This document shows, one piece after another, positions 1 to 64,000 of a DNA stretch of 64,000 nt. Location: the IMG/VR virus record IMGVR_UViG_3300027861_000018, positions 1-64,000 of that record; one strand, written 5' to 3'. The DNA is from a virus. Under the pieces are notes generated by a model, which was given only the letters and a program-made list of their open reading frames with translations, had not been told where the DNA came from and searched no databases. A program made the position numbers and the translations under genes. How positions within the stretch are numbered: the stretch's first letter is position 1; every line of letters starts with the position of its first letter.

Positions 1-158
1 TCCACGGAGCTGACTGCGTGGACATGGGATTCAGCTTCACCTCCTGGCTCCACATACACCAACATCACCGCACAGCCGTGAATCACGGAATCAGGAGGCA
101 TCCCGAGGATGGCGCGAGCCAGCTGCACTTCTGGCCTGATCGCATCGTCATCGCCCAT
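1..158 (-). CDS. Hypothetical protein, 5' part only (runs off the left edge)
   Basis: An open frame begins with ATG at 158 and stays open for 52 codons to the window edge. The ATG lies inside the last codons of the upstream gene (stop at 148), so the two would be translationally coupled, as elsewhere in this genome. The visible N-terminus begins MGDDDAIRPEVQLARAILG and later has alternating hydrophobic residues (CAVMLVYVEPGG) like a beta strand. I do not recognise a family. No strong Shine-Dalgarno is seen, so the start rests on the overlap and frame. Confidence 0.5.
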   Translation of the reverse strand, partial: MGDDDAIRPEVQLARAILGMPPDSVIHGCAVMLVYVEPGGEAESHVHAVSSV

Positions 159-1131
159 CGATGTGGGCCTGCTCTTCAGAGTCCAGGATGGCTGTGCTTG
201 CTTCCAAGGACATCGCCCAGTCGCCATCCGTTGCTGGCGGCGCATCGTCATCGTCACTGCCGCTGGCGGCGGTCAGGGCGTCATCCTCGGCTGGGTGATA
301 GACCAGGGTGAGGTGGCCTGTGGGCTCCCCCTCCACAGAGCTCACCGGGCAGCTGAAGTCCACCTCAACCTTGAGGTGAGTTGGGCAGAAAGCTGTGAGG
401 TCGTTGATGAGGGTTGTCAGCTCATCTTCATCATCGCCCATGTAAGCATCCATCGCGTCATTGCGTATCGTGGCCAGCACCATATCCCGAGGCTTGTCTG
501 CATGGTGCATGACCATCTGCGGCCAATCCAACCTGATGCTGGTGCCTTCTGCCACAAGCTCTCGTAAGCGAAGATGCATCGCGGTATACACCTGGAGCAT
601 CGAGTTGTAGCTGAACACCTGGCCTCTGTGGTGAAGCGCGGTATCTTCCACGCCTTGGACGCCATCCTTCACGATGTCCTGAAGGTTGACCTCTGAGATC
701 AACTGGAAGCCGTCAGCCAAGACCATGTGATACACGAGGTCGCCAGTTGGGATGCCCTCCATGTCGTCACGATGGCGGCCGATGCGCTGGAAGCCCAAGT
801 CAGCCATCGCGCTGTCGAGTGCGCCCAGGAGCATCGGCACGCCAAGCGTCGGCTCTCGCAACGTCTCAATCACCGGAGCTTCACCAGGGGCACTGGGTGC
901 TTGGGCCCTGATGACGAGGCCGCCAGGAGCGACCTGGAACTGGACGCCATCCTTGCGCGGCACATTGGGGTTGCCTGGCTCGGTCGGGATGATGGCGATG
1001 ATGTCTTGACCGCTGTACCGGCACTTTTTGCCGGTTGGCAAGGCCACGATGTTCATGACATCAACAAGGGTGTCTGACTCCTTCTTAGGGGCAGAGGCGA
1101 GTGTGGCAAGGGTGAGAGGGTCAAAGGTCAT
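148..1131 (-). CDS. Hypothetical protein with acidic C-terminus
   Basis: The protein has 327 residues from ATG 1131, which has GGAG about 9 bases upstream. An in-frame TTG at 1260 exists, but the extra N-terminus is Arg/Pro-rich and unlike the rest. The protein looks soluble and mixed alpha/beta. Its last 60 residues are acidic and low in complexity, with a run of Asp around residue 295. I recognise no catalytic motif. The 129-base gap before it holds two GC hairpins. Confidence 0.75.
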   Translation of the reverse strand: MTFDPLTLATLASAPKKESDTLVDVMNIVALPTGKKCRYSGQDIIAIIPTEPGNPNVPRKDGVQFQVAPGGLVIRAQAPSAPGEAPVIETLREPTLGVPMLLGALDSAMADLGFQRIGRHRDDMEGIPTGDLVYHMVLADGFQLISEVNLQDIVKDGVQGVEDTALHHRGQVFSYNSMLQVYTAMHLRLRELVAEGTSIRLDWPQMVMHHADKPRDMVLATIRNDAMDAYMGDDEDELTTLINDLTAFCPTHLKVEVDFSCPVSSVEGEPTGHLTLVYHPAEDDALTAASGSDDDDAPPATDGDWAMSLEASTAILDSEEQAHIDGR

Positions 1132-1165
1132 GGCGTGTTGCTCCAAGTGAAGAGTGCGTTCACCG

Positions 1166-1231
1166 CCCGCCTGCTGGCGGGTCGGCACGCTCTGCGTGTC
1201 GATAGGGGGTTGCCTGGGTCGTCGCCCAGGC
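1166..1231 (-). other. Two GC-rich inverted repeats in the leader of the 148..1131 gene
   Basis: Two perfect hairpins lie in the 129-base intergenic stretch: CCCGCC/GGCGGG at 1166..1181 with a 4-base loop, and GCCTGGG/CCCAGGC at 1212..1231 with a 6-base loop. Neither is followed by a T run on the transcribed strand, so a classical intrinsic terminator is unlikely. They may stabilise mRNA or act on translation; this is inference. Confidence 0.45.
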
Positions 1232-1260
1232 ACAGGCTTGCGATGCCTTCTGGCAGGCAA

Positions 1261-1722
1261 CTAGGCAGACCCGGCGCTAGGGGCGATGCAGGCATGAGTC
1301 GCTCTACAGACAGGATGGCCGCAAGGAGAAGGGCGTTGCACAACCCCCATCCAATGGGCGACAAGCACATTGAGGTTGTCATCAACAGGAATCTTGCCAA
1401 AGTGCAAGCACTTTGTCCAAGGACGCGGCAGTTTGAAGGGCAGAGACAAAGTTAGCTCGGACAAGGTGTTGCGCAAAAGCTGGCTGTCAGTGCCACTTGG
1501 GATGCCAATGGCATACAGCATCTCATCAGCTTCCTCGCACTCCAGGTGGTAGCGAACGGCGAGCAAGGGCGCCTTCAAGCGCAAAGGATTGCCGAGCATC
1601 CTGCCCGCATCCCGCATTGATTGCTCCCACCCCAAGACTTCATGCAGCGCAGCCGGGTGCTCATAGGTGCACAGGGTGTGCGTGCGAGCATCGATGGCAC
1701 GTTGAATGGCTTCAGGACTCAT
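1261..1722 (-). CDS. Hypothetical protein
   Basis: The protein has 153 residues. ATG 1722 is preferred because a GAGGAGG ribosome site sits 6 bases upstream; ATG 1728 would have no spacer. The N-terminus MSPEAIQRAIDARTHTLCTYE is probably helical, and the C-terminus has Cys and His (CGHPVCRATHAC, about residues 135-146) that might bind a metal. The start lies inside the end of the upstream gene (stop at 1712). No family is recognised. Confidence 0.7.
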   Translation of the reverse strand: MSPEAIQRAIDARTHTLCTYEHPAALHEVLGWEQSMRDAGRMLGNPLRLKAPLLAVRYHLECEEADEMLYAIGIPSGTDSQLLRNTLSELTLSLPFKLPRPWTKCLHFGKIPVDDNLNVLVAHWMGVVQRPSPCGHPVCRATHACIAPSAGSA

Positions 1723-2224
1723 CGTCATCCTCCTCAAGTGGGTCGCACTCAGAACATTGGCGATATATCAGGTCAGTGTCTATGCGGCCGTCGACGCCTA
1801 AAGCGCCTTTTGACTTAGCATATTCCAAGAATGCCTTGGGAGCAGTGTGCGCCCATCTAACAGCTTGCGCCTTGGCTTGGGCCATCCGTTGGTCGTAACT
1901 CGGCCCAGGGCCGTGGGCATATGTGACCTTGGTGGCGCTTGGGGTGACCTCCCACCCGCACGTGACGCTGTCCCCACTCCAGTTGGCATGGCAGCAATCC
2001 TGACATCCGACAGGGCTGGCGTGGTAATTGATGCCAATGCGCCAAACGCCCTTGGGTTCATATGCTGCTGCCGCGTATGCCTTGGCGACCTGGCGGTGGG
2101 GCTCTTGCGTGAACAACATTCCGCGCCTGGCAGCCACCGCGCCGGTCGGGATGAGGGTGCGCCTGATTCTCGCAGGGAGGTCTGATAACTCCTCCATCCA
2201 GTGTTCGATGCGCAAGATCACCAT
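1712..2224 (-). CDS. Hypothetical protein with Cys cluster
   Basis: The protein has 170 residues from ATG 2224, directly after the TGA of the upstream gene (TGA-ATG). It contains a Cys-rich stretch CQDCCHANWSGDSVTCGW near residues 73-90, a second CSEC near residue 157, and an acidic tail (PLEEDDDES). A zinc-binding fold is possible but I do not recognise the family. It is part of a run of coupled small genes. Confidence 0.7.
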   Translation of the reverse strand: MVILRIEHWMEELSDLPARIRRTLIPTGAVAARRGMLFTQEPHRQVAKAYAAAAYEPKGVWRIGINYHASPVGCQDCCHANWSGDSVTCGWEVTPSATKVTYAHGPGPSYDQRMAQAKAQAVRWAHTAPKAFLEYAKSKGALGVDGRIDTDLIYRQCSECDPLEEDDDES

Positions 2225-2686
2225 TCACTCTAACCACCTTGCGCGCAAGCGCTCCAAAGGGAGTAGTTCCCCTGTGGCCCTTTCAAGGTCAGCCAGTTTG
2301 GCCTGCCTGCGGCTTGCAACCACGAGGTCATCGAAGCGGCGGCGCAAGGATGCCTGCTCTCCAATGTGATGAGCATTCACGCAGGGGATCAATGCTTCAA
2401 AGCTGAGCCTGTCGTCAGGAGTCCACCAGTATGATCGAACTTTCCTCTTGGAGCGCAGGCACACATATGTCAGCATTTGGGTCCACGTATTCACGAGCAG
2501 CCAGCTTGCCGAGTTTGAGCGTTTGATGAGGCGCCGCCTACCAAGGTGGGTGGCGCCAAGTCGTGCATCTGATCCCAGCTTCTCTTGAAGGCAGACCACG
2601 ATTGGCTGACATTCGGGAGAGGGGGACCATGCCCACTCAGGCATCTCATTTTTCAAAAAGCTCATGGTCGGGGTGAATGATGGCAT
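2225..2686 (-). CDS. Hypothetical protein
   Basis: The protein has 153 residues. ATG 2686 overlaps the upstream stop as TGATG, which argues for coupled translation; no good Shine-Dalgarno is present. It is basic, with several Arg/Lys clusters (RRRLIKR, RSKRKVR) and a predicted helical C-terminus rich in Leu and Arg. Nucleic-acid binding is possible, but no known motif is visible. Confidence 0.65.
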   Translation of the reverse strand: MPSFTPTMSFLKNEMPEWAWSPSPECQPIVVCLQEKLGSDARLGATHLGRRRLIKRSNSASWLLVNTWTQMLTYVCLRSKRKVRSYWWTPDDRLSFEALIPCVNAHHIGEQASLRRRFDDLVVASRRQAKLADLERATGELLPLERLRARWLE

Positions 2687-3204
2687 CAGAAAGGAATCTG
2701 TGATGCCGGAGCCTCGGCTGTCGCAGCTCCACAGGCCGAGCAGAACAGCTCAGCTTGCTCTTGCAGATGCGTCCAGTGGTCGCCGTCCAGCGAATCACCC
2801 CACTGGCGCTTGACCAACCAGTCATGGTGCTCAACCAGAGTCGCCACAGGAACCCCCTCCAGCTTGCCTAGCAAGATGTGGGCAGCTGATCTGTACAGTT
2901 CCAGGTTACGGGCGCGACGGCGGCCGATGCGCTTGCTGACCGCACTGGCGCTCCATCCTCGACTTCTGCACCACGCCGCCAAGGTCGTGTCCTTCTTGCT
3001 GATATTGCAGTCATAGCAACAAGTGATAAGATTCACATGGTCGGACGTGCCACCCCTCTGGCGCGAACGCACGTGATCAACGGTCAAGAAGTTGTTCCCT
3101 GCCTTTCTGATCAACTCCTGGATTGACACCCGGCAGTAAATGCACCGCATGTCGTCGCGCACATATATGGCCCATCTGGTTGCGGGGCGCAGCCACTGCG
3201 GCAT
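2686..3204 (-). CDS. HNH endonuclease
   Basis: This 172-residue protein carries an HNH nuclease signature. CIYC near residue 23 is followed by TVDHV near residue 41, then a Gly/Ser loop with asparagine (DHVNLITCCYDCN). CxxC pairs flank the DHV core, as in treble-clef HNH enzymes of the McrA type. ATG 3204 is chosen because AGGAGG lies 6 bases upstream. Free-standing HNH genes in phages are usually homing or host-takeover nucleases. The C-terminus also ends with a CSAC pair. Target and role are unknown. Confidence 0.85.
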   Translation of the reverse strand: MPQWLRPATRWAIYVRDDMRCIYCRVSIQELIRKAGNNFLTVDHVRSRQRGGTSDHVNLITCCYDCNISKKDTTLAAWCRSRGWSASAVSKRIGRRRARNLELYRSAAHILLGKLEGVPVATLVEHHDWLVKRQWGDSLDGDHWTHLQEQAELFCSACGAATAEAPASQIPF

Positions 3205-3214
3205 CACACACCTC

Positions 3215-3580
3215 CTATCGCGGCAGCGATGTGCTGGTTGTCCAGTCATGGCGTTCAGCGCCTGTTACGTCAGACAAGCGGCGCTCATCTGCGTCACGGG
3301 TTATGCACATCACCAGAGGCTCCCCATATTGGGAGCCGTGCCTCAAGATATGGCGGCGCCCAATCGCTTGAGCAGAGTTGGCCAGCCAGGCGATGGAGCT
3401 GGCCGCCTCTGGCGCCATGTCCTCCTCTTCTGACAACGTCCAGAAGATGCCCCACTTGTCGCCACGGCTGACGATTGTAAGGCACTCTGGCACTGGCTCT
3501 GGGATGGGAGGGCTTGTAGTCGAGGCGCGTTGATTGATTGGGATGAAGACGCCAAAGTGTGTGATTGTTTCAGCACTCAT
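3215..3580 (-). CDS. Hypothetical protein
   Basis: The protein has 121 residues from ATG 3580, which overlaps the upstream stop as ATGA. It has a Pro/Thr/Ser-rich segment near residues 18-30 and a compact domain after it with WGIFWTLSEEED. No family is recognised. A GTG two codons upstream is possible but the ATGA overlap fits the local pattern better. Confidence 0.6.
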   Translation of the reverse strand: MSAETITHFGVFIPINQRASTTSPPIPEPVPECLTIVSRGDKWGIFWTLSEEEDMAPEAASSIAWLANSAQAIGRRHILRHGSQYGEPLVMCITRDADERRLSDVTGAERHDWTTSTSLPR

Positions 3581-4230
3581 GAGCACGCATCACACACATA
3601 CTTGTCGCCTGATGCCCGATAAGCAATGGCGCCAACCGTCGTCAGGTCGGCGTCGCACGTGGCGCAAAGCTCAGGGGAGGGGCCGAAGACGCCAGCGCCG
3701 GTGCCCTTGATGTTATCCGCCTTCCAGTCGCGCTTTGCAACGATGCCATCCCACACAGCCGCCAGCGTGAGCCCTGCTGTCGTTCCCAAGCTCAGCGCCA
3801 TCAGCTCCATTGCCCCGATGACGCCACCAAGGCTCGCCACCTCGGCCGCAGCGTGATCTTCATCTGCGCGTATGCCTTGAGCCGCCTTTAGCCGGGCGTG
3901 AGCCAAGCGCCCCAGCGACGATACGCCCAGGCGCAACGCGCTGGCCTCTAGTTGGGCAGGGGATGGCGTGAGCATGTTGACGCACAGCTTCGCTTCAGCC
4001 ACGCTTGAGCGACCGATCACGCTTGCGTCCAGCGACAGGATGGAAGCGTGGTGGATGGCGTAGATGAGGACATCGCCAACCGCATCCGCCTTGTCGGCCG
4101 AGGTCTTGGCAGATGCCAACTCGCCCAATTCCTCCACCATTCCCTGAAGCGTCTGGTCAGCTGTGGTGTCAGGGAAATTGTGTGCCGCCCATATGCGGTG
4201 TTCAGTTTGGACGCGCTTGAAAGAGATCAC
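3577..4230 (-). CDS. MazG-like NTP pyrophosphohydrolase with C-terminal zinc ribbon
   Basis: This 217-residue protein looks like an all-alpha NTP pyrophosphatase. The N-terminal part has EELGELASA near residue 33 and DAVGDVLIYAIH near residue 49, the two acidic motifs that bind Mg in MazG and dimeric dUTPases. The last 30 residues hold CATC and CDAC, likely a zinc ribbon. Start is GTG 4230 with AAGGAG 7 bases upstream. Such enzymes cleanse or reshape the nucleotide pool, or lower ppGpp, during infection. A second all-alpha domain of this type occurs at 27613..28566. Substrate cannot be told from sequence. Confidence 0.75.
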   Translation of the reverse strand: MISFKRVQTEHRIWAAHNFPDTTADQTLQGMVEELGELASAKTSADKADAVGDVLIYAIHHASILSLDASVIGRSSVAEAKLCVNMLTPSPAQLEASALRLGVSSLGRLAHARLKAAQGIRADEDHAAAEVASLGGVIGAMELMALSLGTTAGLTLAAVWDGIVAKRDWKADNIKGTGAGVFGPSPELCATCDADLTTVGAIAYRASGDKYVCDACS

Positions 4231-4248
4231 GGCTCACTCCTTGATGAC

Positions 4249-4563
4249 CTATGCTTCCCAGCCAGGGAGCCAAAGCGCCCCTTGCCCGGGTTTGAAGATA
4301 TGGGATTGCCCCGAACAGAGCAAAGTGGACTTTGTCGGCAGGTCCTTTATCCCTACGCGATCACTGCCCTGCCACACGAGCAACCACCCATTGGGCGGCA
4401 CAACGCACTCAGATGAGTCCTTGCCCTCAAGGAGGGGTCCGACCGGGTGTGCCTTTATCTCACAGCCCATCAGGTGAGCCATGACAGCGCAGTCTGTCTT
4501 TGGAACATCCTCTTCATCCGTGTACCAACATTCCAACGGCAGTATGATGACAGGCAGTGACAT
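4249..4563 (-). CDS. Hypothetical protein
   Basis: The protein has 104 residues from ATG 4563. The start follows directly after a copy of the CTGTAGRGTA-like intergenic motif (4564..4575), so the transcript may be leaderless or may use the AGGG inside the motif as a weak ribosome site. The sequence is globular with several Cys residues. No family is recognised. Confidence 0.65.
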   Translation of the reverse strand: MSLPVIILPLECWYTDEEDVPKTDCAVMAHLMGCEIKAHPVGPLLEGKDSSECVVPPNGWLLVWQGSDRVGIKDLPTKSTLLCSGQSHIFKPGQGALWLPGWEA

Positions 4564-4575
4564 ATTACCCTACAG
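4564..4575 (-). promoter_or_regulatory. CTGTAGRGTA-like intergenic motif, copy 1
   Basis: CTGTAGGGTAAT on the minus strand abuts the ATG of the 4249..4563 gene. It is one of ten similar sites near starts in the left 41 kb. I infer a phage promoter element or other expression signal. Confidence 0.45.
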
Positions 4576-4610
4576 ATGACGGGGCGCCGTGCGACCCTGG
4601 CTGAACCTAA

Positions 4611-4811
4611 CTAGCAGAAACGGACTGAATCGCCGTCGCCGGAATAGGTGATTGCTGCGCCCGCGTTGCTCATGGTGTCGCCGAGGCGCAGCACTGAGCG
4701 CCTTGACTTGTCTTGGGTCGTGACCTTGTTGCCCTGGATGCGGCCACCGGCAAGATGGGCGATGGCCCGGGCCGCAGCCCGCGCTTGGCGTCGATAGTCT
4801 CGAATGCTCAT
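4611..4811 (-). CDS. Small basic hypothetical protein
   Basis: The protein has 66 residues from ATG 4811, with GGAG about 9 bases upstream. The N-terminal third is an Arg/Ala-rich helix (YRRQARAAARAIAHLAGGR). No family is recognised. It has its own leader containing motif copy 2, so it may head a transcription unit. Confidence 0.6.
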   Translation of the reverse strand: MSIRDYRRQARAAARAIAHLAGGRIQGNKVTTQDKSRRSVLRLGDTMSNAGAAITYSGDGDSVRFC

Positions 4812-4859
4812 GGTGTGCTCCAGGGCTTGTCTGTCAGCTAGCTTAACTGTATCGGCCGC

Positions 4860-4871
4860 TCTAGTCTACAG
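4860..4871 (-). promoter_or_regulatory. CTGTAGRGTA-like intergenic motif, copy 2
   Basis: CTGTAGACTAGA on the minus strand lies 48 bases upstream of ATG 4811, in a 160-base intergenic region (4812..4971). The region just upstream is AT-rich (GGATAAAAGCAAAAAG). This copy is the most divergent after the CTGTAG core. Confidence 0.35.
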
Positions 4872-4971
4872 ACTTTTTGCTTTTATCCAAGGAAATTGGG
4901 AGCAGTGAGGGCTGTGATCACAAAAAATGCCCCGCCAAGGTGACCCTTGACAGGGTGGCGCCACTCCATGA

Positions 4972-5400
4972 CTAGCTTTTGAGCCCGCCCAAGGAGCCCG
5001 ACACAACGCCGGTCAAGAATGCCGCGCCCAATGCGCTCAGCACAATGCCCAACTTGGTAAACCAAGCCCGCACAGCCCGCCTGCCGCCAATCTCGTCACG
5101 CTCCATCGCTGTGAGGATGGCGTGACTGGTCCGGGCATCAGCCACGTCCAGTTGGCTGATCTTGCCATCAGCCAATTGGCTGATCTGGACCAAGGCAATG
5201 TGCAGCCCCTCTGGGCCGTGCTGCTGTACAGCCTGTGCCGCAACGTCCAATGCCAATGCCTGCCACGTATTGGTGGCTTCACCGGCCAACTCTCGCAACT
5301 CAGCTGCAGCTCTCTCGGCAGCAGGGTCCTCCATCTGGTGCAGAGCTGCCAGGAGCAGTGTCAATGCCGCAGGTGGCGGTGCGTCGTCAGGCATGCTCAT
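4972..5400 (-). CDS. Small tail-anchored membrane protein
   Basis: The protein has 142 residues, with ATG 5400 overlapping the upstream stop as ATGA. The first 110 residues are Ala-rich and helical. The last 28 contain one hydrophobic segment (LGIVLSALGAAFLTGVVSG), so it is a C-terminal anchor. Together with the next gene upstream it forms a pair of coupled membrane-protein genes. A holin or regulator of lysis is possible, but the amidase is 36 kb away, so this is weak inference. Confidence 0.65.
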   Translation of the reverse strand: MSMPDDAPPPAALTLLLAALHQMEDPAAERAAAELRELAGEATNTWQALALDVAAQAVQQHGPEGLHIALVQISQLADGKISQLDVADARTSHAILTAMERDEIGGRRAVRAWFTKLGIVLSALGAAFLTGVVSGSLGGLKS

Positions 5401-6158
5401 TCCTCCTCAAGAGTGTCTGATGGTTCGACCGTGACAGCCGGTATATCAGACACTACAGCTTCAGGCTCCGCTTCAGGACAAAGCGTGGTGGCGGCAGGGA
5501 TGGGGGCAGGGTCCCCAGGGTCTGCCCCGAGGTCTGCGAGGTGGAGCATCATCGCATAGCGCCAGGCGGTGGCGTGTTGGCCGATGAGCAACTGCTCGGC
5601 ATACACCAGACAGCCTTCATGATCATCAGCGGCGGTCGCTGTGTCCATGGCTCGTTGGAATGCGGCGATGCTCTCTTGATTGCGCGCCTCCAACCAGGCC
5701 ACCTGATTGGAGTAGACAGTCGCATCACGCAAGACCAGCTGCTTCATGCAGCCACCACCGAACGCGCTGGCGGCGATGGCAAACAGCGCGATGAGGGTGG
5801 TGGTCGTGGGCGCCTTGGCCTTTGGCTGAGGCGCTGGGGCAGGCTCGGCAGGTGGTGGCTGGGCGGGTTGGACGAGCTTTAACAGCTCTCGCATCTGGCT
5901 GTGACCGAAGACAGCCATGGCGCCAGCGGCCAAACCTTCCATCGCCACAGACCACTGGAAAGCGTCATCAATCACAAGGGTGCCGTCGAAAGCCGCCAAC
6001 GCTGCCTGGCTGCCCGTGGCGAGCAGAACCGCCACCATCGGTAGCGCGATGCGCAGCTTGGGCTTGTCCACTAGGTTGACGAAGTAGCCGACCACGCTGG
6101 TCAACGCCCAAGTGAGCAAGACCACGATTGGGTCAGTAACGTCAAGGGGAATGTCCAT
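5397..6158 (-). CDS. Multi-pass membrane protein with Pro-rich linker
   Basis: The protein has 253 residues from ATG 6158 with GGAGG close upstream. Hydrophobic segments are visible near residues 10-28, 36-56 and 75-85. They are followed by a Pro/Ala/Lys-rich linker (residues 97-116) and a further hydrophobic stretch (ALFAIAASAFGGGC) near residues 122-137. The C-terminal 110 residues are soluble and acidic. The Cys after the last hydrophobic stretch resembles a lipobox only loosely. A holin-like or envelope protein is possible; the function is unknown. Confidence 0.65.
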   Translation of the reverse strand: MDIPLDVTDPIVVLLTWALTSVVGYFVNLVDKPKLRIALPMVAVLLATGSQAALAAFDGTLVIDDAFQWSVAMEGLAAGAMAVFGHSQMRELLKLVQPAQPPPAEPAPAPQPKAKAPTTTTLIALFAIAASAFGGGCMKQLVLRDATVYSNQVAWLEARNQESIAAFQRAMDTATAADDHEGCLVYAEQLLIGQHATAWRYAMMLHLADLGADPGDPAPIPAATTLCPEAEPEAVVSDIPAVTVEPSDTLEEE

Positions 6159-6248
6159 GAGACCTCCGGTGTCTGCGCTGTTTGGTGCGCAGTCCGTCCA
6201 TCGAAATCATAGCCCCTCTCACATCCAAAGTCGAGGGCGCAACCTCAT

Positions 6249-6671
6249 TCAGGCGCTGCGCCCATACACTCTGTCCAGGAGGCGCTTGCGCTCTGCTGCC
6301 CTCACTGCGGGCACGAGGGTGTCAGCGGTGTCTCGCATCAGGGTCGCTACAATGCGGACAACGGCGGCTGAATCCCTTTCTCCGCCATCATCCTGCACGC
6401 GATCAATCCATGTGTCACGGATGTGACAGAGGGCGATGGTCCGCACGTCACTGGCGCCCATCATCCCCTGACGCACAATGCTCCCAAGTTGGGCATTGAT
6501 CCAGGCATAGCCAGGAGCGCCATGGATGTCTCCATCCGGCACAGCAGTTAATGCCGCTTCATTCTCCAGCTGACTAGCTGATATGCGCAGGAAGGTGCGC
6601 AGCTCTGCTACGTCAGCCTGAATCTGATTGGACAGCTTTGCCGCCAATGCGTCCACGTATCTCATGGTCAT
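6249..6671 (-). CDS. Hypothetical protein
   Basis: The protein has 140 residues and is predicted largely helical. ATG 6671 overlaps the upstream stop as ATGA; an upstream in-frame extension would overlap the neighbour and is rich in Arg/Pro. It contains WINAQLGSIVRQGM near the centre and charged helices at the C-terminus. No family is recognised. Confidence 0.65.
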   Translation of the reverse strand: MTMRYVDALAAKLSNQIQADVAELRTFLRISASQLENEAALTAVPDGDIHGAPGYAWINAQLGSIVRQGMMGASDVRTIALCHIRDTWIDRVQDDGGERDSAAVVRIVATLMRDTADTLVPAVRAAERKRLLDRVYGRSA

Positions 6672-6964
6672 TCTCTCCAGTAATAGTGCGGGGGAGTGAC
6701 GAGACGGTGCGCCAGGTCTGCGTGCCACTGTGGCCAATCTATGCACATCCACCTCTCGCCATCGATTCTGAATCCTGGGATGTGTGACCGTTCCTTCAGG
6801 TCACCGAGGGCACCAAGGAGCCACTGGGCATTTTCATTGCGAGCCGGTGTGCGCGCCATGAGATGCGGCTCAGCATAGACTTCAGCGACTGCGGACACCC
6901 TGGCGATGGCGATGTCAATTGCCTCCTGGAAGGTCGACAACTCATCGCGAAAGATGGTGTCCAT
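6668..6964 (-). CDS. Hypothetical protein, start uncertain
   Basis: The protein has 98 residues from ATG 6964, which has AAGAGGG 5 bases upstream. The frame stays open to a TTG at 7192, 3 bases after the previous stop, with AAGGG upstream. The extra part contains a plausible stretch (WAWKSGGKWHFRHAHRYPR), so a 174-residue version is possible. The protein body ends with many aromatic residues (CIDWPQWHADL, PPHYYWRE). The family is unknown. Confidence 0.55.
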   Translation of the reverse strand: MDTIFRDELSTFQEAIDIAIARVSAVAEVYAEPHLMARTPARNENAQWLLGALGDLKERSHIPGFRIDGERWMCIDWPQWHADLAHRLVTPPHYYWRE

Positions 6965-7195
6965 GATGCCCTCTTGGGCCTTCCAAATCTCCGACCACCG
7001 TGTCAAGCCAGCCGTGATCTCAGAGCGGCGGGGATATCTGTGGGCGTGTCTGAAGTGCCACTTGCCCCCCGACTTCCACGCCCAACACGCTCGCGCGGAC
7101 CTGATGCCTTGCGAAGCGCGGCGGTGCCGCGCCTGCCAATCACCTTCATTCCCCGCAGTGCGTCGATAAATGCGTGGCCAGACACGGGGCAAGGG

Positions 7196-7429
7196 TTATC
7201 CCTTGTCCGGGACGATGCCAAAAACGCCTTCAATGACGCCAATGTCATCTTCTGAAAGATGGCCCGACGTGTTCACGATTGCCGCCAACAGAAGTGCCGT
7301 GCGATGGGTGCACGCCCCGCTTGCGGCATATGAACCCTCCTTTGAATGGTTCAGCTCCAATTTGAACAAGACAAGCCCATCCCGCTTGGCGTCACGCCTT
7401 GCTTTGCCAGTCCACGCAGGCGCAGCCAT
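7196..7429 (-). CDS. Small hypothetical protein
   Basis: The protein has 77 residues from ATG 7429, overlapping the upstream stop as TGATG and preceded by GGGAGGTG. Basic N-terminus (WTGKARRDAKRDG), then a compact domain with alternating hydrophobic residues. No family is recognised. Confidence 0.65.
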   Translation of the reverse strand: MAAPAWTGKARRDAKRDGLVLFKLELNHSKEGSYAASGACTHRTALLLAAIVNTSGHLSEDDIGVIEGVFGIVPDKG

Positions 7430-8145
7430 CACAACACCTCCCTTGGCATTTCGACACGCCCTTGAGACGGGCTCTCAAGCCACCCGTGTTCCCAAGCAAA
7501 GGCATACAGGATCAGCGTCAGCGCCACATCGCCAATGCAATAGCTGCCTACCTCGGAATACCGGCCCTGTTGCCACGCCTTGATGACCTTGGCGCCATCA
7601 AAGCCAGCCATCTTCCCTGTCCAGGCGCCCAGCGTCGCCTTGGCGACAGCATCAAGACCAAATCCGGCATTGATCCACCCGTGAGCGCTGCGACCAATCC
7701 GTGGCGCCATGGACATCCAATCCTCAGGCACTCCTGTCTCCAGCACAGCAGGGTCCGTTCCTGTCTTCAACAGAGCCATGATTGCCATCAAGTCCACACA
7801 CTTCTTGGCCATGATGACCTCACCCAGCCTGGGGATGCCGTTGACCACCACCGGGTTGTCGAAGCCCGCGCCATTCCAGCTGATGATGCCTTCAGCGCGG
7901 CTGAACTGCTTGGCCATCCAATGCTCGGTGAGGATCACGCGAGGCAAGCGCGTGGTGTCACACAGTCCCAGCATGGGAGCGATGTCCCCAGTATTCCAGA
8001 ATGCGATGGTGCTGATGCCCACGCGCCCTTTCTTGACCGCATTCCAATTGAGCCGCCCATCGCCTTGTTTGGGGATGTCCCCGCCAAGCTCGATGTCATA
8101 GGCTGTTCGATTGGGGATATCATCTGGAAAGAATGGGTGTGTCAT
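7429..8145 (-). CDS. RNase H-fold 3'-5' exonuclease (DEDD/YprB-like)
   Basis: This 238-residue protein has the spaced acidic motifs of DnaQ-like and YprB-like exonucleases: YDIELGG near residue 15, WNGAGFDNPVV near residue 89, and YCIGDVALT near residue 201. These supply DxE, D and YxxxD metal ligands. ATG 8145 is preferred over earlier alternative starts because the earlier part would run through intergenic motif copy 3. The phage polymerase has a degenerate PHP domain, so a separate proofreading or repair exonuclease would make sense; that link is inference. Confidence 0.75.
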   Translation of the reverse strand: MTHPFFPDDIPNRTAYDIELGGDIPKQGDGRLNWNAVKKGRVGISTIAFWNTGDIAPMLGLCDTTRLPRVILTEHWMAKQFSRAEGIISWNGAGFDNPVVVNGIPRLGEVIMAKKCVDLMAIMALLKTGTDPAVLETGVPEDWMSMAPRIGRSAHGWINAGFGLDAVAKATLGAWTGKMAGFDGAKVIKAWQQGRYSEVGSYCIGDVALTLILYAFAWEHGWLESPSQGRVEMPREVL

Positions 8146-8176
8146 TTGACTACCTTGTAGCGATTGCGCAACACCT

Positions 8177-8188
8177 CTAACCCTACAG
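8177..8188 (-). promoter_or_regulatory. CTGTAGRGTA-like intergenic motif, copy 3
   Basis: CTGTAGGGTTAG on the minus strand lies 31 bases upstream of ATG 8145, within the 121-base gap between the exonuclease gene and the zinc-ribbon gene. Confidence 0.45.
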
Positions 8189-8266
8189 GCGTCCGCATTG
8201 AAAGCAAAAGCAGAGCATAGCATGGGCCGCAAACTTGCTAGGGTGGGGCTTGCACGTCTTCAGCCG

Positions 8267-9094
8267 TCAGGACAAGAAGCGACGGCGCAAGGCATCAAGG
8301 CTTGTGCTCTGCTTGCTCTCCTGCTTGCTAGGCGTGGCTGGTGGCCCGACATCAGGGGTAGGCTCAAGCGGTAGGGGTGCGGCGGCAGGAACAGGCGGTG
8401 AGCGAAAGGCTGAGCCTGAGAAGAGGGGGGCAGGGGCGGGCGCCCTTGATGCAGGCTGCCAGGCATCCAGCTCTGTTCGCAAGCCATCGCCTGGCACCCC
8501 ATCCACTGTGCGCTTACACCCATCAGCGTACCCTGTACACCCCCAAAACCTGCCCATCCTGCCGTCACGCTCCCGCATTGGCTTGCTGCAGTCAGGACAG
8601 CGAGGCGGGAGCAGTTCATCTTCATCAATGTTGAGTGACCCCTTGCAGCCAGTCTCTTTGAATCGCGAGCAACCCCAAAAGCCTCCGCCGGCGCGCAAAT
8701 CAATCCAGCGCATGGAGCTGTCGCACCGGTAGCACATTGGCACTTGGCCGTACTTGAGGACCCAGGCCTCACGCGTCATAGCGACTGGCGCATCCACGAG
8801 CTGCGGATGCTCGGCCAACCACTTGATAAATGGCGTTTGATTCTTGCGGGCAGGGTTCGGTGCTTGCTGTTTGACGCCGTTGATGGTGCACCCCACCTCT
8901 TGGCCGTCCCGCAGATTGGGGCCGACCATGTGAACGTACACGGGTGCTTTTTTGCAGTGAATAACCACCGCAACCTGGTTCGGCCGCATGGCCATCGAAC
9001 GATTGACGGACGTTATGCACACCTCTGACAAATCAGGATGGGTTGCGAGCTTCCGTATGCGGTCGATGATGACCGCGACCACCAGCGCATCCAT
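8267..9094 (-). CDS. Protein with two topoisomerase-type zinc ribbons
   Basis: The protein has 275 residues from ATG 9094, with GGAGGAGG 6 bases upstream. The central part holds two C4 zinc ribbons of the kind found at the C-terminus of bacterial topoisomerase I. The first has CYRC then FWGCSRF and a later Cys; the second has CPDCSKPM then FWGCTGYADGC. The tail is Pro/Ala-rich and ends with a basic patch (LDALRRRFLS). No topoisomerase catalytic domain is present, so it is a stand-alone DNA-binding adaptor or nuclease fragment. The N-terminal 100 residues are not recognised. Confidence 0.75.
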   Translation of the reverse strand: MDALVVAVIIDRIRKLATHPDLSEVCITSVNRSMAMRPNQVAVVIHCKKAPVYVHMVGPNLRDGQEVGCTINGVKQQAPNPARKNQTPFIKWLAEHPQLVDAPVAMTREAWVLKYGQVPMCYRCDSSMRWIDLRAGGGFWGCSRFKETGCKGSLNIDEDELLPPRCPDCSKPMRERDGRMGRFWGCTGYADGCKRTVDGVPGDGLRTELDAWQPASRAPAPAPLFSGSAFRSPPVPAAAPLPLEPTPDVGPPATPSKQESKQSTSLDALRRRFLS

Positions 9095-9111
9095 GCCACC
9101 TCCTCCTTGAA

Positions 9112-10461
9112 TCAGCTGGCTGCCGCAGCCTTCTTGGCGCTGGCACTCCAGCGGTTGATCGGCTTGGTCCTGTCGATGATGGCCTGGTGAGTCCAAGTGT
9201 ACTCATCATCCATCAACTCAGGGTCATTGCCGGCCACTTTCTGCAAGGTGTACTGCGTTTCCTCGCCCTCGCCTGATGCCGCTGTGATCTGAAGCACGGT
9301 GGCGATGGAGTCGCCACCCACCACGACGCACATCTGGCCCATCCGCATGGCGTGGGTGCGGCGGACGGCGGCATGGGCTTTGGCGAGCGACGCCCTGGCG
9401 CGATTGGTGCACTTGGGCGTCGTGTCAGCCGGCAAGCCGTACTCTTCACAATATTCCTTGAAGCTGAGATTCAAGGCGCGAAGGTGCGGACCGAGGTGAT
9501 CACCCACCCAGAGGTCGCCAGGGACGCGACTGACGCACGGCATCTCAATGGGACCATCCCACAGGTTGTTCTTGGGCTTGGAGCGCGTGTCTGGCTCCAC
9601 CACAGCTGTGAAGTTGAAGCTGTCGCCCTTGGCGTCCACAGCATCCCGCCACACCTGGGCGACCCGCTCTGCCTCTGCCAGCACAGCATTGTCGCCAACG
9701 AGATACCGTTGGCCGCGCTGCTCTTCGACGGTCTTGCCCTCGCTGTCGGGCTTGACCCACTCAGGTGAGGTTGCGTACACCTTGAATGTCTTGGGCTCAC
9801 GCACGCTCTTGGCCTTGCGCTCAGCGGCCGCACTGGCCTTGTCTGCCGCCTTGGCCTCTGCCTTGGCAGCCTTTGCCGCGGCCTCTTTGATGAGCAAGGG
9901 GCTGTTCTCAGGCAGGCGTGAGCGGAACACGCGCACGGCGCCGTCAGCCATCACGCTCACAGCGGCGGCTTCAAGCTCCCACTGGAACACATATGCTTTG
10001 CCGCTGTCGCTGATGCGTGAGCGCTGTGACTTGCTGTACCCCATGTCTGCCAACTTCTTGTCATCGCCACTCAGGCTTTCTGATTCTGAGTCGCCTTCAC
10101 CGGGCGCCTCCTCGGCAACCGGCTCGGGCTCGGTGGCGGCGACAGGCTCAACTGCGATGGGCGCAACAGGCTCGGGCTCGGCGGTTGCGGACGGCTCTGC
10201 GCCCAGTGCTTCAGCCACCGCTTCCACGTCCATCAAGTCAAGCGCGTCATACTTGGCCATGAGCTTGGCCAAGCGCGCGCTGCTGTTCTTCTTGCCTCGC
10301 ACCTCCGTTGGCGCTTCCAGGTGATCATCCACATCCTCATCGCTGAAGGTGTACGCACCTCCCTCCAGCGCCAGGGCGGTTGCGGTCAGGACGGCAACTC
10401 CAATGATGAATTTGGTGCCGCCGACATTGCGGCGATAGCCAACGGTCAGTGCGTCGGGCAT
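9112..10461 (-). CDS. Hypothetical protein with charged low-complexity middle
   Basis: The protein has 449 residues from ATG 10461. After a short hydrophobic N-terminal stretch (FIIGVAVLTATALALEGG) there is an acidic Pro/Glu-rich region (about residues 90-135). An Ala/Lys-rich probable coiled coil follows (about 195-220), then a globular C-terminus. KTFKVYATSPEWVKPDSEG and repeated Trp motifs suggest a folded domain after residue 220. The C-terminus is basic. A structural or DNA-associated role is possible; no family is recognised. Confidence 0.7.
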   Translation of the reverse strand: MPDALTVGYRRNVGGTKFIIGVAVLTATALALEGGAYTFSDEDVDDHLEAPTEVRGKKNSSARLAKLMAKYDALDLMDVEAVAEALGAEPSATAEPEPVAPIAVEPVAATEPEPVAEEAPGEGDSESESLSGDDKKLADMGYSKSQRSRISDSGKAYVFQWELEAAAVSVMADGAVRVFRSRLPENSPLLIKEAAAKAAKAEAKAADKASAAAERKAKSVREPKTFKVYATSPEWVKPDSEGKTVEEQRGQRYLVGDNAVLAEAERVAQVWRDAVDAKGDSFNFTAVVEPDTRSKPKNNLWDGPIEMPCVSRVPGDLWVGDHLGPHLRALNLSFKEYCEEYGLPADTTPKCTNRARASLAKAHAAVRRTHAMRMGQMCVVVGGDSIATVLQITAASGEGEETQYTLQKVAGNDPELMDDEYTWTHQAIIDRTKPINRWSASAKKAAAAS

Positions 10462-10576
10462 GGGTGTTCTCCAGGTAGGTTACCAGCGTGGCTGGTGAGT
10501 GATGCGCTTGAAGTATACTTGACAGCTGTCATGGCGTCGAACAATTTTTTTGGACGCCGGGCGAAATGTCGGTTTG

Positions 10577-10993
10577 CTACTTGATCTCACAACCCAAGAT
10601 GGTGGGCCACGGGAATGTCGAACTGCCGCTGTGATCCAGCTCGACGGCCTTCACCTGCCTCACTGCCTCGCCCAGCAGAGTGGCCTCGTGATAGTGAATG
10701 CCAGTGCAGTAACCGGTGAGCGTGCTGCCGCTATCGAGGCGCAAGGCAATGCGCTGGCCGACCAGGCAGTCAATGTTGGCCGCGAGGTCAGGCAAATCAG
10801 GCACCAGAGCCAAGCCTGGTGACGCGACATTGATGGTGCGGTGGGAGCCGCTAGCCACGTGGACCAGACTCAGGTCACCCTTTTCCGTGGGAGGTTCAAC
10901 CAGTCGGTAGATGCGACGATGGGCAGGAAAGGTGGTTGTGCTGTGATCATACAGCAGCGCACCTGGCTTCAGGAGTGCTCTGGGAAGGGTCAT
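10577..10993 (-). CDS. Hypothetical protein
   Basis: The protein has 138 residues from ATG 10993 with GGAG upstream. It is rich in beta-type sequence (LVHVASGSHRTINVASPG, IALRLDSGSTLTGYCTG), suggesting a small beta barrel or SH3-like fold. The leader carries motif copy 4, placed at the stop of the upstream exonuclease gene. The 115 bases after its stop and before the 10461 start hold nothing I can identify. Confidence 0.65.
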   Translation of the reverse strand: MTLPRALLKPGALLYDHSTTTFPAHRRIYRLVEPPTEKGDLSLVHVASGSHRTINVASPGLALVPDLPDLAANIDCLVGQRIALRLDSGSTLTGYCTGIHYHEATLLGEAVRQVKAVELDHSGSSTFPWPTILGCEIK

Positions 10994-11014
10994 GCGATGT
11001 CTCCGATTGACTCC

Positions 11015-11026
11015 AGCACTCTACAG
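11015..11026 (-). promoter_or_regulatory. CTGTAGRGTA-like intergenic motif, copy 4
   Basis: CTGTAGAGTGCT lies 21 bases upstream of ATG 10993. Its TAG is also the stop codon of the upstream gene. A local dyad, TCTACA and TGTAGA, spans about 11019..11038. Confidence 0.4.
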
Positions 11027-12049
11027 CGTGGAGTGTAGAATGCGGCGCGGGAAAGGGCGTTGGCCAATATCTTTGATGTCCTGATATGTGTTGGGCATCA
11101 TGAGAGTCCGCATCTTGAAGTAGTTCAATGCCTTGTGCAACTTCTTGTAGTCCACGGCACGGCGCATGAAGCGCACAGGCACGTCCCTCCGGATGACCGC
11201 TAGCTGATAGCTCACACGCGCCTGCTCAGCATTCTCTGCCACAGCCTTTGATTTGGCCGGACTCTGCCACTTCTTCCCATTGTGCTCACCGCTCAGCACC
11301 TCCCCTGACTCAGCCACAAGTACCACTTCTTCATGACCTCCATAGGCATTGAGCATCTTAGCTGCCCAGCCCGGCCCAACGCCGGGAACGCCAGGGATGT
11401 TGTCGCCGCTGTCGCCACCGAGCCCCTTCAAGTCTGCCACCAAGTCCGGTGACACCCCGTGCTTCTCTGCGACAGCTTCAACGTTGTACACCTTCTCCTT
11501 GCGCGTTTTGCCGGATGTTGGCGGCGGACTGACGCACGTGATGCCGTCATTCACCATCTGGTGGAGGTCGTGATCTGCTGTGTAAATCATGATGTCTGAT
11601 TCACCAACCTGGTGAAGGCAATGGGCCAAGGTGCCCATGACGTCATCGCCTTCGAAGCGCGGAGCCCATGCTTGGTTCCATCCAGCAACCTGGAGCATTC
11701 CCTTGAGCACCTTCTGCTGGTCATCCATTGTGTCAAGGTAGGCTCGGATGTCGTCAGGAACTGTGCTGGCTCTGCGATTGCCTTTGTAGGCAGGATACAT
11801 CTCGGTGCGGTGGCCGTAATCGCCCTTGGCTCCCGCTCCCTCCCAGCAGATGACCAAGGTGCAGCCATCGCGTCGGCCCCAATCTTGGACAACTTTGGTC
11901 GCCACTTTGATGAAGCCATAGATGCCCCCTGTTGGAACGCGATCACCGCCAGGCAGCTCGGTGCTGAGGGTGGCGAGCTTCATAGTGACACGCCAGAGGA
12001 GGTGGCGACCGTCGAGCAGAATCCACTTGAACTTGGGCTTGTCAGTCAT
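11021..12049 (-). CDS. 5'-3' exonuclease (FEN / PIN-like)
   Basis: This 342-residue protein is a flap-endonuclease-type 5'-3' exonuclease. Visible motifs are LLDGRHLLWR near residue 12, YPAYKGNRR near residue 87, FEGDDVMGTLAH near residue 132, YTADHDLHQMV near residue 155, and GDSGDNIPGVPGVGP near residue 211. The last is the H3TH region that grips DNA. ATG 12049 overlaps the upstream stop as ATGA. The role is RNA primer removal and repair, comparable to T4 RNase H or the PolA N-terminal domain, and fits the replication genes nearby. Confidence 0.9.
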   Translation of the reverse strand: MTDKPKFKWILLDGRHLLWRVTMKLATLSTELPGGDRVPTGGIYGFIKVATKVVQDWGRRDGCTLVICWEGAGAKGDYGHRTEMYPAYKGNRRASTVPDDIRAYLDTMDDQQKVLKGMLQVAGWNQAWAPRFEGDDVMGTLAHCLHQVGESDIMIYTADHDLHQMVNDGITCVSPPPTSGKTRKEKVYNVEAVAEKHGVSPDLVADLKGLGGDSGDNIPGVPGVGPGWAAKMLNAYGGHEEVVLVAESGEVLSGEHNGKKWQSPAKSKAVAENAEQARVSYQLAVIRRDVPVRFMRRAVDYKKLHKALNYFKMRTLMMPNTYQDIKDIGQRPFPRRILHSTL

Positions 12050-12285
12050 CGATCGCTCTGTGAAGGGACTGGGGTGGTCAGGCAAGCCAATGGCTGGTGG
12101 TAGTTGCAAGCGGCCGACACGCAAAAAACAGAGATTGCTTCTGGCCTATAGTAGAGGAGCTCACCTGATGCGTGAACGACATGCGGCGAACCATCTGGGC
12201 GGATGGCTCCAGAGGTCATCATTGCGCCAGCGACTGGGCCATCGCATATCGGACACTTGGGATAATCAATCCGTGACGCAGACAT
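12046..12285 (-). CDS. Small zinc-ribbon protein
   Basis: The protein has 79 residues from ATG 12285, preceded by AGGAGGGG. It has CPIC near residue 11 and a second Cys pair (FCVSAAC) near residue 54, spaced like a zinc ribbon. It is cotranslated with the exonuclease (ATGA overlap). The function is unknown. Confidence 0.65.
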   Translation of the reverse strand: MSASRIDYPKCPICDGPVAGAMMTSGAIRPDGSPHVVHASGELLYYRPEAISVFCVSAACNYHQPLACLTTPVPSQSDR

Positions 12286-12299
12286 CTTCCCCTCCTGCC

Positions 12300-12311
12300 C
12301 CTACTCTACAG
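12300..12311 (-). promoter_or_regulatory. CTGTAGRGTA-like intergenic motif, copy 5
   Basis: CTGTAGAGTAGG on the minus strand lies 14 bases upstream of ATG 12285. It overlaps the stop codon of the resolvase gene. Confidence 0.4.
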
Positions 12312-13050
12312 AAACATAGGGGGCGTGGTCCTCAACAACACCTGGCTCGGCAATCCATTCACGACCCAATACATTGACTGGCTGCGCCTTTGTGGCGCGC
12401 ATGAACACCGTCCACTCACGTCCATACAGATGCGATGGGCGCATGAGAGCGTGGCGCAGCTTCCATTCGACCATAGCCAAGCGCGCAAGCACATATGCGT
12501 CACACAGGTCGCCCTCGGTCTGGCGCTTGCCGGCACCGGTGCAGAAGAGGTACAGCCCAGGGTGCCAGCGCTCCTCCACGGCGTCCATCACGCGCTCTTT
12601 GGGAGCGTTGCCATTCCGAGCCGCAAACATCTTGACGCTGATGTTGTCATGGAGTCGGAATGGGATGTGCGACTCCAGCATGTCGCGCTTGACTGCGCCC
12701 GCCACCTCGCCAATCTGGTACTCCCGTCCCTCAGCGCCCCACGCAAAGTCTTCAAGCGCCAAGCGATGGGGATTATGCCGGTGAAGCGCATCAGCGACAT
12801 CGCCGGACACAAATTGAAGCCGCATCACATCCTTGTATCCGTTATCTGGATTCACCTTCGACGTGGGGTGTCTGTACGTCGTCGAGGTGAACCGGTCGTC
12901 TGCCTTGGCGAGGTCAGCCCCCTTCTTGGTGCCCACCATGTAGTGACCGGCAACCAGCTCACCAAGCCCGTTGACGGTGATCAGCCCATAGTGGTTTGGA
13001 GAAAGGTCAAGGCCGCTAAAGCGCATCTTGCGCAACTCATCATTGTTCAT
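12301..13050 (-). CDS. RuvC-like Holliday junction resolvase
   Basis: The protein has 249 residues from ATG 13050 with GAGG 5 bases upstream. It shows the RNase H-fold resolvase pattern: GLDLSPNHYGLI near residue 13 (first Asp), LALEDFAWG near residue 97 (Glu), and GDLCDAYVLARLA near residue 180 (last Asp pair). KERVMDAV between them resembles the RuvC lysine-containing helix. It would cut branched recombination intermediates before packaging, and fits beside SbcCD, RecA and SSB. Confidence 0.8.
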   Translation of the reverse strand: MNNDELRKMRFSGLDLSPNHYGLITVNGLGELVAGHYMVGTKKGADLAKADDRFTSTTYRHPTSKVNPDNGYKDVMRLQFVSGDVADALHRHNPHRLALEDFAWGAEGREYQIGEVAGAVKRDMLESHIPFRLHDNISVKMFAARNGNAPKERVMDAVEERWHPGLYLFCTGAGKRQTEGDLCDAYVLARLAMVEWKLRHALMRPSHLYGREWTVFMRATKAQPVNVLGREWIAEPGVVEDHAPYVSVE

Positions 13051-13197
13051 GCTTGCCTCGAAGAATTGGCTGCTCACTCGGTCATCCCCACCAAGGTTGC
13101 CGCGGCGAAATCTTTTCAACCGCATCGCATTCAGGAGTCGACAGGGGCGTGGCGCTGAAGAGCAAATCGCTGCAACTATTGCGATGGCGACTAGGGG

Positions 13198-13377
13198 TCA
13201 CCATCTGCTCAACCCGGCACTCCAGGCATCGTTCGCAGTAGAACACGCGACAGCATACAGCACGCTGCCATCGCGCCATTCATAGCAGATGTTTGATCCC
13301 TTACTCATCCGGCCAGCATAGTGGAATTGCTCCACCATGCGCTTAGCGTCGCCATAATCGCAAGCGTCAAAGTTCAC
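13198..13377 (-). pseudogene. Short Mom-like N-terminal fragment
   Basis: A 59-codon frame opens with GTG 13377, overlapping the upstream stop as GTGA. It contains MVEQFHYAGRMSKGSNICYE followed by a WRDGSVLYAVAC-like strand. This resembles the N-terminus of Mom and related GNAT-like DNA-modification proteins (HY, a loop, then G/W-x-DG-x-LYAVA). Complete members are much longer. The frame stops early, and neither other frame across 13051..13197 restores similarity. I infer a truncated remnant; it could also be a genuine short protein. The 147 bases after its stop hold no other gene I accept. Confidence 0.4.
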
Positions 13378-15404
13378 TCTGTTTCCAATGTGGCGGCGCC
13401 ACCGGCCTTGGTCACTGTCCACACCGTCTCAAAGCGCTCTTTGATGGTGTCGTCATGACTGATCACGATGATGGTTGATCTGTGCTCGCGCAGGTGCTCC
13501 AAGAGCTCAAACACTCGACGCTTGCCCTCACTGTCAAGGCCATCCATGACCTCATCAATCAACAGAATATCAAGCGATGCGCCTTCGCGAGTTGCCACCA
13601 AGTCCATGAGAGCGAGGTCGATGGCGATTGATATTTTGGACTCCTGTGCCCCGCTAGGTCGCACTCCGTTGTGCCCCTCGATGCGGACATTGATGTCAAT
13701 CTCATCCCTCTTGCCGCCTGCCTTGAGCTCGCGTTGCGGCTGGATGTCCACCTGAATGTCGCCGTCGCTGAGCACATGGAGGTAACGGTTGGCTGACTCC
13801 GTCACAATTGGCAACACAGCGTCAAGCGCCATGGATGGCAAGCCCTTGTTGCTGAAGCCGCGCTCCCAAAACCGTAGTGGAACCATCTCAGCACCGATGG
13901 CAGCAACCTCAGCTTCGTGGCGCTTGGTGACGCCTAGCGCCTCCTCTGCAGCCTTCTCCGCACGAGCCAGGGCCTTGGTGTGGGGATTGATCTCACCCTC
14001 TAGACGCTGCACCTCTCCTTGCGCGACGGCTAGCGCGCCGTCTAGCTCTGCCAAATCAGCCTTGGCTTTTCGTGCGACAACGAGCAGTCTGCGAACCTTA
14101 GCCAGCTTGGGCTTGAAGGCATCAATGCGCTCCATCTCCGTGGTGAATTGCTCGCCAGCTGCGTCGTGCTGCTTCAGAGCCTCCCATGCCTTTGCCAAGC
14201 GGTCGCTGACAGAGGCGTGATCGGCATCAAGAGCCTCTTCTGCCTCATCGTGCTCTTGCGCCTTCTCCAGATGAAGTTGGGCGAGGTCGTCATGGGTCTT
14301 GGCTTTGGCTTCCAGGTGCACCAAGTGCTCTTGAGTGTGGCTGCTATCAGCAGTTGGCGTTCTGCACGTGGGACAGACAGACAAATCCTTCAGATTGCAA
14401 GCTTCATCACGGATTGCTTCCGCTGCGGCTTTGCTGCGATCAGCGTCGCGGCGCGCTTCAGCGGCGTCACGCCTAGCGTCACGGGCCAGAGACTTCAGCC
14501 GACTTTCCGTGGCTGTCATCTCTGTTATGCGTCCCTCCAGAGGGATTGCTTTGGCTGCGTGCGCCCGTAGCTCTTGCTCTACGCTTGAGCGCCCATCGAT
14601 GACCTTTTGGGCCTTGGCCTCTAGGGCTTCCCACTTCTTGACCTTGTCGGCCTGCTCCTCCAGCGGCTTGCGACCTGCCTCAACGTCATCGCGGCGCGCT
14701 TGTGCCGCAGCCAAGGCTGTATCGTGATTGCCCCGCCAAGCTCCGTGCTCCTCCTGCGCATCACAGAGGTCTGCTTGGGCGCGACTATGGGTCACGCGAC
14801 TCGCTGTCAGGAAAGTGGATGCCTCGTGCTCCCTCTCGCGGCACTCCTTGAGTTCAGCTCTGACGCGCTTGAGCGCGCGGTCCAGGCTTGTCAGGTTGAG
14901 CGCGCGCTTCATCACCTTCTTGCGATCAGCATCAGTGACGTGCGGGCTGGCGAACCGCTTGAAATCCCCCTGGCCGTACATGACTGTGTTCCTGAAGCTG
15001 TCGAAGTCCAGCCCCAGCAACTCCTCAATGCGGTCCTGGGTATTCTGACGCGTGCGCCCAGTCTCTGGGACATCATCAACGAACAACTCCAGCACTTGGC
15101 TGGCTCGTTTTTGGATCCGACGCACCTTGTAATGGGTGCCGGCCTCGCGCCAGTCCAGCGATGCCACAGCCTTCTTTGCGCCACGGCGGATGATGTCAGT
15201 GGGCCGCTCCTCGCCCACCAGCTTGCCGAACAGCGTCCATCCGAATCCGTGCAGCACAGTTGTCTTGCCGGAGCCATTGGAATCTGCCGCCAGCGTGTCC
15301 TCATTGACTGCCCGGATGAGCACCAATCCCTGCTCCTCCAGAGGAACGGTTGCGTGCTTGAGGACCCTGAAGTCATCCACGATGAGGGTGCCAAAAGTGA
15401 TCAT
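13374..15404 (-). CDS. sbcC: SbcC/Rad50-like recombination ATPase (T4 gp46 type)
   Basis: The protein has 676 residues. A Walker A motif NGSGKTTVLHGFGW sits near residue 43. Long coiled-coil arms flank a zinc hook (CPTC near residue 343). An ABC signature-like PSGAQESKISIAIDLAL lies near residue 580, and Walker B LDILLIDEVMDGLD near residue 612, followed by ISHDD. With its coupled partner at 15401..16531 it forms the Mre11/Rad50-type complex that resects DNA ends. It is shorter than bacterial SbcC (about 1000) and similar to phage gp46. Start ATG 15404 overlaps the partner stop (ATGA). Confidence 0.93.
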   Translation of the reverse strand: MITFGTLIVDDFRVLKHATVPLEEQGLVLIRAVNEDTLAADSNGSGKTTVLHGFGWTLFGKLVGEERPTDIIRRGAKKAVASLDWREAGTHYKVRRIQKRASQVLELFVDDVPETGRTRQNTQDRIEELLGLDFDSFRNTVMYGQGDFKRFASPHVTDADRKKVMKRALNLTSLDRALKRVRAELKECREREHEASTFLTASRVTHSRAQADLCDAQEEHGAWRGNHDTALAAAQARRDDVEAGRKPLEEQADKVKKWEALEAKAQKVIDGRSSVEQELRAHAAKAIPLEGRITEMTATESRLKSLARDARRDAAEARRDADRSKAAAEAIRDEACNLKDLSVCPTCRTPTADSSHTQEHLVHLEAKAKTHDDLAQLHLEKAQEHDEAEEALDADHASVSDRLAKAWEALKQHDAAGEQFTTEMERIDAFKPKLAKVRRLLVVARKAKADLAELDGALAVAQGEVQRLEGEINPHTKALARAEKAAEEALGVTKRHEAEVAAIGAEMVPLRFWERGFSNKGLPSMALDAVLPIVTESANRYLHVLSDGDIQVDIQPQRELKAGGKRDEIDINVRIEGHNGVRPSGAQESKISIAIDLALMDLVATREGASLDILLIDEVMDGLDSEGKRRVFELLEHLREHRSTIIVISHDDTIKERFETVWTVTKAGGAATLETE

Positions 15405-16531
15405 GTGCGCGCCTCGCCCAACAGGCGCTTGCCCAACTCTGCGAGGGCATGATGGTCCGTGCCTGCCGGGGCTAGCTCACGAGCATACGCGCCCATCGCC
15501 TCATCCAGGTCAAACGTTTTCTTGGTGAGCTTGAGGCGGGCCCTCGTCACCCGCTCAGGGCGCTCATCCACCTTGATACGACGGAGATTGTACTTGTCAA
15601 GCTCTCCACGCCACTTGCCCAAGAGCTTGCGACTGGCCTCAATCGCAAGCGCATCGCCAGTCATGATGAATCGCAGATAACGCACGCCCTCTCCCACCAC
15701 CTCACTCAGGTCGTCCACATAGTCATCCAGATGCTCGCCTGCCGCAAGCTCCACATTGACAGTGTCAAACAGAGGATAATCAGGGGTGACCAGTTGCGGA
15801 TCAATGACTTTGGCCGCGAGGTCGACATCCCAAAAGCCGCGGGCCGTGATGCCGCCCTCACTGAACTTCAGATGGAGGGGTGAGCCGAGGTACATGCCCC
15901 ATTCATGGACTTGGGGCTTGTGGTAATGGCCGCTGAATGCATACTCAAACCCAGCCAGTGCAGAGCCGTCCAAGCCTCCATCACTCACCCAGCCTGCGTC
16001 ACCGACCGCACCCAACATGGTCTGGTGAAGGAAGAGCACGTCACGGTCTGTGGCGGAGCACCCCCTGGCCCGCTTCCTGATGCGCCGGCGTGCTCGCGCT
16101 TCTGGCAGCCACGGCACAGCGTGAAGGCGCAATCCTTCAGTCAGCTCAATTGACTCGTGTCCAAATACATGGATGTTGGGCAAGTCCAGCTCATTGTACA
16201 GTTGAAGGTTGTACAGCCGGCCGTCGCGATCAACAGCATCATGATTGCCGGGCAGGATGTAAGTCTTGATGCCCTCGGTGGCGGCGCGTTGTAACACCCG
16301 ACAGACCGCCACGATTGTGGCGCCGTCAGGGCGCTGAATGTCGAACAGGTCGCCAAGGATGGCCATGGAGGGGATGTTGTTCTCCAGGCAGTGGGTGATG
16401 GCCTGGTCGATGACGCTGATCACATCCCTCAAGCGATCAGATGACACCCCGCCGCTGTCCACCTTGGCCATGCCAAGACGGATGTTTGCGTGGAGGTCGC
16501 TGACAAGGACTATGCGTGACGGATTAGACAT
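15401..16531 (-). CDS. sbcD: SbcD/Mre11-like nuclease (T4 gp47 type)
   Basis: This 376-residue calcineurin-like phosphoesterase has the metal motifs in order: VSDLHANIR near residue 10, LGDLFD near residue 60, LPGNHDAVDRDG near residue 96, and FSGHYHKPQ near residue 200. It is the nuclease subunit of the SbcCD/gp46-47 complex used in recombination-dependent replication. Motif copy 6 lies 3 bases upstream of ATG 16531, and the AGGGG within it may serve as ribosome site. The 139-base gap upstream, before the recA stop, holds no gene. Confidence 0.93.
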   Translation of the reverse strand: MSNPSRIVLVSDLHANIRLGMAKVDSGGVSSDRLRDVISVIDQAITHCLENNIPSMAILGDLFDIQRPDGATIVAVCRVLQRAATEGIKTYILPGNHDAVDRDGRLYNLQLYNELDLPNIHVFGHESIELTEGLRLHAVPWLPEARARRRIRKRARGCSATDRDVLFLHQTMLGAVGDAGWVSDGGLDGSALAGFEYAFSGHYHKPQVHEWGMYLGSPLHLKFSEGGITARGFWDVDLAAKVIDPQLVTPDYPLFDTVNVELAAGEHLDDYVDDLSEVVGEGVRYLRFIMTGDALAIEASRKLLGKWRGELDKYNLRRIKVDERPERVTRARLKLTKKTFDLDEAMGAYARELAPAGTDHHALAELGKRLLGEART

Positions 16532-16534
16532 GAC

Positions 16535-16546
16535 AGACCCCTACAG
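16535..16546 (-). promoter_or_regulatory. CTGTAGRGTA-like intergenic motif, copy 6
   Basis: CTGTAGGGGTCT ends 3 bases before ATG 16531. It contains AGGGG, so a ribosome-binding function cannot be separated from a promoter function here. Confidence 0.4.
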
Positions 16547-16670
16547 CGGAAGAAAGGCGATGGGCATCCGCTTACAGGCGGACGTTCAGTGGGGCGCCAG
16601 ATTGGCCATGACCCAGGACCGGCTTGCCGACCTATCTGACTACCTCGCGAAGCAATCAGAATCCCATCGC

Positions 16671-17702
16671 TCAAACCTTCCACTCTGTAGCCTCATAGTA
16701 TCCTCTAATGGCGACCTCAATGGCGTCGTGGTCACCCTGGCGCTGCTCGGCAAGGTCGCGCAAGCCAGACCAAGACTTGATCTTGGACTTTTCAGGAGGC
16801 TTGGTCCAGCTGCCCCCCATTTTGGCCCATCCGCACTTTGCGGCCACGCCGTGAAGCCCGTGGGCCCGGTCAATGCCCTCGCCAAACTCAATGCGAAGCT
16901 CGCTCTTGCGATGGGGCGGCGCCACCTGATTCTTGTGGACATACACGTGAGTGCCGACGCCAATGGAGCTGCCGTCATCCTTGACGAGCTTGCCGCGACC
17001 CAGATTCACAATGACAGCGCTGTAGAATCGTGGAGCCTTGCCGCACGACGTTGAGGTGTTGTCGCCAAACGTGACCCCAATCTTTTCACGCAACTGACTG
17101 ACGAGCATCAAGCAACATGCCTCGGCGCTGATGTGCTGATTGATTTTGCGCAACCCCTTGGACATTGCGCGCGCCTGGCCGCCAGGCTGCTTGTCGTCGA
17201 AGCCCTGCTCAAGCTCATAGCGATCAGGCAGGGCGCTGATGGAGTCATACACCACGAGCACAGGGACCAGCTTGCCGCCAGAAGCGAGGCGCCTGCGCTT
17301 CACCACTTCCAGGACTCGGGCAAGCATCTCCATCGCGTCTTCAATGCACTTGGGCTGCATCAGCAGCAACCGGTCGCAGTCCACGCCCAACATGGCGGCA
17401 TAGCTCATATCCAGTTTGTATTCAGCGTCAAGATACACCGCCGTGCCGCCCATCGCCTGAACGGCGGCACACGCCTGGATTGCCAGGGTGGTCTTGCCCG
17501 TGCCCTCATCGCCACCGACCAAGCAGATACGAGACAGAGGCCAGCCGCCTCGGCCCAGAGCCCAATCCATCCAGGGGCTTCCTGTCGGTATGACTCCAGG
17601 GATGTGAATGCTCAGGCCGCCATCAGACAAGCTGAGCGCCGTTCCAGCGCCAAGTGCCTTGTTGACGTCCTTCATGATGTCTTCTTCAAGCGTCCCAGCC
17701 AT
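16671..17702 (-). CDS. recA: RecA recombinase
   Basis: The protein has 343 residues, close to bacterial RecA length. It has Walker A GGDEGTGKTTLAIQ near residue 63, AVYLDAEYKLD near residue 88, Walker B LVVYDSISALP near residue 148, and a loop-L1-like QARAMSKGLRKI near residue 175. The SQLREKIGVTFGDNTSTSCG segment (near residue 200) corresponds to the RecA L2 region. It looks more like bacterial RecA than T4 UvsX. It would drive strand exchange with the SSB and the UvsY-like candidate just upstream. Start ATG 17702 has AGGAG. Confidence 0.93.
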   Translation of the reverse strand: MAGTLEEDIMKDVNKALGAGTALSLSDGGLSIHIPGVIPTGSPWMDWALGRGGWPLSRICLVGGDEGTGKTTLAIQACAAVQAMGGTAVYLDAEYKLDMSYAAMLGVDCDRLLLMQPKCIEDAMEMLARVLEVVKRRRLASGGKLVPVLVVYDSISALPDRYELEQGFDDKQPGGQARAMSKGLRKINQHISAEACCLMLVSQLREKIGVTFGDNTSTSCGKAPRFYSAVIVNLGRGKLVKDDGSSIGVGTHVYVHKNQVAPPHRKSELRIEFGEGIDRAHGLHGVAAKCGWAKMGGSWTKPPEKSKIKSWSGLRDLAEQRQGDHDAIEVAIRGYYEATEWKV

Positions 17703-17726
17703 TCAGCAACTCCTGCTGCCGCCAAA

Positions 17727-17752
17727 GCCCCGCTGGGCGAACCATGCGGGGC
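17727..17752 (-). terminator. Hairpin between SSB and recA
   Basis: An inverted repeat GCCCCGC/GCGGGGC with a 12-base loop is followed on the transcribed strand by only three T. It lies in the 74-base SSB-recA gap. It may lower readthrough or stabilise the mRNA; weak as a terminator. Confidence 0.35.
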
Positions 17753-17776
17753 AGGACTGGGCGGGACTGGGCTGGG

Positions 17777-18868
17777 CTAGTCTGCTGCTTCGGCTAGCTC
17801 GCGCTCAAGAGCGTCCAGCTCTTCATCGTCGTCATCATCCATCATGGCGGCACGGCTGGACTTCTTCTTGGATGCCGCCGCCTTCTTGCCCTTCTTGCCC
17901 TTCTTGGCGGGCTCGGGGGCTTCCTCCTCTTCCTCATAGCCCTTGTCCCCAGGCTTGAGTGCGTGATTGGGGCCCAGTTCTTCCTTGCACTTGGGGGCGC
18001 AAAGGCCGCGGAAGGGGCATTTGCCGCAGTCCTCGTCATCGTCAGGCTCATAGTCCTGACCAAAGCAGCTGGGAGGCTCCTCCACGGACTCTTCACCTGC
18101 TTCTTCTTCAACGCCGGCCAACAGACGCTCGACGCCTGGCGCATCCATCACCATCTCGCCAATCATCTTGTAGAAGTCGCCGGTGCCGCCTTCTGCCAGC
18201 GCCTCGCGACAAGACGCCTTCTGCGACTTGTTGAGACGCACCGGCTCACGGATGGATGCGCTGTCTGCGGCGACCTTGTATCTGGTTGCCATGAGCGCGC
18301 CAGTCTTTGTCACCCGAACCAAGATGGCCTTGCGCGGGTCGGTGATGTCGCCCTCTTCAAAGAAGACCTCCAAAACACCTTCCCACACCATCTTGCCGCA
18401 CAGCATGGGCAAGACCTTGTCTGCGGGCAACTCCTCCCAATCATCCGTCTTGGTCTTGCGGTGCCTGATTGGAATGACATTGAACAAAAAGCGATTGTTG
18501 CGCTTGATGTCTTCTCGCGCCTTCTCGTCGCCAGCGGCATCAAGCCGTTCCCACTCCTTGCTGATGGGGCAGACCGTGCTGGCATCTGGCACCTCGAAGC
18601 CATCGCGCGCTTCCATGACGGCCGTGACACGCGGGTCGGCTAGGATTTTGTTGACCCGCGTGTCCAGCGATGGCAGCATGCGATTCTTGGGGCCGATGCC
18701 ATAGTGGACAACCAGCTGGGCGTAGGGCAACTCATCATCGTCACGACACGGCGGACAGATGTACAGAAGCGTTTCGCCGGCCTGGATGTTGAACCAGTCT
18801 GTGCCTCGCTTGGCAGCGGCGTCACGCTCCTCTTTGTCTTTGCGCATTGCGCCGACATTGACAGCCAT
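17777..18868 (-). CDS. Single-stranded DNA-binding protein (gp32-like)
   Basis: The protein has 363 residues. The central part (FLFNVIPIRH near residue 126, then KAILVRVTKTGALMATRYKV near residue 183) resembles the OB-fold region of T4 gp32-type proteins. A Cys cluster (CGKCPFRGLCAPKC, about residues 284-297) could bind zinc. The last 60 residues have a Lys-rich stretch followed by an acidic tail (DDDDDEELDALERELAE), typical of SSB partner-binding tails. It sits directly upstream of recA. Start ATG 18868 has GGAG upstream. Assignment rests on fold-like pattern, tail and context. Confidence 0.75.
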   Translation of the reverse strand: MAVNVGAMRKDKEERDAAAKRGTDWFNIQAGETLLYICPPCRDDDELPYAQLVVHYGIGPKNRMLPSLDTRVNKILADPRVTAVMEARDGFEVPDASTVCPISKEWERLDAAGDEKAREDIKRNNRFLFNVIPIRHRKTKTDDWEELPADKVLPMLCGKMVWEGVLEVFFEEGDITDPRKAILVRVTKTGALMATRYKVAADSASIREPVRLNKSQKASCREALAEGGTGDFYKMIGEMVMDAPGVERLLAGVEEEAGEESVEEPPSCFGQDYEPDDDEDCGKCPFRGLCAPKCKEELGPNHALKPGDKGYEEEEEAPEPAKKGKKGKKAAASKKKSSRAAMMDDDDDEELDALERELAEAAD

Positions 18869-18908
18869 AACAGTATCTCCATTTCTTTGAGGGACGGGAA
18901 ATGCCAGA

Positions 18909-18962
18909 GAGTCTGAACGCGGGGCACGAGCGAGAGACCAGAGACCACCCGCGTTCAGACTC
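18909..18962. repeat. 15-bp perfect inverted repeat upstream of the SSB gene
   Basis: GAGTCTGAACGCGGG at 18909..18923 is mirrored exactly at 18948..18962, with a 24-base spacer. It lies in the 134-base SSB leader. A second smaller hairpin GTGCCCT/AGGGCAC lies at 18972..18993. No T run follows, so an operator, mRNA structure or autoregulatory site (gp32 represses its own mRNA in T4) is more likely than termination. Confidence 0.6.
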
Positions 18963-18976
18963 CTGACTGACGTGCC

Positions 18977-18988
18977 CTTACGCTACAG
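18977..18988 (-). promoter_or_regulatory. CTGTAGRGTA-like intergenic motif, copy 7
   Basis: CTGTAGCGTAAG on the minus strand lies 108 bases upstream of the SSB start and just upstream of the 15-bp inverted repeat. It overlaps a small hairpin. Confidence 0.4.
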
Positions 18989-19002
18989 GGCACTGATGAA
19001 AT

Positions 19003-19530
19003 TCAGTCGCCTTTCAGTCGCGCTCTCAAGCGTGCTTCCCTGCTTCCCACTGACTCAGCAGTGGAAATGCGCGGACCGGGCAAAGAGCGGTCCAGATGGT
19101 TGATCTCGGTGCGCATCATGGCACCTCTGGACCGCAGCATATCTGCCTTGACTTCCAATGCCTTGACGGCTCCTGAGAGACGATTGACCAGCTTCCAAGC
19201 AACTGCCTGCCTAGTCTTCCAAGACAAGAAACTTGGCTCAGCATTCAGTGCTGCCTTGGCCTTCCACTCTGCCAGCCTTGGCTCATCTTGGATGTACTCC
19301 AGCAACTGCTCCGCTTGCCAAGCCCTGTACCCAGCCTCAATCATGTCGCTGTGCTCACGAGCCGCCGCAAGCACTTGGGTGTACCAGCCAATGAGGCCGG
19401 CAATGTTCTCCATGTCCTCATCGATGTCAACGCTGGCGGTGGCACCCTTGACGTCAAGGGTGTGGCGTTGACCTTCGATGGTGACGATGATCTCATTGGA
19501 GGTTGACAGATGAATGAGTGCTTCAGCCAT
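19003..19530 (-). CDS. Helical protein, candidate recombination mediator (UvsY-like)
   Basis: The protein has 175 residues from ATG 19530, which overlaps the upstream stop as TGATG. An N-terminal beta-like part with HTLDVKGATASVD is followed by a long helical region. That region has Trp and basic residues (WKAKAALNAEPSFLSWKTR near residue 103) and ends with KALEVKADMLRSRGAMMRTE. The order helical, Lys-rich, final helix with a -DMxRSRG pattern resembles T4 UvsY. The gene lies next to SSB and RecA. The similarity is by eye and weak, so the name is only a candidate. Confidence 0.4.
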   Translation of the reverse strand: MAEALIHLSTSNEIIVTIEGQRHTLDVKGATASVDIDEDMENIAGLIGWYTQVLAAAREHSDMIEAGYRAWQAEQLLEYIQDEPRLAEWKAKAALNAEPSFLSWKTRQAVAWKLVNRLSGAVKALEVKADMLRSRGAMMRTEINHLDRSLPGPRISTAESVGSREARLRARLKGD

Positions 19531-19814
19531 CAGCTCTTGGCCTCCAAGACCCACTTCTTGCGCAAACTCTCGCTCATGGCAAACTTGATCTTGCGCCGCC
19601 GCACGACTGCCGACCCAGCCGGGATGATTGGCGACGTGATTGGGCGCGGCTCAGTGAATGCCGGCCGGAAGCTGCCGAAGTCAGGCACTGTGATGCGGCG
19701 CCCCTCCTCCAACAAGCTGATGATGGACTCGAATACAGCCCGCAGTTGCGCGGGCTCGACGCCAGAGCGTCTTGCCAAGACTTCCAATCCAATGCGATCA
19801 CTCGATGCGGCCAT
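19530..19814 (-). CDS. HU/IHF-like DNA-binding protein
   Basis: The protein has 94 residues from ATG 19814 with AAGGAGG 5 bases upstream, the usual HU length. Helical N-terminus (LEVLARRSGVEPAQLRAVFE) is followed by ITVPDFGSFRPAF, matching the HU beta-arm start (xxPGFGxF). A basic region RRRKIKFAMSESLRKKW at the C-terminus corresponds to the final helix. It would bend or compact DNA during replication or recombination. Motif copy 8 lies in its leader. Confidence 0.8.
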   Translation of the reverse strand: MAASSDRIGLEVLARRSGVEPAQLRAVFESIISLLEEGRRITVPDFGSFRPAFTEPRPITSPIIPAGSAVVRRRKIKFAMSESLRKKWVLEAKS

Positions 19815-19857
19815 AACGACCTCCTTGGTATGACTGTGGATTGCCACAGGTTCAATG

Positions 19858-19869
19858 ATTACTCTACAG
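19858..19869 (-). promoter_or_regulatory. CTGTAGRGTA-like intergenic motif, copy 8
   Basis: CTGTAGAGTAAT on the minus strand lies 43 bases upstream of the HU-like ATG 19814 and just after the polymerase stop (19879). Confidence 0.5.
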
Positions 19870-19878
19870 CTACTGCGG

Positions 19879-22800
19879 TCAGATGGTTGTGGAAGTTACC
19901 TCTATGACGCCATCATCGCCTAGCATGACAGTCTTCCTGTCCTTTTTGAGATCAACGCGGATTGTGCATCCAACCTTGAGCCTTGGCCCCCAATCAGCAT
20001 AGCTGTCAGGAAACACAACGACCTCCAAGCAGGAGTGGTCTGCTAACTCCAGCGTGATGAAGGCCATGTCTTGACCGGTCTTTTTGGTAATGATGTGCTT
20101 GTGACTAATCACCAAGCCGCAAGCAACAAAGGAGCGTCGGCGCTGCCAAGCCTTCCCCCTCGTCACATCCCCCTTCTTGGCGGCCCGAAATGCAGGGTGG
20201 CTGGGGGTCAAGCATTTCTCCCAACCGTCCCATGCCAATCCGTGGCGCCCCTTATTGCGCATGGTCTCCAGGTCCACCACATACAGAGCGCGGCATGCCT
20301 TTACCCCCCTCCACGTCAGCAATCGCATCGCCATGGAGGTGCCAATGCCTTGGTCTAGAATCCACCTGAACTCAGGGAAATTGTCCTGGTGGACCTTCAC
20401 GCGAACCTGATTGCCGTGGATGTCTTCGATGTTCACATTGGCATAGCGCTTGCCCCAACCCATCCTGGCCTTGGTGGCGGCATCAGGCTCCACCGTGTCA
20501 AAGTCACCCACCTGATTGTACTTGATGTCAATCATGGTGCCGGCGATGAGCGGCATGGACGGCCCTGCCCACACCTCCTCAATAGGCGTGAAGCGACACC
20601 CAGAGAGGGCGCTGGTCATGAGATTGGCATAGACGGCCATGGGATGCTTCCCGCCACCAAGGGGCGACACCTCGCCTGCTAGATACAGCAGGTCCTCTTC
20701 ATCATAGTCAGGCTCGCCATCCCAATCGGCAATCAACTCGCGCAGGGCGTCCTCCCATCCTGCTTTCTGCTTGCGGCCGATGTCCAACCAACTGCCCTTC
20801 TCCTTGATTGTCTCCAGCGCGATGCGCGTGTTGGGCAAGAGCTTCCGCATGGCGCCTGACTTGATCATCGCCCCCAAGGCGCGACTGTTGACGGCACGCC
20901 CGGCGATGCGCGCGAAGAAGTCTGGCATATCTGTGAACGGCTGGGCCTTCTGGATGGCTGTCGTAGCTGTCTCACCAACATACTTGATGTCAGTGAGATT
21001 GGAGACGATGTGGCCGTCGCCATTGATGGCGAAGCCGACACCGCTGACATTGATGTCTGGCGGCTGTACCTCGACGCCCAGGCGTTGAGCCTCTTTGGAA
21101 TAGCGGGCAATCTGCTCGCGTTTGGGCTCGTTCTGCATCAGCGCCCACATCAGCTCGGCCGGGTGGTGAACCTTCATCCACATCTGCCAATAACCAATGA
21201 TGGCATAGGCGGCTGAGTGACTCTTGTTGAATCCATAGGAGTTATGTGAGATAATGCCGGATTCACTCAAGATGTATGTGGCCGGTGCTGCGCCCATCTC
21301 AATGTCATAGGTAGCCTGGAATCCTATGTCTTCAATCGAGACAACGCGGCGGCAGTCAAGCGTTCTTCCGCGTGCTCCTCCCTGTGGCAGCGATGGCACA
21401 ATGCTTCCAGATTCTCCAAGGAGTGGTCCTGAATCCTGTTCTTGTGATGGACGTGCAGGCCCTTCAGGGCGGGGTGGGGGCTGCTCGCATCCGCCTGGGC
21501 GCCGCACCTCTCGCATACGTTGTTGGCGCGCGCCAACGCCGCTGCCCTCGCAGCCTTCCGCGCCATTGACCTTCCGTCGATGTATCCCGGATTCAATGCC
21601 CCGGTCATCTTCTTGGACTGCGCCGCGATGGATTTGTCCGTGCCCTTGGTCAAGCCAGCCTTCCAGCCCCTGCCCTTGCCGGCATGCGGACCGTAGGACC
21701 CCACTGGGCGCCCTTCCTCGCGACGCAACGCCCTGTACTGACGCTGGTAGCAACGATTGCACAACCCGCGGCAGAATGCCTGCCGCTCCTGGCACGTCGA
21801 ACACATCTGTTCTGTCGACATCCTCATGCCCCTCTGCTTCTGGCTCAATTACCATAGCTGTCGAAGAGCAAATCAGCGACCCTTCAACCAGCTCCCGCGC
21901 CTCCAGCCATCCTGTTGGCGTAGCCCAGTGATGGCCCAGTGAGCAGGCAAAGGAGGACCCGTCATCCAAGGTGATCTTGATGCACGTCTTGACGCCAGTG
22001 GGCTCCACCACCTTGATCGCATTCACCACCTCACCCTGCGGCGTCCATGACACCAGTTCTTGGCCATTGACCAGGGAATCGATGCGTTGAGAACCATGCC
22101 TGGTCTTGATTAACGTTTCCCCAGTTAGGCAGCCGAAAAAGGTGATGTCACTTATGATCTTCTCTGCCACATCGGCAGGCACGCCGCGCTCGACCGCACC
22201 GGCCACGAACTTTTCACGCTCACGCTTCAGAGTCTCATCGCCAATCTTTTTGGCGATGACCTTTCGCAAGGAGTCGGCCGTGCCTGGCGCGTATCCCGCC
22301 ATCTGTACAAATATCTTGGTGACCTGCTCTTGATACACCAGCACACCCAGTGAGTCAGAACAGATGGAATCATACAGGGGATGGACTTGCCTCTCATCAC
22401 GACGTTTGGGGTTCAGCTTCCTCTTTTTGAACTCCGTCGCCAGCCCCGACCGCGCTGGCCCTGGCCTGTTGAGAGCCACCATCGCCACATTGTCTTCGAA
22501 GCTATCAAAGGCGATGCCCTCACAAGCTGCATGTGCGCCAGTGGAATCATATTGGAAGATGCCAACATAATGGTGATCTGTGAATGCCTGAAGCGTCTCT
22601 GGGTTATCGAGCGGCAGCAGCTCATAGTCCAGCTTGAGCCCAGGATTGCGCTTCTCTGCCATCTTGCGCGCGTCATTGAGCACGGTCAGGGTTCGAAGGC
22701 CCAAGATGTCGAGCTTGAGCAAGCCCATGCCGCCAACGCCGTACATGTCCCACGCCGCCAACTTGACGATCAGGTTGTTGCGCATGTGCGTTTCGATTGG

Positions 22801-24567
22801 CACCACATCCGGGAGCGGGACAGGCGAGGTGATGACGCCGGCTGCATGCACGCCCGGCTGCCTGGCGTGGCCCTCCAGCTTCACCACCAGCGGCAAGACG
22901 TGCGGGTGGCGTGCATTGAAGTCGCGACACACTTTGAATTCCACAAAGCTGTCTGCCACAGTCTGGCTCGCACGCTCATCACCGCTGGACCGCTCAACAA
23001 TGGCGCCCGTCACATCATTGAGCTCTCCAAACGGCACACCAAGCACGCGCCCCACATCCTTCAGCGCGCTCTTGCCCTTCATGCGGCCCACTGTACAGAT
23101 GAGACTCACCTTGTCTCTGCCCCACTTCTCATGCAAGTAGGTGATGACCTCCTCACGCCGCACATCCTCAAAATCCATATCGATATCAGGCATATCGATA
23201 CGCTCAGGGCTGATGAAGCGTTCGAACAGCAAACCATGCTCAAGTGGATCCAGAGAGGTGATGCCTAGCAAGTAACACACCAGCGAGCCAGCTGCAGAAC
23301 CGCGCCCCGGGCCTGTCATGATTGGCGGCTCTGCCATATCACGGCACCAGTTGATGAGGTCGCGAACAATCAGAAAGTACCCAGGGAACTTTGCGCAGGC
23401 AATCGGCTCCTTTCCTGCCTTGCGCAGTTCCACGTCCAATTCCTTGTCCAATCGTGCCCTGTACTCTGCGACTGAATATCCTGTGACCTTGGAGCGCCCC
23501 TCGATGTCGCGCCAATCCCACCCTTCAGCGCAGAGACGGGACAGCTCTGCCACATCATCGCTGGAATCATGAGGCACTTGCGGCACCAATGCCTTGAAGC
23601 GGTCGATGTGCATCTTGTAGGTGTGTGCATCAGAGACCTCCACCGTGGCTTCAATGACCTCTGCGGCCAATTCCTCACCCATGTATGGGTGATTGGCCAA
23701 GAACGCTTCCATCATCTCAGCACCGCTGCGCAAGTGGTAGCCCTGCGGCGACCGCGGGTGATCAGGCTCCTCCATCGTCATCTTGTTCGCCAGGCACAGC
23801 AAGATGGTGTGGGCATCGGTGTCGTCAGCATTGATGTAGTGAACGTCATTGACAGCAATGAGAGGCAAGCCCAATGCCCTAGCGATGCGGATGAATGCCT
23901 TGTTGACTCTGCGGTGGAGCGGTCCGGCGTGCGGCATTAGCTCCAGATACATGCGGCCCTTGTAGGCGGCAGCCAGCTTCTTGGCGGTGCGGGCGGCTTG
24001 GGCCATCCGGCCCTGGATGACGTGATCGCCCAACAGGGAATCGGGGCCGCCAAAGCTGATGGACAGCCCCTCGTTGTGCTCGATGAGGAGCTCAACGTCA
24101 ACGCGGGGGATGCCTCGATAGCAACCTCCATCATTGTCCCAGGCGATGGACGTGAGGCGCGACAGCGACCTGAAGCCGTTGCCCTCCATCACCCTCGCCG
24201 TCACATCCCACGAGCGCATCACCTGCTTGCGTGCCTCCTCTGCTCGGATGACTTTTTGGCGCTCCCGGCCTTCCAGCCCAAGTGCAACGATATCCTCGTC
24301 ATCCTTGGTCAATCCGTGCTGACGATGGTTGGTCACGACATTGAGCACTGCGCCATAGATGGGGCGTGGCTGCTCCTCGCCGTCAGGCGTGTGCACATAG
24401 GCTGCCTTCTGAAGGTCGTATGCATATCTCAAGGTTGAGGTGTCGGTGACGCACAGCGTGCGCATCCCTAACTCTCTGCCTCGATTCACATGGGCCCCAA
24501 GCTGCCCAAATGCCTGCAGATAACTATACTCTGTGCGGCGGCGCAACTCTTCATATCGCAACGTCAT
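19879..24567 (-). CDS. dnaE: DNA polymerase III alpha subunit with in-frame intein
   Basis: The precursor has 1562 residues; removing the intein (residues 813-1109) leaves 1265. The palm catalytic motif PDIDMDF is at residues 460-466, preceded by PGRGSAAGSLVCYLLG. The conserved YGFNKSHSAAYA follows the intein. A C-terminal OB-like region (GQDMAFITLELADHS) matches alpha subunits. The N-terminal PHP domain lacks its usual metal ligands: the HxHS position reads ELRRRTEYS and the TDHG position reads VTDTST, so that active site is probably dead. ATG 24567 overlaps the kinase stop (ATGA). It would be the main replicase, working with the helicase, primase and loader encoded at 35-38 kb. No clamp or clamp loader is visible in this window. 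Confidence 0.95.
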   Translation of the reverse strand: MTLRYEELRRRTEYSYLQAFGQLGAHVNRGRELGMRTLCVTDTSTLRYAYDLQKAAYVHTPDGEEQPRPIYGAVLNVVTNHRQHGLTKDDEDIVALGLEGRERQKVIRAEEARKQVMRSWDVTARVMEGNGFRSLSRLTSIAWDNDGGCYRGIPRVDVELLIEHNEGLSISFGGPDSLLGDHVIQGRMAQAARTAKKLAAAYKGRMYLELMPHAGPLHRRVNKAFIRIARALGLPLIAVNDVHYINADDTDAHTILLCLANKMTMEEPDHPRSPQGYHLRSGAEMMEAFLANHPYMGEELAAEVIEATVEVSDAHTYKMHIDRFKALVPQVPHDSSDDVAELSRLCAEGWDWRDIEGRSKVTGYSVAEYRARLDKELDVELRKAGKEPIACAKFPGYFLIVRDLINWCRDMAEPPIMTGPGRGSAAGSLVCYLLGITSLDPLEHGLLFERFISPERIDMPDIDMDFEDVRREEVITYLHEKWGRDKVSLICTVGRMKGKSALKDVGRVLGVPFGELNDVTGAIVERSSGDERASQTVADSFVEFKVCRDFNARHPHVLPLVVKLEGHARQPGVHAAGVITSPVPLPDVVPIETHMRNNLIVKLAAWDMYGVGGMGLLKLDILGLRTLTVLNDARKMAEKRNPGLKLDYELLPLDNPETLQAFTDHHYVGIFQYDSTGAHAACEGIAFDSFEDNVAMVALNRPGPARSGLATEFKKRKLNPKRRDERQVHPLYDSICSDSLGVLVYQEQVTKIFVQMAGYAPGTADSLRKVIAKKIGDETLKREREKFVAGAVERGVPADVAEKIISDITFFGCLTGETLIKTRHGSQRIDSLVNGQELVSWTPQGEVVNAIKVVEPTGVKTCIKITLDDGSSFACSLGHHWATPTGWLEARELVEGSLICSSTAMVIEPEAEGHEDVDRTDVFDVPGAAGILPRVVQSLLPASVQGVASRGRAPSGVLRSACRQGQGLEGWLDQGHGQIHRGAVQEDDRGIESGIHRRKVNGAEGCEGSGVGARQQRMREVRRPGGCEQPPPRPEGPARPSQEQDSGPLLGESGSIVPSLPQGGARGRTLDCRRVVSIEDIGFQATYDIEMGAAPATYILSESGIISHNSYGFNKSHSAAYAIIGYWQMWMKVHHPAELMWALMQNEPKREQIARYSKEAQRLGVEVQPPDINVSGVGFAINGDGHIVSNLTDIKYVGETATTAIQKAQPFTDMPDFFARIAGRAVNSRALGAMIKSGAMRKLLPNTRIALETIKEKGSWLDIGRKQKAGWEDALRELIADWDGEPDYDEEDLLYLAGEVSPLGGGKHPMAVYANLMTSALSGCRFTPIEEVWAGPSMPLIAGTMIDIKYNQVGDFDTVEPDAATKARMGWGKRYANVNIEDIHGNQVRVKVHQDNFPEFRWILDQGIGTSMAMRLLTWRGVKACRALYVVDLETMRNKGRHGLAWDGWEKCLTPSHPAFRAAKKGDVTRGKAWQRRRSFVACGLVISHKHIITKKTGQDMAFITLELADHSCLEVVVFPDSYADWGPRLKVGCTIRVDLKKDRKTVMLGDDGVIEVTSTTI
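21241..22131 (-). other. Intein in the polymerase (297 residues)
   Basis: The intein begins with Cys (CLTGETLIKTRHG, block A) and has a block B-like segment (GSSFACSLGHHWATPTGW). It ends with block F/G sequence (VVSIEDIGFQATYDIEM, then SGIISHN), and the first downstream residue is Ser. This is the expected Cys...His-Asn/Ser splicing arrangement. Insertion is just before YGFNKSH, two residues from the well-known cyanobacterial DnaE site. Between blocks B and F, about 165 codons have no endonuclease sequence in this frame, only Gly/Pro/Arg-rich text, because that DNA encodes an HNH protein in another frame. The block B Thr of TxxH appears to be Cys, a tolerated variation. Confidence 0.92.
21324..21821 (-). 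CDS. HNH endonuclease nested out of frame inside the intein
   Basis: This 165-residue protein lies wholly within the intein DNA but in the +1 frame relative to the polymerase. Its N-terminus has zinc-finger pairs (CSTC, then CRGLCNRC). The C-terminal HNH domain has CERC, LHVHHKN near residue 130, LENLEALCHRCH and a last His (EEH). ATG 21821 has GAGGGG 7 bases upstream, so it can be made independently; an ATG at 21827 is less well spaced. The stop at 21324 comes just before intein block F resumes meaning. It is likely the homing nuclease for the intein. Overlap of two functional reading frames is the unusual feature. Confidence 0.88.
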   Translation of the reverse strand: MSTEQMCSTCQERQAFCRGLCNRCYQRQYRALRREEGRPVGSYGPHAGKGRGWKAGLTKGTDKSIAAQSKKMTGALNPGYIDGRSMARKAARAAALARANNVCERCGAQADASSPHPALKGLHVHHKNRIQDHSLENLEALCHRCHREEHAEERLTAAALSRLKT

Positions 24568-25166
24568 GCTTGCTCTCCTGCAAGGCCAAGCCAATCGACA
24601 ACTGCCGCTTCGACGGCCGACCCTATGTGCTTCTCACCATCCCAGTAAGGAACCTGGCTCACGTCCAATCGCAAGGTAGGCAGAGCTGATGCTAGGCGCA
24701 CTGCGGTGTTGAGCCTGGACCGTACCCCAGACAATCGCTCCGGATGCCGTCTGGTGTCATCTGGCGGCAGGCGTGCCATCAAATTCTCAACCGGGGCATC
24801 CAGGTGAACGATGCGGGCGTCAAGCGGGCGCAGAGTTGACGCCCACCACCTCACCAGCGCAGCGTGGGCCAGCGGCCCTTCAGGAGCATAGGCCACGCCT
24901 GATGGCATCGACCTGTCCAGGAACAACCTGGACGACCAGGCCAAGCCAGCGTTGTGATGAAGGCACGCCAGCACATCGGCCGCATACACGTCATCCACAT
25001 AGGTGTTCACAGGCACGCCGCGCTCTCGCCACTCTGCCAGTTGATCCTGCGACAAGCGCCCATCCCTCCACGCCATCGCGCGATATGGCAGGAAGTCATA
25101 GCGCGCGAGTGACTCAGACAGGGTCGTCTTGCCGACACCTTCTGGGCCTTCCAGAACGAGAATCAC
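24564..25166 (-). CDS. Thymidylate kinase-like dNMP kinase
   Basis: This 200-residue P-loop kinase starts VLEGPEGVGKTTLSESLARY, matching the TMP kinase Walker A (GxxGxGKTT). LFLDRSMPSGVAY near residue 82 corresponds to the DRY-type substrate motif, and IVHLDAPVENLMARL resembles the region before the LID, which here is LPPDDTRRHPERL. Start is GTG 25166, overlapping the aminotransferase stop as GTGA. In the same cluster as a ThyX-like enzyme it may phosphorylate dTMP or a modified dUMP such as 5-hydroxymethyl-dUMP; the substrate is inference. Confidence 0.8.
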   Translation of the reverse strand: MILVLEGPEGVGKTTLSESLARYDFLPYRAMAWRDGRLSQDQLAEWRERGVPVNTYVDDVYAADVLACLHHNAGLAWSSRLFLDRSMPSGVAYAPEGPLAHAALVRWWASTLRPLDARIVHLDAPVENLMARLPPDDTRRHPERLSGVRSRLNTAVRLASALPTLRLDVSQVPYWDGEKHIGSAVEAAVVDWLGLAGEQA

Positions 25167-26473
25167 GCGAGTGCTTTCATGAGGGCGGCGTGGGCCGCAT
25201 CCATCATTCTGAAAGCAATGGCCAGATCACGGGCGCTGATGTTCATTGGCGGATTGAACCTGATGGCGCCAGCATCGCGCCACGTCATGAGGAGCAGGCC
25301 GGCAGCGTGACAAGCGTCACAGAATTGACGCCCATTGTATGGCAAATCATCCCATTCCAGGTCAAATGCCTTCATCAAGCCATAGCCGTGCACCTTCTTG
25401 ACGTATGGGCGCTCATTCAGAGCCTTCTCGATGAGGTCGCCCTTGACGATGACCTCGCCCAGGTGGTCATCCAGCCACCCGATGAAACGAGTGGAATGAT
25501 GGCACACCCACTCAGACCCTGCCATACTGTTGAAATGGGTGCCCGGGGTCATCGCCTTGGCAATGGAAGCGTTGGCGATGACTGCGCTCATAGGGAAGCC
25601 CATGGCCAAACCCTTGCCAAGGCAGAGAATGTCAGGGCGCAAGTCAATCTCAGGGTGCTGCCAGCTGCTGTAATGGCCGCAGCGACCCGCGCCAGCCTGA
25701 ACATCGTCAAAGATGATCAAGATGCCCTTCGTGTCCGCAAACTCTCGCAACCTCTGGAAGAACACCTTGGGATAGGTTGTGATGCAATTGTTGCCAAGAA
25801 CTGGCGCCATGTTGATGGCGCCCACCTGATCCCAACGCAGGTCAGGATCATCGCCCGGCGGCAAACCTCCGGTGGGCCCCTCCTTCAGGAGGGAGAACCA
25901 CCAGTTGTCACCATTGTCGAAATACTCGACAGTCCCAAACAACGGGGGCATCGGGCCATACCCCTCCTTGTGATATGGGCTATCGGTTGAATCAGAGCAC
26001 GCCATGGCGAAGGCTGTACGCCCATGGAAGTTGCCCTTGAGAGTGACGACGCCCAGCTTGGGGTTGCCGTCACGGTCTTTGTGCGTGCCATGCTTGGTCT
26101 GCCACAATCGGGCTAGCTTGATGGCTGTCTCATTTGCCTCGGCGCCGCTGTTGGCATAGAACACCTTGCCGCAGTCGCCTTCATCTGTATAGCCTGTGCG
26201 ATTGACCAACAGAGCCGCATTGTACTCGCGGTGCGGGCCGTGATAGGCGCGAGGCAGGCGGTGGGGTGCGTTGGTTGTGAGTAGCTCCATGGCTGTCTTC
26301 TGAAGAATTGGCGTGTTGTAGCCCATTGAGGCCACGCCTTCATCGTTCCAACAGTCAAGGAGTTTGAGCCCTGTGTCAGTGATCAGCCACGACCCCTTGC
26401 CTTTGACAAAGCACAACGGTACGCGGTGGGTGATGTCAAACAGGTATTGGGCTGGCTTGATGGTGTCGTCCAA
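25163..26473 (-). CDS. Class III PLP-dependent aminotransferase
   Basis: The protein has 436 residues, the usual length for ornithine/GABA-type transaminases. Visible features are VFYANSGAEANETAIKLAR near residue 102, GNFHGRTAFAM near residue 146, and IIFDDVQAGAGRCGHY near residue 252 (Asp for the pyridine nitrogen). LCLGKGLAMGFPMSAV near residue 279 holds the Schiff-base Lys. The start is TTG 26473 with GAGAGGA upstream; no ATG lies near. Such enzymes are rare in phages. Placement between a ThyX-like protein and a dNMP kinase suggests a role in making a modified base or its amino donor, rather than host amino-acid metabolism; this is inference. Confidence 0.9.
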   Translation of the reverse strand: MDDTIKPAQYLFDITHRVPLCFVKGKGSWLITDTGLKLLDCWNDEGVASMGYNTPILQKTAMELLTTNAPHRLPRAYHGPHREYNAALLVNRTGYTDEGDCGKVFYANSGAEANETAIKLARLWQTKHGTHKDRDGNPKLGVVTLKGNFHGRTAFAMACSDSTDSPYHKEGYGPMPPLFGTVEYFDNGDNWWFSLLKEGPTGGLPPGDDPDLRWDQVGAINMAPVLGNNCITTYPKVFFQRLREFADTKGILIIFDDVQAGAGRCGHYSSWQHPEIDLRPDILCLGKGLAMGFPMSAVIANASIAKAMTPGTHFNSMAGSEWVCHHSTRFIGWLDDHLGEVIVKGDLIEKALNERPYVKKVHGYGLMKAFDLEWDDLPYNGRQFCDACHAAGLLLMTWRDAGAIRFNPPMNISARDLAIAFRMMDAAHAALMKALA

Positions 26474-26482
26474 GATGTCCTC

Positions 26483-27562
26483 TCAGGATGTGCGAAGGGC
26501 GTGGGCTGCGACGGTTGCCGCGTGTTGCGGGTCCTCCCCTGACTCCAAGGGGCGGCCTGTATACGGGTCACGACCCCAGAAAATGGCGCGGCGCATTGCC
26601 TCCTCTTCGATGTCAAACATAAGCCTGATTGTGCCATTCTTGTAGGCAGCTCGGGCCTGGTCTGCCAGGGGTGAGGATTCTCGGCCGAGGAATAGCGGAC
26701 AGACCGGCAGATTGTGGTCGCGGCCATCAAACCTGCGCTGGATGTCCTCTGGGAAAATGCACCCCGTGTACTTGGTTCCCTTCATGCACGGCGGGGTGAC
26801 GAGGCGGCCAAAGCACGGGTGGATGTGGGTTGTGAGTTGGCTGATGATCCCGTTGATGATCGGGCCCCAATACCCAAGCTGGAGGATGGTGCAGCCTCGC
26901 TTCCCAACGATGTGCTGGAGTGTTCGCAGATTGAGGGTCCAACTGAGACGTGAGGTGGCGCCCAGTGGGATGAGGTCACGGGCATCCTCCAGCGGGAGGC
27001 CGCTGGAAGCCCAGCGAGCATACATTGCCTCGATGGTCTCCATGTCCTTGCGCCACCTCAGCACCGCGTCTGGCCCCATCGCAATCACAGTATCTGGGGT
27101 GCGGAAGGCACTGCGCTCGCTGGCGAACGTTGACATGTCGAGAAGTCGCATGGATTGGCTCCACGCGCTCATGTCTGCCACTTCAGGGATGGTGTCGACT
27201 GTGATCCAGTCAGCACCAACGCGCACATCAGGCTTGGTCCCGACGCGATGGCGCACCATCTGCTCCCGCCAGCCGATGCTGGCATTCTCAATGATGAAGT
27301 TGAAACTAACTGCCTCGACAACAGGAACGCCCTCCATCACGCTGGTCATCAAATCTGCCAGCTCAACGTCACTCATGATCAGCACTTGGCCGACGATGTC
27401 ATCCAACTCTTCAGTCGTCTTTGACTGAAGCCAGATGATAGCGATGACCTGCATCACGCCCAGACGTGGATCGGAATTGATGCGGCGCTGAAGGTGGAAG
27501 GGCATGCCGCTGACGCCAACCAGTGTGACCTTGGGCGGGTCGGTTGGCTTGACGAGGTCCAT
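26483..27562 (-). CDS. thyX: Divergent ThyX-like flavin-dependent thymidylate synthase
   Basis: The protein has 359 residues from ATG 27562 (GGAG 7 bases upstream); a GTG at 27598 would add 12. ThyX features are FNFIIENASIGWREQMVRHRVGT near residues 90-115 (split here as RHRVGT for the signature). Near residue 200 come ARDLIPLGATSRLSWTLN and LRTLQHIVGKRG, the dUMP/FAD-binding helix region. The RHRxxSxNxxSxRY signature reads RHRVGTKPDVRV, so the serines are lost. It is also longer than ordinary ThyX (about 220-250). It may make dTMP, or a 5-hydroxymethyl derivative as flavin-dependent relatives in some phages are thought to do. Motif copy 9 precedes it. Confidence 0.75.
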   Translation of the reverse strand: MDLVKPTDPPKVTLVGVSGMPFHLQRRINSDPRLGVMQVIAIIWLQSKTTEELDDIVGQVLIMSDVELADLMTSVMEGVPVVEAVSFNFIIENASIGWREQMVRHRVGTKPDVRVGADWITVDTIPEVADMSAWSQSMRLLDMSTFASERSAFRTPDTVIAMGPDAVLRWRKDMETIEAMYARWASSGLPLEDARDLIPLGATSRLSWTLNLRTLQHIVGKRGCTILQLGYWGPIINGIISQLTTHIHPCFGRLVTPPCMKGTKYTGCIFPEDIQRRFDGRDHNLPVCPLFLGRESSPLADQARAAYKNGTIRLMFDIEEEAMRRAIFWGRDPYTGRPLESGEDPQHAATVAAHALRTS

Positions 27563-27593
27563 CAAGGTCTCCAGAGAAACGGGGTTAGTCTCG

Positions 27594-27605
27594 ACCACTC
27601 TACAG
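27594..27605 (-). promoter_or_regulatory. CTGTAGRGTA-like intergenic motif, copy 9
   Basis: CTGTAGAGTGGT on the minus strand lies 31 bases upstream of ATG 27562, between the dUTPase-HAD gene and the ThyX-like gene. Confidence 0.45.
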
Positions 27606-27612
27606 CGGCGCG

Positions 27613-28566
27613 CTACCTATCAGACAGGAATAGTGGCTTGTTGACATTGATTGTTGCGTCCGGGTTCCTGCCCCAGTTGGTCTGAACCATGGCGTGGCGC
27701 ACCTGTTTCCACGACCACACGCGCACAATGTCGCTGTGGACCGGCAAAGACTGATTCCACGGCTGATCCATCAGCAAGACCGGCTTGACGTGGTGGGTGA
27801 CCAACTCCAAGCAGTGCTTGTCACGGTCCTCCACGAATGCGACCACCTGTGCCGGCATGATGCTCTGGTGCACAGCATCCCACTTGTCCTTGTTGAAGAG
27901 CAGGATGTCGCACGGCACGCCGTTGTCTTGTAGCCATTGCACGGTATCGGGCCGCACCCGGGCATGCTCCCATACAGGCCGAGCGGTGACGATGGCCACC
28001 AAGCACCCTGCCTCCTGGGCTTGGATGAGCGCCTCTTTGGCCCCCGGCACGAGATCCAAGGTTTGGAACCCGCCATCAGCATACCACTGCGCCTTCTTCT
28101 CTTCAGTGGAGAGAGTGCCGACCGTTGGGTTGCCGTACTGGCCGCCGGTGGCCTCAAAAAATTTGGACAAGTCGGCGACGCAGCTGTCGAGGTCTGTGAC
28201 AAACACTCGCCTACCCGCCAACTCCACGCGGTATTGATGGAACTTCTGCTCCACATCCAAGGTCTTGGCGGCAAATCGTTTGCTGATTTGCTTTGGAGTC
28301 ATGCCGGCAAGGTGAGCGATTGCCATCGCATACTTGAGCACATCAACCATTTCTTCCACGGCATTGCCGCCGTGCCCTCTCTCTTGCCTCACGACGTGAG
28401 GCTTGCGCCGTAGGCTGCGCGCAAGCTCGGTCGCCTCTTCATGCAGGCCCAGCAGCAACTCATCCATGTATGCAGAGCGTTCTGCGTCGGTCATGAGGTC
28501 ACGGTCATACCACAGCGTCTGCTGTGCAGCCTGTGCCACAAAAAGGTCTTCAATGGTCGTTGTCAT
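27613..28566 (-). CDS. Fusion of all-alpha dUTPase/MazG domain and HAD nucleotidase
   Basis: The protein has 317 residues. The N-terminal 110 residues form an all-alpha NTP pyrophosphatase (LHEEATELARSL near residue 41, VEEMVDVLKYAMA near residue 69), like dimeric dUTPases. From residue about 120 a HAD phosphatase follows: VFVTDLDSCVADL (first motif DxDxxxxD-like), LVAIVTARP (motif II), KDKWDAV (Lys motif) and VVAFVEDRDKH (acidic motif). This is the pattern of 5'(3')-deoxynucleotidases. The fusion could convert a dNTP to dNMP and then to nucleoside, removing an unwanted nucleotide such as dUTP or dTTP. Start ATG 28566 has GAGGAGG and overlaps the upstream stop (ATGA). Confidence 0.82.
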   Translation of the reverse strand: MTTTIEDLFVAQAAQQTLWYDRDLMTDAERSAYMDELLLGLHEEATELARSLRRKPHVVRQERGHGGNAVEEMVDVLKYAMAIAHLAGMTPKQISKRFAAKTLDVEQKFHQYRVELAGRRVFVTDLDSCVADLSKFFEATGGQYGNPTVGTLSTEEKKAQWYADGGFQTLDLVPGAKEALIQAQEAGCLVAIVTARPVWEHARVRPDTVQWLQDNGVPCDILLFNKDKWDAVHQSIMPAQVVAFVEDRDKHCLELVTHHVKPVLLMDQPWNQSLPVHSDIVRVWSWKQVRHAMVQTNWGRNPDATINVNKPLFLSDR

Positions 28567-28841
28567 TCCGCCTCCTCTTCAGGCTCGTCTACATCCGAGT
28601 TGTCACACATGTACTTCACGCCTGTCCCGACAAGGGGGTGCACAGCGCAAGGCACCAAGGTCCCGGGTGCGCACTTTGCGACCAGCGTGTGGGCGCGGTC
28701 CGGCTTGATGCTGATTGCGGCCATGCAGTCTACCTCAATCACCCTTGTCGGCTTGGCATCAAATGCCAGAAACGTATCTGTCAAGATGCCGAGGGCAGCG
28801 GCAATACCGATAGCGACAACAGCCCAGCGCACTCTAGTCAT
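28563..28841 (-). CDS. Small exported or membrane-anchored protein
   Basis: The protein has 92 residues from ATG 28841, overlapping the oxidoreductase stop as ATGA. A basic start (MTRVR) and hydrophobic segment WAVVAIGIAAALGILTDTFL form a signal anchor. The outer part has four Cys, perhaps two disulfides, and an acidic tail (DVDEPEEEAE). A role at the cell envelope is likely; the function is unknown. Confidence 0.65.
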   Translation of the reverse strand: MTRVRWAVVAIGIAAALGILTDTFLAFDAKPTRVIEVDCMAAISIKPDRAHTLVAKCAPGTLVPCAVHPLVGTGVKYMCDNSDVDEPEEEAE

Positions 28842-29806
28842 GCGGTCAACTCCTCGTGGCAAGCGTCGACCACCTGATCCACTGTGATGCGTGAATTCCA
28901 TTGCGCAAAACGCCCTGCCAATCGAATATTTGACCCAGAGCCAGCGCGCCAAGTGCGCCAAGTCACAGGGTGAAGGTGCCCCGGCAGCTGGCGCGGTGGC
29001 GCGAGCAACGTACTGCCCAGACGGGCTAAGTCGACGGCCAAGGAGTGCGTGCTGCGATCATTCCACTCAAGCTCCAATGCGATGTTGCCATCATCATCAA
29101 CAACAGGGCGAACCCTGTGAATTGCCTCCAGCCATGGCGTGTACGTGTAATCGTAATGCCCCAGATGCGCCGTTCTGCCGGTGAGCGAGATTCTGGCGAC
29201 CTTGAGCCACTCATGGGGGCACACGGGCGCTTCCCTGCCCTCCAGCTGAAGCAACTTGGCCAAAATGGGGAGTGGCACCGTGCTCGTGATGCGGCCGCTG
29301 GCGCTCTCGATCCATCGACGTGGACCAACACATGCCATAGGACCTGATATGACTGTCGCGTGCGCCTGTATGATGTCGCAGTGTCGCTCCACCAAGCCAA
29401 ACAGACGGCTGAAGTCTGTCAAGACTCGCTCGCCCCCAGTGCCGCCAAAATTCATGACGCCCGGCCCATATCCTTCATAGGTCCCGCGAGTCTTGCCATA
29501 ATGCAAGCGCTGGACCGCCTCCAGGTGACCGCCCAAGCCTTGAGGATAGGGCAGCACCCGGCCTTTATGTGTGAGCACCCCTCCGCTCATTGCCTTCAGC
29601 GTGAAGTCCATCTTGTGCGCGTGCAGCAGAGCCCTCACCCCGACGCTATTGCGAAGGTATTGGAAACCGCCCTTGGCATAGCTACCACCCAGATGGCTGG
29701 GCTCAATGACAGCAACTGTCTCGCCCTTCCTCCATGCGGCAAGGGATAAAGCGATGAGGCAGCCAGACATGCCGCCGCCCAAGATCACGTGGTCATAGTG
29801 CGCCAT
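28838..29806 (-). CDS. FAD-dependent oxidoreductase (amine-oxidase/UGM-like)
   Basis: The protein has 322 residues. It opens with a Rossmann dinucleotide motif VILGGGMSGCLIALSLAAW and an acidic residue at the end of the second strand (VAVIEPSHLGGS), as in FAD-binding monooxygenases, amine oxidases and UDP-galactopyranose mutase. The GG after the Pro-Ser is also typical. The C-terminus contains LAGRFAQWNSRITVDQVVDA, resembling the closing FAD motif (GR..xW.. D..). ATG 29806 overlaps the upstream stop as TAATG. It may oxidise a base-linked amino group or sugar within the modification cluster; the substrate is unknown. Confidence 0.8.
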   Translation of the reverse strand: MAHYDHVILGGGMSGCLIALSLAAWRKGETVAVIEPSHLGGSYAKGGFQYLRNSVGVRALLHAHKMDFTLKAMSGGVLTHKGRVLPYPQGLGGHLEAVQRLHYGKTRGTYEGYGPGVMNFGGTGGERVLTDFSRLFGLVERHCDIIQAHATVISGPMACVGPRRWIESASGRITSTVPLPILAKLLQLEGREAPVCPHEWLKVARISLTGRTAHLGHYDYTYTPWLEAIHRVRPVVDDDGNIALELEWNDRSTHSLAVDLARLGSTLLAPPRQLPGHLHPVTWRTWRAGSGSNIRLAGRFAQWNSRITVDQVVDACHEELTA

Positions 29807-30852
29807 TAGGCAATACTCTCTGTTATGCGCGGCCAGTCACCGCTCTTGATGATCCGTGCCAATACTCGCGCGACTTGGCTCACGTGACGCTCCTCGACCC
29901 CCTCAATGACGGTTGGTCGTCGGGCATCCTTCCACCGCTTGACGCGCAACGTCTTGGGCAAAACAGCCCTGGCCATCTCCACCATTGCATCAGGCGCTAC
30001 CAATTGAATCTTGATCATGGGCTGACGCTTGGATGGATACAGATACATCACGGCCAATGGAGTCGCCTTGGCGTTGTTCTTGCGGACGTACATCACATAG
30101 TGATCGCTTCTGCGAAGCCTGTCCCGGTAGAACATGCCCCCAGCGTGACACCGGTGTCGATACTCTCCAGCAAATTCAACAGGGATTGCTCTGGCAAAGG
30201 CCGCCATCATCTTCTTGGCGATGGCTCGTGACTCAGCATACACATACGGGTCGTGAGGGAACCCGATGCGCGGGCGGGGTGAGCCAGGCTTGCTTGATGC
30301 GGTGACCTCTTGCTTGCTCTGCGCATCAGGCGTGGGCTGGGTGGGCCGAAGCACAACTGACCGATACTGAGTGGCAGAAGGCGGTCCTTCAGCATCATCA
30401 TCGGCCGCCATGAACCATATCGTCCGCTCTGGAGTCGTGTTGACCGCGGCTGACCTGATTTGAATCTTGCGACACATATTGCGCCAGACACAGGGCGGCT
30501 CGGCCCCGGGGCCGATCAGGCCGTCGCAAGTTGGGTCGCCGGGCTCATGGTGGCCGACACACCCAGGGTTGTTGAATCTGTGCCTGGCTGCTGCCGCCCA
30601 GTGGGGCAACCCCTCCGGAATGGACCCGTGCTCCACCCACGTCACAGTTGCCGTCTGCTTGTTCACAGCAACGCATACGCGCCCCCACTCATACGTCTCG
30701 ACGAGCAGACTCCATCCCTTGTCCCTCAGGCGCACAGGGCGATGCTGCTTGGTTGGCCTGGGGTCCAGCCCGAAGGCTGCGATGTAGTCATGGACCATCT
30801 TGGCATCCATGCGGGCGCCAATGGCGACACGGTATAGCGTTTCAGACTTCAT
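29806..30852 (-). CDS. Hypothetical protein with Cys cluster
   Basis: The protein has 348 residues from ATG 30852, overlapping the sigma-like gene end by 11 bases. A Cys/His cluster near residues 98-129 (CVGHHEPGDPTC, then CVWRNMC) probably binds zinc or an iron-sulfur group. A Pro/Thr/Ser linker (about 167-195) separates it from a basic C-terminal alpha/beta domain. That domain has PSKRQPMIKIQLVAPD and alternating helices. No family is recognised. It lies between a sigma-like factor and the modification cluster. Confidence 0.7.
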   Translation of the reverse strand: MKSETLYRVAIGARMDAKMVHDYIAAFGLDPRPTKQHRPVRLRDKGWSLLVETYEWGRVCVAVNKQTATVTWVEHGSIPEGLPHWAAAARHRFNNPGCVGHHEPGDPTCDGLIGPGAEPPCVWRNMCRKIQIRSAAVNTTPERTIWFMAADDDAEGPPSATQYRSVVLRPTQPTPDAQSKQEVTASSKPGSPRPRIGFPHDPYVYAESRAIAKKMMAAFARAIPVEFAGEYRHRCHAGGMFYRDRLRRSDHYVMYVRKNNAKATPLAVMYLYPSKRQPMIKIQLVAPDAMVEMARAVLPKTLRVKRWKDARRPTVIEGVEERHVSQVARVLARIIKSGDWPRITESIA

Positions 30853-31528
30853 AGCCGCGCTCCCTGAGCAGTGCTCTGGCAGCCCTGCGAATGCGCCCTG
30901 CTTCGCACTCCACCTGCCCGTATGTCATGTCCAAGTACATGGCGATGTGCCGCTTGGTGACCTTGAACACACCTGAATTGCCTGTCAGGTTACGCACCAT
31001 GGCGTGAAGCTCCCAGTCAGGATTGACCATTGCCTTGAGAATCTTGCGTTGGCCTTTGTTGAGACGAGCCATCAACAAGATGACTATGGTGCGCGCCTCC
31101 GTATTGCCCTCCCCATAGTCAGCCACCTGCTCTGGGGTCAAGCCGCTGATCCCCTGTGCCGGCAAGCTGTCGACGTATCTGCTGCTGCCATCCTCTGACA
31201 CCAGGCGGTCCAGCGAGCAGGGGCGGCGAGGCACCTTGTTCCACTCGCCTGTCCCCACGTCCTGCTCCCACACCCTCGGCATGCGCATCAGAGCATATGC
31301 CTTGTTGGCGATGTTCCGATACTCATTGTCCAAGAAATACCCCACATAATTGGGGAGCTTCACGCCCTTGCTTGGGTCGTATGTCTGAACTGCGCGATGG
31401 GCGTGCCAACGCCCTTCTTGGAGCAGGTCGGCATACTCGCCCACGCCCTTGCGCACCAGGACACGGACCTTGAAATGGATGAGGCCGATGAATTGCGGCT
31501 CGACATCCTCATATCTCAGATTGTTCAT
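30842..31528 (-). CDS. Sigma-70-like RNA polymerase sigma factor
   Basis: This 228-residue protein has a region 2-like stretch: YADLLQEGRWHAHRAVQTYD followed by PSKGVKLPNYVGYFLDNEYR, matching sigma core-binding and -10 regions (DLxQEGxxGLxxAxxxFDPxxG). The C-terminal half has a helix-turn-helix-like part (RHIAMYLDMTYGQVECEAGRIRRAARA), possibly region 4. Size is like T4 gp55, the late sigma. It may recognise the CTGTAGRGTA-like motif or a separate late promoter; neither is shown. Start ATG 31528 has GGAG upstream. Confidence 0.78.
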   Translation of the reverse strand: MNNLRYEDVEPQFIGLIHFKVRVLVRKGVGEYADLLQEGRWHAHRAVQTYDPSKGVKLPNYVGYFLDNEYRNIANKAYALMRMPRVWEQDVGTGEWNKVPRRPCSLDRLVSEDGSSRYVDSLPAQGISGLTPEQVADYGEGNTEARTIVILLMARLNKGQRKILKAMVNPDWELHAMVRNLTGNSGVFKVTKRHIAMYLDMTYGQVECEAGRIRRAARALLRERGYEV

Positions 31529-31543
31529 TTTGTACTCCAGGGG

Positions 31544-33559
31544 TTATGCGTGTCGGTGGAGGTTGAACCAGTGGGGCGCGACCTCTAATATCATGTCAGC
31601 CAATTGGCCTAAGTTGTTGCAGGTGCGGTGATTGGGGTAGTAGTGGCGCACGGAATCATCCATGATTCCGAACCCCCAAACCTCAATGCCAGCTGATATC
31701 GCTGCGGCAATGCACGCCTTGAGCTCGCGGCGCATTTTCGCCGAGTTGCCTGGCGCTGCGGGTTGGCCGTCAGACAAGACCATCAAGATGCGGCGCTTGG
31801 CTCTGCGGCACCGCAGCTCTTGGAGAGCCCACTTGACCGAGTCTGGGTCAGCATTCTCCCACAGCCTAACCTCTGCTGCCACGCGGCTGCGAACCTGCGA
31901 CCAGTTCTCATCCCAATCGCACCAGTTGTAGTGCTCAATGGGCGACAGACGACCGTAATGATGCGTGTGCGTGTAACTTCCGGTGATGGAGTTGCCTGCC
32001 GTGAAACCTGTGGCACTAAGCTGAATGCTGTTAGGCGTTGTCCTGTTGATGGAATCCAGCAAGTCACCCAGAAGCAGGATGCCCTGCTGCATCAGGGCGA
32101 ATTTGGAACCTGCCATGGAGCCAGAGCAGTCGCCCAACAGCTTGATAGCCACATCATGCGTCTCGCCCGGCACCAGGCGTGTCCTGATGTTATCGACTGG
32201 GCGCCCTGCTTCGCGGATGTTTGCGCGCCACATGGCGCGGCGGTCAAGTCGCCCGTGGCGCTGAGCATATACCTTTGTGGACTGAGACCGCGTAGCCAGC
32301 AAGGTGCGCATCCTAGCAGACAGCGTGGCCGACTCCTTGCTAACCCCCTTCGCGATGCGCTCTGCCGCAGATAGGGTGGCCGCTGTGACGGCTGGCGTCG
32401 CAATCATATCCTTCTTGGCTGCGCCGGGGTGCACCGTGTAGTCGGTCATCCCATCCGCCTTGGCCGTGTTGGTGGGCGCAGCGCCAGCTTGCCTGATTAT
32501 GGCTTCATCAATCGCTTCATGAATAGGCGACTCAGTGTCAGTGAGCGTGAGAGACCCGGCCTTGAGCGCCCTAAGTGCCTTCAAGACCTCCTCTGCTGAC
32601 ACTGGCGCCATGTCTGGGCTCTCGGCGCTCTTGTCGCGCTTGGCGCCTCCACCCCCTTCATCCCCTTCATCCCCTTCACCCTCTTCACCCTCTTCACCCT
32701 CTTCAGCAGGGGCCTCGCTGTCACCGCCTGGCGACATCATACCTTTCAACTCTTCATCAGGGATGGAAGTGCCGGCGCTGTAAAGCGCGTCAGCATAGCA
32801 CAGCGCCAGATTCCAAGCATCCCAAACGCTCCCAAGGGTCTCTGGACTGAGCAAGGCATGGAAGCCGTCAAGAGCCTTCAACACGGTCAGGGACTCTTGG
32901 CACAAGAAGCTGTAATCATAACCCCAGGCGTGGAAGATGATCCCGCACCCAACCTGATACGTTGGGTCAACTGATCTGGGATTAGCTGCCAGCTTCTTGC
33001 CCCAACTCCGATGGGCGTGATCACGCCCGGCCTTGAGGTGCTGCGCCACGCCTCGATAACGCTCACCAGCCCGCCGCTCAATTCGCACATCCTCCACCAC
33101 ATTGAACATCATAGCAACAAGATTGGCGCCAAGTAGTCCGGCGACGACATTCAGAAGGCCGACAGGGGTGGTGCGATAGGTGCATCGGGTCCCTGGCGGC
33201 AGGGCGAGTAATTTGATGTGGTCTGTGACTATGAGGCACGTCCTCTCCCAGATGGCGGCATTGATGGCAACTGACGCCCTGTCGGCCGCGGCGTGCTCTG
33301 CCTCCACCTGCACTTTGACGTGCTCTGATTCATGATTGACCTTGGCCCACACCAAGTCCATATCTTCATCAGCCAGCTCTGCGACGTTTGTCGGCAGAGT
33401 GACCGTCCCTAGCATGTCAGTCTTGCACTGACCTGACTGGAAGATGACTCGCAGGTCGTGGCGGTCACTGAACGTTTGGGCGATACGCTCAAGGCGCCCC
33501 CCTATGAGGGGCAATCGCGTCTCAATGGACTTGGCATTCTTGATAGCAGCTTTTGCCAC
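31544..33559 (-). CDS. CobT-like VWA-domain protein
   Basis: The protein has 671 residues. The C-terminal 200 residues form a von Willebrand A domain with the MIDAS motif LLGDCSGSMAGSK near residue 468 and a later LSDGQPAAPG. The middle (about residues 280-305) is a Glu/Gly run encoded by tandem 9-base DNA repeats at about 32655..32705. The arrangement matches CobT-type metal chelatase subunits, which work with a MoxR/CobS AAA protein, and such a gene follows at 33686..35044. In phages the pair probably remodels a protein complex rather than making cobalamin. Start GTG 33559 has AGGAG. Confidence 0.85.
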   Translation of the reverse strand: MAKAAIKNAKSIETRLPLIGGRLERIAQTFSDRHDLRVIFQSGQCKTDMLGTVTLPTNVAELADEDMDLVWAKVNHESEHVKVQVEAEHAAADRASVAINAAIWERTCLIVTDHIKLLALPPGTRCTYRTTPVGLLNVVAGLLGANLVAMMFNVVEDVRIERRAGERYRGVAQHLKAGRDHAHRSWGKKLAANPRSVDPTYQVGCGIIFHAWGYDYSFLCQESLTVLKALDGFHALLSPETLGSVWDAWNLALCYADALYSAGTSIPDEELKGMMSPGGDSEAPAEEGEEGEEGEGDEGDEGGGGAKRDKSAESPDMAPVSAEEVLKALRALKAGSLTLTDTESPIHEAIDEAIIRQAGAAPTNTAKADGMTDYTVHPGAAKKDMIATPAVTAATLSAAERIAKGVSKESATLSARMRTLLATRSQSTKVYAQRHGRLDRRAMWRANIREAGRPVDNIRTRLVPGETHDVAIKLLGDCSGSMAGSKFALMQQGILLLGDLLDSINRTTPNSIQLSATGFTAGNSITGSYTHTHHYGRLSPIEHYNWCDWDENWSQVRSRVAAEVRLWENADPDSVKWALQELRCRRAKRRILMVLSDGQPAAPGNSAKMRRELKACIAAAISAGIEVWGFGIMDDSVRHYYPNHRTCNNLGQLADMILEVAPHWFNLHRHA

Positions 33560-33685
33560 GGCGCACTCCTGGTTGCGGGCATAGGGGGCGACCCGCTCAG
33601 CTACCTTAGCTGAAGCGCCGCCACAAGGCTAATTAATTTTATGGCATTCGCCGATAACGCTGGCTGATGCCAAGCGCGACCAAGC
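33560..33685. other. Intergenic region before the VWA gene
   Basis: The 126 bases between the AAA gene and the VWA gene include an AT-rich stretch (about 33631..33646, CATAAAATTAATTAG on the minus strand), unusual in this GC-rich genome. A short dyad CAGCT/AGCTG lies near 33600. A promoter here is possible, but I cannot place a -35 element. Confidence 0.3.
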
Positions 33686-35044
33686 TCAACGGCCGACCAC
33701 CTGACGGATGATGTCACCCACCGTCTTGTGATCTGGGTCTGCCGGATCAATGCCATTGGTGACACTAAGCCGAGCTGCCAGATGAATGTTCTTTGTGGCG
33801 TGCGCGAGACGCGCCCACACCAGCGACTTCCGCGGGCTGATTGAAGCTCGACAACGCGCCTTGGCCTTGGCTTCATTGACCTTGATCGCTGTCTGAACAA
33901 TCATCTTGGCGTCGGAAAGTGCGATGGATGTCTTTCCAACCAGCATCTTGACCCACACCTTGTCAGCTGGGTACGCGTGGCGCATCTTGATGCCCCATCG
34001 ATCCAGCGCTGCTGCATTGAGGACGAATGTGCCAGCATAGTCGCCAGTCATATCACCTTGCCCAGACGTGTTGGCGCTTGCCATGATGCGGAAAGCAGGG
34101 TGTGCGTCGACCACTTCGCCGCTAGCGAGGAGCAATTGACAGTGAGGTTTGCCGTCAGCAATGGCCTTCAATGGGTCGTGGTGGCGCTCAGTCAACCTCT
34201 GCAAGACCGTGTGCACCTGGGGCGGCGCAGCGTCAATCTCATCAATCAGAAGCAGATGGCCGCGGCGCATGGCGGTTACCACAGGGCCATCTTCCCATGC
34301 TGTGACGACACTCCCCTCATCGGTCTCGACCATGACCACGTCACCAACAAGATCAGATGGGCGCATATCCCCATAGAAATTGACCCTGGTCACGGGTTGA
34401 TTCGACAGGGCGCTGATGATGTTGACCAGCGAAGTCTTGCCGCTTCCGGTGGGCCCAATGATGAGCACATTTTCAACCATGGCGATGCCCAGGGCAATCT
34501 GCGCCAGAGCTGCCTCGACGCTCCCGCTGATCTCATATCGGTCGTCGTAAGGTGCGACCATGGATGCATCCGCAGCACCCCACCCATCCCAGATACCAAG
34601 GCGTGCCTTGGCCGAACCGCACGGAAGCTCCATCCATTTCGTGACTCGCGGACCAATGTGCCCGAGCGGCGCCGGCGCTGCCGCAAGCGAACTGCTCAGC
34701 GAAACCCCCTCTTCAGATGCGGGTGCGGGCGCTGGGGTGGGTGCTGGCTCTGGTGCAGGAGGACGGGCAGCACCCTTGGCTCCGGCTCTGATGCGGGCCG
34801 CATTGTACGCGCTCTGCGTCGGCGCTCCCGGATACTTGAGCCGATATGCCTCCACGCGGTCAAGTCCAGGTTTCAACATCTCTGGATGAGCCTTTCCCAG
34901 ATGGACGGGCAGAGCGTGAAGCCTGCGCCCGCACTCGCAGCAAATGATTTTGTCGGCGCGACTTGTCTCATCACGTCCCATGGTGGTCGCCATGATCACC
35001 CTGTCTCGCAGCGACAGGTCTGCGATATCGATACGCTTGCTCAT
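33686..35044 (-). CDS. CobS/MoxR-like AAA ATPase with N-terminal zinc finger
   Basis: The protein has 452 residues from ATG 35044 with GGAG 8 bases upstream. Residues about 30-80 resemble a Ros/MucR-type zinc finger (CCECGRRLHALPVHLGKAHPE). A Pro/Ala linker follows (about 93-115). The AAA part has Walker A IGPTGSGKTSLVN near residue 201, a sensor loop YGDMRPSDLVGD, Walker B LLLIDEIDAAPP near residue 258, and FRIMASANTSGQGD. It pairs with the VWA protein next to it. An open frame reaches 35299 without a better start. A DNA-binding finger on a MoxR ATPase suggests action on DNA or transcription; this is inference. Confidence 0.85.
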   Translation of the reverse strand: MSKRIDIADLSLRDRVIMATTMGRDETSRADKIICCECGRRLHALPVHLGKAHPEMLKPGLDRVEAYRLKYPGAPTQSAYNAARIRAGAKGAARPPAPEPAPTPAPAPASEEGVSLSSSLAAAPAPLGHIGPRVTKWMELPCGSAKARLGIWDGWGAADASMVAPYDDRYEISGSVEAALAQIALGIAMVENVLIIGPTGSGKTSLVNIISALSNQPVTRVNFYGDMRPSDLVGDVVMVETDEGSVVTAWEDGPVVTAMRRGHLLLIDEIDAAPPQVHTVLQRLTERHHDPLKAIADGKPHCQLLLASGEVVDAHPAFRIMASANTSGQGDMTGDYAGTFVLNAAALDRWGIKMRHAYPADKVWVKMLVGKTSIALSDAKMIVQTAIKVNEAKAKARCRASISPRKSLVWARLAHATKNIHLAARLSVTNGIDPADPDHKTVGDIIRQVVGR

Positions 35045-35069
35045 CCGTGTACTCCAGTGTGCCGTGGCG

Positions 35070-35096
35070 CCGGGGTTGCCGGGGTTGCCGGGGTTG
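35070..35096. repeat. Three tandem 9-bp repeats
   Basis: CCGGGGTTG occurs three times in tandem at 35070..35096, 26 bases before the AAA gene start. It lies in the 130-base gap after the primase gene, which also holds an A/T run (about 35144..35154). Role unknown; slipped-strand length variation is likely. Confidence 0.7.
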
Positions 35097-35174
35097 CGCG
35101 TTGACTGACGGAACCTTAACTGAGCAAGGCACCTTGCGGCTACAACTTTTTTTGCCTTAAAGCAATATCTGTGC

Positions 35175-36182
35175 TCAATCCCAAGGATTGTGAAAGAGCT
35201 TTGCTGCGGCAGCAAGTCCATCAAGCGGAGTGGCAACGAGCGCGGCCTCAATAATGTGACGGCGGGCAGCCTTTTTGTTGGCCACAGTATCGGGGTCAAT
35301 GCCGCGAGGCAACTTGACCACCTTCATTGAGCGGAATCGATGAGCAATGTGAGAGCATTTGACCACCACGTCTTGGTATGCCTCGCCATCAGGCACCACA
35401 ATTAGCTCTGGCGGGTCCAGCTCAGCCAATAATTCCACTTGTGGGTCCCGCAAGTGGCTGCCGAAATAAGGGCACGACTGGAAGCCCCAGCCATCCCATC
35501 GTATGGCGTCAAAAATGCCCTCCATCACGTATACGGGGGCACCTGGGTCCAATCTGTCAAAGCCGCCCAAGAAATTGGCTTGGAGGGTCCCTGGGTTGAG
35601 ATACTTGAATTTGGACCTGCCGGACATGTCCCGAGCAACAAAGCTCGTCATGCCGCCGCACACAACAGGAATGACCACGCGCTCGCGATACTTGCCACTC
35701 ATGCAGTAGCCCATCCCCCAACGTCTAGCAGCTGATTGATTGATGCCCCTGTTCTTCAAGTATGGCGGGATGCGATAGGTGTTGCGACCCCTGTCCCAGC
35801 AAGGCCTGAAGCCCGGCGGCATCGGCACCGAGAGATCAACGGCAGCGGCGGCGCTAAGCGTCCCATCCTTCAAAGACTGGAACATCTGGGCCAGCTCTGA
35901 CATTGGTCGAGCTTTGATGATGCCGCGAGCGAAGCGCCCAACGACCTCCACCGCTTGGGCGTATCCGCAACCCTCAATCTGCATCACCAGGGCGGCAATG
36001 TTGCCTCGTGCTTTGCAGTGCCCGGAATAGCAGTTGAACTTCAACTTGCGAATATTCACATACATCTTGTCGGACCGACCGCAGAAGAGGCAACTGCGCA
36101 AGACCAATTCATCCCCATCCCGGTGCTTTTGACGGCGCAGGACAGAGAGATTCCTGAGCAGATAGTCTTCTGCCGCACTCAC
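35175..36182 (-). CDS. dnaG: DnaG-type DNA primase
   Basis: The protein has 335 residues. An N-terminal CHC2-type zinc finger is visible (CLFCGRSDKMYVN, then CYSGHCKARGNIAALVM). Further on, the Toprim region has VYVMEGIFDAIRWDGWG (catalytic Glu) near residue 216 and LIVVPDGEAYQD near residue 262, where DGE replaces the usual DxD. Start is GTG 36182 because an in-frame stop lies directly upstream. It is shorter than bacterial DnaG (about 580) and lacks the helicase-binding tail, as in other phage primases. It sits with helicase and loader. Confidence 0.88.
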   Translation of the reverse strand: MSAAEDYLLRNLSVLRRQKHRDGDELVLRSCLFCGRSDKMYVNIRKLKFNCYSGHCKARGNIAALVMQIEGCGYAQAVEVVGRFARGIIKARPMSELAQMFQSLKDGTLSAAAAVDLSVPMPPGFRPCWDRGRNTYRIPPYLKNRGINQSAARRWGMGYCMSGKYRERVVIPVVCGGMTSFVARDMSGRSKFKYLNPGTLQANFLGGFDRLDPGAPVYVMEGIFDAIRWDGWGFQSCPYFGSHLRDPQVELLAELDPPELIVVPDGEAYQDVVVKCSHIAHRFRSMKVVKLPRGIDPDTVANKKAARRHIIEAALVATPLDGLAAAAKLFHNPWD

Positions 36183-36305
36183 GGATCACACAGCACGCTT
36201 GAGGAATGACCTGCTTGGGCGTGGCCGCGCGTTGCAAGGGAGACAAGCAAAAAAATTGCGGTCATCATCGCGCACCTCTGGAATTGGGCACAAGCGCCCT
36301 TGGTG

Positions 36306-36311
36306 ATTATA
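36306..36311 (-). promoter_or_regulatory. Possible -10 box upstream of primase
   Basis: TATAAT occurs on the minus strand in the 137-base gap after the helicase gene, with no convincing -35. A GGGC/GCCC dyad and a T7 run (36249..36255 on the minus strand) follow, so the gap may hold both a promoter and a weak terminator. Confidence 0.25.
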
Positions 36312-36319
36312 TCCCCATC

Positions 36320-37633
36320 TCATTCATCCTCATCCTCTTCATCGTCTTCTGGGACGTGTTCAAAATGCGACCGGCTAAGATCCACCTTCATGGGAATGAG
36401 AATCTTGCCGCGGCCGCCGCGGTTCTTGGCCAAAAACCACCGCATCCGGTCTTCACCAGCCTCTCTCCTGGTCTGGTTCAGCGTCACCACCCGGCTGGCA
36501 ATCCGAGCCTTGTCATATGCCTCACTGAGATGCTCTGCTGCTGCGATACGATTCAGCGCCTCCTTGGACAACTGAACAGTGACGGCAATGGGGATGCCCC
36601 TCTCATCTGCGATGGACTTCAACTCCCAGAATGCGTTGGCAGCGTCCAATCGCTTCTCCTTGTTGGTTTGCGTCGGCGTGAGGTGATCTCCGCAGTCAAC
36701 CCATAACATCTGACAAGGACGCCCTTCCATCGCAACGTCATCCAGAGCTTGCTCCAGCGTGACGATGCTGGCGTGGCGAGGCGACATGTGGACCACCTTG
36801 AGCTTGCGCGCCAAGCGCTTTTTCATGCGCGCCATCTTATCAACCAGTCGATTCAACTCGCCCTTGGTGAGATCATGCACGGCGACGCGATCACTTGCCG
36901 CACCCATGAACTTGGCATCCAACCGATCAAACATGATGTCCAATCCATTCTCTGTATCAACCAAGAGGGTGTTGTAGCCGCGTGCAGCGGCGTGGTAAGC
37001 TCCATTGATCGCTGTGTGACTCTTGCCAATACCCGTGAGGCCAGCAAAGATGCACATGTCGCCAGGGATGAGGCCGCCGCCCGTTAAATCGTCTAGCCGA
37101 TCATTGCCTGTGGTGACTCTGTAATAGCTCTCTGGGTCTTCACTGCGCTTCTTGCGCATGGCCATCCGAGCTTCCATCTCCTCAATCCAGTCACCCTCTT
37201 GATAGGTGCCAACTGGCCGGTGCCTTGCCGCGACGTGGAGCGCCTCTGTGGCGCCATCCACATCCCCCCTCTCCATTTTCTTGATGGCCCCTTCAATGCC
37301 TGTAGACAGGGCCGCATAGCTGGCGAACTTGCGCAGCTGCTCAAGGGAAGCATGAGCATGAACGACCTTCCTGTCCAGGAGTGCTCGCGCCTCTTTGAGG
37401 TGGTTCTTGGCCTTCTCAGGGTCGCTTGCGAACTCTGCCCTGATCTGAGTCGCTATTAGTTTGGCTGTGCATTTTTCGCCGGCGGGCAGTTGCACAGTTT
37501 GGCGCCAGCACCACTCCAACTCTGTTCCTGTGAAATGCTCTGGCTGAACAATGCGCGCCGCCTGGACTCTATATGCAGAGTCAGCCATGGCCTTGGCAAC
37601 AATGTCCTTCTGAAAGCCTACATCAAAAGCCAT
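36320..37633 (-). CDS. dnaB: DnaB-like replicative helicase
   Basis: The protein has 437 residues. A DnaB N-terminal-like helical domain (to about residue 150) is followed by a RecA fold. RVTTGNDRLDDLTGGGLIPG leads to Walker A FAGLTGIGKSHTAI near residue 200, then LLVDTENG, Walker B MLWVDCGDHL near residue 306, and IAVTVQLSKEA. The C-terminus has an arginine-rich FLAKNRGGRGK segment as in DnaB and an acidic tail. It unwinds the fork ahead of the polymerase and works with primase and loader next door. Start ATG 37633 directly follows the loader stop (TAG-ATG). Confidence 0.9.
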   Translation of the reverse strand: MAFDVGFQKDIVAKAMADSAYRVQAARIVQPEHFTGTELEWCWRQTVQLPAGEKCTAKLIATQIRAEFASDPEKAKNHLKEARALLDRKVVHAHASLEQLRKFASYAALSTGIEGAIKKMERGDVDGATEALHVAARHRPVGTYQEGDWIEEMEARMAMRKKRSEDPESYYRVTTGNDRLDDLTGGGLIPGDMCIFAGLTGIGKSHTAINGAYHAAARGYNTLLVDTENGLDIMFDRLDAKFMGAASDRVAVHDLTKGELNRLVDKMARMKKRLARKLKVVHMSPRHASIVTLEQALDDVAMEGRPCQMLWVDCGDHLTPTQTNKEKRLDAANAFWELKSIADERGIPIAVTVQLSKEALNRIAAAEHLSEAYDKARIASRVVTLNQTRREAGEDRMRWFLAKNRGGRGKILIPMKVDLSRSHFEHVPEDDEEDEDE

Positions 37634-38362
37634 CTATTTGCGTCCCTTGCGCCGCTTGCGATAATCGCCCGGCTCATAAATCAATAGCTTGTTGCGGTCT
37701 GACAAGATGGAATCGATGGATGCGCCATACACATCCTTGAAGCCCTTGAGGGACAGGTTGGACACAACAATGGTCGGCTTCATCGCGCCTCGTCTCGCTC
37801 GGAGCAAGCTATCCACCTCTGCCAGCTTGCTCGCCTCTGCTGATCTGAACTCCTTCCCCATCTCATCCAACACAAGCCAATCGGCTTGTAGCAACTCGTC
37901 AAGCCATGCCTTCAGGTCAGGATTCCTCCAGGTGGCAGGTATTGTCGTGAGATAGTCGTGAGCCGTGATGTAACCCACCCTGAAACCTTCGCGCAAAGCC
38001 GCTGCCAGTATGAGGCAACTCATGCCTGTCTTGCCCGCCCCATTCTCACCCAGAAGCGTGAAGCCCGCGCCCGTCTTCCGGTGCTCTTCTATGCGCTCAA
38101 TGTATGAATTGACTAGCGATAGGTTGTCTTGATTGTGAACCCAATCAAAATCCTCCACTGCCCAAAACTCTGGCGGGATGTTGCCGGCCACCAGCCCAAC
38201 TTTGAAATCAGCGCGGCGGCGACATTCGCACGCCTCTTGCCTTGTTGTGAAATCATCAACGTCCACGTGGTTCCACCCGGTGCCCCGGCACTCTCTGCAC
38301 CTGGTGATGATTCGCCTGTGAGAGCGATCAACAAGCGTCACGAAATCAGGCAGGTGAAGCAT
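37634..38362 (-). CDS. DnaC-like helicase loader
   Basis: The protein has 242 residues. An N-terminal zinc-binding part (CRECRGTGW, later CECRRR) precedes an AAA domain with Walker A LLGENGAGKTGMSC near residue 103, YITAHDYLTTIP, Walker B WLVLDEMGKEF near residue 164, and a sensor VVSNLSLKGF near residue 198. This is the layout of DnaC/IstB proteins. Its placement right before the helicase gene supports a loader role. The C-terminus is basic (YRKRRKGRK). Confidence 0.88.
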   Translation of the reverse strand: MLHLPDFVTLVDRSHRRIITRCRECRGTGWNHVDVDDFTTRQEACECRRRADFKVGLVAGNIPPEFWAVEDFDWVHNQDNLSLVNSYIERIEEHRKTGAGFTLLGENGAGKTGMSCLILAAALREGFRVGYITAHDYLTTIPATWRNPDLKAWLDELLQADWLVLDEMGKEFRSAEASKLAEVDSLLRARRGAMKPTIVVSNLSLKGFKDVYGASIDSILSDRNKLLIYEPGDYRKRRKGRK

Positions 38363-39146
38363 CTGCGTCCCCTACCAGGATGGTTACAGCCTCTTGCCAG
38401 CGAGCAGGCACGGGGGTGTCCGGGTCCATGACGAGGGCTTGGGCTAGGTCGTCCACATATCGACAGCGAGAAGCATCCATATCTGAAGTATCCATCCCGG
38501 CATCCTTCAATCGTCGCTTTATGGCCTTGGCTGGTCTGTATTCAGAACCAGCATGACTCTTGCGCTTCACGGTCGACGCTACAGCAGGCCCTGCGGAGTC
38601 CCTGTTGAGCCAGTTGGATTGAGCATAAGGCCCTGCCAGATGCGACGGGCCAGGAACATGTACGGCTGCGATGGGGCTGTAGAGCGCCAAAGCATAGTCA
38701 GCATATTCCTTGAAGTCCACCTTGTGATGCTTGAGCCACGCATAGAGACTCTCCCATTTGCGCTCATCAGCTGGCGTGGGAGTCCACGGTCTGAATCCGT
38801 TATCGCCTCTCCACAGTTGGTACAGCTCAAACAATATTTGGCATTGAGCCGCCATCGTAGGCACCGGGCTTGAGCTCAATGTCCCCTTGGGAGATACATC
38901 AGGGGCTGCTGCCTTATAGACCATCCCGCCGTGCTTGAGCTCCACCGGAGCCACCAACTCCATCTCCAGCAGTATGTCCAGCCCTTCGCGCCAGTTAATG
39001 TCCGTTGGCCCAAATACCTTGTCAAAATGCGGTTGGCCGCCGCCGCCAGGCAAGGCGTGCCTGAGATAAGTCCATATGACCATGGCGTCACTTGATAAGT
39101 CGCTTGTCAAGATACCTTTGAGCTGGGCCTTGTCCTTCTGTCTCAC
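38346..39146 (-). CDS. Hypothetical replication-associated protein
   Basis: The protein has 266 residues. GTG 39146 overlaps the helicase stop as GTGA. The N-terminal 75 residues look like a winged helix (SSDAMVIWTYLRHAL, WREGLDILLEMELVAPVEL). A basic linker (STVKRKSHAGSEYRPAKAIKRR) lies near residue 190. Position between loader and UvsW-like helicase suggests an origin-binding or initiation role, like DnaD-type phage proteins; this is inference. Confidence 0.6.
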   Translation of the reverse strand: MRQKDKAQLKGILTSDLSSDAMVIWTYLRHALPGGGGQPHFDKVFGPTDINWREGLDILLEMELVAPVELKHGGMVYKAAAPDVSPKGTLSSSPVPTMAAQCQILFELYQLWRGDNGFRPWTPTPADERKWESLYAWLKHHKVDFKEYADYALALYSPIAAVHVPGPSHLAGPYAQSNWLNRDSAGPAVASTVKRKSHAGSEYRPAKAIKRRLKDAGMDTSDMDASRCRYVDDLAQALVMDPDTPVPARWQEAVTILVGDADASPA

Positions 39147-40819
39147 GACACTACCTCAATATCAAAAGCACCCTGCTCTCGATACAGACGAATGCGCTCA
39201 AGGGAGTGATCTGCTAGATACTTATTGTGCAAATCCATGAAATCAATCAAGATGGCGCGCTGCTCTGCTATTGGCACCCCAGGGATGGGAGTCAGCTGGC
39301 GATTGCGCTGCAGACAAGCCTTGCGACTAGCGCCCCCCTCTGCGTTGAGCACGGCCTGAATGGCGGGGATGTCCACGCCCTCGCCGAACACGGTCCCAAT
39401 TATGACATCCAACTCTCCCGCAATGTATGACTCGATGATGGCCTCACGTCGCTTGGTCGAGGTCTGGCCTATGACTTTCCCGACACGGATGTCGGCACCC
39501 TCCATCATCTCGACAAGGAGTGAAACGTGCGCCAACTCCTGGACCACGACCAGAGACTTGATGCCCTCGCCAGCTAGACGCCTGACCTCAGCCACGATGC
39601 GATTGTTTCGCCATTCGTGCTTGATTATGCCCTGGCTGCGCGCCTCGTTGTAGACGCCATTGACCTCTGGCGCTTTGGGGACCTTGATGAGCTGAACCGA
39701 TGGTCGCACCAGGAAGCCCATATCAATGAGCCGATTAACGTCCAAATCATACACGATGGGGCCAGTAGTCGCTCTCACCCAGATAGACCCAGTGGGGTAG
39801 CCGCCACTTTCATCCTCTGTCCAGATTGTAGCGCTGAGGCCAATCTTGTGCTGAGCATCCAATGCCTCCAGGACCTGGCGCCACCTCTCGCCTTCCAGGT
39901 GATGGACCTCATCGAAGAACACAACATCAAAGTGGCCAAACAATGCCGTGGTGCGCTCTAGCTTGTGCCGCTCGCGCTCGATGCGCTTGCTGACCGGGAT
40001 GATCTGCGCCTTGGCATCTATTGTCCATATGCCTCGCGCGTTGGTCATCTTGGTCCAACTCGCAGGCTGATACATGTTGCTGACAAGACTCCTCTTTGCC
40101 TTGGCGATCAGCAAGTCCAATTCTGATTCATCGGCAACAGGCGGAATGGAGGTGAGTGCCTGGCGCGCTCTGCGCTTGGCGCGCCTGATCCGCGGCCTCA
40201 TATCCTCCATGTTGCGAGCTATTGACTGGACGCTCGCCACTGTGACGTCCCGCACATCCCAAGCCCCTCCCCCTATGCGGCCAATGGGCACTCCCAACAC
40301 ATCGCTGAACAGGCGGTGGGTCTGATTGAGCAAAAGGTCGGATGTGACGAGAAAGAGAGACCGGCGCTTGATGCGATCAATTATCAGCGATGCGATGACC
40401 GTCTTGCCCCCACGGGTGGCAACCCTAACCAAGCACTTGCCTGTGGCCAACCCGCGGTCGGCGACCACGGCGTCAGTCGCAGCCACCTGGTAGTCACGAC
40501 CCTTCCAAGCAGGATTCCAGGCGGTGATGATGGGCGGATGCATCGGGCGCCGGTGATCGCGCCATCTGATCTTCTCTCCCAGCTCTTTGGCTAGCTCTCT
40601 GATGTCTGTCACAAGGCCAACCGGAGCGCGATATCCGCCACCTGATCTGGCTGGGATTGCCTTCAGCAGGCGCTCCTTGCCGTCCCATCTGTGAGCTTTG
40701 AAAGCAGATACGTGCTCATGCCCTTCCACAAAATAGCTCGTGCGCGCTGACAGCTTCCTGATGTAGCTCATAGGTGCGCCAAGCACTACCGCATATTGGT
40801 TATCAACGTGCACTTCCAC
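39143..40819 (-). CDS. UvsW-like superfamily 2 helicase
   Basis: The protein has 558 residues. Motif I VRVATRGGKTVIASL near residue 138, motif II FFDEVHHLEGERW near residue 305, and motif III GLSATIWTED near residue 328 are clear. The second domain has LVVVQELAHVSLL, VIIGTVFGEGVDIP (motif V) and QRNRQLTP (motif VI, atypical because QxxGRxxR is expected). T4 UvsW remodels branched DNA and helps switch replication mode, which fits the RecA and SbcCD genes. Start GTG 40819 has GGAGG 8 bases upstream; motif copy 10 lies just before. Confidence 0.88.
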   Translation of the reverse strand: MEVHVDNQYAVVLGAPMSYIRKLSARTSYFVEGHEHVSAFKAHRWDGKERLLKAIPARSGGGYRAPVGLVTDIRELAKELGEKIRWRDHRRPMHPPIITAWNPAWKGRDYQVAATDAVVADRGLATGKCLVRVATRGGKTVIASLIIDRIKRRSLFLVTSDLLLNQTHRLFSDVLGVPIGRIGGGAWDVRDVTVASVQSIARNMEDMRPRIRRAKRRARQALTSIPPVADESELDLLIAKAKRSLVSNMYQPASWTKMTNARGIWTIDAKAQIIPVSKRIERERHKLERTTALFGHFDVVFFDEVHHLEGERWRQVLEALDAQHKIGLSATIWTEDESGGYPTGSIWVRATTGPIVYDLDVNRLIDMGFLVRPSVQLIKVPKAPEVNGVYNEARSQGIIKHEWRNNRIVAEVRRLAGEGIKSLVVVQELAHVSLLVEMMEGADIRVGKVIGQTSTKRREAIIESYIAGELDVIIGTVFGEGVDIPAIQAVLNAEGGASRKACLQRNRQLTPIPGVPIAEQRAILIDFMDLHNKYLADHSLERIRLYREQGAFDIEVVS

Positions 40820-40834
40820 GGGCAGACCTCCGGC

Positions 40835-40846
40835 ACTACCCTACAG
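40835..40846 (-). promoter_or_regulatory. CTGTAGRGTA-like intergenic motif, copy 10
   Basis: CTGTAGGGTAGT on the minus strand lies 15 bases upstream of GTG 40819. It is the rightmost good copy; none was seen among the virion genes. Confidence 0.5.
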
Positions 40847-40858
40847 CGCACACGCGGA

Positions 40859-41332
40859 TCAGGGCTGGTCGTGCGATGATGAGCCATTGTTGCTGAGCTG
40901 GACATACATCCCTGCCCCTGCGCCGATGACTGCGACGATCAAGGCAACGATGAGGCCGCCTGCGATGCGGCGCCACATTGATGCCGAGTCACCGGCAACC
41001 TTGTCTCGCTCTTTCTTTTGACCCTCAAACTCAGCTTTCCACAGCAAGACATCTTGTTGGAGGCTCTCAATGTGATCAACCTTCTTCTGGACTCTGTCGA
41101 AATTGGGTATGCTCCCGCCCAACTCCCCAACGCTAGTCTTGACTGAATTCAGATCAGAGCCTAGCAATTCAATCTTGTCGCCAATGCGGCGCTCCACTTC
41201 GCCCAACGCTTTGTGGAAATCAGCTTCAGTCATTTTGAATCCCAGCAAATTGCTGTTGCGCCCAAACTCAGGCGTGATCTTGGCGACACGGTGTCGCTGC
41301 TCCACTATTCCCAATGGTTCGATGGCTGACAT
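40859..41332 (-). CDS. Tail-anchored coiled-coil protein, possible holin
   Basis: The protein has 157 residues from ATG 41332; ATG 41344 is also possible. A helical, partly coiled-coil body (about residues 40-115) precedes one strongly hydrophobic segment (IAGGLIVALIVAVIGAGAGM) near residue 125 and a short polar tail. This resembles XhlA-type haemolysin/holin proteins. It lies directly downstream of the amidase gene, so a lysis cassette is plausible. One membrane segment alone does not prove a holin. Confidence 0.6.
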   Translation of the reverse strand: MSAIEPLGIVEQRHRVAKITPEFGRNSNLLGFKMTEADFHKALGEVERRIGDKIELLGSDLNSVKTSVGELGGSIPNFDRVQKKVDHIESLQQDVLLWKAEFEGQKKERDKVAGDSASMWRRIAGGLIVALIVAVIGAGAGMYVQLSNNGSSSHDQP

Positions 41333-41445
41333 TATGCATTCCATTTGTTGGCAAGTTTGATATGACAGCCGCCCCACCCTGCCATTAACTCTATCTGAAT
41401 TTCAGGTAAGGAGGGCTACGGAGCGCGACTGTACCAGATTTGGAT

Positions 41446-42297
41446 TCAGTGACACTGATCCGTGGGCCTGCCACTATCCGTCCACACGCGGTGCGCCTTG
41501 GCAAGCTCAACGGCTGTCATCACGTCGCGCCAACCTGTGTCATGAGCACGGCTGGACTTCTGGAACTCAACTAGAGCAATGCGAGACTTGGCACCCCAAG
41601 AGCCATCCACCCCATCTTGGTTCGGGCCATACGCTCCCAAATCATACCCCAAGTCCACGAGGCGCTGCTGCCACTCACGATCAGTCTTGGGCACCTTCAC
41701 GCCACGCGCACGCCTATCCTCAACCCACCTCTGGAGGCGCTTGCCTGGGCAATTCTCCTTTCCGAAGTGGTAGTGGCCATAAGTCTGAGCAGAATCAAGT
41801 CCCAGGATGAACGCGAGAGCGTCTGTCGTCCTCTCCAAGGTTGAGAGCTGGGCTTGGCTTGGACCGCGGCTGGCGCCCTTGTAGCTGACCCCGGTGAAGT
41901 CGCCAAGGACGCACAACGCCAGAAAGTTGTGATTGGCTCTGGTGCCCGGGACGGGATTTGTTCTGCCTCCCTGACTCCAGGTGATGTCCTCCAGGTCATT
42001 CACAATGTGAAGGACGCCATCAGAATCGATGATGGCGAAGTACAGCGCACGCGGTGCGCCTGTGGCGCTGACGTGATTGGGCCCAATGTGATATTTGTTG
42101 ATGCCGTCGGAGGTGCCTGTGCCAGCTGATTGGTGCACCACGATGCCCTGGATGGCGCTCTGACCTTCCTCTGCTGCGGCACGCACCAGGCGACGGGCGA
42201 AGTGCTTGCTGCTGTGTCGGGGCAACTCGCTGCGTCGGTCCACAGCGTGGGGCACCTTGGACAGCAGTACGTCGATGAGGTCATTGCGAGTGGTCAT
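41446..42297 (-). CDS. N-acetylmuramoyl-L-alanine amidase endolysin
   Basis: The protein has 283 residues from ATG 42297 with GAGGAG. The catalytic domain is of the amidase_2/PGRP type: GIVVHQSAGTGTSDGINKYH near residue 50 (first zinc His), ANHNFLALCVLGDFTG near residue 121, and YGHYHFGKENCPGK near residue 172 (second His and Cys). The C-terminal 80 residues resemble a peptidoglycan-binding domain (WQQRLVDLGYDLGAYG ... ALVEFQKSS). No signal peptide is seen, so it needs a holin. It cleaves the peptide from the glycan at lysis. Confidence 0.9.
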   Translation of the reverse strand: MTTRNDLIDVLLSKVPHAVDRRSELPRHSSKHFARRLVRAAAEEGQSAIQGIVVHQSAGTGTSDGINKYHIGPNHVSATGAPRALYFAIIDSDGVLHIVNDLEDITWSQGGRTNPVPGTRANHNFLALCVLGDFTGVSYKGASRGPSQAQLSTLERTTDALAFILGLDSAQTYGHYHFGKENCPGKRLQRWVEDRRARGVKVPKTDREWQQRLVDLGYDLGAYGPNQDGVDGSWGAKSRIALVEFQKSSRAHDTGWRDVMTAVELAKAHRVWTDSGRPTDQCH

Positions 42298-42376
42298 GGT
42301 ATCTCCTCTGGCCACCTCCTGCGCATCAAAGAGGTGTGCTTGGGTATCGGTGTGGTTGCGGGCGCCTGAGCGCCCT

Positions 42377-42664
42377 CTAGGCAGACGGAGGTGCGGCCGT
42401 GGTGCAGTAGGCGTGGATGAGATGGCGCCACGCTTCCGTCAGGACTGTGCGCTGGTCTTGCACCGCTCGCGCCTTGAGCGTGAGCTGATCGACCCTTGCC
42501 TGCTGGGCCCTGAGATTGTGCTCTGCGAGGGCGAGGTCAGATGTGACACCCTCATGCGTTGCTCGCAGATTCCGCATCATGCCAGCGACCGCCGCCAAGT
42601 GATCTGGCGGCTCGACAGTGTATCGTTCCAACTCTTGGGCAGTCACTTGCAATGACTTTGACAT
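42377..42664 (-). CDS. Small helical hypothetical protein
   Basis: The protein has 95 residues from ATG 42664, AGGAGG 5 bases upstream. It is predicted to be a long helix or coiled coil (LAEHNLRAQQARVDQLTLKARAVQ split across residues 47-70). Location between the fibre and lysin genes suggests a fibre-associated protein or chaperone; the function is unknown. Confidence 0.65.
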   Translation of the reverse strand: MSKSLQVTAQELERYTVEPPDHLAAVAGMMRNLRATHEGVTSDLALAEHNLRAQQARVDQLTLKARAVQDQRTVLTEAWRHLIHAYCTTAAPPSA

Positions 42665-42700
42665 TGATCCTCCTGTGCCATGAGACCAGATGAGGGTGGG

Positions 42701-45700
42701 TCAGGCGATGTTGTTGCCATTTGAATAGGTGTTAGTTCCATTGTCTGTGAGCGATGCGCCGGTATACTTGTTGCCAACGATGGTCGTTTCATCGGCTCCC
42801 GCATCAATCACAATCGTGCTCGTGAGCCGATTCCCAACCAGCACAGTCTCATCACCGTCAAGCGCGAGCGCGCCATCAAAGTGATTGCCGACCAGCGCAA
42901 CTTCGCTTGCCGCTGACTCAATGGTGGTGGTGCCGTCAAACACATTACCTGTCAGCGCGCACTGATCGCCGTCGAAATCAAAGGTGGCGTCAAACACATT
43001 CCCAACCAGCGTGTTCTGATCATCCGTGCCGCCATCATTGAAGTCAGCATTGCCTGTCACCCTATTGCCAACAAACGTTGCGAAGTCCAGTGTGGCAGTG
43101 ACCGTGCTATCAAACACATTCCCGGACACCGAGCCGTCAGCAATGGTCAAAGCTGCTGCGCCAGAGACGCTGTTGCCCGTCAGAGCTGAATTGGTGGTGC
43201 CGTCCCACGTCAGCGCACCCATGCGATTACCGACACACGTGCCATTGGCTGACGCCATGTCAACGGCGCCATTGCCGAAGTTGCCCAAGAAGGACATGCC
43301 CACGGTGACACCCGGACCATCATACAGGCTGGTTGTACTTGGAGCCAAATTGCCCATCACAACCCAGGACGTAGCGCCAGTGCGTGCCTCGACCGCGATG
43401 GGGGAGCCGCTTGACGTCTCGACGATATTGCCGCTGATGACGTGCTGATCGCCAGCAGCCGTGACGCCAATGGCATCAACCAAGCTGGCCTGAATTATGT
43501 TGTTGTTGACAACAACTTGGGCTGCGCCATTGGTGTCGATTCCGATGTCACCGACGCGCATGATGTTGTTGCTGATGATGACCTGCTCGATGCTCCCCGC
43601 CGTCTCCAGCAACTCCACGCCAATCCCGACCTCGACGATGAGATTGCCCTGGATGAATATGCATTTAGCGTCTGCCGTGCTGCCCGTCTCAATGAGGATG
43701 CCCACAAGGGCAGCAGTGGTGACGTCATCTCCAACAATAGTATTCCCCAAGATGAAGATGCCATTGCCGTGCGGTCCGATGGGGGAGTCATCGGGCTTGA
43801 TGTAGATCACCGCTGCTGCGGCTGCGCCTGCGCCATAGTTGGATGTGAAGCGATTGTTGTGGATGCGAAGGTTGTTCACATCACTGCCTGATGCCCAGTC
43901 CCCCACCTCAATCGCAGAGGTGTCGGCGGCCATGTCGAAGTCGAAATCATTGTCATGGGCATACAGGTTGGAGCAACCTTCTGACATGGCCAGCAGCTCA
44001 GCATTGATTGAATCAATGTCATTGTGCGCCAATGTGACCTTGTCAGCACTGCCTGTCACTTGAATGATGCCGCCCGGGTTGCCGGTCGGGATGGTGGTTG
44101 CGTTCTGCGAGCCGCGGCAGCCGATGAAGCTCACCAAGCTGATGTCAGAGGTTGACCAGAGCACAGCCCCCTCTGTGTGGATGATGCAGTTCTCGAAACG
44201 GATGTTGTCAATGGCATTTGAATCAGTGCCAATGTTGTTGATGATGCCCGGGAAAGCATTGCCAACGTCGCTGCCGCCGATGAATGTGCACCCCTGGAAT
44301 GACAAGCCGCTGATGTCCCGCTGCTCTGCCGCGCTGTTGGTCAGCGCCTTGATCCACGCATCTTCATCATCCGTCGATGTGCCGGTGTAATTGAAGGTGA
44401 CGCCCTCGAAAGTCCACCCGGTAATTGCTGTTGCTGCCGGCATCTCAAACAAGGAAGCGTCTGCGCTGAATGTGATCCTGGCGCCACTTACGTCGTCTGG
44501 CGACGTGTCGAAACCAGTGTGTTGGAACTTTGTCCCTAACCCGCGGAAAGTGACGTTGGACGGGTAGTGGGCTGCGCGGTCCAGAGCGGATGCGATTGTG
44601 ATGTCATCCACAATTTCAATAATGGCCTTGAGCTTGTCTGTCCCTTGCTGCAAAGAGTAGATGCGCGACAAGGCCGCTTCCAAAGTACGATATGCGGTGC
44701 GGTGATCATTGTTGTCCGACACCTGGAGCACGATTGGCTCGTTGAACTCTTGGATGCGGCGCGCCACCAGATTCCCGACCGTGCCCACCACGTTCCCACT
44801 TCCGTCCACAACGAAGTGCAGGTATGGCGTGCGCCCGCCCTGGTTGGCAGCGTCCCAGGTGTCATATGCTTCGAACACCTTGGTGACCGGGTTCCACGTG
44901 ATCCACACATCGCTGGTCGTGTATGCCCAGGTGATGACCTGCGAATTGGCGCTGACCAGAAGGCGGCCGCCTGTGAAGACTTCTCCTGTGCTCGTGATCG
45001 TGATGTCGGCCGTGTTCACGGTGCCCGTTGGCACAGTGATCCACCCCTTGGTGAGCAGTTCATCAAACAAGTCACTGACTTCCCCAAGTGGAGTCATGAT
45101 TGTCTGACCGCTGTCAACAAATGTGCGCGGCGCACCGCCCCCAGCAATGGTCCCAATGAAGGCGTGGGCGGCCAGGCTCTGGACCGTGCTTGACCTCGTG
45201 ATGATGGGGCCCATGATGGCGACACGATAATCGCCAACGGTCGTCGATACAGTCGACTGCCCAAGCACGCCAGTGGTAGTGATCTCATCGCCGCCGGCCC
45301 CGCCTATGACAACCGCTTCAACCGCAGTCGCATATGAAGTGGATTCAGGGCTAACGAGCCAGACAATGGCGGTGCGGCCGGTGAAGTCATCAGAAGCATG
45401 CAACAGGTGGTCGCCGAGGGTGATTGTGATCGACCCTCCGTTGTCCACCACAGCAGTTGGCGCATCCAGTTGACACAACTCCAAGTCTGTGTAGTCATAC
45501 TTGGCAGTGCCGTCGGCCTGGTTGACAGCCATCGCTTTTGGCACTTGGCCTGTGGATGCTGCGACATAATAGGTGGTAGCCGCATCTTCAAACGGCACCT
45601 CATCCAGATATGTCGAGCCAGCCTCATCGCTGATCATATTCCCCTGACCATCCACGCCATACATGTCGCCAAAATCAATGTGATTGGCGCCAGTGCCATC

Positions 45701-45883
45701 AGCCATGGTGACTGGCGTCCACCACGCCCCAACGTCTGCTGCCGCCGCCTCCCCTGTGGTCATGGCCTTGGTGTGGCGCTTGACCCCCTCTTCCAGGTAA
45801 TCCAAGAAGCGGTCGCCAAGGTCTGAAGAGCCTATCACGCGACGGGTGAACAGGTTGATGCGTGAGGCGTTTGTGACTGGCAT
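42701..45883 (-). CDS. Tail fibre/spike with right-handed beta-helix
   Basis: The protein has 1060 residues. The N-terminal 380 residues form a virion-attachment region. Then comes a long parallel beta-helix region with repeated short rungs rich in N-x-I/F (NNIIQAS, HNNRFTS, GNTIVGDD). The last 200 residues repeat a VGNxF/LVGNR pattern about every 20 residues. Such proteins are receptor-binding fibres or polysaccharide depolymerases. No pectate-lyase catalytic triad can be assigned by eye. ATG overlaps the gpI stop as TAATG. Confidence 0.85.
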   Translation of the reverse strand: MPVTNASRINLFTRRVIGSSDLGDRFLDYLEEGVKRHTKAMTTGEAAAADVGAWWTPVTMADGTGANHIDFGDMYGVDGQGNMISDEAGSTYLDEVPFEDAATTYYVAASTGQVPKAMAVNQADGTAKYDYTDLELCQLDAPTAVVDNGGSITITLGDHLLHASDDFTGRTAIVWLVSPESTSYATAVEAVVIGGAGGDEITTTGVLGQSTVSTTVGDYRVAIMGPIITRSSTVQSLAAHAFIGTIAGGGAPRTFVDSGQTIMTPLGEVSDLFDELLTKGWITVPTGTVNTADITITSTGEVFTGGRLLVSANSQVITWAYTTSDVWITWNPVTKVFEAYDTWDAANQGGRTPYLHFVVDGSGNVVGTVGNLVARRIQEFNEPIVLQVSDNNDHRTAYRTLEAALSRIYSLQQGTDKLKAIIEIVDDITIASALDRAAHYPSNVTFRGLGTKFQHTGFDTSPDDVSGARITFSADASLFEMPAATAITGWTFEGVTFNYTGTSTDDEDAWIKALTNSAAEQRDISGLSFQGCTFIGGSDVGNAFPGIINNIGTDSNAIDNIRFENCIIHTEGAVLWSTSDISLVSFIGCRGSQNATTIPTGNPGGIIQVTGSADKVTLAHNDIDSINAELLAMSEGCSNLYAHDNDFDFDMAADTSAIEVGDWASGSDVNNLRIHNNRFTSNYGAGAAAAAVIYIKPDDSPIGPHGNGIFILGNTIVGDDVTTAALVGILIETGSTADAKCIFIQGNLIVEVGIGVELLETAGSIEQVIISNNIMRVGDIGIDTNGAAQVVVNNNIIQASLVDAIGVTAAGDQHVISGNIVETSSGSPIAVEARTGATSWVVMGNLAPSTTSLYDGPGVTVGMSFLGNFGNGAVDMASANGTCVGNRMGALTWDGTTNSALTGNSVSGAAALTIADGSVSGNVFDSTVTATLDFATFVGNRVTGNADFNDGGTDDQNTLVGNVFDATFDFDGDQCALTGNVFDGTTTIESAASEVALVGNHFDGALALDGDETVLVGNRLTSTIVIDAGADETTIVGNKYTGASLTDNGTNTYSNGNNIA

Positions 45884-47607
45884 TACAATTTCTCCACAAG
45901 GATGCGCATATCGTCAACATACCAGCCTTCATCAGAGCCGGAATGCGATACCAATGGATTGAACTGGAAGCGGATGTTCAGGGTGGCTTCTGCTGCGGCC
46001 CAGGTCGTAATATCCAAGCGCTTGCGCTCCCATCCAGTTGATGGGGCTGAGCCAACAGTTTCAGCCTTGGTGTAAGTCTTCAGCGCTGTACTACCAGACA
46101 AGATGATCACAAAAGCATCATCCTCGCCGCCGGCATAGCTGATCGCAGTGTATTGCCACCATTCCAACCATATCCGGTGATCCGTGGCATTGTAAGCAGA
46201 GAGGTCCAGCGTGCTGCCGGTGGTCGCGTTGTTGTTCGCCACCGCAATGTCGTGGTCACCAGCCGTGCCCCAGGTGTGATAGCCTGACTCCCCCTGTCCG
46301 CAATACGCGGCTTCCGAACTGGACCTGTATCTGAAGCTAGTCACATGCCAATCGGCCGTGACCGTCCAGTTGTTCCAATCAGTCCACAGCGCCGGAGTCA
46401 CGTCTGCCCAGATGGGGATTGAGGTGCCGGGCTCGGCGTCCCGCGTTGCGTCCCCCGCCTCTATTGTATCGCAGTAAAGCGGGTGGCCAAACATGATTAC
46501 GTTATCCACGCTCATGACGGCCGTGGTGGCAGCATAGCCGATGGCGCCCAAGACCAATGCTGCCGTCTCTGCGACAGTCATCAGATAATCGACCTCTTCG
46601 ACTCCATCCACCAACACCTTGATGCGCTTCTGAATTGAATTCTCATCCAGGATGTGGATGACTATGCCCACCGGGTCAGCAATCGGGATTGCGGTGACGC
46701 CAGTATCCAAGTTGGATGAAACGGAGCTAACTGTCTGGTCCAAAGACCAAGTTGTGGTGCTGAGCGTGAAGGCCAAGCAATCAGCTGGCGCTGATGCGCC
46801 ATCCCACATGAAATAGATGGTACAGGCTGTGAGCGATGTGAAGGTGAAGCTGCTCACCAAAGTAAATGTAGCGAGCGCATCGAGCCCAATCACATTGGCC
46901 TCAATCACGGCCCCTGTCGGCACCAGCATCTTGAAATTAGTGTCATCCCACGTAGGCTCTGTGCCTGACACCAAGCTCCACTTGGTGACATCAAGCTGGA
47001 AGTCATCCACAAGGTCAGCATAGCAAACTTGGATTGCCTCTCCCATCGGACGGTTGAGCTGGACGATGTCGTGAATCAACTCTCTGTCTGTGCCATCTTC
47101 ATCCATGATCCAGCAGATGGACAGGTGCTCGTCCCGATCACCATAGGTTTGGCCGACAAGCCATGGGTCAATCCCTCCAATCCCCTTGTACCAGAAGCCG
47201 CTTTGATCTGTCTCGATTCGCATATAAAACCAAGACCAATACACCACATCGCGACCGGTGAACAGACGCACGGCATTCTTGATTCCAGTCGGCGTCCCCT
47301 TCTGCTTCCACAGCTGCGCTGAAAGACGAAGCACCTTGCGCTTCTGCGCCTCGGTAAGGTCGGCAACAATGTGCTTCACGGGCGTGGACCATCCCACAGC
47401 CCACAGCAGATAATCCAAGGCCCAAGCTGGGCAGGTGTCGAGGTCGAACAGCTGGAGCAGAGACCCTTGATCACTCTGCGTCTGTTCGAATGCCTCCTGA
47501 ACGCCGCCCACATAGCCTTCCAGGATGCCACTGTCATCGGCATCGCGCAATGGCTTGATCAGGAAACGATATACATCGTGCGGGAAGTCAGGATCAATGG
47601 TCGACAT
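45883..47607 (-). CDS. Baseplate gpI-like protein with C-terminal adhesin domains
   Basis: The protein has 574 residues. The first 200 match P2 gpI-type tail proteins: LLQLFDLDTCPAWALDYLLW near residue 50 and a later KQKGTPTGIKNAVRLFTG. After that come two beta-rich domains: a concanavalin-like one (about 200-370), and a C-terminal MAM/jelly-roll-like one with GWERKRLDITTWA and HSGSDEGWYVDDMRILV. gpI caps the baseplate and anchors fibres, so the extra domains may bind host surface sugar. Coupled to gpJ by TGATG. Confidence 0.8.
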   Translation of the reverse strand: MSTIDPDFPHDVYRFLIKPLRDADDSGILEGYVGGVQEAFEQTQSDQGSLLQLFDLDTCPAWALDYLLWAVGWSTPVKHIVADLTEAQKRKVLRLSAQLWKQKGTPTGIKNAVRLFTGRDVVYWSWFYMRIETDQSGFWYKGIGGIDPWLVGQTYGDRDEHLSICWIMDEDGTDRELIHDIVQLNRPMGEAIQVCYADLVDDFQLDVTKWSLVSGTEPTWDDTNFKMLVPTGAVIEANVIGLDALATFTLVSSFTFTSLTACTIYFMWDGASAPADCLAFTLSTTTWSLDQTVSSVSSNLDTGVTAIPIADPVGIVIHILDENSIQKRIKVLVDGVEEVDYLMTVAETAALVLGAIGYAATTAVMSVDNVIMFGHPLYCDTIEAGDATRDAEPGTSIPIWADVTPALWTDWNNWTVTADWHVTSFRYRSSSEAAYCGQGESGYHTWGTAGDHDIAVANNNATTGSTLDLSAYNATDHRIWLEWWQYTAISYAGGEDDAFVIILSGSTALKTYTKAETVGSAPSTGWERKRLDITTWAAAEATLNIRFQFNPLVSHSGSDEGWYVDDMRILVEKL

Positions 47608-49760
47608 CAGGTCACCGTGATTGTGAGCGTGCCCTTGGACGGCAAGCCATCCGCTGGGACAGCCGTTGGCGCAGCGGGTAGCGTCATCGTCACTGAAGTG
47701 ATATCGCTGGAAGTGTTGTAGATGGCAGCCAGCACCTTGCCGTCAGGGACATCTTGACCATAGTCCCACGTGTAAGTCAGATCATCATCATCCAGCGCGA
47801 GCGGGTTGAGTAAGCCGGTCAGTGCTGTCTCAATCGACTCCTGATTACCTCCCGCAACTGTGGCAGTGACAGCGACGGGGACCAAGGTGGCGTTGCGCAC
47901 ATAGACCAGCTGATTGGCAACCATCACGCCGGATGTGCCTTTGCCCGCATCCCCGTTGAAGTATTCTTCCAGCTCCAGGCGATGGGCGCTTGTGACGGCG
48001 CCACCATCTGGTCCGATGACGTACAGCGTGACCGTCTTGGCGCCATATGCCCCCTCTATTGCCTTAGCGCGTTTGAATGGAAAGACGCCGCTGGCTGCCG
48101 CAAACTGCGTTGCCAGGAACTCTGCATCCTCTGGCGCTACTGCGCGCGACATAGCGCGAAGGTCTGCTGGCCCCTCCAGCTTGACCAATTCCAAGTCTGC
48201 TGCCACAGAGCCGCGCTTGGCGACCCAGCCAGAAGTTGGCGCCGGGTTGAACACCTTCCGCACAAAAGCCAACCCGCCTCTGATGCGGCTAACCATGGAG
48301 GCTCCAACATTCCCATCCGTATTTGCGTCCGTGCGATACACGGCGGCAATGGTTGAGGATGTCGGCGGGATGGCGCCGTTGATGCCGTCCCCGAAAGTGA
48401 CTGTGGCAACCCCGTCACTGTCTATCGCAGTTCTGTAATGCTTGTCGATGGAATTGCTGTTGAGGAAGTTGGTGACCTCTGCCCAGGACAAAGTTGCTAC
48501 GGTGATTGCGATAGTGCCATCAATGACGTCATCATTGCCCAAGGTGAAGGCCTGAGACTGCGACCCGTCACTGACGCCCAAGCTGGCCGTGGTGCGCGTG
48601 CGGCCCTGCGTGACAGCCACCTCCGCATAGAGATTGCCCTGATCCCACTCGATGATGTCGAAGTTTGGCGGCGTTGGGGATGACACGCTGTACACATAGA
48701 AGCGGATGAAGTAGCCGGTGAATCCATTGAGGGCAACCTTGTCCCAATCCAGAGCCGCTGTCTTTGGCAAAGTCCAGCTGAGGTCGCCATCGGCTGTGAG
48801 GTCAGTCGTCTCATCGTCAATGCCTGGCGCATCGTACCAATGAGACCCTACTGTGTAATCTGTGACCGTGGTTGACGGCGTTGTCTGACCCAAGAATCCG
48901 GTTGTGAGGACGTAGTTGTTGACCCCATCCCAGACAATCGCCACCTCTTCGCTGGCGCCTGTCGGATTGTACTCCACCGTCACGAGCCTGCCAGCCCTGG
49001 AGGCATTCGGGCTCAAGCCCAACAAGGTATCCACCACGACCTTGAGCTGCGTCCCTGCTGTGGCTACGCTGTCCGGCTGATCATCATCCACATCAGTCTT
49101 GTACACTTCCCAGACGCCCGTCACGCCTGCCATGGCTGTCTGCAGGTCTGTGAGCTTGATCTTGTTGGACATGACGCTAGAATGGCCCAAGGCCAAATAG
49201 TCACCTGCCGCAGGAACGGCAGGCAACCCATCCCAGTAACTTGTGGATGTGTAGCTCGCCACAGTGTTGTCCGCAAATGAAGCGCCATCTGCGTCATACA
49301 CATACACCGCGCCAAACCGGTCCGTGCGGTCCACATCAACAGCAGCATCACCCTCAAACAACACTGGCGCCAAATCAGATGTGCGCTTGGTGCTGAACAG
49401 CGAATTGTCTTGCGCAATGGTCGTGGTTGAAGTGAAACTCTTGGTCAGTTGCAAGACCACAGAGCCCTTGGCCGGGATGTCGCCTGCGACCGTGTAGCCA
49501 ATGAGCTTCATGTGCGCCACCAGCGAGTCGCGCAGCTGGGCCGTTGGCATCAAAGTCTCGTGAGCAACAATGTCCAAATTCACATTGTTGTAATGCCCCA
49601 CAAGCGCAAATGCGCGCAGCAGTTGAATCGCAGGGTCTGCCGGATTCTCTGTACTAATCTCCGACACATTGGAGCGCAACCAAGCAACCAGCGCTTCCAA
49701 CAATTGCGGATAATAACCGCCTGTCGGATAGCTGAAGTCAGGAACCTGAATTGTAGCCAT
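47607..49760 (-). CDS. Baseplate J-like protein
   Basis: The protein has 717 residues from ATG 49760, one base after the gp25-like stop. N-terminal NPADPAIQLLRAFALVGHYN resembles the baseplate-wedge start (D/PxxxLLxLxA). Later features are VTFGDGINGAIPPTSSTIA near residue 460 and a C-terminal INP-type segment. Gene order gp25-gpJ-gpI is typical. The length is larger than P2 gpJ (about 300), as in T4 gp6-like proteins. It forms baseplate wedges. Confidence 0.88.
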   Translation of the reverse strand: MATIQVPDFSYPTGGYYPQLLEALVAWLRSNVSEISTENPADPAIQLLRAFALVGHYNNVNLDIVAHETLMPTAQLRDSLVAHMKLIGYTVAGDIPAKGSVVLQLTKSFTSTTTIAQDNSLFSTKRTSDLAPVLFEGDAAVDVDRTDRFGAVYVYDADGASFADNTVASYTSTSYWDGLPAVPAAGDYLALGHSSVMSNKIKLTDLQTAMAGVTGVWEVYKTDVDDDQPDSVATAGTQLKVVVDTLLGLSPNASRAGRLVTVEYNPTGASEEVAIVWDGVNNYVLTTGFLGQTTPSTTVTDYTVGSHWYDAPGIDDETTDLTADGDLSWTLPKTAALDWDKVALNGFTGYFIRFYVYSVSSPTPPNFDIIEWDQGNLYAEVAVTQGRTRTTASLGVSDGSQSQAFTLGNDDVIDGTIAITVATLSWAEVTNFLNSNSIDKHYRTAIDSDGVATVTFGDGINGAIPPTSSTIAAVYRTDANTDGNVGASMVSRIRGGLAFVRKVFNPAPTSGWVAKRGSVAADLELVKLEGPADLRAMSRAVAPEDAEFLATQFAAASGVFPFKRAKAIEGAYGAKTVTLYVIGPDGGAVTSAHRLELEEYFNGDAGKGTSGVMVANQLVYVRNATLVPVAVTATVAGGNQESIETALTGLLNPLALDDDDLTYTWDYGQDVPDGKVLAAIYNTSSDITSVTMTLPAAPTAVPADGLPSKGTLTITVT

Positions 49761-49761
49761 C

Positions 49762-50163
49762 TCAGCCGTCTCCGCGCGCGATGGGGATATTGATGGCCAA
49801 CTCCTCGTTGGACTCAATGCTGATGAACACCACATTCATGGTGTCGACTCCTTCCTCTGTCTTGTCGAAGCTGATTGACTTCAGCGTCGCCAAATTTGTG
49901 CGCTCCAGATACAGCCTGAACATCCGTCTCATCTTGCGTCGCACTTGGCCCTTCCACGCCGGATCAGAGCTGATCTGAAACACTGCTTCCAAGCCGATGC
50001 CCAAATCTTGGAATGGATTGTCGCTATCGCAATCAGCAGCATATGTGCGCACATACTGAAGGATGAGCTCATCGCCATACAAAACCTTTGCACCACCTTC
50101 TCCGCTAGCGGCAAAGGGAAGTGCAAGGCCACTAGCTTCACCTGCTACATTGGCATTAGGCAT
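49762..50163 (-). CDS. Baseplate wedge gp25/gpW-like
   Basis: This 133-residue protein fits the GPW_gp25 family in length and pattern: FQDLGIGLEAVFQISSDP near residue 50, then a helix with basic residues (VRRKMRRMFRLYLERTN) and VDTMNVVFISIES. It is the sheath initiator at the baseplate. Its position directly before gpJ is standard. Confidence 0.8.
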   Translation of the reverse strand: MPNANVAGEASGLALPFAASGEGGAKVLYGDELILQYVRTYAADCDSDNPFQDLGIGLEAVFQISSDPAWKGQVRRKMRRMFRLYLERTNLATLKSISFDKTEEGVDTMNVVFISIESNEELAINIPIARGDG

Positions 50164-50169
50164 GTGCGA

Positions 50170-50481
50170 TCAATCCAGTGGGCACTTGAGCGTCGGCAGA
50201 GACGGCAGGCTGGGGATAGGTATAGCCGGAAGCCCAATGAGAGGTAAAGCCAAAGTGGGCAGAGTAATGTTGATGTCCACGTTCAGTGTTGGAAGACTCG
50301 GCAGTGACGGGATGGGAATAGCTGGCAAGCCAATCGTCGGTAGCGCCAAGGTGGGCAGGACAATGACAATGTCGAGGTTGATTGTTGGCAGAGAGGGCAG
50401 TGCCGGGATGGGTATGGTTGGCAAGCCAATCGTCGGTAGCGCCAAGGTGGGCAGCGGTGGAAGGGCGCAGCGACTCCCCAT
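50170..50481 (-). CDS. Leu-Pro 32-residue repeat protein
   Basis: The protein has 103 residues from ATG 50481 (TGATG overlap). Almost all of it is three tandem 32-residue repeats, with unit pattern LPTLALPTIGLPAIPIP, then SLPSLPTLNVDINIT. The DNA repeats every 96 bases (about 50180..50460). Every third residue or so is Pro or Leu, so it may form a regular rod or beta structure. It lies between the spike and wedge genes, so it may be a spike tip or tail-needle part in place of PAAR. No family recognised. Confidence 0.8.
   Translation of the reverse strand: MGSRCALPPLPTLALPTIGLPTIPIPALPSLPTINLDIVIVLPTLALPTIGLPAIPIPSLPSLPTLNVDINITLPTLALPLIGLPAIPIPSLPSLPTLKCPLD
50180..50460 (-). repeat. Three 96-bp tandem repeats coding the Leu-Pro protein
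   Basis: The marker GTGGGC occurs at 50255, 50351 and 50447, exactly 96 bases apart. The second and third units share long identical stretches, so the copies are recent or homogenised by recombination. Confidence 0.85.
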
Positions 50482-50717
50482 CAGGCCACGCCTGTGATGA
50501 TCCCGTCCGCGACTGTCACAGTATCCCCGTCGCCGTTGACGAAAGTCCCAGTCCAACCCGCTGGCGCAAACTCCTCGACGTGCACCTCAAGGGCATTGGC
50601 CACCGCCGTGAACAGCCCATCCTTGATTGCATCAGAGAGATCATCGTAATCAGTCCCGACAATGCTGGACATCTGGGAATCAAATTCATCCCGCAAAGTG
50701 TCGCTCATGGCTCCCAT
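50481..50717 (-). CDS. Small acidic virion-region protein
   Basis: The protein has 78 residues from ATG 50717 with GAGG upstream. It is acidic, has a helical start (MSDTLRDEFDSQMSSIV) and a Gly/Asp-rich C-terminus (VNGDGDTVTVADGIITG). Similar short proteins between the spike and gp25 genes occur in other phages, but I cannot name it. Confidence 0.65.
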   Translation of the reverse strand: MGAMSDTLRDEFDSQMSSIVGTDYDDLSDAIKDGLFTAVANALEVHVEEFAPAGWTGTFVNGDGDTVTVADGIITGVA

Positions 50718-50724
50718 GCTGACC

Positions 50725-51651
50725 TCACTCTGCTGACAGGAGCAAAGAGCTGAATGATCCGGCTTGAAGTGCTGGCACGACTACGCCGGTGGTGGTTGAC
50801 GCCACGAGACCGAGGCCGGCAATCAGGCCGGCAATCTCTGTGAGGCTGCTAGCAATCGTTGCCTGAAATCCCAGCGCACCTTCGACAATCGCTGCGGTGG
50901 CCGTTAATGACGTCTGCTCCACCTTGAACTCGCCCACTTCAGCCAACACATTGGTTGCATTCAAGAGCAAGGTGCCAGTCAGCACAGACATCTCGCCGTC
51001 GCCAGCAGATATGATGTCAGAATCCTCTGTGCCCATGAACCAGCCGTCACTGTTGAACACGAGGATATTCTGATTGCCGTCAAGGATTGTGATGGTCCCA
51101 TTTGTCGAATCTAACTGGATAAGGTTGGATGATGCGCCAGCGCTGGCGAGATATACCCCATCAGGGTCCATGGACAGGAAGTTGGTCTTGCCCTCCCCGT
51201 GAGCCATTGACAGCTCCAGCTTCTCCATCTTGGCTGTGTCATCCCACATCAATACGTGGCCGCGCGCAGTCGTGACACCTCTGCGCGCAGGATAATTGGT
51301 CTGGAACAGTTCTGGCACCACATCAGAGCCGCGGCTGCTTGCGCACGCTTGCCATCGGATGTTTGGAGCAGCCATGGCGCTGAAGCCGCCTCGCTCATCG
51401 TTTGGACTGCTCACGATGATGCGCAGCTCAACCACCACCCCGATGTCAGGGATAAACAACCACCCTCCGTCGCTGGTCTCGTTGTCGCTGCTGGACAAGA
51501 ATGGGTACAGCGGCTCCACCCATTGAGGCAGCTCGCCTTCTACCGGCACCAGCGTGCCGCACTGGACCTTCAGCCTGCCTCGCTTCTCTTCATCCAAATT
51601 GTCGGTGACAATTCCGTAATGGATTTCAATGCGATGACCTTGCGTGCTCAT
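50725..51651 (-). CDS. Baseplate central spike, gpV/gp5-like
   Basis: The protein has 308 residues from ATG 51651 (ATGA overlap with the hub gene). N-terminal 100 residues are OB-fold-like (YGIVTDNLDEEKRGRLKVQC, then WLFIPDIGVVVELRI), as in P2 gpV and T4 gp5. The middle has repeated short strands (LIQLDSTNGTITILDGNQNI) typical of a trimeric beta-helix needle. The C-terminus is hydrophobic and Gly/Ala-rich. It pierces the host envelope. Confidence 0.85.
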   Translation of the reverse strand: MSTQGHRIEIHYGIVTDNLDEEKRGRLKVQCGTLVPVEGELPQWVEPLYPFLSSSDNETSDGGWLFIPDIGVVVELRIIVSSPNDERGGFSAMAAPNIRWQACASSRGSDVVPELFQTNYPARRGVTTARGHVLMWDDTAKMEKLELSMAHGEGKTNFLSMDPDGVYLASAGASSNLIQLDSTNGTITILDGNQNILVFNSDGWFMGTEDSDIISAGDGEMSVLTGTLLLNATNVLAEVGEFKVEQTSLTATAAIVEGALGFQATIASSLTEIAGLIAGLGLVASTTTGVVVPALQAGSFSSLLLSAE

Positions 51652-52793
51652 TCCACAACCTTGTTGCCAAACCACTCAGTGGTGAACCCGCTGCTTGCAT
51701 CATAGACGTGCTTCACAGTTGAGAATTGATAGTCTCCAGACAACTGCGTGCCGACGCCTGCGACTGTGTGCACCTCGCCCGCCTTCAGCACCTCCAGGCC
51801 AACGCACTTGCCGCGAGCCGTGATGAATTGATCCTTGCGCGCTCTGAAGAATCGCTCAGCATACAGCTGGGCATCTTCTGCCGTGTCGAAGTGCACGCCG
51901 GGCACTACCTCGACGCTGACGCCGCTGGCGGCCAATCTGAAGCTAGTGGAACTGAGAATCTCATCCTCCAGCTCGCCCGAGCCTGTGAACTTGATGGACT
52001 CTCCATCCTTGGATTCCTCTAGCTCCACTGCCTCCCATGTCCTTGTATCCTGATCGAAATACAGGACGCTGACCTTGGTGGGTTGGCCTGTGATTGCCAT
52101 CGATGCACTAAAAGACAGGAGGGTGTTGGAGACTCCATCGGCTGCGTAAGTGAATGTGTACTGCTTGTCTTGTGCAAAGATGTCGGGACCCCAGTGCAGC
52201 TCCCACTCATTGAGGTCATCGCTCCAGCGCACCTTCGCATCATAGTTGTGCAAGCGGGCAAGGCCTGACACCAACTCCCAGTCGCTCATCCCGCGCTTCT
52301 TGGTGGTATTCTTTTCCACATCTGTGGGCTCAATCTCGGTGATGAAGGCATAGCTGTTTGCTACAGCTAGGGCCACGTCACTATGGGCTGTGTCTTCCCA
52401 CACCTTGCCCTCACGCGAGTCCTCGCCATCCATCATGAGCACGCTGCCATCATACGCCTGAATGGTAAGCATGGGCGCGCCATTCTCAGGGAAGCTAGGC
52501 AGGAACTTCTGGATGACCCCGGCGCCTACCAGGACCTCATCTGCTGAATATCCCAGATACACCTTGATCGTGTTGCCTGGTTGGAACACCTTGGTATCTG
52601 TGAACGCAAACTTGCCCGTGAGCCCCCCTTTCAAGGAGTCTATCTGCGGGTTGAGGACTGTGAGCGTGATCTTGTCAGCCATCTCCTGAGTCAGTTCCAC
52701 GGTGCATTTCTGGACGTAGTTGGTGACCTCAACATCCAGCTCGATGCCTTCCACCTCGATGCGGATTGACGGCGCTAGATGATCGAATGCCAT
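51648..52793 (-). CDS. Baseplate hub gpD/gp27-like
   Basis: The protein has 381 residues. Pattern is that of late-control gpD proteins: VEGIELDVEVTNYVQKCTVE at the start, NTIKVYLGYSADEVLVGAGV near residue 73, and DWELVSGLARLHNYDAKVRW near residue 170. It sits between the LysM and spike genes, as expected for the hub joining spike and tube. Coupled by TGATG to the LysM gene. Confidence 0.85.
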   Translation of the reverse strand: MAFDHLAPSIRIEVEGIELDVEVTNYVQKCTVELTQEMADKITLTVLNPQIDSLKGGLTGKFAFTDTKVFQPGNTIKVYLGYSADEVLVGAGVIQKFLPSFPENGAPMLTIQAYDGSVLMMDGEDSREGKVWEDTAHSDVALAVANSYAFITEIEPTDVEKNTTKKRGMSDWELVSGLARLHNYDAKVRWSDDLNEWELHWGPDIFAQDKQYTFTYAADGVSNTLLSFSASMAITGQPTKVSVLYFDQDTRTWEAVELEESKDGESIKFTGSGELEDEILSSTSFRLAASGVSVEVVPGVHFDTAEDAQLYAERFFRARKDQFITARGKCVGLEVLKAGEVHTVAGVGTQLSGDYQFSTVKHVYDASSGFTTEWFGNKVVE

Positions 52794-53611
52794 CAGATAT
52801 CGCCATTGACGATGTGGCTTCGATAACTCACGCTGCGCTTGTCCAGGACCGCATCAAACAAGGCTGTTTGGGCGGTGCGTCGGCGCAGGGCGAGTGATTG
52901 GCGCTTGAGCACAAGCTCGCGACGCGCTTTGGCCTTGGGGATGATGTGAATACGCTCCCCTTGCGGGATGCCATCTATCTCTAAGTCAGGATTGCGTCGA
53001 CGTATGACCTCACCCAGCTTAGCGTCCCCATACAGACGTTGGGCGATGACTTCGAATGTATCACCTTGCTTGGCGTATATGACCAATGACTCGCTGGCGC
53101 CGACTAGGGCGCCGACATCATACTCCACATACCTGGCCATTCTGATGCGGAATAGGACGCCGCGCAGACTGGAGGGTTTGGAGCCGAATAGATATTCAGG
53201 GCGGGCGTGATCATATCGAATCCCGCCGACGGACTGGATCACCACATCTTGTTGGAACTCTTCGGACCAAGTGAATGTATATACGTGAGGACGCCCCAGC
53301 GCCTCATCTGCGCGCGGCAGCTCTCTGATCGTATCCACCAAGTCCTTGATGTTATCAGAGTTCAAGCCAGTGCCGAGCACGCCGTTGTGCTTGGCAAACA
53401 CCTTGGCATCAAATGTGATGACATCCAGGTTGCCCCGCATGAATTGCAGAACCGGTTGCTGAAGCCCTAGCGTGCTCGTCTCTGCCCAGACCCCGCTCAC
53501 ATTCTCGACAAGGTTGCTTGGTCTATATTGACCCTCCACCGTCGTGCCGGGGGCATCGAGGCTCGACAAGGTCCAAATGACCTCTTTCGCGAACAGGTCG
53601 CTGGTTCCCAT
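52793..53611 (-). CDS. LysM-domain tail protein (gp53/gpX type)
   Basis: The protein has 272 residues from ATG 53611. Residues about 175-232 form a LysM-like domain: YAKQGDTFEVIAQRLYGDAK followed by RRRNPDLEIDGIPQGERIHI. It is known in small tail proteins that sit between the tape measure and hub genes. The N-terminal part is beta-rich. The 129-base gap upstream (53612..53740) holds GC hairpins but no gene I accept. Confidence 0.8.
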   Translation of the reverse strand: MGTSDLFAKEVIWTLSSLDAPGTTVEGQYRPSNLVENVSGVWAETSTLGLQQPVLQFMRGNLDVITFDAKVFAKHNGVLGTGLNSDNIKDLVDTIRELPRADEALGRPHVYTFTWSEEFQQDVVIQSVGGIRYDHARPEYLFGSKPSSLRGVLFRIRMARYVEYDVGALVGASESLVIYAKQGDTFEVIAQRLYGDAKLGEVIRRRNPDLEIDGIPQGERIHIIPKAKARRELVLKRQSLALRRRTAQTALFDAVLDKRSVSYRSHIVNGDI

Positions 53612-53740
53612 GCCTCAGGCCTCCTGTCGGGGCGCACCCGCCTGCGCGAGCACATCGAAGCGCGCCTGAGAGGGGTGCGGGTGGATATCGGTGTGGGGGA
53701 TCATCTGCGATGCCTCCTGCGTGGCGCTCTGCCACCGGTA

Positions 53741-56137
53741 TCAGTTGTGCAAGAGGGCTGAGCCGTGTTCGAGAATCTGGCGGCGCTGGTATGGCGTGCT
53801 CGTGGCGCCGGTGCGGTCTGCGATGTCCTGGTGATGACGACCTGTTGCGATGGCCATGACTGCGCCATCTACCTTCACTTCAGTCGTGATGTCAACTTGA
53901 TTCTTGTTCTCGGTGTTCACAGTCACATTGGAATCATGCGGGGTTGCGACTTCTGCACTGCCCTTCCCCATCAATTCCAAGAGCTGCCCTGAAAGGGTTG
54001 CCGCCTTGTCTTGAGGCTTCATCCACTCAGGCATGGGCGGCTCTGAAATGAAGGCTTGGGCTTCAGTGAGTGCCGCTGCCGTGTCGACCCCTAACAGACG
54101 CCAGATTGCCTGCGTGACGGGGTTGTTCATCAGCACCTTGAACATTTCCAAGATGCCGTTGATGGCAAGCCGCATATGAGCTGACATCATCAACCCAATT
54201 CCAAAGAAGATGCGCCCCAAGCTCGCGTGGAGCGTATTGGCACCATAGATCAAGTCCAAGAATCCGCCCGCTATGAGCCCCATTCCCGCAACCGCCGGCT
54301 TCATGAACTTGGACCAGATGACGACCCCGAACTTGATGAATAGCGCAGTGCCTCTCAAGACCCAGCCGGCAAGGATGGCGAGCATAGCTGCCAGAGTCCC
54401 CATGGTCTCGCCCACGCCCTTGAATGTGGCCGAAGTCTCCACGCCGCCACTGGTCAGAGTCTCCATGACGACTTCCCATGCCTCTTTGAGGGTGGCGAGC
54501 CCTGGAGCAAATGCTTGCTCAATCGCTGTCCAATTTGACATGAACGACTCTTTGGCCGCCTGCCACATCACAACCATCGCGCCATGAATGTCAGTCAGGA
54601 GCTGCGTGAAGGTGACGCCATTCGCGCTAGCCGCGAGGAACATGCCGCCAATCAAGAGCCCGATGATTTGCGCGATGCCGGCCACGGCAATCATGACCGG
54701 CAGCAGCGCTTCTCCCAAAACAAACCCAACAGCAGCAATGCCGGCAATTGCCAACGCAACCGGGGTGAGCACAACAGCCAAAGCAATCAAAGCAACCGTA
54801 ATGACGCCAGCCATCTTGGCCCAAGCAACGTCACCCTCGCCAAGCGACGAAATGATGGCCTCCATCTCGGTACGGAACATCCTCGTGCCGTCCGCAACCG
54901 CCGTGATGCCAATCATCAGGCCCATGCCAAATTCTGCGGCGGCACCCTCTCCCTTGCCCTCCATGCCAAGAGTAACAGCCTGCACAAAGTCAGTCATGTT
55001 CTTGGTAGCAGCTCTCAACTCGACATTGAGAGGCATCATCGCATCAATAGCAAAACCTTCCGTGGCGCTCGACAGAAGGGTCATCTGGCCTGTCAGGTTG
55101 TCAAGCCGCAACTCTGCCATCTTCTCCGCGCTGCCCTTGGCCTTCTTGAGCAGCTCCACAAGGTCACTCAGCTTCCCTGATGTCGCCATGTCCTTGAGGT
55201 TGGTCGCAGCTTTCTGCCCTCGCAAGCCAAACAGATCAACCAGCAATCCGGCGGCATCCATGTTGCCGCCACTCTCTGCTGCCGCAGAAGCAATTGCATC
55301 AAGCACCTGCGGGAATGGCAGCATATCGCCGTGCGCATCTTCAAACGCTACGCCAAGTGCGCCCAGACGCACCTTTGTCTTGTCAGTCAACGTTGTCATT
55401 TTGGACAACATCGTGTTCATCGATGACCCAGCAACTGACGCATCCAACCCCACATCTTGCAACAAGGCGACGCCCGCAACAGTCTCCTCCAGGGGAATGT
55501 TGAATTGGCGAGCCGTTGATGCGACGTTCTTCATCGACTCACCCAGCGAACCGATGGTGCTGTTGGTCCTGCTGGACGCCAAGGCCAGCACATCAGCCAC
55601 GCGCGTCGCTTCACTTGTCTCCAGGCCCATGCCCTTTAGAACGTTGGACACATTGTTGGCCGTCTCTGCCAGAGTATCCCCTGATGCCGCTGCTGCATTG
55701 AGCACTCCCTCGATGCCGCCACCCTTGCCGTTAGGACCGATGACATCAATCATATCGAAGCCAGAGCGCGACATAAGCTCCATGCCCTCACCAACTTGCG
55801 TGGCTGTGAAGACAGTCGATGACCCCAGCCTCCTGGCCACCTTCTCCATCTCGCTGATCTCACTACGAGGCTTCAGCAAGACAGCGCCCACTGCGCTCAT
55901 CTGTGCTTCGAAGGCCGCTGCCTTCTCGCCCATGCCGGCCAGGACAGTTGTGAGCATCGCGCCGGCAGCACCGACAGCACCCATCGCAAGTCCGACGCTG
56001 CCCAACTTTTGGGCAAGCATGCCCGAAGCTCGCGTGGTGGACTTGAAAGCCCCTCCCAACCTACGCAACTGGCCAATGGAGCTGCCGACGCTCACGCGGA
56101 TGGTGGCCCCGAGAGCCATCGCATTCATGAACGCCAT
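53741..56137 (-). CDS. Tail tape measure protein
   Basis: The protein has 798 residues. N-terminal helical region, then a PhageMin_Tail/TP901-like stretch: VFTATQVGEGMELMSRSGFD near residue 111, NVSNVLKGMGLETSEATRVA near residue 163, and FGLRGQKAATNLKDM near residue 303. Long hydrophobic segments lie in the middle (about residues 450-510). By the usual 1.5 angstrom per residue, the tail would be about 120 nm. Start ATG 56137 lies just after the chaperone genes. Confidence 0.93.
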   Translation of the reverse strand: MAFMNAMALGATIRVSVGSSIGQLRRLGGAFKSTTRASGMLAQKLGSVGLAMGAVGAAGAMLTTVLAGMGEKAAAFEAQMSAVGAVLLKPRSEISEMEKVARRLGSSTVFTATQVGEGMELMSRSGFDMIDVIGPNGKGGGIEGVLNAAAASGDTLAETANNVSNVLKGMGLETSEATRVADVLALASSRTNSTIGSLGESMKNVASTARQFNIPLEETVAGVALLQDVGLDASVAGSSMNTMLSKMTTLTDKTKVRLGALGVAFEDAHGDMLPFPQVLDAIASAAAESGGNMDAAGLLVDLFGLRGQKAATNLKDMATSGKLSDLVELLKKAKGSAEKMAELRLDNLTGQMTLLSSATEGFAIDAMMPLNVELRAATKNMTDFVQAVTLGMEGKGEGAAAEFGMGLMIGITAVADGTRMFRTEMEAIISSLGEGDVAWAKMAGVITVALIALAVVLTPVALAIAGIAAVGFVLGEALLPVMIAVAGIAQIIGLLIGGMFLAASANGVTFTQLLTDIHGAMVVMWQAAKESFMSNWTAIEQAFAPGLATLKEAWEVVMETLTSGGVETSATFKGVGETMGTLAAMLAILAGWVLRGTALFIKFGVVIWSKFMKPAVAGMGLIAGGFLDLIYGANTLHASLGRIFFGIGLMMSAHMRLAINGILEMFKVLMNNPVTQAIWRLLGVDTAAALTEAQAFISEPPMPEWMKPQDKAATLSGQLLELMGKGSAEVATPHDSNVTVNTENKNQVDITTEVKVDGAVMAIATGRHHQDIADRTGATSTPYQRRQILEHGSALLHN

Positions 56138-56142
56138 TTATC

Positions 56143-56361
56143 TTACCCCCGGTTGCCTCGATTGGCCTTGGCCTTTGCCCTTGCGTCTTTCAGATGCTTG
56201 TCTTCTGCGAGCTTCTGCTCATACAGGCGCTTGAGATGCCAGCGCCGAGTGTGGCTGTCCATCTGTTCGCAATGCAGCGAATTGAAGTGACCCCCGTATG
56301 TCAATGCAAAGACCTCCTCATTCAGCTGCTCCGCTGGGGCTACAGGGAAGCAGCTCCAAAG
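56143..56361 (-). CDS. Frameshift extension or small gp51-like chaperone
   Basis: A -1 frame runs from the slippery site to a stop at 56143, giving 72 extra residues fused to the 282-residue upstream part (354 total). Its C-terminal half (MDSHTRRWHLKRLYEQKLAE) resembles small tail-assembly proteins that precede the tape measure. It could instead start alone: a TTG at about 56305 has GAGGAGG 8 bases before it. Either way it is probably a tape-measure chaperone. Confidence 0.65.
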   Translation of the reverse strand, partial: LWSCFPVAPAEQLNEEVFALTYGGHFNSLHCEQMDSHTRRWHLKRLYEQKLAEDKHLKDARAKAKANRGNRG

Positions 56362-57206
56362 AAAAAATCCCAATCCCAGTTGATCGGAATCCGCAGCTCA
56401 GTTCCGCACTCCGGACATTCTGGCTCCAGCGTCATGTCTGGACCAGGCACGCAATCATCGAGTGCCTTTGTGATGTGCTCAATATCATACTTGGACATGG
56501 TGTCAATGACGTGCTCTGTGAGCGGCGTTGTCCCGTCCCCAAGCTGGCGAATGCAGCTGGCTATCACGCGCACCTTGACCATCACAGCATTGGTGCGACC
56601 AGTCTTGCGGGTGATGCCCAACATGCACTCCCAGCGCGGGGGCTGGAGCACGGCGCTCTTGATGCGGTCGCCATCCTTGCCCATCAAACCATGGCGCATC
56701 TCATGGCGCCATGAGATAGCCTCCGGACCTGTGACCACTTTGACATCACCCATCGCCAGGTCACCCACATACTTCCACTTGTGGGAACAAGTTGGGCACG
56801 TGCAGCTGGCGCTGAGCTCATCTCCCAGAGCCTCCCGGCGCAAGCTGAAATACGCATACAGCACATCTGGCAACCACATTCGTTGAATCACCAGCTTACG
56901 CTGTTGGTGGTTGAGTGCTTGGAAGTCAGCGTGAGGCCCGAGCACCGTGAGGACCGTTGACAGCACCTCCACCACATATTCAGCTGATGCTCTGGTCTTC
57001 TTCCTCTTCAGGGCAAGCTCGCGCTCGATGGCCAGATCATAGACCTTGAACCCAAAGCTGCGATGGAGCTCACCGCCGTCCAAGATGCCGATGGGAAGTT
57101 GCTCACCCCACATCTGGAAAGTGGTCTGGTCATGACCCTCGAAGCCATCGGTTGTCGGCAACGGGGCCTGTTCAGCCGCCGCATTGAGCTTCTGTACTGC
57201 TGCCAT
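56340..57206 (-). CDS. T4 gp26-like tail assembly protein
   Basis: The protein has 288 residues. It has a Cys pair (CTCPTC) near residue 137 and a C-terminal CPECG followed by PINWDWDFFF, typical of the T4 base plate gp26-like family. N-terminal WGEQLPIGILDGGELHRSFG is also characteristic. It lies just upstream of the tape measure gene, the place of chaperone G/GT genes. A slippery T TTT TTC occurs 21 bases before its stop. Confidence 0.82.
   Translation of the reverse strand: MAAVQKLNAAAEQAPLPTTDGFEGHDQTTFQMWGEQLPIGILDGGELHRSFGFKVYDLAIERELALKRKKTRASAEYVVEVLSTVLTVLGPHADFQALNHQQRKLVIQRMWLPDVLYAYFSLRREALGDELSASCTCPTCSHKWKYVGDLAMGDVKVVTGPEAISWRHEMRHGLMGKDGDRIKSAVLQPPRWECMLGITRKTGRTNAVMVKVRVIASCIRQLGDGTTPLTEHVIDTMSKYDIEHITKALDDCVPGPDMTLEPECPECGTELRIPINWDWDFFFGAASL
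56361..56367 (-). promoter_or_regulatory. Slippery heptamer T TTT TTC for -1 frameshift
   Basis: The heptamer is in the correct phase: the zero-frame codons are TTT and TTC, and slippage by -1 leads into the open frame ending at 56143. Site and position match tail-chaperone frameshifts in other phages. Confidence 0.7.
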
Positions 57207-57311
57207 GCTATTCTGCTCCTCAGATGCGCCTGATGGCGTCTGTTGGGGTAAGGGTTGGGCGCAAACCCCGAAGCACAGAGCGTGTTGCTGTGCTGGCGGG
57301 GCGTGGTGTCA
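57207..57311. other. Intergenic hairpin region between tube and chaperone genes
   Basis: The 105-base gap contains an AGCACAG/CTGTGCT stem inside CCCCGCC-CGGGG flanks (about 57264..57301). There is no T run. It may slow or stabilise the message, helping high tube expression; weak evidence. Confidence 0.35.
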
Positions 57312-57755
57312 TCAGATTGGGAACAAGCTGTCCACCTGGAAGGTCCACTCAAGGACGGCCATGTCACCAGCGTTCTCAAAGTCCAGGTCAGGCGTCTTCC
57401 GCTTGCTGGGCCACATGCCGGTGAAGCTGTATGTCTTGATGAGGGCGCCTGTTCCAGAAGTCAAGACCAAGGTGCCTGGCTTCTTTGCAGTTGAACTGAT
57501 GGGGTCTTGGCACTCCTCAAACCAGACTTCCATCGCCAGCACTTCAGCAAGATGGTGCAACGGCTGCTCGCCGGTGAACTCGGTTGCCTGAGCATTGCCG
57601 CCTGGCGACCGGGTGCGGTCAGGCAGGTCCACCACATCAACGGCATATTCCAGCCCGCTCAATTTGGTGAAAGTGATGAGAGGCATGCCCACAACGATCA
57701 ATGTGTACTTATTGACCGGGATGTGATCTGCCTGGAGGACCTGCTTGATGCCCAT
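57312..57755 (-). CDS. Tail tube protein (gp19-like)
   Basis: The protein has 147 residues from ATG 57755 with AGGAG. Length and beta-rich pattern match T4 gp19-type tube proteins: YTLIVVGMPLITFTKLSGLE near residue 20, a mid-protein helix (HHLAEVLAMEVWFEE), and C-terminal MAVLEWTFQVDSLFPI. The gene follows the sheath gene with a short gap, as usual in myoviruses. Confidence 0.85.
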   Translation of the reverse strand: MGIKQVLQADHIPVNKYTLIVVGMPLITFTKLSGLEYAVDVVDLPDRTRSPGGNAQATEFTGEQPLHHLAEVLAMEVWFEECQDPISSTAKKPGTLVLTSGTGALIKTYSFTGMWPSKRKTPDLDFENAGDMAVLEWTFQVDSLFPI

Positions 57756-57844
57756 GATCCAGCTCCTATTTGGGTCTTGGCGAGCAGACCCGCCAGGAGG
57801 TTGATGCATTGCCGGCCCGACTAGGCCGGCAAGCGAAATGCGTG

Positions 57845-60607
57845 TCAGCCAAGGTCCTCAAAGATGCCAGCCTTGCCGATGCGAATGTTGAAGCGCTCGA
57901 CAGTGTCAGCCAATCGCAGCTTGATGTCTGCGTACAGGTCACCATTGGCGGCGGTCAAGTTGGTGTTGTTGTCTTCATCAATCTTGATGCTGACAGCTTG
58001 CTCAAACTTGTCACCCCGCAGCGCGCGCTTCTGCCACTCTGGCAGGAAGAAAGCCCTGAAGGTTGTGATCAGCCCTTGACGGGTGATCTGGTCATTGATG
58101 GCGAACACAATGAAGTCGAACTGATCCCTGAAGATGTTCTCATAGTGAGACAGCTGCTCACGCTGGTGCTTCCATCTCCACCCCGGGTCAGAGCTGATGG
58201 TGCGGTCGCCCCAGATCACGAAGTTGCCCTTGACCTTCTTGATGACGCCGATTCCCACCGGGTTCAACACTTCTTCGCTGAGCACGCGCTCGCCAGTTGG
58301 GAGCTTGGCCACATTGGGCAGGGTGACATCAATGCCGGCCGCCGCCTTGTGATAGCCGCCATAATTCTTGGCAACCAGGGCTTCGCGACCATGAATGGAG
58401 CCGGTCAGCGTGCGCACAACCAAGCCTGAGCCGGTCGGATTGGGCACATATCCATAGCTGGGATATGAGCACACCCCGAAGTCATTGCGGCCGATGGTGT
58501 CATTGATCCAGGCAACGGCGGCAGAATCGTCATCCAGGGTGTCCACGAACTCAACGCGGTACTGGTAGTTGGCAAATTCAGCATATGCCAAACCTGCCTT
58601 CTGGATGGCTGAAGCAGTCTTGGCCGGCGTGGCCAGCTTCACCAATCCGAGATTGCGACCAACCAGCCTGTTGATGACCGACGTGCTGGTGTTGTAGTGC
58701 TGGGTGTAATCAGCGTCTGCCGGATCATCGCCGTCATAGCCGTCGCGCAGGAATGTCGGTGCCTGAACTCTGAACTCGGCGCCCAGGGTGCCAAGCGCAG
58801 AGTCGCCGGCCGTGACGCCCAGATTGGCCACCGTAGTTTCAACGACCAAGAAGCTGTCATATCCAGCATTGACATCGTCGCCGCCATCATCCGTGCTGAG
58901 GTCAACCGAATCTGCTGGCGAAGTCTGCACCGTGGCAATGTCGCCTGCCGAACTGGTTGCAGTCTGCCATTGGGTATTGATTTCTGCCACAAGCGCCGCT
59001 GCGCTGGCGAACGGAGCATTGGTTGTGACATCCACCGTCACCTTCCCAAAGTGACTGTGGATCACGTCCAAGTCAGCCGACGGAGTCAGCGCAAAAGTCA
59101 GCGTGCCTGTGTTGGTGACATTCCCTGCCGCCGTTGCCGTGACAGCCTCATCCGGCGCAGCGGCAGGTGCGCTGGTAAGCGTGATGGTGTCATTGGTGTT
59201 GTCTTCGATGCGCAGACGTGACCGCTTGTTGGTATCGATGTCATAGTACAACCAGCCGCCAGCCAGCATACCGTCGCCATTCTCGTCGACAGGGAAGGGG
59301 CGCACATCGATGACGAAGGTATCGCCATCAGCCAGGCCGCCGTCGCCCTGGTGGACCAGGAAGCCGATGGTGTGCTGGTTGGATGCGGCGTATGCCGTGC
59401 CAATGGTGCCATTGGGGAGGTCAACATGATCTCCGCCATATGCGACATCAGATGCCACGGTGAACGTCGTGCCACTTCCGGTGATTGTCACCGTCAGGCG
59501 TTGGGGCACAATTCGATCAGCCAAGCTGGCGTCACTGGGCTTGGTCCAGTTGTCAATCCAGCCGCCATCAGCCGTCGCAAATGCAGCGGACTGGACGTGT
59601 GCGAATTGAGCTGTGAGGATGTTTGACGACCAATCCAGCGCCCAACCGCTGAAGTTGGACGGGCGAGTGCGAACCCCGATGCTGCCGCCATACACGACGG
59701 TCGCATCAACCCACTCATTTGACGCGTCCTGATTGACCACATTCTCGATGTAGTATTTGTGCACAGGGTCCAGGGACAAGTCGCTGTAGTCAGCCACCTT
59801 CACGCCATTCTCCCACAACTCCATCCCAAAGAAGTTGTCCTCATCTTCTTGGCCATTCTTCCACACGACCGCCAAGCCCTTCTTGGTGCCGGCCACGCTT
59901 GCTGGGAATGTCAATTCCTCAACAGGAAGCCACAGAGTGTAGCCGTCTGCGGCAGGAGTAGCGCCCGCGGCGAGGTCGGCGGCCATGGTACTGTCCGACT
60001 CGACGGTGAGCACGCCTGCCGTGCTGTTGCTGAGCACCGTGTATGTCTTCCCTGTGACACCCTCCAAGGCCAAGGTGGCTCCAGCCCACTCATCCGCCAG
60101 GAAGGTTGACGCCGTGTCGAGGGTGGTGGCCGTAATGTCGGTGGCTACCACGGCAACGTCGCCGGTGTGAACGCGCTCACGCCCGCCCCAGCGTCCACCG
60201 CTCTTGGTGGCGAGGGTGAGCATGACGTCTTGCACATCTCCCCAAGTGACGTCAGCCTTGCGACCATATGCGAAACCATGGCCGCCCTTCCGACCAAAGG
60301 CCGCATCATTGCTCTTCACCTCTGTGCCATCCGTGACGCGAACAACATACAGCTGCCCTGCACCCTGCCCCAGATTGAAGAAGTCGAAGGCGCAATCGGG
60401 CAACTCACTGCCTGTGTAATAGCTTCCCAGCTTCTTCTTGAATGCTGTGAGGCCAGGCGCATGAATGATTTCACCCACCTCGCCCTTTTCTGTCTGACCC
60501 ACGTAGCAGGTAATGCCAGTGGGCGCAGGAGACAGGGTCTTGTCGGGCGGCGTCTCGATGACGACAACACCGGCTCCGAGGGTAGGTCCAAAGCGGCGAA
60601 CGCCCAT
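57845..60607 (-). CDS. Tail sheath protein, enlarged
   Basis: The protein has 920 residues, against about 390-660 in most sheaths. The start (GAGVVVIETPPDKTLSPAPT, then YVGQTEKGEVGEIIHAPGL) and C-terminus (ALVAKNYGGYHKAAAGIDVT, then GVIKKVKGNFVIWGDRT, then a long helix ending FNIRIGKAGIFEDLG) match the family. About residues 100-690 hold extra beta-rich domains. They would decorate the outer tail surface. Start ATG 60607 has GGAG. Confidence 0.92.
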   Translation of the reverse strand: MGVRRFGPTLGAGVVVIETPPDKTLSPAPTGITCYVGQTEKGEVGEIIHAPGLTAFKKKLGSYYTGSELPDCAFDFFNLGQGAGQLYVVRVTDGTEVKSNDAAFGRKGGHGFAYGRKADVTWGDVQDVMLTLATKSGGRWGGRERVHTGDVAVVATDITATTLDTASTFLADEWAGATLALEGVTGKTYTVLSNSTAGVLTVESDSTMAADLAAGATPAADGYTLWLPVEELTFPASVAGTKKGLAVVWKNGQEDEDNFFGMELWENGVKVADYSDLSLDPVHKYYIENVVNQDASNEWVDATVVYGGSIGVRTRPSNFSGWALDWSSNILTAQFAHVQSAAFATADGGWIDNWTKPSDASLADRIVPQRLTVTITGSGTTFTVASDVAYGGDHVDLPNGTIGTAYAASNQHTIGFLVHQGDGGLADGDTFVIDVRPFPVDENGDGMLAGGWLYYDIDTNKRSRLRIEDNTNDTITLTSAPAAAPDEAVTATAAGNVTNTGTLTFALTPSADLDVIHSHFGKVTVDVTTNAPFASAAALVAEINTQWQTATSSAGDIATVQTSPADSVDLSTDDGGDDVNAGYDSFLVVETTVANLGVTAGDSALGTLGAEFRVQAPTFLRDGYDGDDPADADYTQHYNTSTSVINRLVGRNLGLVKLATPAKTASAIQKAGLAYAEFANYQYRVEFVDTLDDDSAAVAWINDTIGRNDFGVCSYPSYGYVPNPTGSGLVVRTLTGSIHGREALVAKNYGGYHKAAAGIDVTLPNVAKLPTGERVLSEEVLNPVGIGVIKKVKGNFVIWGDRTISSDPGWRWKHQREQLSHYENIFRDQFDFIVFAINDQITRQGLITTFRAFFLPEWQKRALRGDKFEQAVSIKIDEDNNTNLTAANGDLYADIKLRLADTVERFNIRIGKAGIFEDLG

Positions 60608-60611
60608 GGTG

Positions 60612-61940
60612 TTACTCCGTGATATCGATGGTTTGAGATGTGGCGCCCACCTGGGTCACAATTTTGCCAGTGCTGACGCCATAGCCCTGTCCATCGCTGC
60701 TTGGGCCCGCGACGATTGCAGGCCTGTTCCAGTTGTTGATGTCCAGAAGGCGGAAAGACATGCTTGCCGTGTGAAGCCCAGAAAAGCCGGGCGTGGATGT
60801 GCGATTGAAGGTCTTTGTGACTACCAGCGTGGCTCGCTCACCTGTCTGCGCTGACTGCGGCGCCATGTTCGTATCCATCCAGTTGACCACCTCTGCCACC
60901 ATCCTCTGAAGGTCAATCGCAAGCGGTGCGCGTGCTTCCAAGCTGAAGTCGATGTGTGCACGCCTTGGTGATGGGAGTATAACTCCAACGGGTGGTGACG
61001 CGTAGATGTTCATGATGTGGGAATCCCCACCACCAACCCCGTGGTCCACTGTGTCAATGTCGGCGAACACCAGCGATGGCGTCGAAGCATCATCCTCATA
61101 GTCCATGTCTGTCTGGACGGCGACGGGTGGCGCATACTTGGCTCTGATCAAGATGTCGTCGCCGAGGGTGGGCGCGCCAGTCAGCGTGATGACTCCTGCC
61201 GCAAAACTGGAAAGTATGCTTGAGCGCGCCTTAGGGTCTGACGTGAGATTCCACACCCCGTCAATGCTATCCACGCTCGCGACCCAAGCAGCATAATCAT
61301 CGCCAAACACGTCAGCCAGGGTGATGGTTGACGTTCCGTCGCTGGCTGCCCGGATGTCTGTCATTGGGCGAATTGTATCCTGGAGCTGGGCAACCACTGT
61401 GCCATAAATCCAATCTTCAATGAAGTCTGGAAGAGACAGCGTGCACAGCAGCAACACCTCGGTCACGCTGGGCGTGTAGTCTCGGTCCGTGGTCTGAAGA
61501 TTGAGCACCACCCCAAGTGCCGTGTCCGGATTCCACGTAGGCAAGTTGGTATTGATGTCTTCAATCGTATTCCAATCACTCGCGCCGGCCGCCGACCAAG
61601 CTGCGCCATCCCAATAGTAGTGAGTCGTGCCGTCCCAAAGTCTGCCCTGGATCGTGGTAACTTGATTGAGGTCCAGGTCCTTGGGTGACTCCCCAATTAT
61701 CTGGATCATGTCCCACGTGACCAACTGACCGATAGAATGGGTCGGAAGCGCAACATACAAATCAGCGTCAGTGGGGTAGCCCTCTCCCAAGCTGTCGCCT
61801 ATGTCTGCTGGGATGAGCCTGATGAGTCTTTCACGCGGGATAGCCCGCAACTTCGTGTAGTCGCTGGTTGTCGCGTCACCCACCATTTTGGAATCAAAAT
61901 GGTGACACTTCAGCAACCTCTTTGTCGTGGTCGTGCTCAT
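60612..61940 (-). CDS. Hypothetical virion protein upstream of sheath
   Basis: The protein has 442 residues from ATG 61940, overlapping the upstream stop as ATGA. It begins with MSTTTTKRLLKCHHFDSKMV and is beta-rich. HYYWDGAAWSAAGASDWNT near residue 108 resembles carbohydrate-binding or tail-associated repeats. The C-terminal half has VGVILPSPRRAHIDFSLEAR. Location between tail completion and sheath suggests a neck or tail-terminator role; the family is not recognised. Confidence 0.7.
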   Translation of the reverse strand: MSTTTTKRLLKCHHFDSKMVGDATTSDYTKLRAIPRERLIRLIPADIGDSLGEGYPTDADLYVALPTHSIGQLVTWDMIQIIGESPKDLDLNQVTTIQGRLWDGTTHYYWDGAAWSAAGASDWNTIEDINTNLPTWNPDTALGVVLNLQTTDRDYTPSVTEVLLLCTLSLPDFIEDWIYGTVVAQLQDTIRPMTDIRAASDGTSTITLADVFGDDYAAWVASVDSIDGVWNLTSDPKARSSILSSFAAGVITLTGAPTLGDDILIRAKYAPPVAVQTDMDYEDDASTPSLVFADIDTVDHGVGGGDSHIMNIYASPPVGVILPSPRRAHIDFSLEARAPLAIDLQRMVAEVVNWMDTNMAPQSAQTGERATLVVTKTFNRTSTPGFSGLHTASMSFRLLDINNWNRPAIVAGPSSDGQGYGVSTGKIVTQVGATSQTIDITE

Positions 61941-62563
61941 ATCTTGAACCGCTCCCCGGCAAGCCCAGCCGACCAAGCCTTGAGCCAATTGCGACCAATG
62001 CGACGCTTGATTGACTCATCATCCATAGTTTGCGCAATGAAAGGGCGCGCAGGGATGCGGATGTGGGTAGTGGACTCCCTAAGAGCGCGCCAACCGCCTG
62101 GGCGCCTGCGATACAGCTCTGCGGCCCTGCCTGTGAGCTCTGACTCTGATCGGTTGCCTGCGCTCACATCAGCCAGATAGCCGAACATCGTGCGCATCTT
62201 CTGAGTCACCTTGATGCGGCCGCCATCGTGAAGCATCCGGGCATAGTCCGCCTCTGGGTTGCCCTTCCGCACCCCAATCTCTGCCGTGTAGTGGTCAATC
62301 ACAACGCTTGTGATTGCCTTGAACAACTCCCCGCTATCCACGCCTGGCTTGCTTGAGCCCTTGATCATGACAGTCAATGGCGCATTGGCAGGGTTGAGTC
62401 CCCTCTGAAGGGTGCGTCTGATCTCTTTGCGTACGATGGCGCCGTTGGCTCTTGTGGCATTGCCCATCTCACGGGCGATGCGACCTGAGGCCACGGCCGG
62501 GCTCATGATGGCGGTCAACTTTGACCACGGGCCAGTGAGGGTGATGGATGCGACCTTGGCCAT
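61937..62563 (-). CDS. Tail completion protein candidate (gp10/gpS-like)
   Basis: The protein has 208 residues from ATG 62563, TGATG overlap, AGGAGG 5 bases upstream. Basic helical start (ARANGAIVRKEIRRTLQRGLN split by residue 35-50), then EIGVRKGNPEADYARMLHDG near residue 94 and IRIPARPFIAQTMDDESIKR at the end. The YAxxxHxG...RPFI pattern is typical of HK97 gp10 and Mu-type virion morphogenesis proteins. It would finish the tail or head-tail joint. Confidence 0.7.
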   Translation of the reverse strand: MAKVASITLTGPWSKLTAIMSPAVASGRIAREMGNATRANGAIVRKEIRRTLQRGLNPANAPLTVMIKGSSKPGVDSGELFKAITSVVIDHYTAEIGVRKGNPEADYARMLHDGGRIKVTQKMRTMFGYLADVSAGNRSESELTGRAAELYRRRPGGWRALRESTTHIRIPARPFIAQTMDDESIKRRIGRNWLKAWSAGLAGERFKI

Positions 62564-62955
62564 CACGTCCTCCTGGGTTGCTGGCTGCTGTAACGGATCA
62601 ACACGAGCGTGTTGGCGCCATCCAGGTGACCCTTGTCTGTCGTCCCTGTGACATATACGGCGGTTGCGCGTGAGCCAATGACTGTGATCTTGTCCCCATT
62701 CTTGGGCACATATGACTCATCGTCAAGCATCCACTGACGAGTGATCACATATCCCGTTGTGGACTTCTCCTCTCCAGACCTGTCATAGCCGCGCGATTGG
62801 CGGCGTGTCTGGCTGTGCTGCGCATCGAAAGTGACGCTGGCGCCCCTGCTCACTCCCTTCACCGGCTCGCGAGCGCGCGCATTGTATGCGGTGGATGCCT
62901 CGTCCAGAGGCACGACCGTTATGCTGACCGGGCTGATGAGAGGAAGGTTGGCCAC
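62563..62955 (-). CDS. Head-closure protein candidate
   Basis: The protein has 130 residues from GTG 62955. It has a loop region with Ser/Thr/Gln/Arg (about 45-62) and a beta-barrel-like C-terminus (DKITVIGSRATAVYVTGTTD). Gene order, after the connector and before tail completion, suits a stopper protein. Assignment rests on context; no motif is decisive. Confidence 0.55.
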   Translation of the reverse strand: MANLPLISPVSITVVPLDEASTAYNARAREPVKGVSRGASVTFDAQHSQTRRQSRGYDRSGEEKSTTGYVITRQWMLDDESYVPKNGDKITVIGSRATAVYVTGTTDKGHLDGANTLVLIRYSSQQPRRT

Positions 62956-62958
62956 GAA

Positions 62959-63975
62959 TCACACCACCGCGATGCTGATGGGCGCACGATAATTCTTGAT
63001 GATTTGCTCGACCTCTGGCGTCAATGCCAAAGCATCGCTCAAACCGACCGTGGAACTGAGCGTATCCCACTCTTGCTCATGCCTGTCCACGCGCAAACGC
63101 TTGAGCGGTCCGGGCGATGAAGCACTGCTGGTGCTGCCCGTGGTGAGGCGTGACGCCATCCCAAACACCATTGCCATGGTTGCTCGACGGATAGGCCCAG
63201 GCGTTGTCCCGTCAGGCTCCAGAAAGCCGAACACGCCGCCGATGTCTTGGTTGGCCGCGCCCTCCCCGAAGTACCCAGGATAACCTGGACGACCGCCTGA
63301 ATAGATGGACGGCGTTGCCACCATCTCAATCTTGGGATTGCGACGGTGATCTGCCTGAAGCCAGATTGGGCCCTTGCGATTGATTGGCGACGCATATGCG
63401 TGGTAACTGTCTGCGTCCAATTCCTGGGAGCTGAAATTGGCCTTGATGTAGTCGATTCCGATGATGGGCACAGGAAAGTGAAGCCGCGGGCTGCCCGTGC
63501 CGTCCATCTTGAATGTCTGATATACCGGCCTGAAGGGCTGCTTGCACAGCCGATCAATGAGTTGTTGCGCATAGATGAGCAGCTCCAACATCCAAGCATC
63601 AGCGACGGTCACAGCACTCAATCCTTCAGCACGAAGCTCGTTGGGACTCACATAGCTCCAGACGCCCAATCCCAAAGCTGCGTCGCTGATGTAAAATACC
63701 TGCTCCCACGACAGCGTTGCTGCGCTGTTGTCAGGGTCTGTGTACCACCATTTGATGCTGTGCTTTCCTTCATTGGGCGTGGCCCATGATGTGCCTGGCG
63801 TCAGCCCGACTGAAAGTGTCACATCCTTGGCCGGGAACACCCCTGTGAAGTCGCCTTCACTGGACACATCCTCCCTGCCTGTGGCAGGAAAGACCTGCAC
63901 GGGGCTGCCGCTATCCCAATCATACACGACAAACTCAACAACAGTCGGGTCAAACAACTGACCCTCGCGATTCAC
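62959..63975 (-). CDS. Head-tail connector candidate, may extend past right edge
   Basis: A GTG at 63975 would give 338 residues, but no ribosome site precedes it and the frame stays open to 64000, so the true start may lie outside. The N-terminal 110 residues are beta-rich with WATPNEGKHSIKWWYTDP. The central part has VTVADAWMLELLIYAQQLID near residue 121, like gp6-type adaptor helices. Then come PFRPVYQTFKMDGTGSPRLH and FPVPIIGIDYIKANFSS. The Ig-like N-terminus may decorate the neck. Confidence 0.65.
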   Translation of the reverse strand: MNREGQLFDPTVVEFVVYDWDSGSPVQVFPATGREDVSSEGDFTGVFPAKDVTLSVGLTPGTSWATPNEGKHSIKWWYTDPDNSAATLSWEQVFYISDAALGLGVWSYVSPNELRAEGLSAVTVADAWMLELLIYAQQLIDRLCKQPFRPVYQTFKMDGTGSPRLHFPVPIIGIDYIKANFSSQELDADSYHAYASPINRKGPIWLQADHRRNPKIEMVATPSIYSGGRPGYPGYFGEGAANQDIGGVFGFLEPDGTTPGPIRRATMAMVFGMASRLTTGSTSSASSPGPLKRLRVDRHEQEWDTLSSTVGLSDALALTPEVEQIIKNYRAPISIAVV

Positions 63976-64000
63976 GGCATGGAGCGCCAGGATGTCGCGG

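What the first reader, a model, noticed from the sequence alone, without database searches (positions are those of the whole stretch)
21241..22131. Polymerase intein whose homing endonuclease is a separate gene in another reading frame
The polymerase frame carries clear intein blocks at both ends (CLTGETLI at the start, SGIISHN before Ser at the end). Instead of an in-frame endonuclease, the same DNA encodes a complete HNH protein (21324..21821) in the +1 frame, with zinc-finger pairs, an HHK/N/H core and its own start and GAGGGG site. The polymerase frame stays open for all 165 codons, which look like meaningless Gly/Pro/Arg text. So one DNA stretch carries a splicing element linker and a nuclease at once. 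In ordinary bifunctional inteins the nuclease is in frame and is released by splicing; here nuclease production would be uncoupled from splicing. I know of no standard intein class of this type, but cannot search.
Basis: partly seen in the sequence, partly recalled or inferred. Interest (0 to 1): 0.93.

Follow-up and report, generated by a model that had tools for sequence, protein, structure and literature searches.

The report
Intein with out-of-frame nuclease gene
A self-splicing protein insert in a phage DNA polymerase carries, in a second reading frame of the same DNA, a separate gene for the DNA-cutting enzyme that probably spreads it; the arrangement is real, recurs in unrelated phages, and may show how some split genes arise.

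Summary
A phage DnaE-like polymerase ORF (19879-24594, -) contains a 297-residue intein (21241-22131; Cys1 ... His-Asn|Ser). An HNH gene (21324-21821) lies inside it in the +1 frame. The polymerase frame is stop-free across all 165 HNH codons (P = 0.002-0.007 for synonymous recodings). The intein ends match solved inteins (gp41-1, E = 3e-11). The overlap is predicted disordered in the polymerase frame. A close relative has a precise empty site.

It is not unique. Five other distinct DnaE inteins at the same site, two of them with the HNH at a non-canonical position, carry out-of-frame HNH genes. So do terminase inteins of isolated phages (Clown, S-EIVl, TJE1, Highwayman). In a close pair, the HNH frame shows 46 synonymous versus 17 nonsynonymous codon changes; the host frame shows 10 versus 55. 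Fractured terminase genes of phages BL3 and CL2 carry the same HNH family beside split inteins, suggesting a route from nested nuclease to split intein.

The arrangement was noted in brucellaphage terminase (2015). A related non-intein element, ShiLan, was published in 2025. I file the window as a new variant of a known but little-described kind. Splicing, HNH expression and homing are inferred, not shown.

The parts
19879..24594 (-). DnaE-like DNA polymerase III alpha gene (host protein, exteins plus intein); likely ATG start at 24567
   Evidence: ORF; Pfam DNA_pol3_alpha 2e-73, DNA_pol3_finger 2e-35, PHP, HHH_6
21241..22131 (-). intein, 297 aa in the polymerase frame, Cys1 ... His-Asn followed by Ser+1
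   Evidence: empty site in L002; PDB intein hits
21847..22131 (-). N-terminal splicing segment of the intein (CLTGETLI ... SLGHHW ... LVEGSLIC)
   Evidence: TIGR01445 intein_Nterm 7e-5; AF2 pLDDT 72-85
21241..21354 (-). C-terminal splicing segment (RVVSIEDIGFQATYDIEM ... SGIISHN); its first part overlaps the HNH 3' end
   Evidence: translation; alignment A7; AF2 fold of residues 260-297
21324..21821 (-). HNH endonuclease gene, 165 aa, +1 frame relative to the polymerase; alternative starts ATG 21827 and TTG 21848
   Evidence: Pfam HNH 1.1e-6; AF2 core residues 84-155 pLDDT about 90; fold matches are HNH nucleases, but weak
21372..21464 (-). HNH core HVHH ... N ... CHxCH with the zinc pairs CxxC around it, invariant in five homologs
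   Evidence: alignment A5, invariant C103 C106 H123 H125 H126 N137 C142 C145 H146
21829..21835 (-). Shine-Dalgarno-like AGAGGGG 7 nt upstream of the HNH ATG
   Evidence: anti-SD pairing -7.4 kcal/mol, within the strongest 4.7% of start-like codons on this strand; recA-like gene of the window -6.9
21238..21240 (-). Ser+1 codon, first C-extein residue; SYGFNKSH continues the polymerase active region

Best explanation
This is a mobile two-layer element. A cis-splicing mini-intein (Hint fold) sits in the polymerase. An HNH homing-endonuclease gene with its own ribosome site, start and stop has been inserted into the intein's tolerant linker loop in the +1 frame. Ribosomes reading the polymerase frame cross the HNH DNA as a disordered linker of about 165 residues, and the intein then excises itself, linker included. 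Ribosomes starting at the internal ATG make free HNH protein. That nuclease most likely cuts intein-free polymerase genes during co-infection, and repair copies the intein together with the nested gene. The out-of-frame position is what lets a complete gene with its own stop codon sit inside an essential ORF. In the +1 frame every host-frame stop can be removed by a silent NNT-to-NNC change. Shown by sequence: anatomy, dual open frames, selection on the HNH frame in a related nested pair, empty site, recurrence. Inferred: splicing, HNH translation, cleavage and homing.
For: Intein: Cys1 and His-Asn|Ser; profile of six splicing domains matches solved inteins across their length (gp41-1 3.2e-11, Spl DnaX 5e-11); AF2 folds residues 1-90 and 260-297 as Hint and leaves 91-257 mostly below pLDDT 50, best structure match gp41-1 7.5e-7. 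Empty site: L002, 92% identical polymerase over the query, joins FFG|SYGFNKSH exactly. HNH: Pfam/PHROG hits, invariant zinc pairs and HNH residues over 40-52% identical homologs. Open host frame: 0 stops in all 11 nested inteins tested (P = 0.0019/0.0066 for the window; no run of 10,000 reached 0 stops for L008, L009, L031, L035). Selection: S-EIVl versus L079 HNH differences 15/8/49 by HNH codon position (p = 1.9e-9), HNH frame 46 synonymous:17 nonsynonymous codons, host frame 10:55, identities 91% against 71%. Own start: SD-like sites in W, L008, L031, L035, L003, L077. Recurrence.
Against: No expression, splicing or cleavage data. The window intein alone gives no Pfam hit and has Ser where block B usually has Thr (SLGH). 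Start codons and SD sites are unclear in L009, S-EIVl and L079. The HNH frame of the window itself could not be tested with a close relative; the close pair is a terminase intein. No relative of the window HNH was found in isolated phages.
Confidence: 0.85

Rival explanations
1. The HNH is made as part of the intein by programmed ribosomal frameshifting (+1 into the HNH frame), not from its own start; nuclease output stays coupled to polymerase translation.
For: The HNH frame is open upstream of the ATG only back to a stop at intein nt 283, so a shift just before the HNH is geometrically possible. Several loci (L009, S-EIVl, L079) lack a clear SD.
Against: Good SD-like sites in most DnaE loci, for example GGAGG 6 nt before ATG in L008. 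The HNH gene has its own stop. The related TerL family uses the +2 frame instead, so one slippage direction would not serve all. No slippery site was searched for.
Confidence: 0.07
2. The nested pair is a decaying relic: the intein splices but the HNH is no longer an active nuclease, or the intein is dead.
For: Metagenomic record, no activity data. Codon score of the window HNH frame is lower than that of core genes (0.06 against 0.24).
Against: All catalytic and zinc residues are intact and invariant; strong purifying selection on HNH in the testable pair; both frames open in every DnaE case; splice residues intact.
Confidence: 0.06
3. Sequencing or assembly indels have split an ordinary in-frame bifunctional intein.
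For: In-frame HNH inteins do exist at the same site (L029, L033, L034).
Against: It would need two compensating indels plus loss of the HNH stop. The same +1 layout is found in distant contigs, in pairs of separate metagenome assemblies (L003/L016 100%, L031/L036 and L077/L078 99.8%) and in isolated phages Clown and S-EIVl. Host frame free of stops beyond chance.
Confidence: 0.01
4. The HNH is not a homing nuclease but a phage helper (for example packaging or recombination nuclease) that merely overlaps the polymerase.
For: HNH proteins beside terminase genes can serve packaging (Kala et al. 2014, cited in PMC4422536); free-standing relatives of the TerL-intein HNH sit next to terL in PAE1, SN1 and EauM-23.
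Against: Location confined to the inside of inteins that have precise empty sites in relatives; patchy distribution; unrelated host genes (DnaE, TerL).
Confidence: 0.05

Closest known systems
[quoted passage not shown]
   Same: HNH gene out of frame inside an intein of a large phage gene
   Different: Terminase, not polymerase; described in one sentence as putative. Its sequence could not be checked here
ShiLan domain, hidden HNH in mycobacteriophage methylase (PMC11855218, 2025)
   Same: Out-of-frame HNH in a host ORF that stays open; patchy, probably homing
   Different: No splicing element was detected there, so the insert stays in the host protein; third frame (+2); no SD reported
Fractured genes with split inteins and a free-standing endonuclease between the halves (Dassa et al. 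2009, known from citations and memory only)
   Same: Separate endonuclease gene with own start and stop between the N and C intein parts; gp41-1, a split intein, is the nearest solved fold
   Different: Host gene here is one continuous ORF, cis-splicing expected
Ordinary bifunctional inteins with in-frame endonuclease (e.g. PI-SceI; L029, L033, L034 at this same site)
   Same: Same intein frame and insertion site; nuclease inside intein
   Different: Nuclease is in frame and released by splicing; here it is a separate gene
Group I intron-encoded HNH endonucleases (I-HmuI type)
   Same: Nuclease gene nested in a splicing element that protects the host gene
   Different: Splicing here is at protein level, so the host frame must stay open through the nuclease gene

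Membership tests
Intein (Hint-fold, cis-splicing) | N-terminal Cys/Ser and C-terminal Asn (His-Asn) before Cys/Ser/Thr | tested here: met
   Cys1, His-Asn, Ser+1
Intein (Hint-fold, cis-splicing) | Hint splicing fold and blocks | tested here: met
   Profile and structure matches to solved inteins; intein_Nterm 7e-5; block B is SLGH rather than TxxH
Intein (Hint-fold, cis-splicing) | Precise in-frame insertion absent from related genes | tested here: met
   L002 and other relatives empty at the same codon
Intein (Hint-fold, cis-splicing) | Splicing activity | not testable with these tools
   needs expression
Bifunctional intein | Endonuclease encoded in the intein reading frame | tested here: not met
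   HNH in +1 frame with own stop
HNH homing endonuclease | HNH domain with zinc-binding pairs | tested here: met
   Pfam HNH 1.1e-6; invariant residues
HNH homing endonuclease | Cleaves the intein-free allele and drives copying | not testable with these tools
   only patchy distribution and empty sites seen
Fractured gene with split intein | Host gene broken into two ORFs | tested here: not met
   polymerase frame continuous
ShiLan-type hidden HNH | Out-of-frame HNH within an open host ORF | tested here: met
ShiLan-type hidden HNH | No splicing element around it | tested here: not met
   Hint domain present
Intein with out-of-frame HNH (brucellaphage TerL type) | HNH gene out of frame inside an intein of a continuous host ORF | tested here: met
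   prior description read in PMC4422536

The most novel reading that the evidence does not exclude
Inteins with a separate, overlapping endonuclease gene are a recurrent class that arose several times in DnaE and TerL, by invasion of mini-inteins by complete HNH genes at the canonical loop or, in L003 and L031, inside block A. They are a source of natural split inteins: in BL3 the host frame of such a nested intein has acquired stop codons and now reads as two genes in the same frame. The class would thus link free-standing endonucleases, cis-inteins and fractured genes.
Probability: 0.5. Interest if true: 0.77.

Novelty: new variant of a known kind. Interest (0 to 1): 0.64.

Why it matters
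Structural work asks why endonucleases sit at one conserved site in inteins and notes that random invasion by free-standing nucleases should leave some at other sites (PMC6801210). L003 and L031 are such cases, and the out-of-frame layout shows how a complete gene can enter an essential ORF. It separates nuclease dosage from splicing, makes the origin of split inteins testable by sequence, and means that standard gene calling hides homing endonucleases: the Clown, S-EIVl, TJE1 and Highwayman records list only a terminase over the HNH. The long disordered linkers, if they splice, are also natural tests of how much cargo an intein loop tolerates.

Tried and rejected
Protein-only scans with the window HNH or the intein N-half found no confirmed relatives in viral contigs; relatives came only through the polymerase extein, a DNA pattern for the HN|SYGFNKSH junction and alignments. 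Genome contigs gave two weak HNH relatives. Window HNH and L031 HNH have no match in isolated phages. I first thought that all nested HNH genes are in +1, which would follow from the silent NNT-to-NNC rule; the TerL group in +2 shows that this is not general. Co-conversion of flanks between L002 and the window was not visible: identity is 73-82% throughout the aligned part, with no clear rise at the site. Stop avoidance is not significant for TJE1 and LS06 (P 0.22 and 0.14) and weak for Clown (0.011/0.074). A profile search of solved structures with the HNH alignment found nothing. The brucellaphage record was not available. The preprint on actinobacteriophage inteins with 'non-canonical architecture' (bioRxiv 2025.01.02.630785) could not be read, so prior description of Clown-like cases cannot be excluded.

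Full report
1. Observation. On the minus strand a DnaE-like DNA polymerase III alpha gene (19879-24594; Pfam DNA_pol3_alpha 2e-73) contains a 297-residue insert, 21241-22131, beginning CLTGETLI after FFG and ending SGIISHN before SYGFNKSH. Inside it, at nt 310 of the insert, hence in the +1 frame, lies a 165-codon HNH gene, 21324-21821 (HNH 1.1e-6; PHROG HNH families to 4.4e-12). The window is part of an 86,268-base uncultivated virus record.

2. Is the open host frame chance? I kept the HNH protein fixed and resampled its codons. With the host gene's codon usage 5.6 host-frame stops are expected (P of none 0.0019); with its own codons shuffled, 4.1 (P 0.0066); the third frame has six stops (a first run with usage of several window genes gave 0.0018 and 0.006). 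In the +1 layout a host codon is HNH base 3 of one codon plus bases 1 and 2 of the next, so host stops arise only where a codon ending in T precedes AA, AG or GA. Every NNT has a synonymous NNC, so all such stops can be removed silently. In six distinct DnaE loci the risky positions are 0 T to 98 C, other positions 174 T to 129 C (sums). The zero restates the open frame; the probabilities carry the inference.

3. Is it an intein? A profile of six splicing domains from this site (A7, the HNH stretch left out by hand) matches solved inteins over their length: gp41-1 3.2e-11, Spl DnaX 5.1e-11, Mtu RecA and Npu DnaE weaker. Single members hit intein_Nterm, intein_Cterm and Intein_splicing weakly; the whole window intein alone hits nothing in Pfam. 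AlphaFold2 folds residues 1-90 and 260-297 as a Hint-like beta structure and gives 91-257 pLDDT below 50 apart from a short stretch, closely matching the HNH overlap. Foldseek returns inteins, gp41-1 first at 7.5e-7. L002, whose polymerase is 92% identical over the 388-residue query, has the empty site, FFG joined directly to SYGFNKSH.

4. Is the HNH a gene? Its core is predicted with pLDDT about 90 and its best, though weak, fold matches are HNH nucleases. Five homologs, 40-52% identical, keep all zinc and HNH residues. The ATG at 21821 has AGAGGGG upstream (anti-SD -7.4 kcal/mol, strongest 4.7% of start-like codons), like the recA-like gene of the window (-6.9); L008 has GGAGG 6 nt before ATG (-10.0); L009, S-EIVl and L079 have no clear site.

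5. Recurrence at the same polymerase site. Loci found through the extein or through the HN|SYGFNKSH junction, that is, without asking for an open overlap: L009, L008 and L035 have the same HNH family in the same linker, +1; L031/L036 has that HNH family, +1, but inserted within block A near the intein N-terminus; L003/L016 has a different, tandem HNH_3 nuclease (2e-19), also +1 and within block A. L029, L033 and L034 have an HNH motif in frame at the same site (sequence inspection); L011 has an intein a few codons downstream with a probable in-frame HNH (Pfam only 0.086). HNH family and insertion point are shuffled between loci, which speaks for repeated invasion of mini-inteins by whole HNH genes.

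6. Recurrence elsewhere. tblastn with the L009 HNH led to Gordonia phage Clown terminase gp5: an intein with an HNH in +1. Synechococcus phage S-EIVl terminase is the same, with relatives L077/L078 and L079. A second group, with HNH_3 in +2, sits in terminase inteins of Tetrasphaera phage TJE1, Acinetobacter phage Highwayman, Rhodobacteraceae phage LS06, gut phage MT838676 and contig L068. In TJE1, Highwayman, LS06, Clown and S-EIVl the records annotate only a terminase there. These terminase loci were picked because the host frame was open, so their open frames are not independent evidence.

7. Selection in both frames. S-EIVl and L079 are close enough to test. Differences by HNH codon position are 15/8/49 (p = 1.9e-9). 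Read as HNH, 46 changed codons are synonymous and 17 not; read as host, 10 and 55; identity is 91% against 71%. So the HNH protein is selected, and the linker is selected only to stay open. The DnaE family shows the same tendency (HNH identity 40-52%, host-frame 19-31%).

8. Link to split inteins. Lactobacillus phage CL2 has TerL plus an intein N-half ending in a stop, then an HNH gene of the +2 group, with the intein C-half and C-extein in a frame overlapping the HNH end. In Brochothrix phage BL3, gp2 (TerL plus intein N-half) and gp3 (intein C-half plus C-extein) are in the same frame, separated only by stops inside an HNH remnant in +2. That is what a nested intein looks like after its host frame breaks. 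The direction is inferred. Free-standing relatives sit beside terL in PAE1, SN1 and EauM-23, and beside the terminase genes in BP10.

9. Mechanism. Most likely the polymerase is translated through, the intein splices itself out with its disordered linker, the HNH is made from its own start, and it cuts intein-free alleles so that repair copies the whole element. Splicing, internal initiation and homing are inferences from family knowledge.

10. Known or new? [quoted passage not shown] The 2025 ShiLan work describes out-of-frame HNH inserts in methylases without a splicing element (PMC11855218). A preprint on actinobacteriophage inteins could not be read. Apparently new, as far as the open library shows: the polymerase cases, the two-frame selection test, the block A position (structural work expects endonucleases only at the canonical loop, PMC6801210) and the nested-to-fractured series. 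I rate it a new variant of a known, thinly described kind.

Noticed in passing
L104 (Brochothrix phage BL3, NC_015254) 727-2607; L106 (Lactobacillus phage CL2) 506-2734: Fractured terminase genes with split intein halves; in BL3 both halves lie in one frame separated by stops within an out-of-frame HNH remnant, in CL2 the HNH gene lies between the halves and overlaps the C-half.
   Followed up: partly
L045, L046, L052-L054, L057, L061, L063, L064, L069 (HNH at about 2700-4400 of each locus): Phage DNA methyltransferase ORFs (463-942 codons) that stay open through an HNH gene encoded on the opposite strand: an antisense counterpart of the ShiLan arrangement.
   Followed up: partly
L047, L048, L088, L038 (Cylindrospermopsis phage Cr-LKS3 methylase): Sense-strand out-of-frame HNH genes inside methylase ORFs, without an evident intein.
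   Followed up: partly
L101, L102, L103, L105, L068: Phage terminase inteins with HNH_3 nucleases in the +2 frame, annotated only as terminase where annotated.
   Followed up: yes
L003 7205-7801, L031 8117-8617: HNH genes inserted within intein block A, in the turn between the first two strands, not at the canonical endonuclease loop.
   Followed up: yes
L011 7165-8040: Intein a few codons downstream of the common DnaE site with a probable in-frame HNH; neighbouring codons of the same conserved motif are targeted separately.
   Followed up: no
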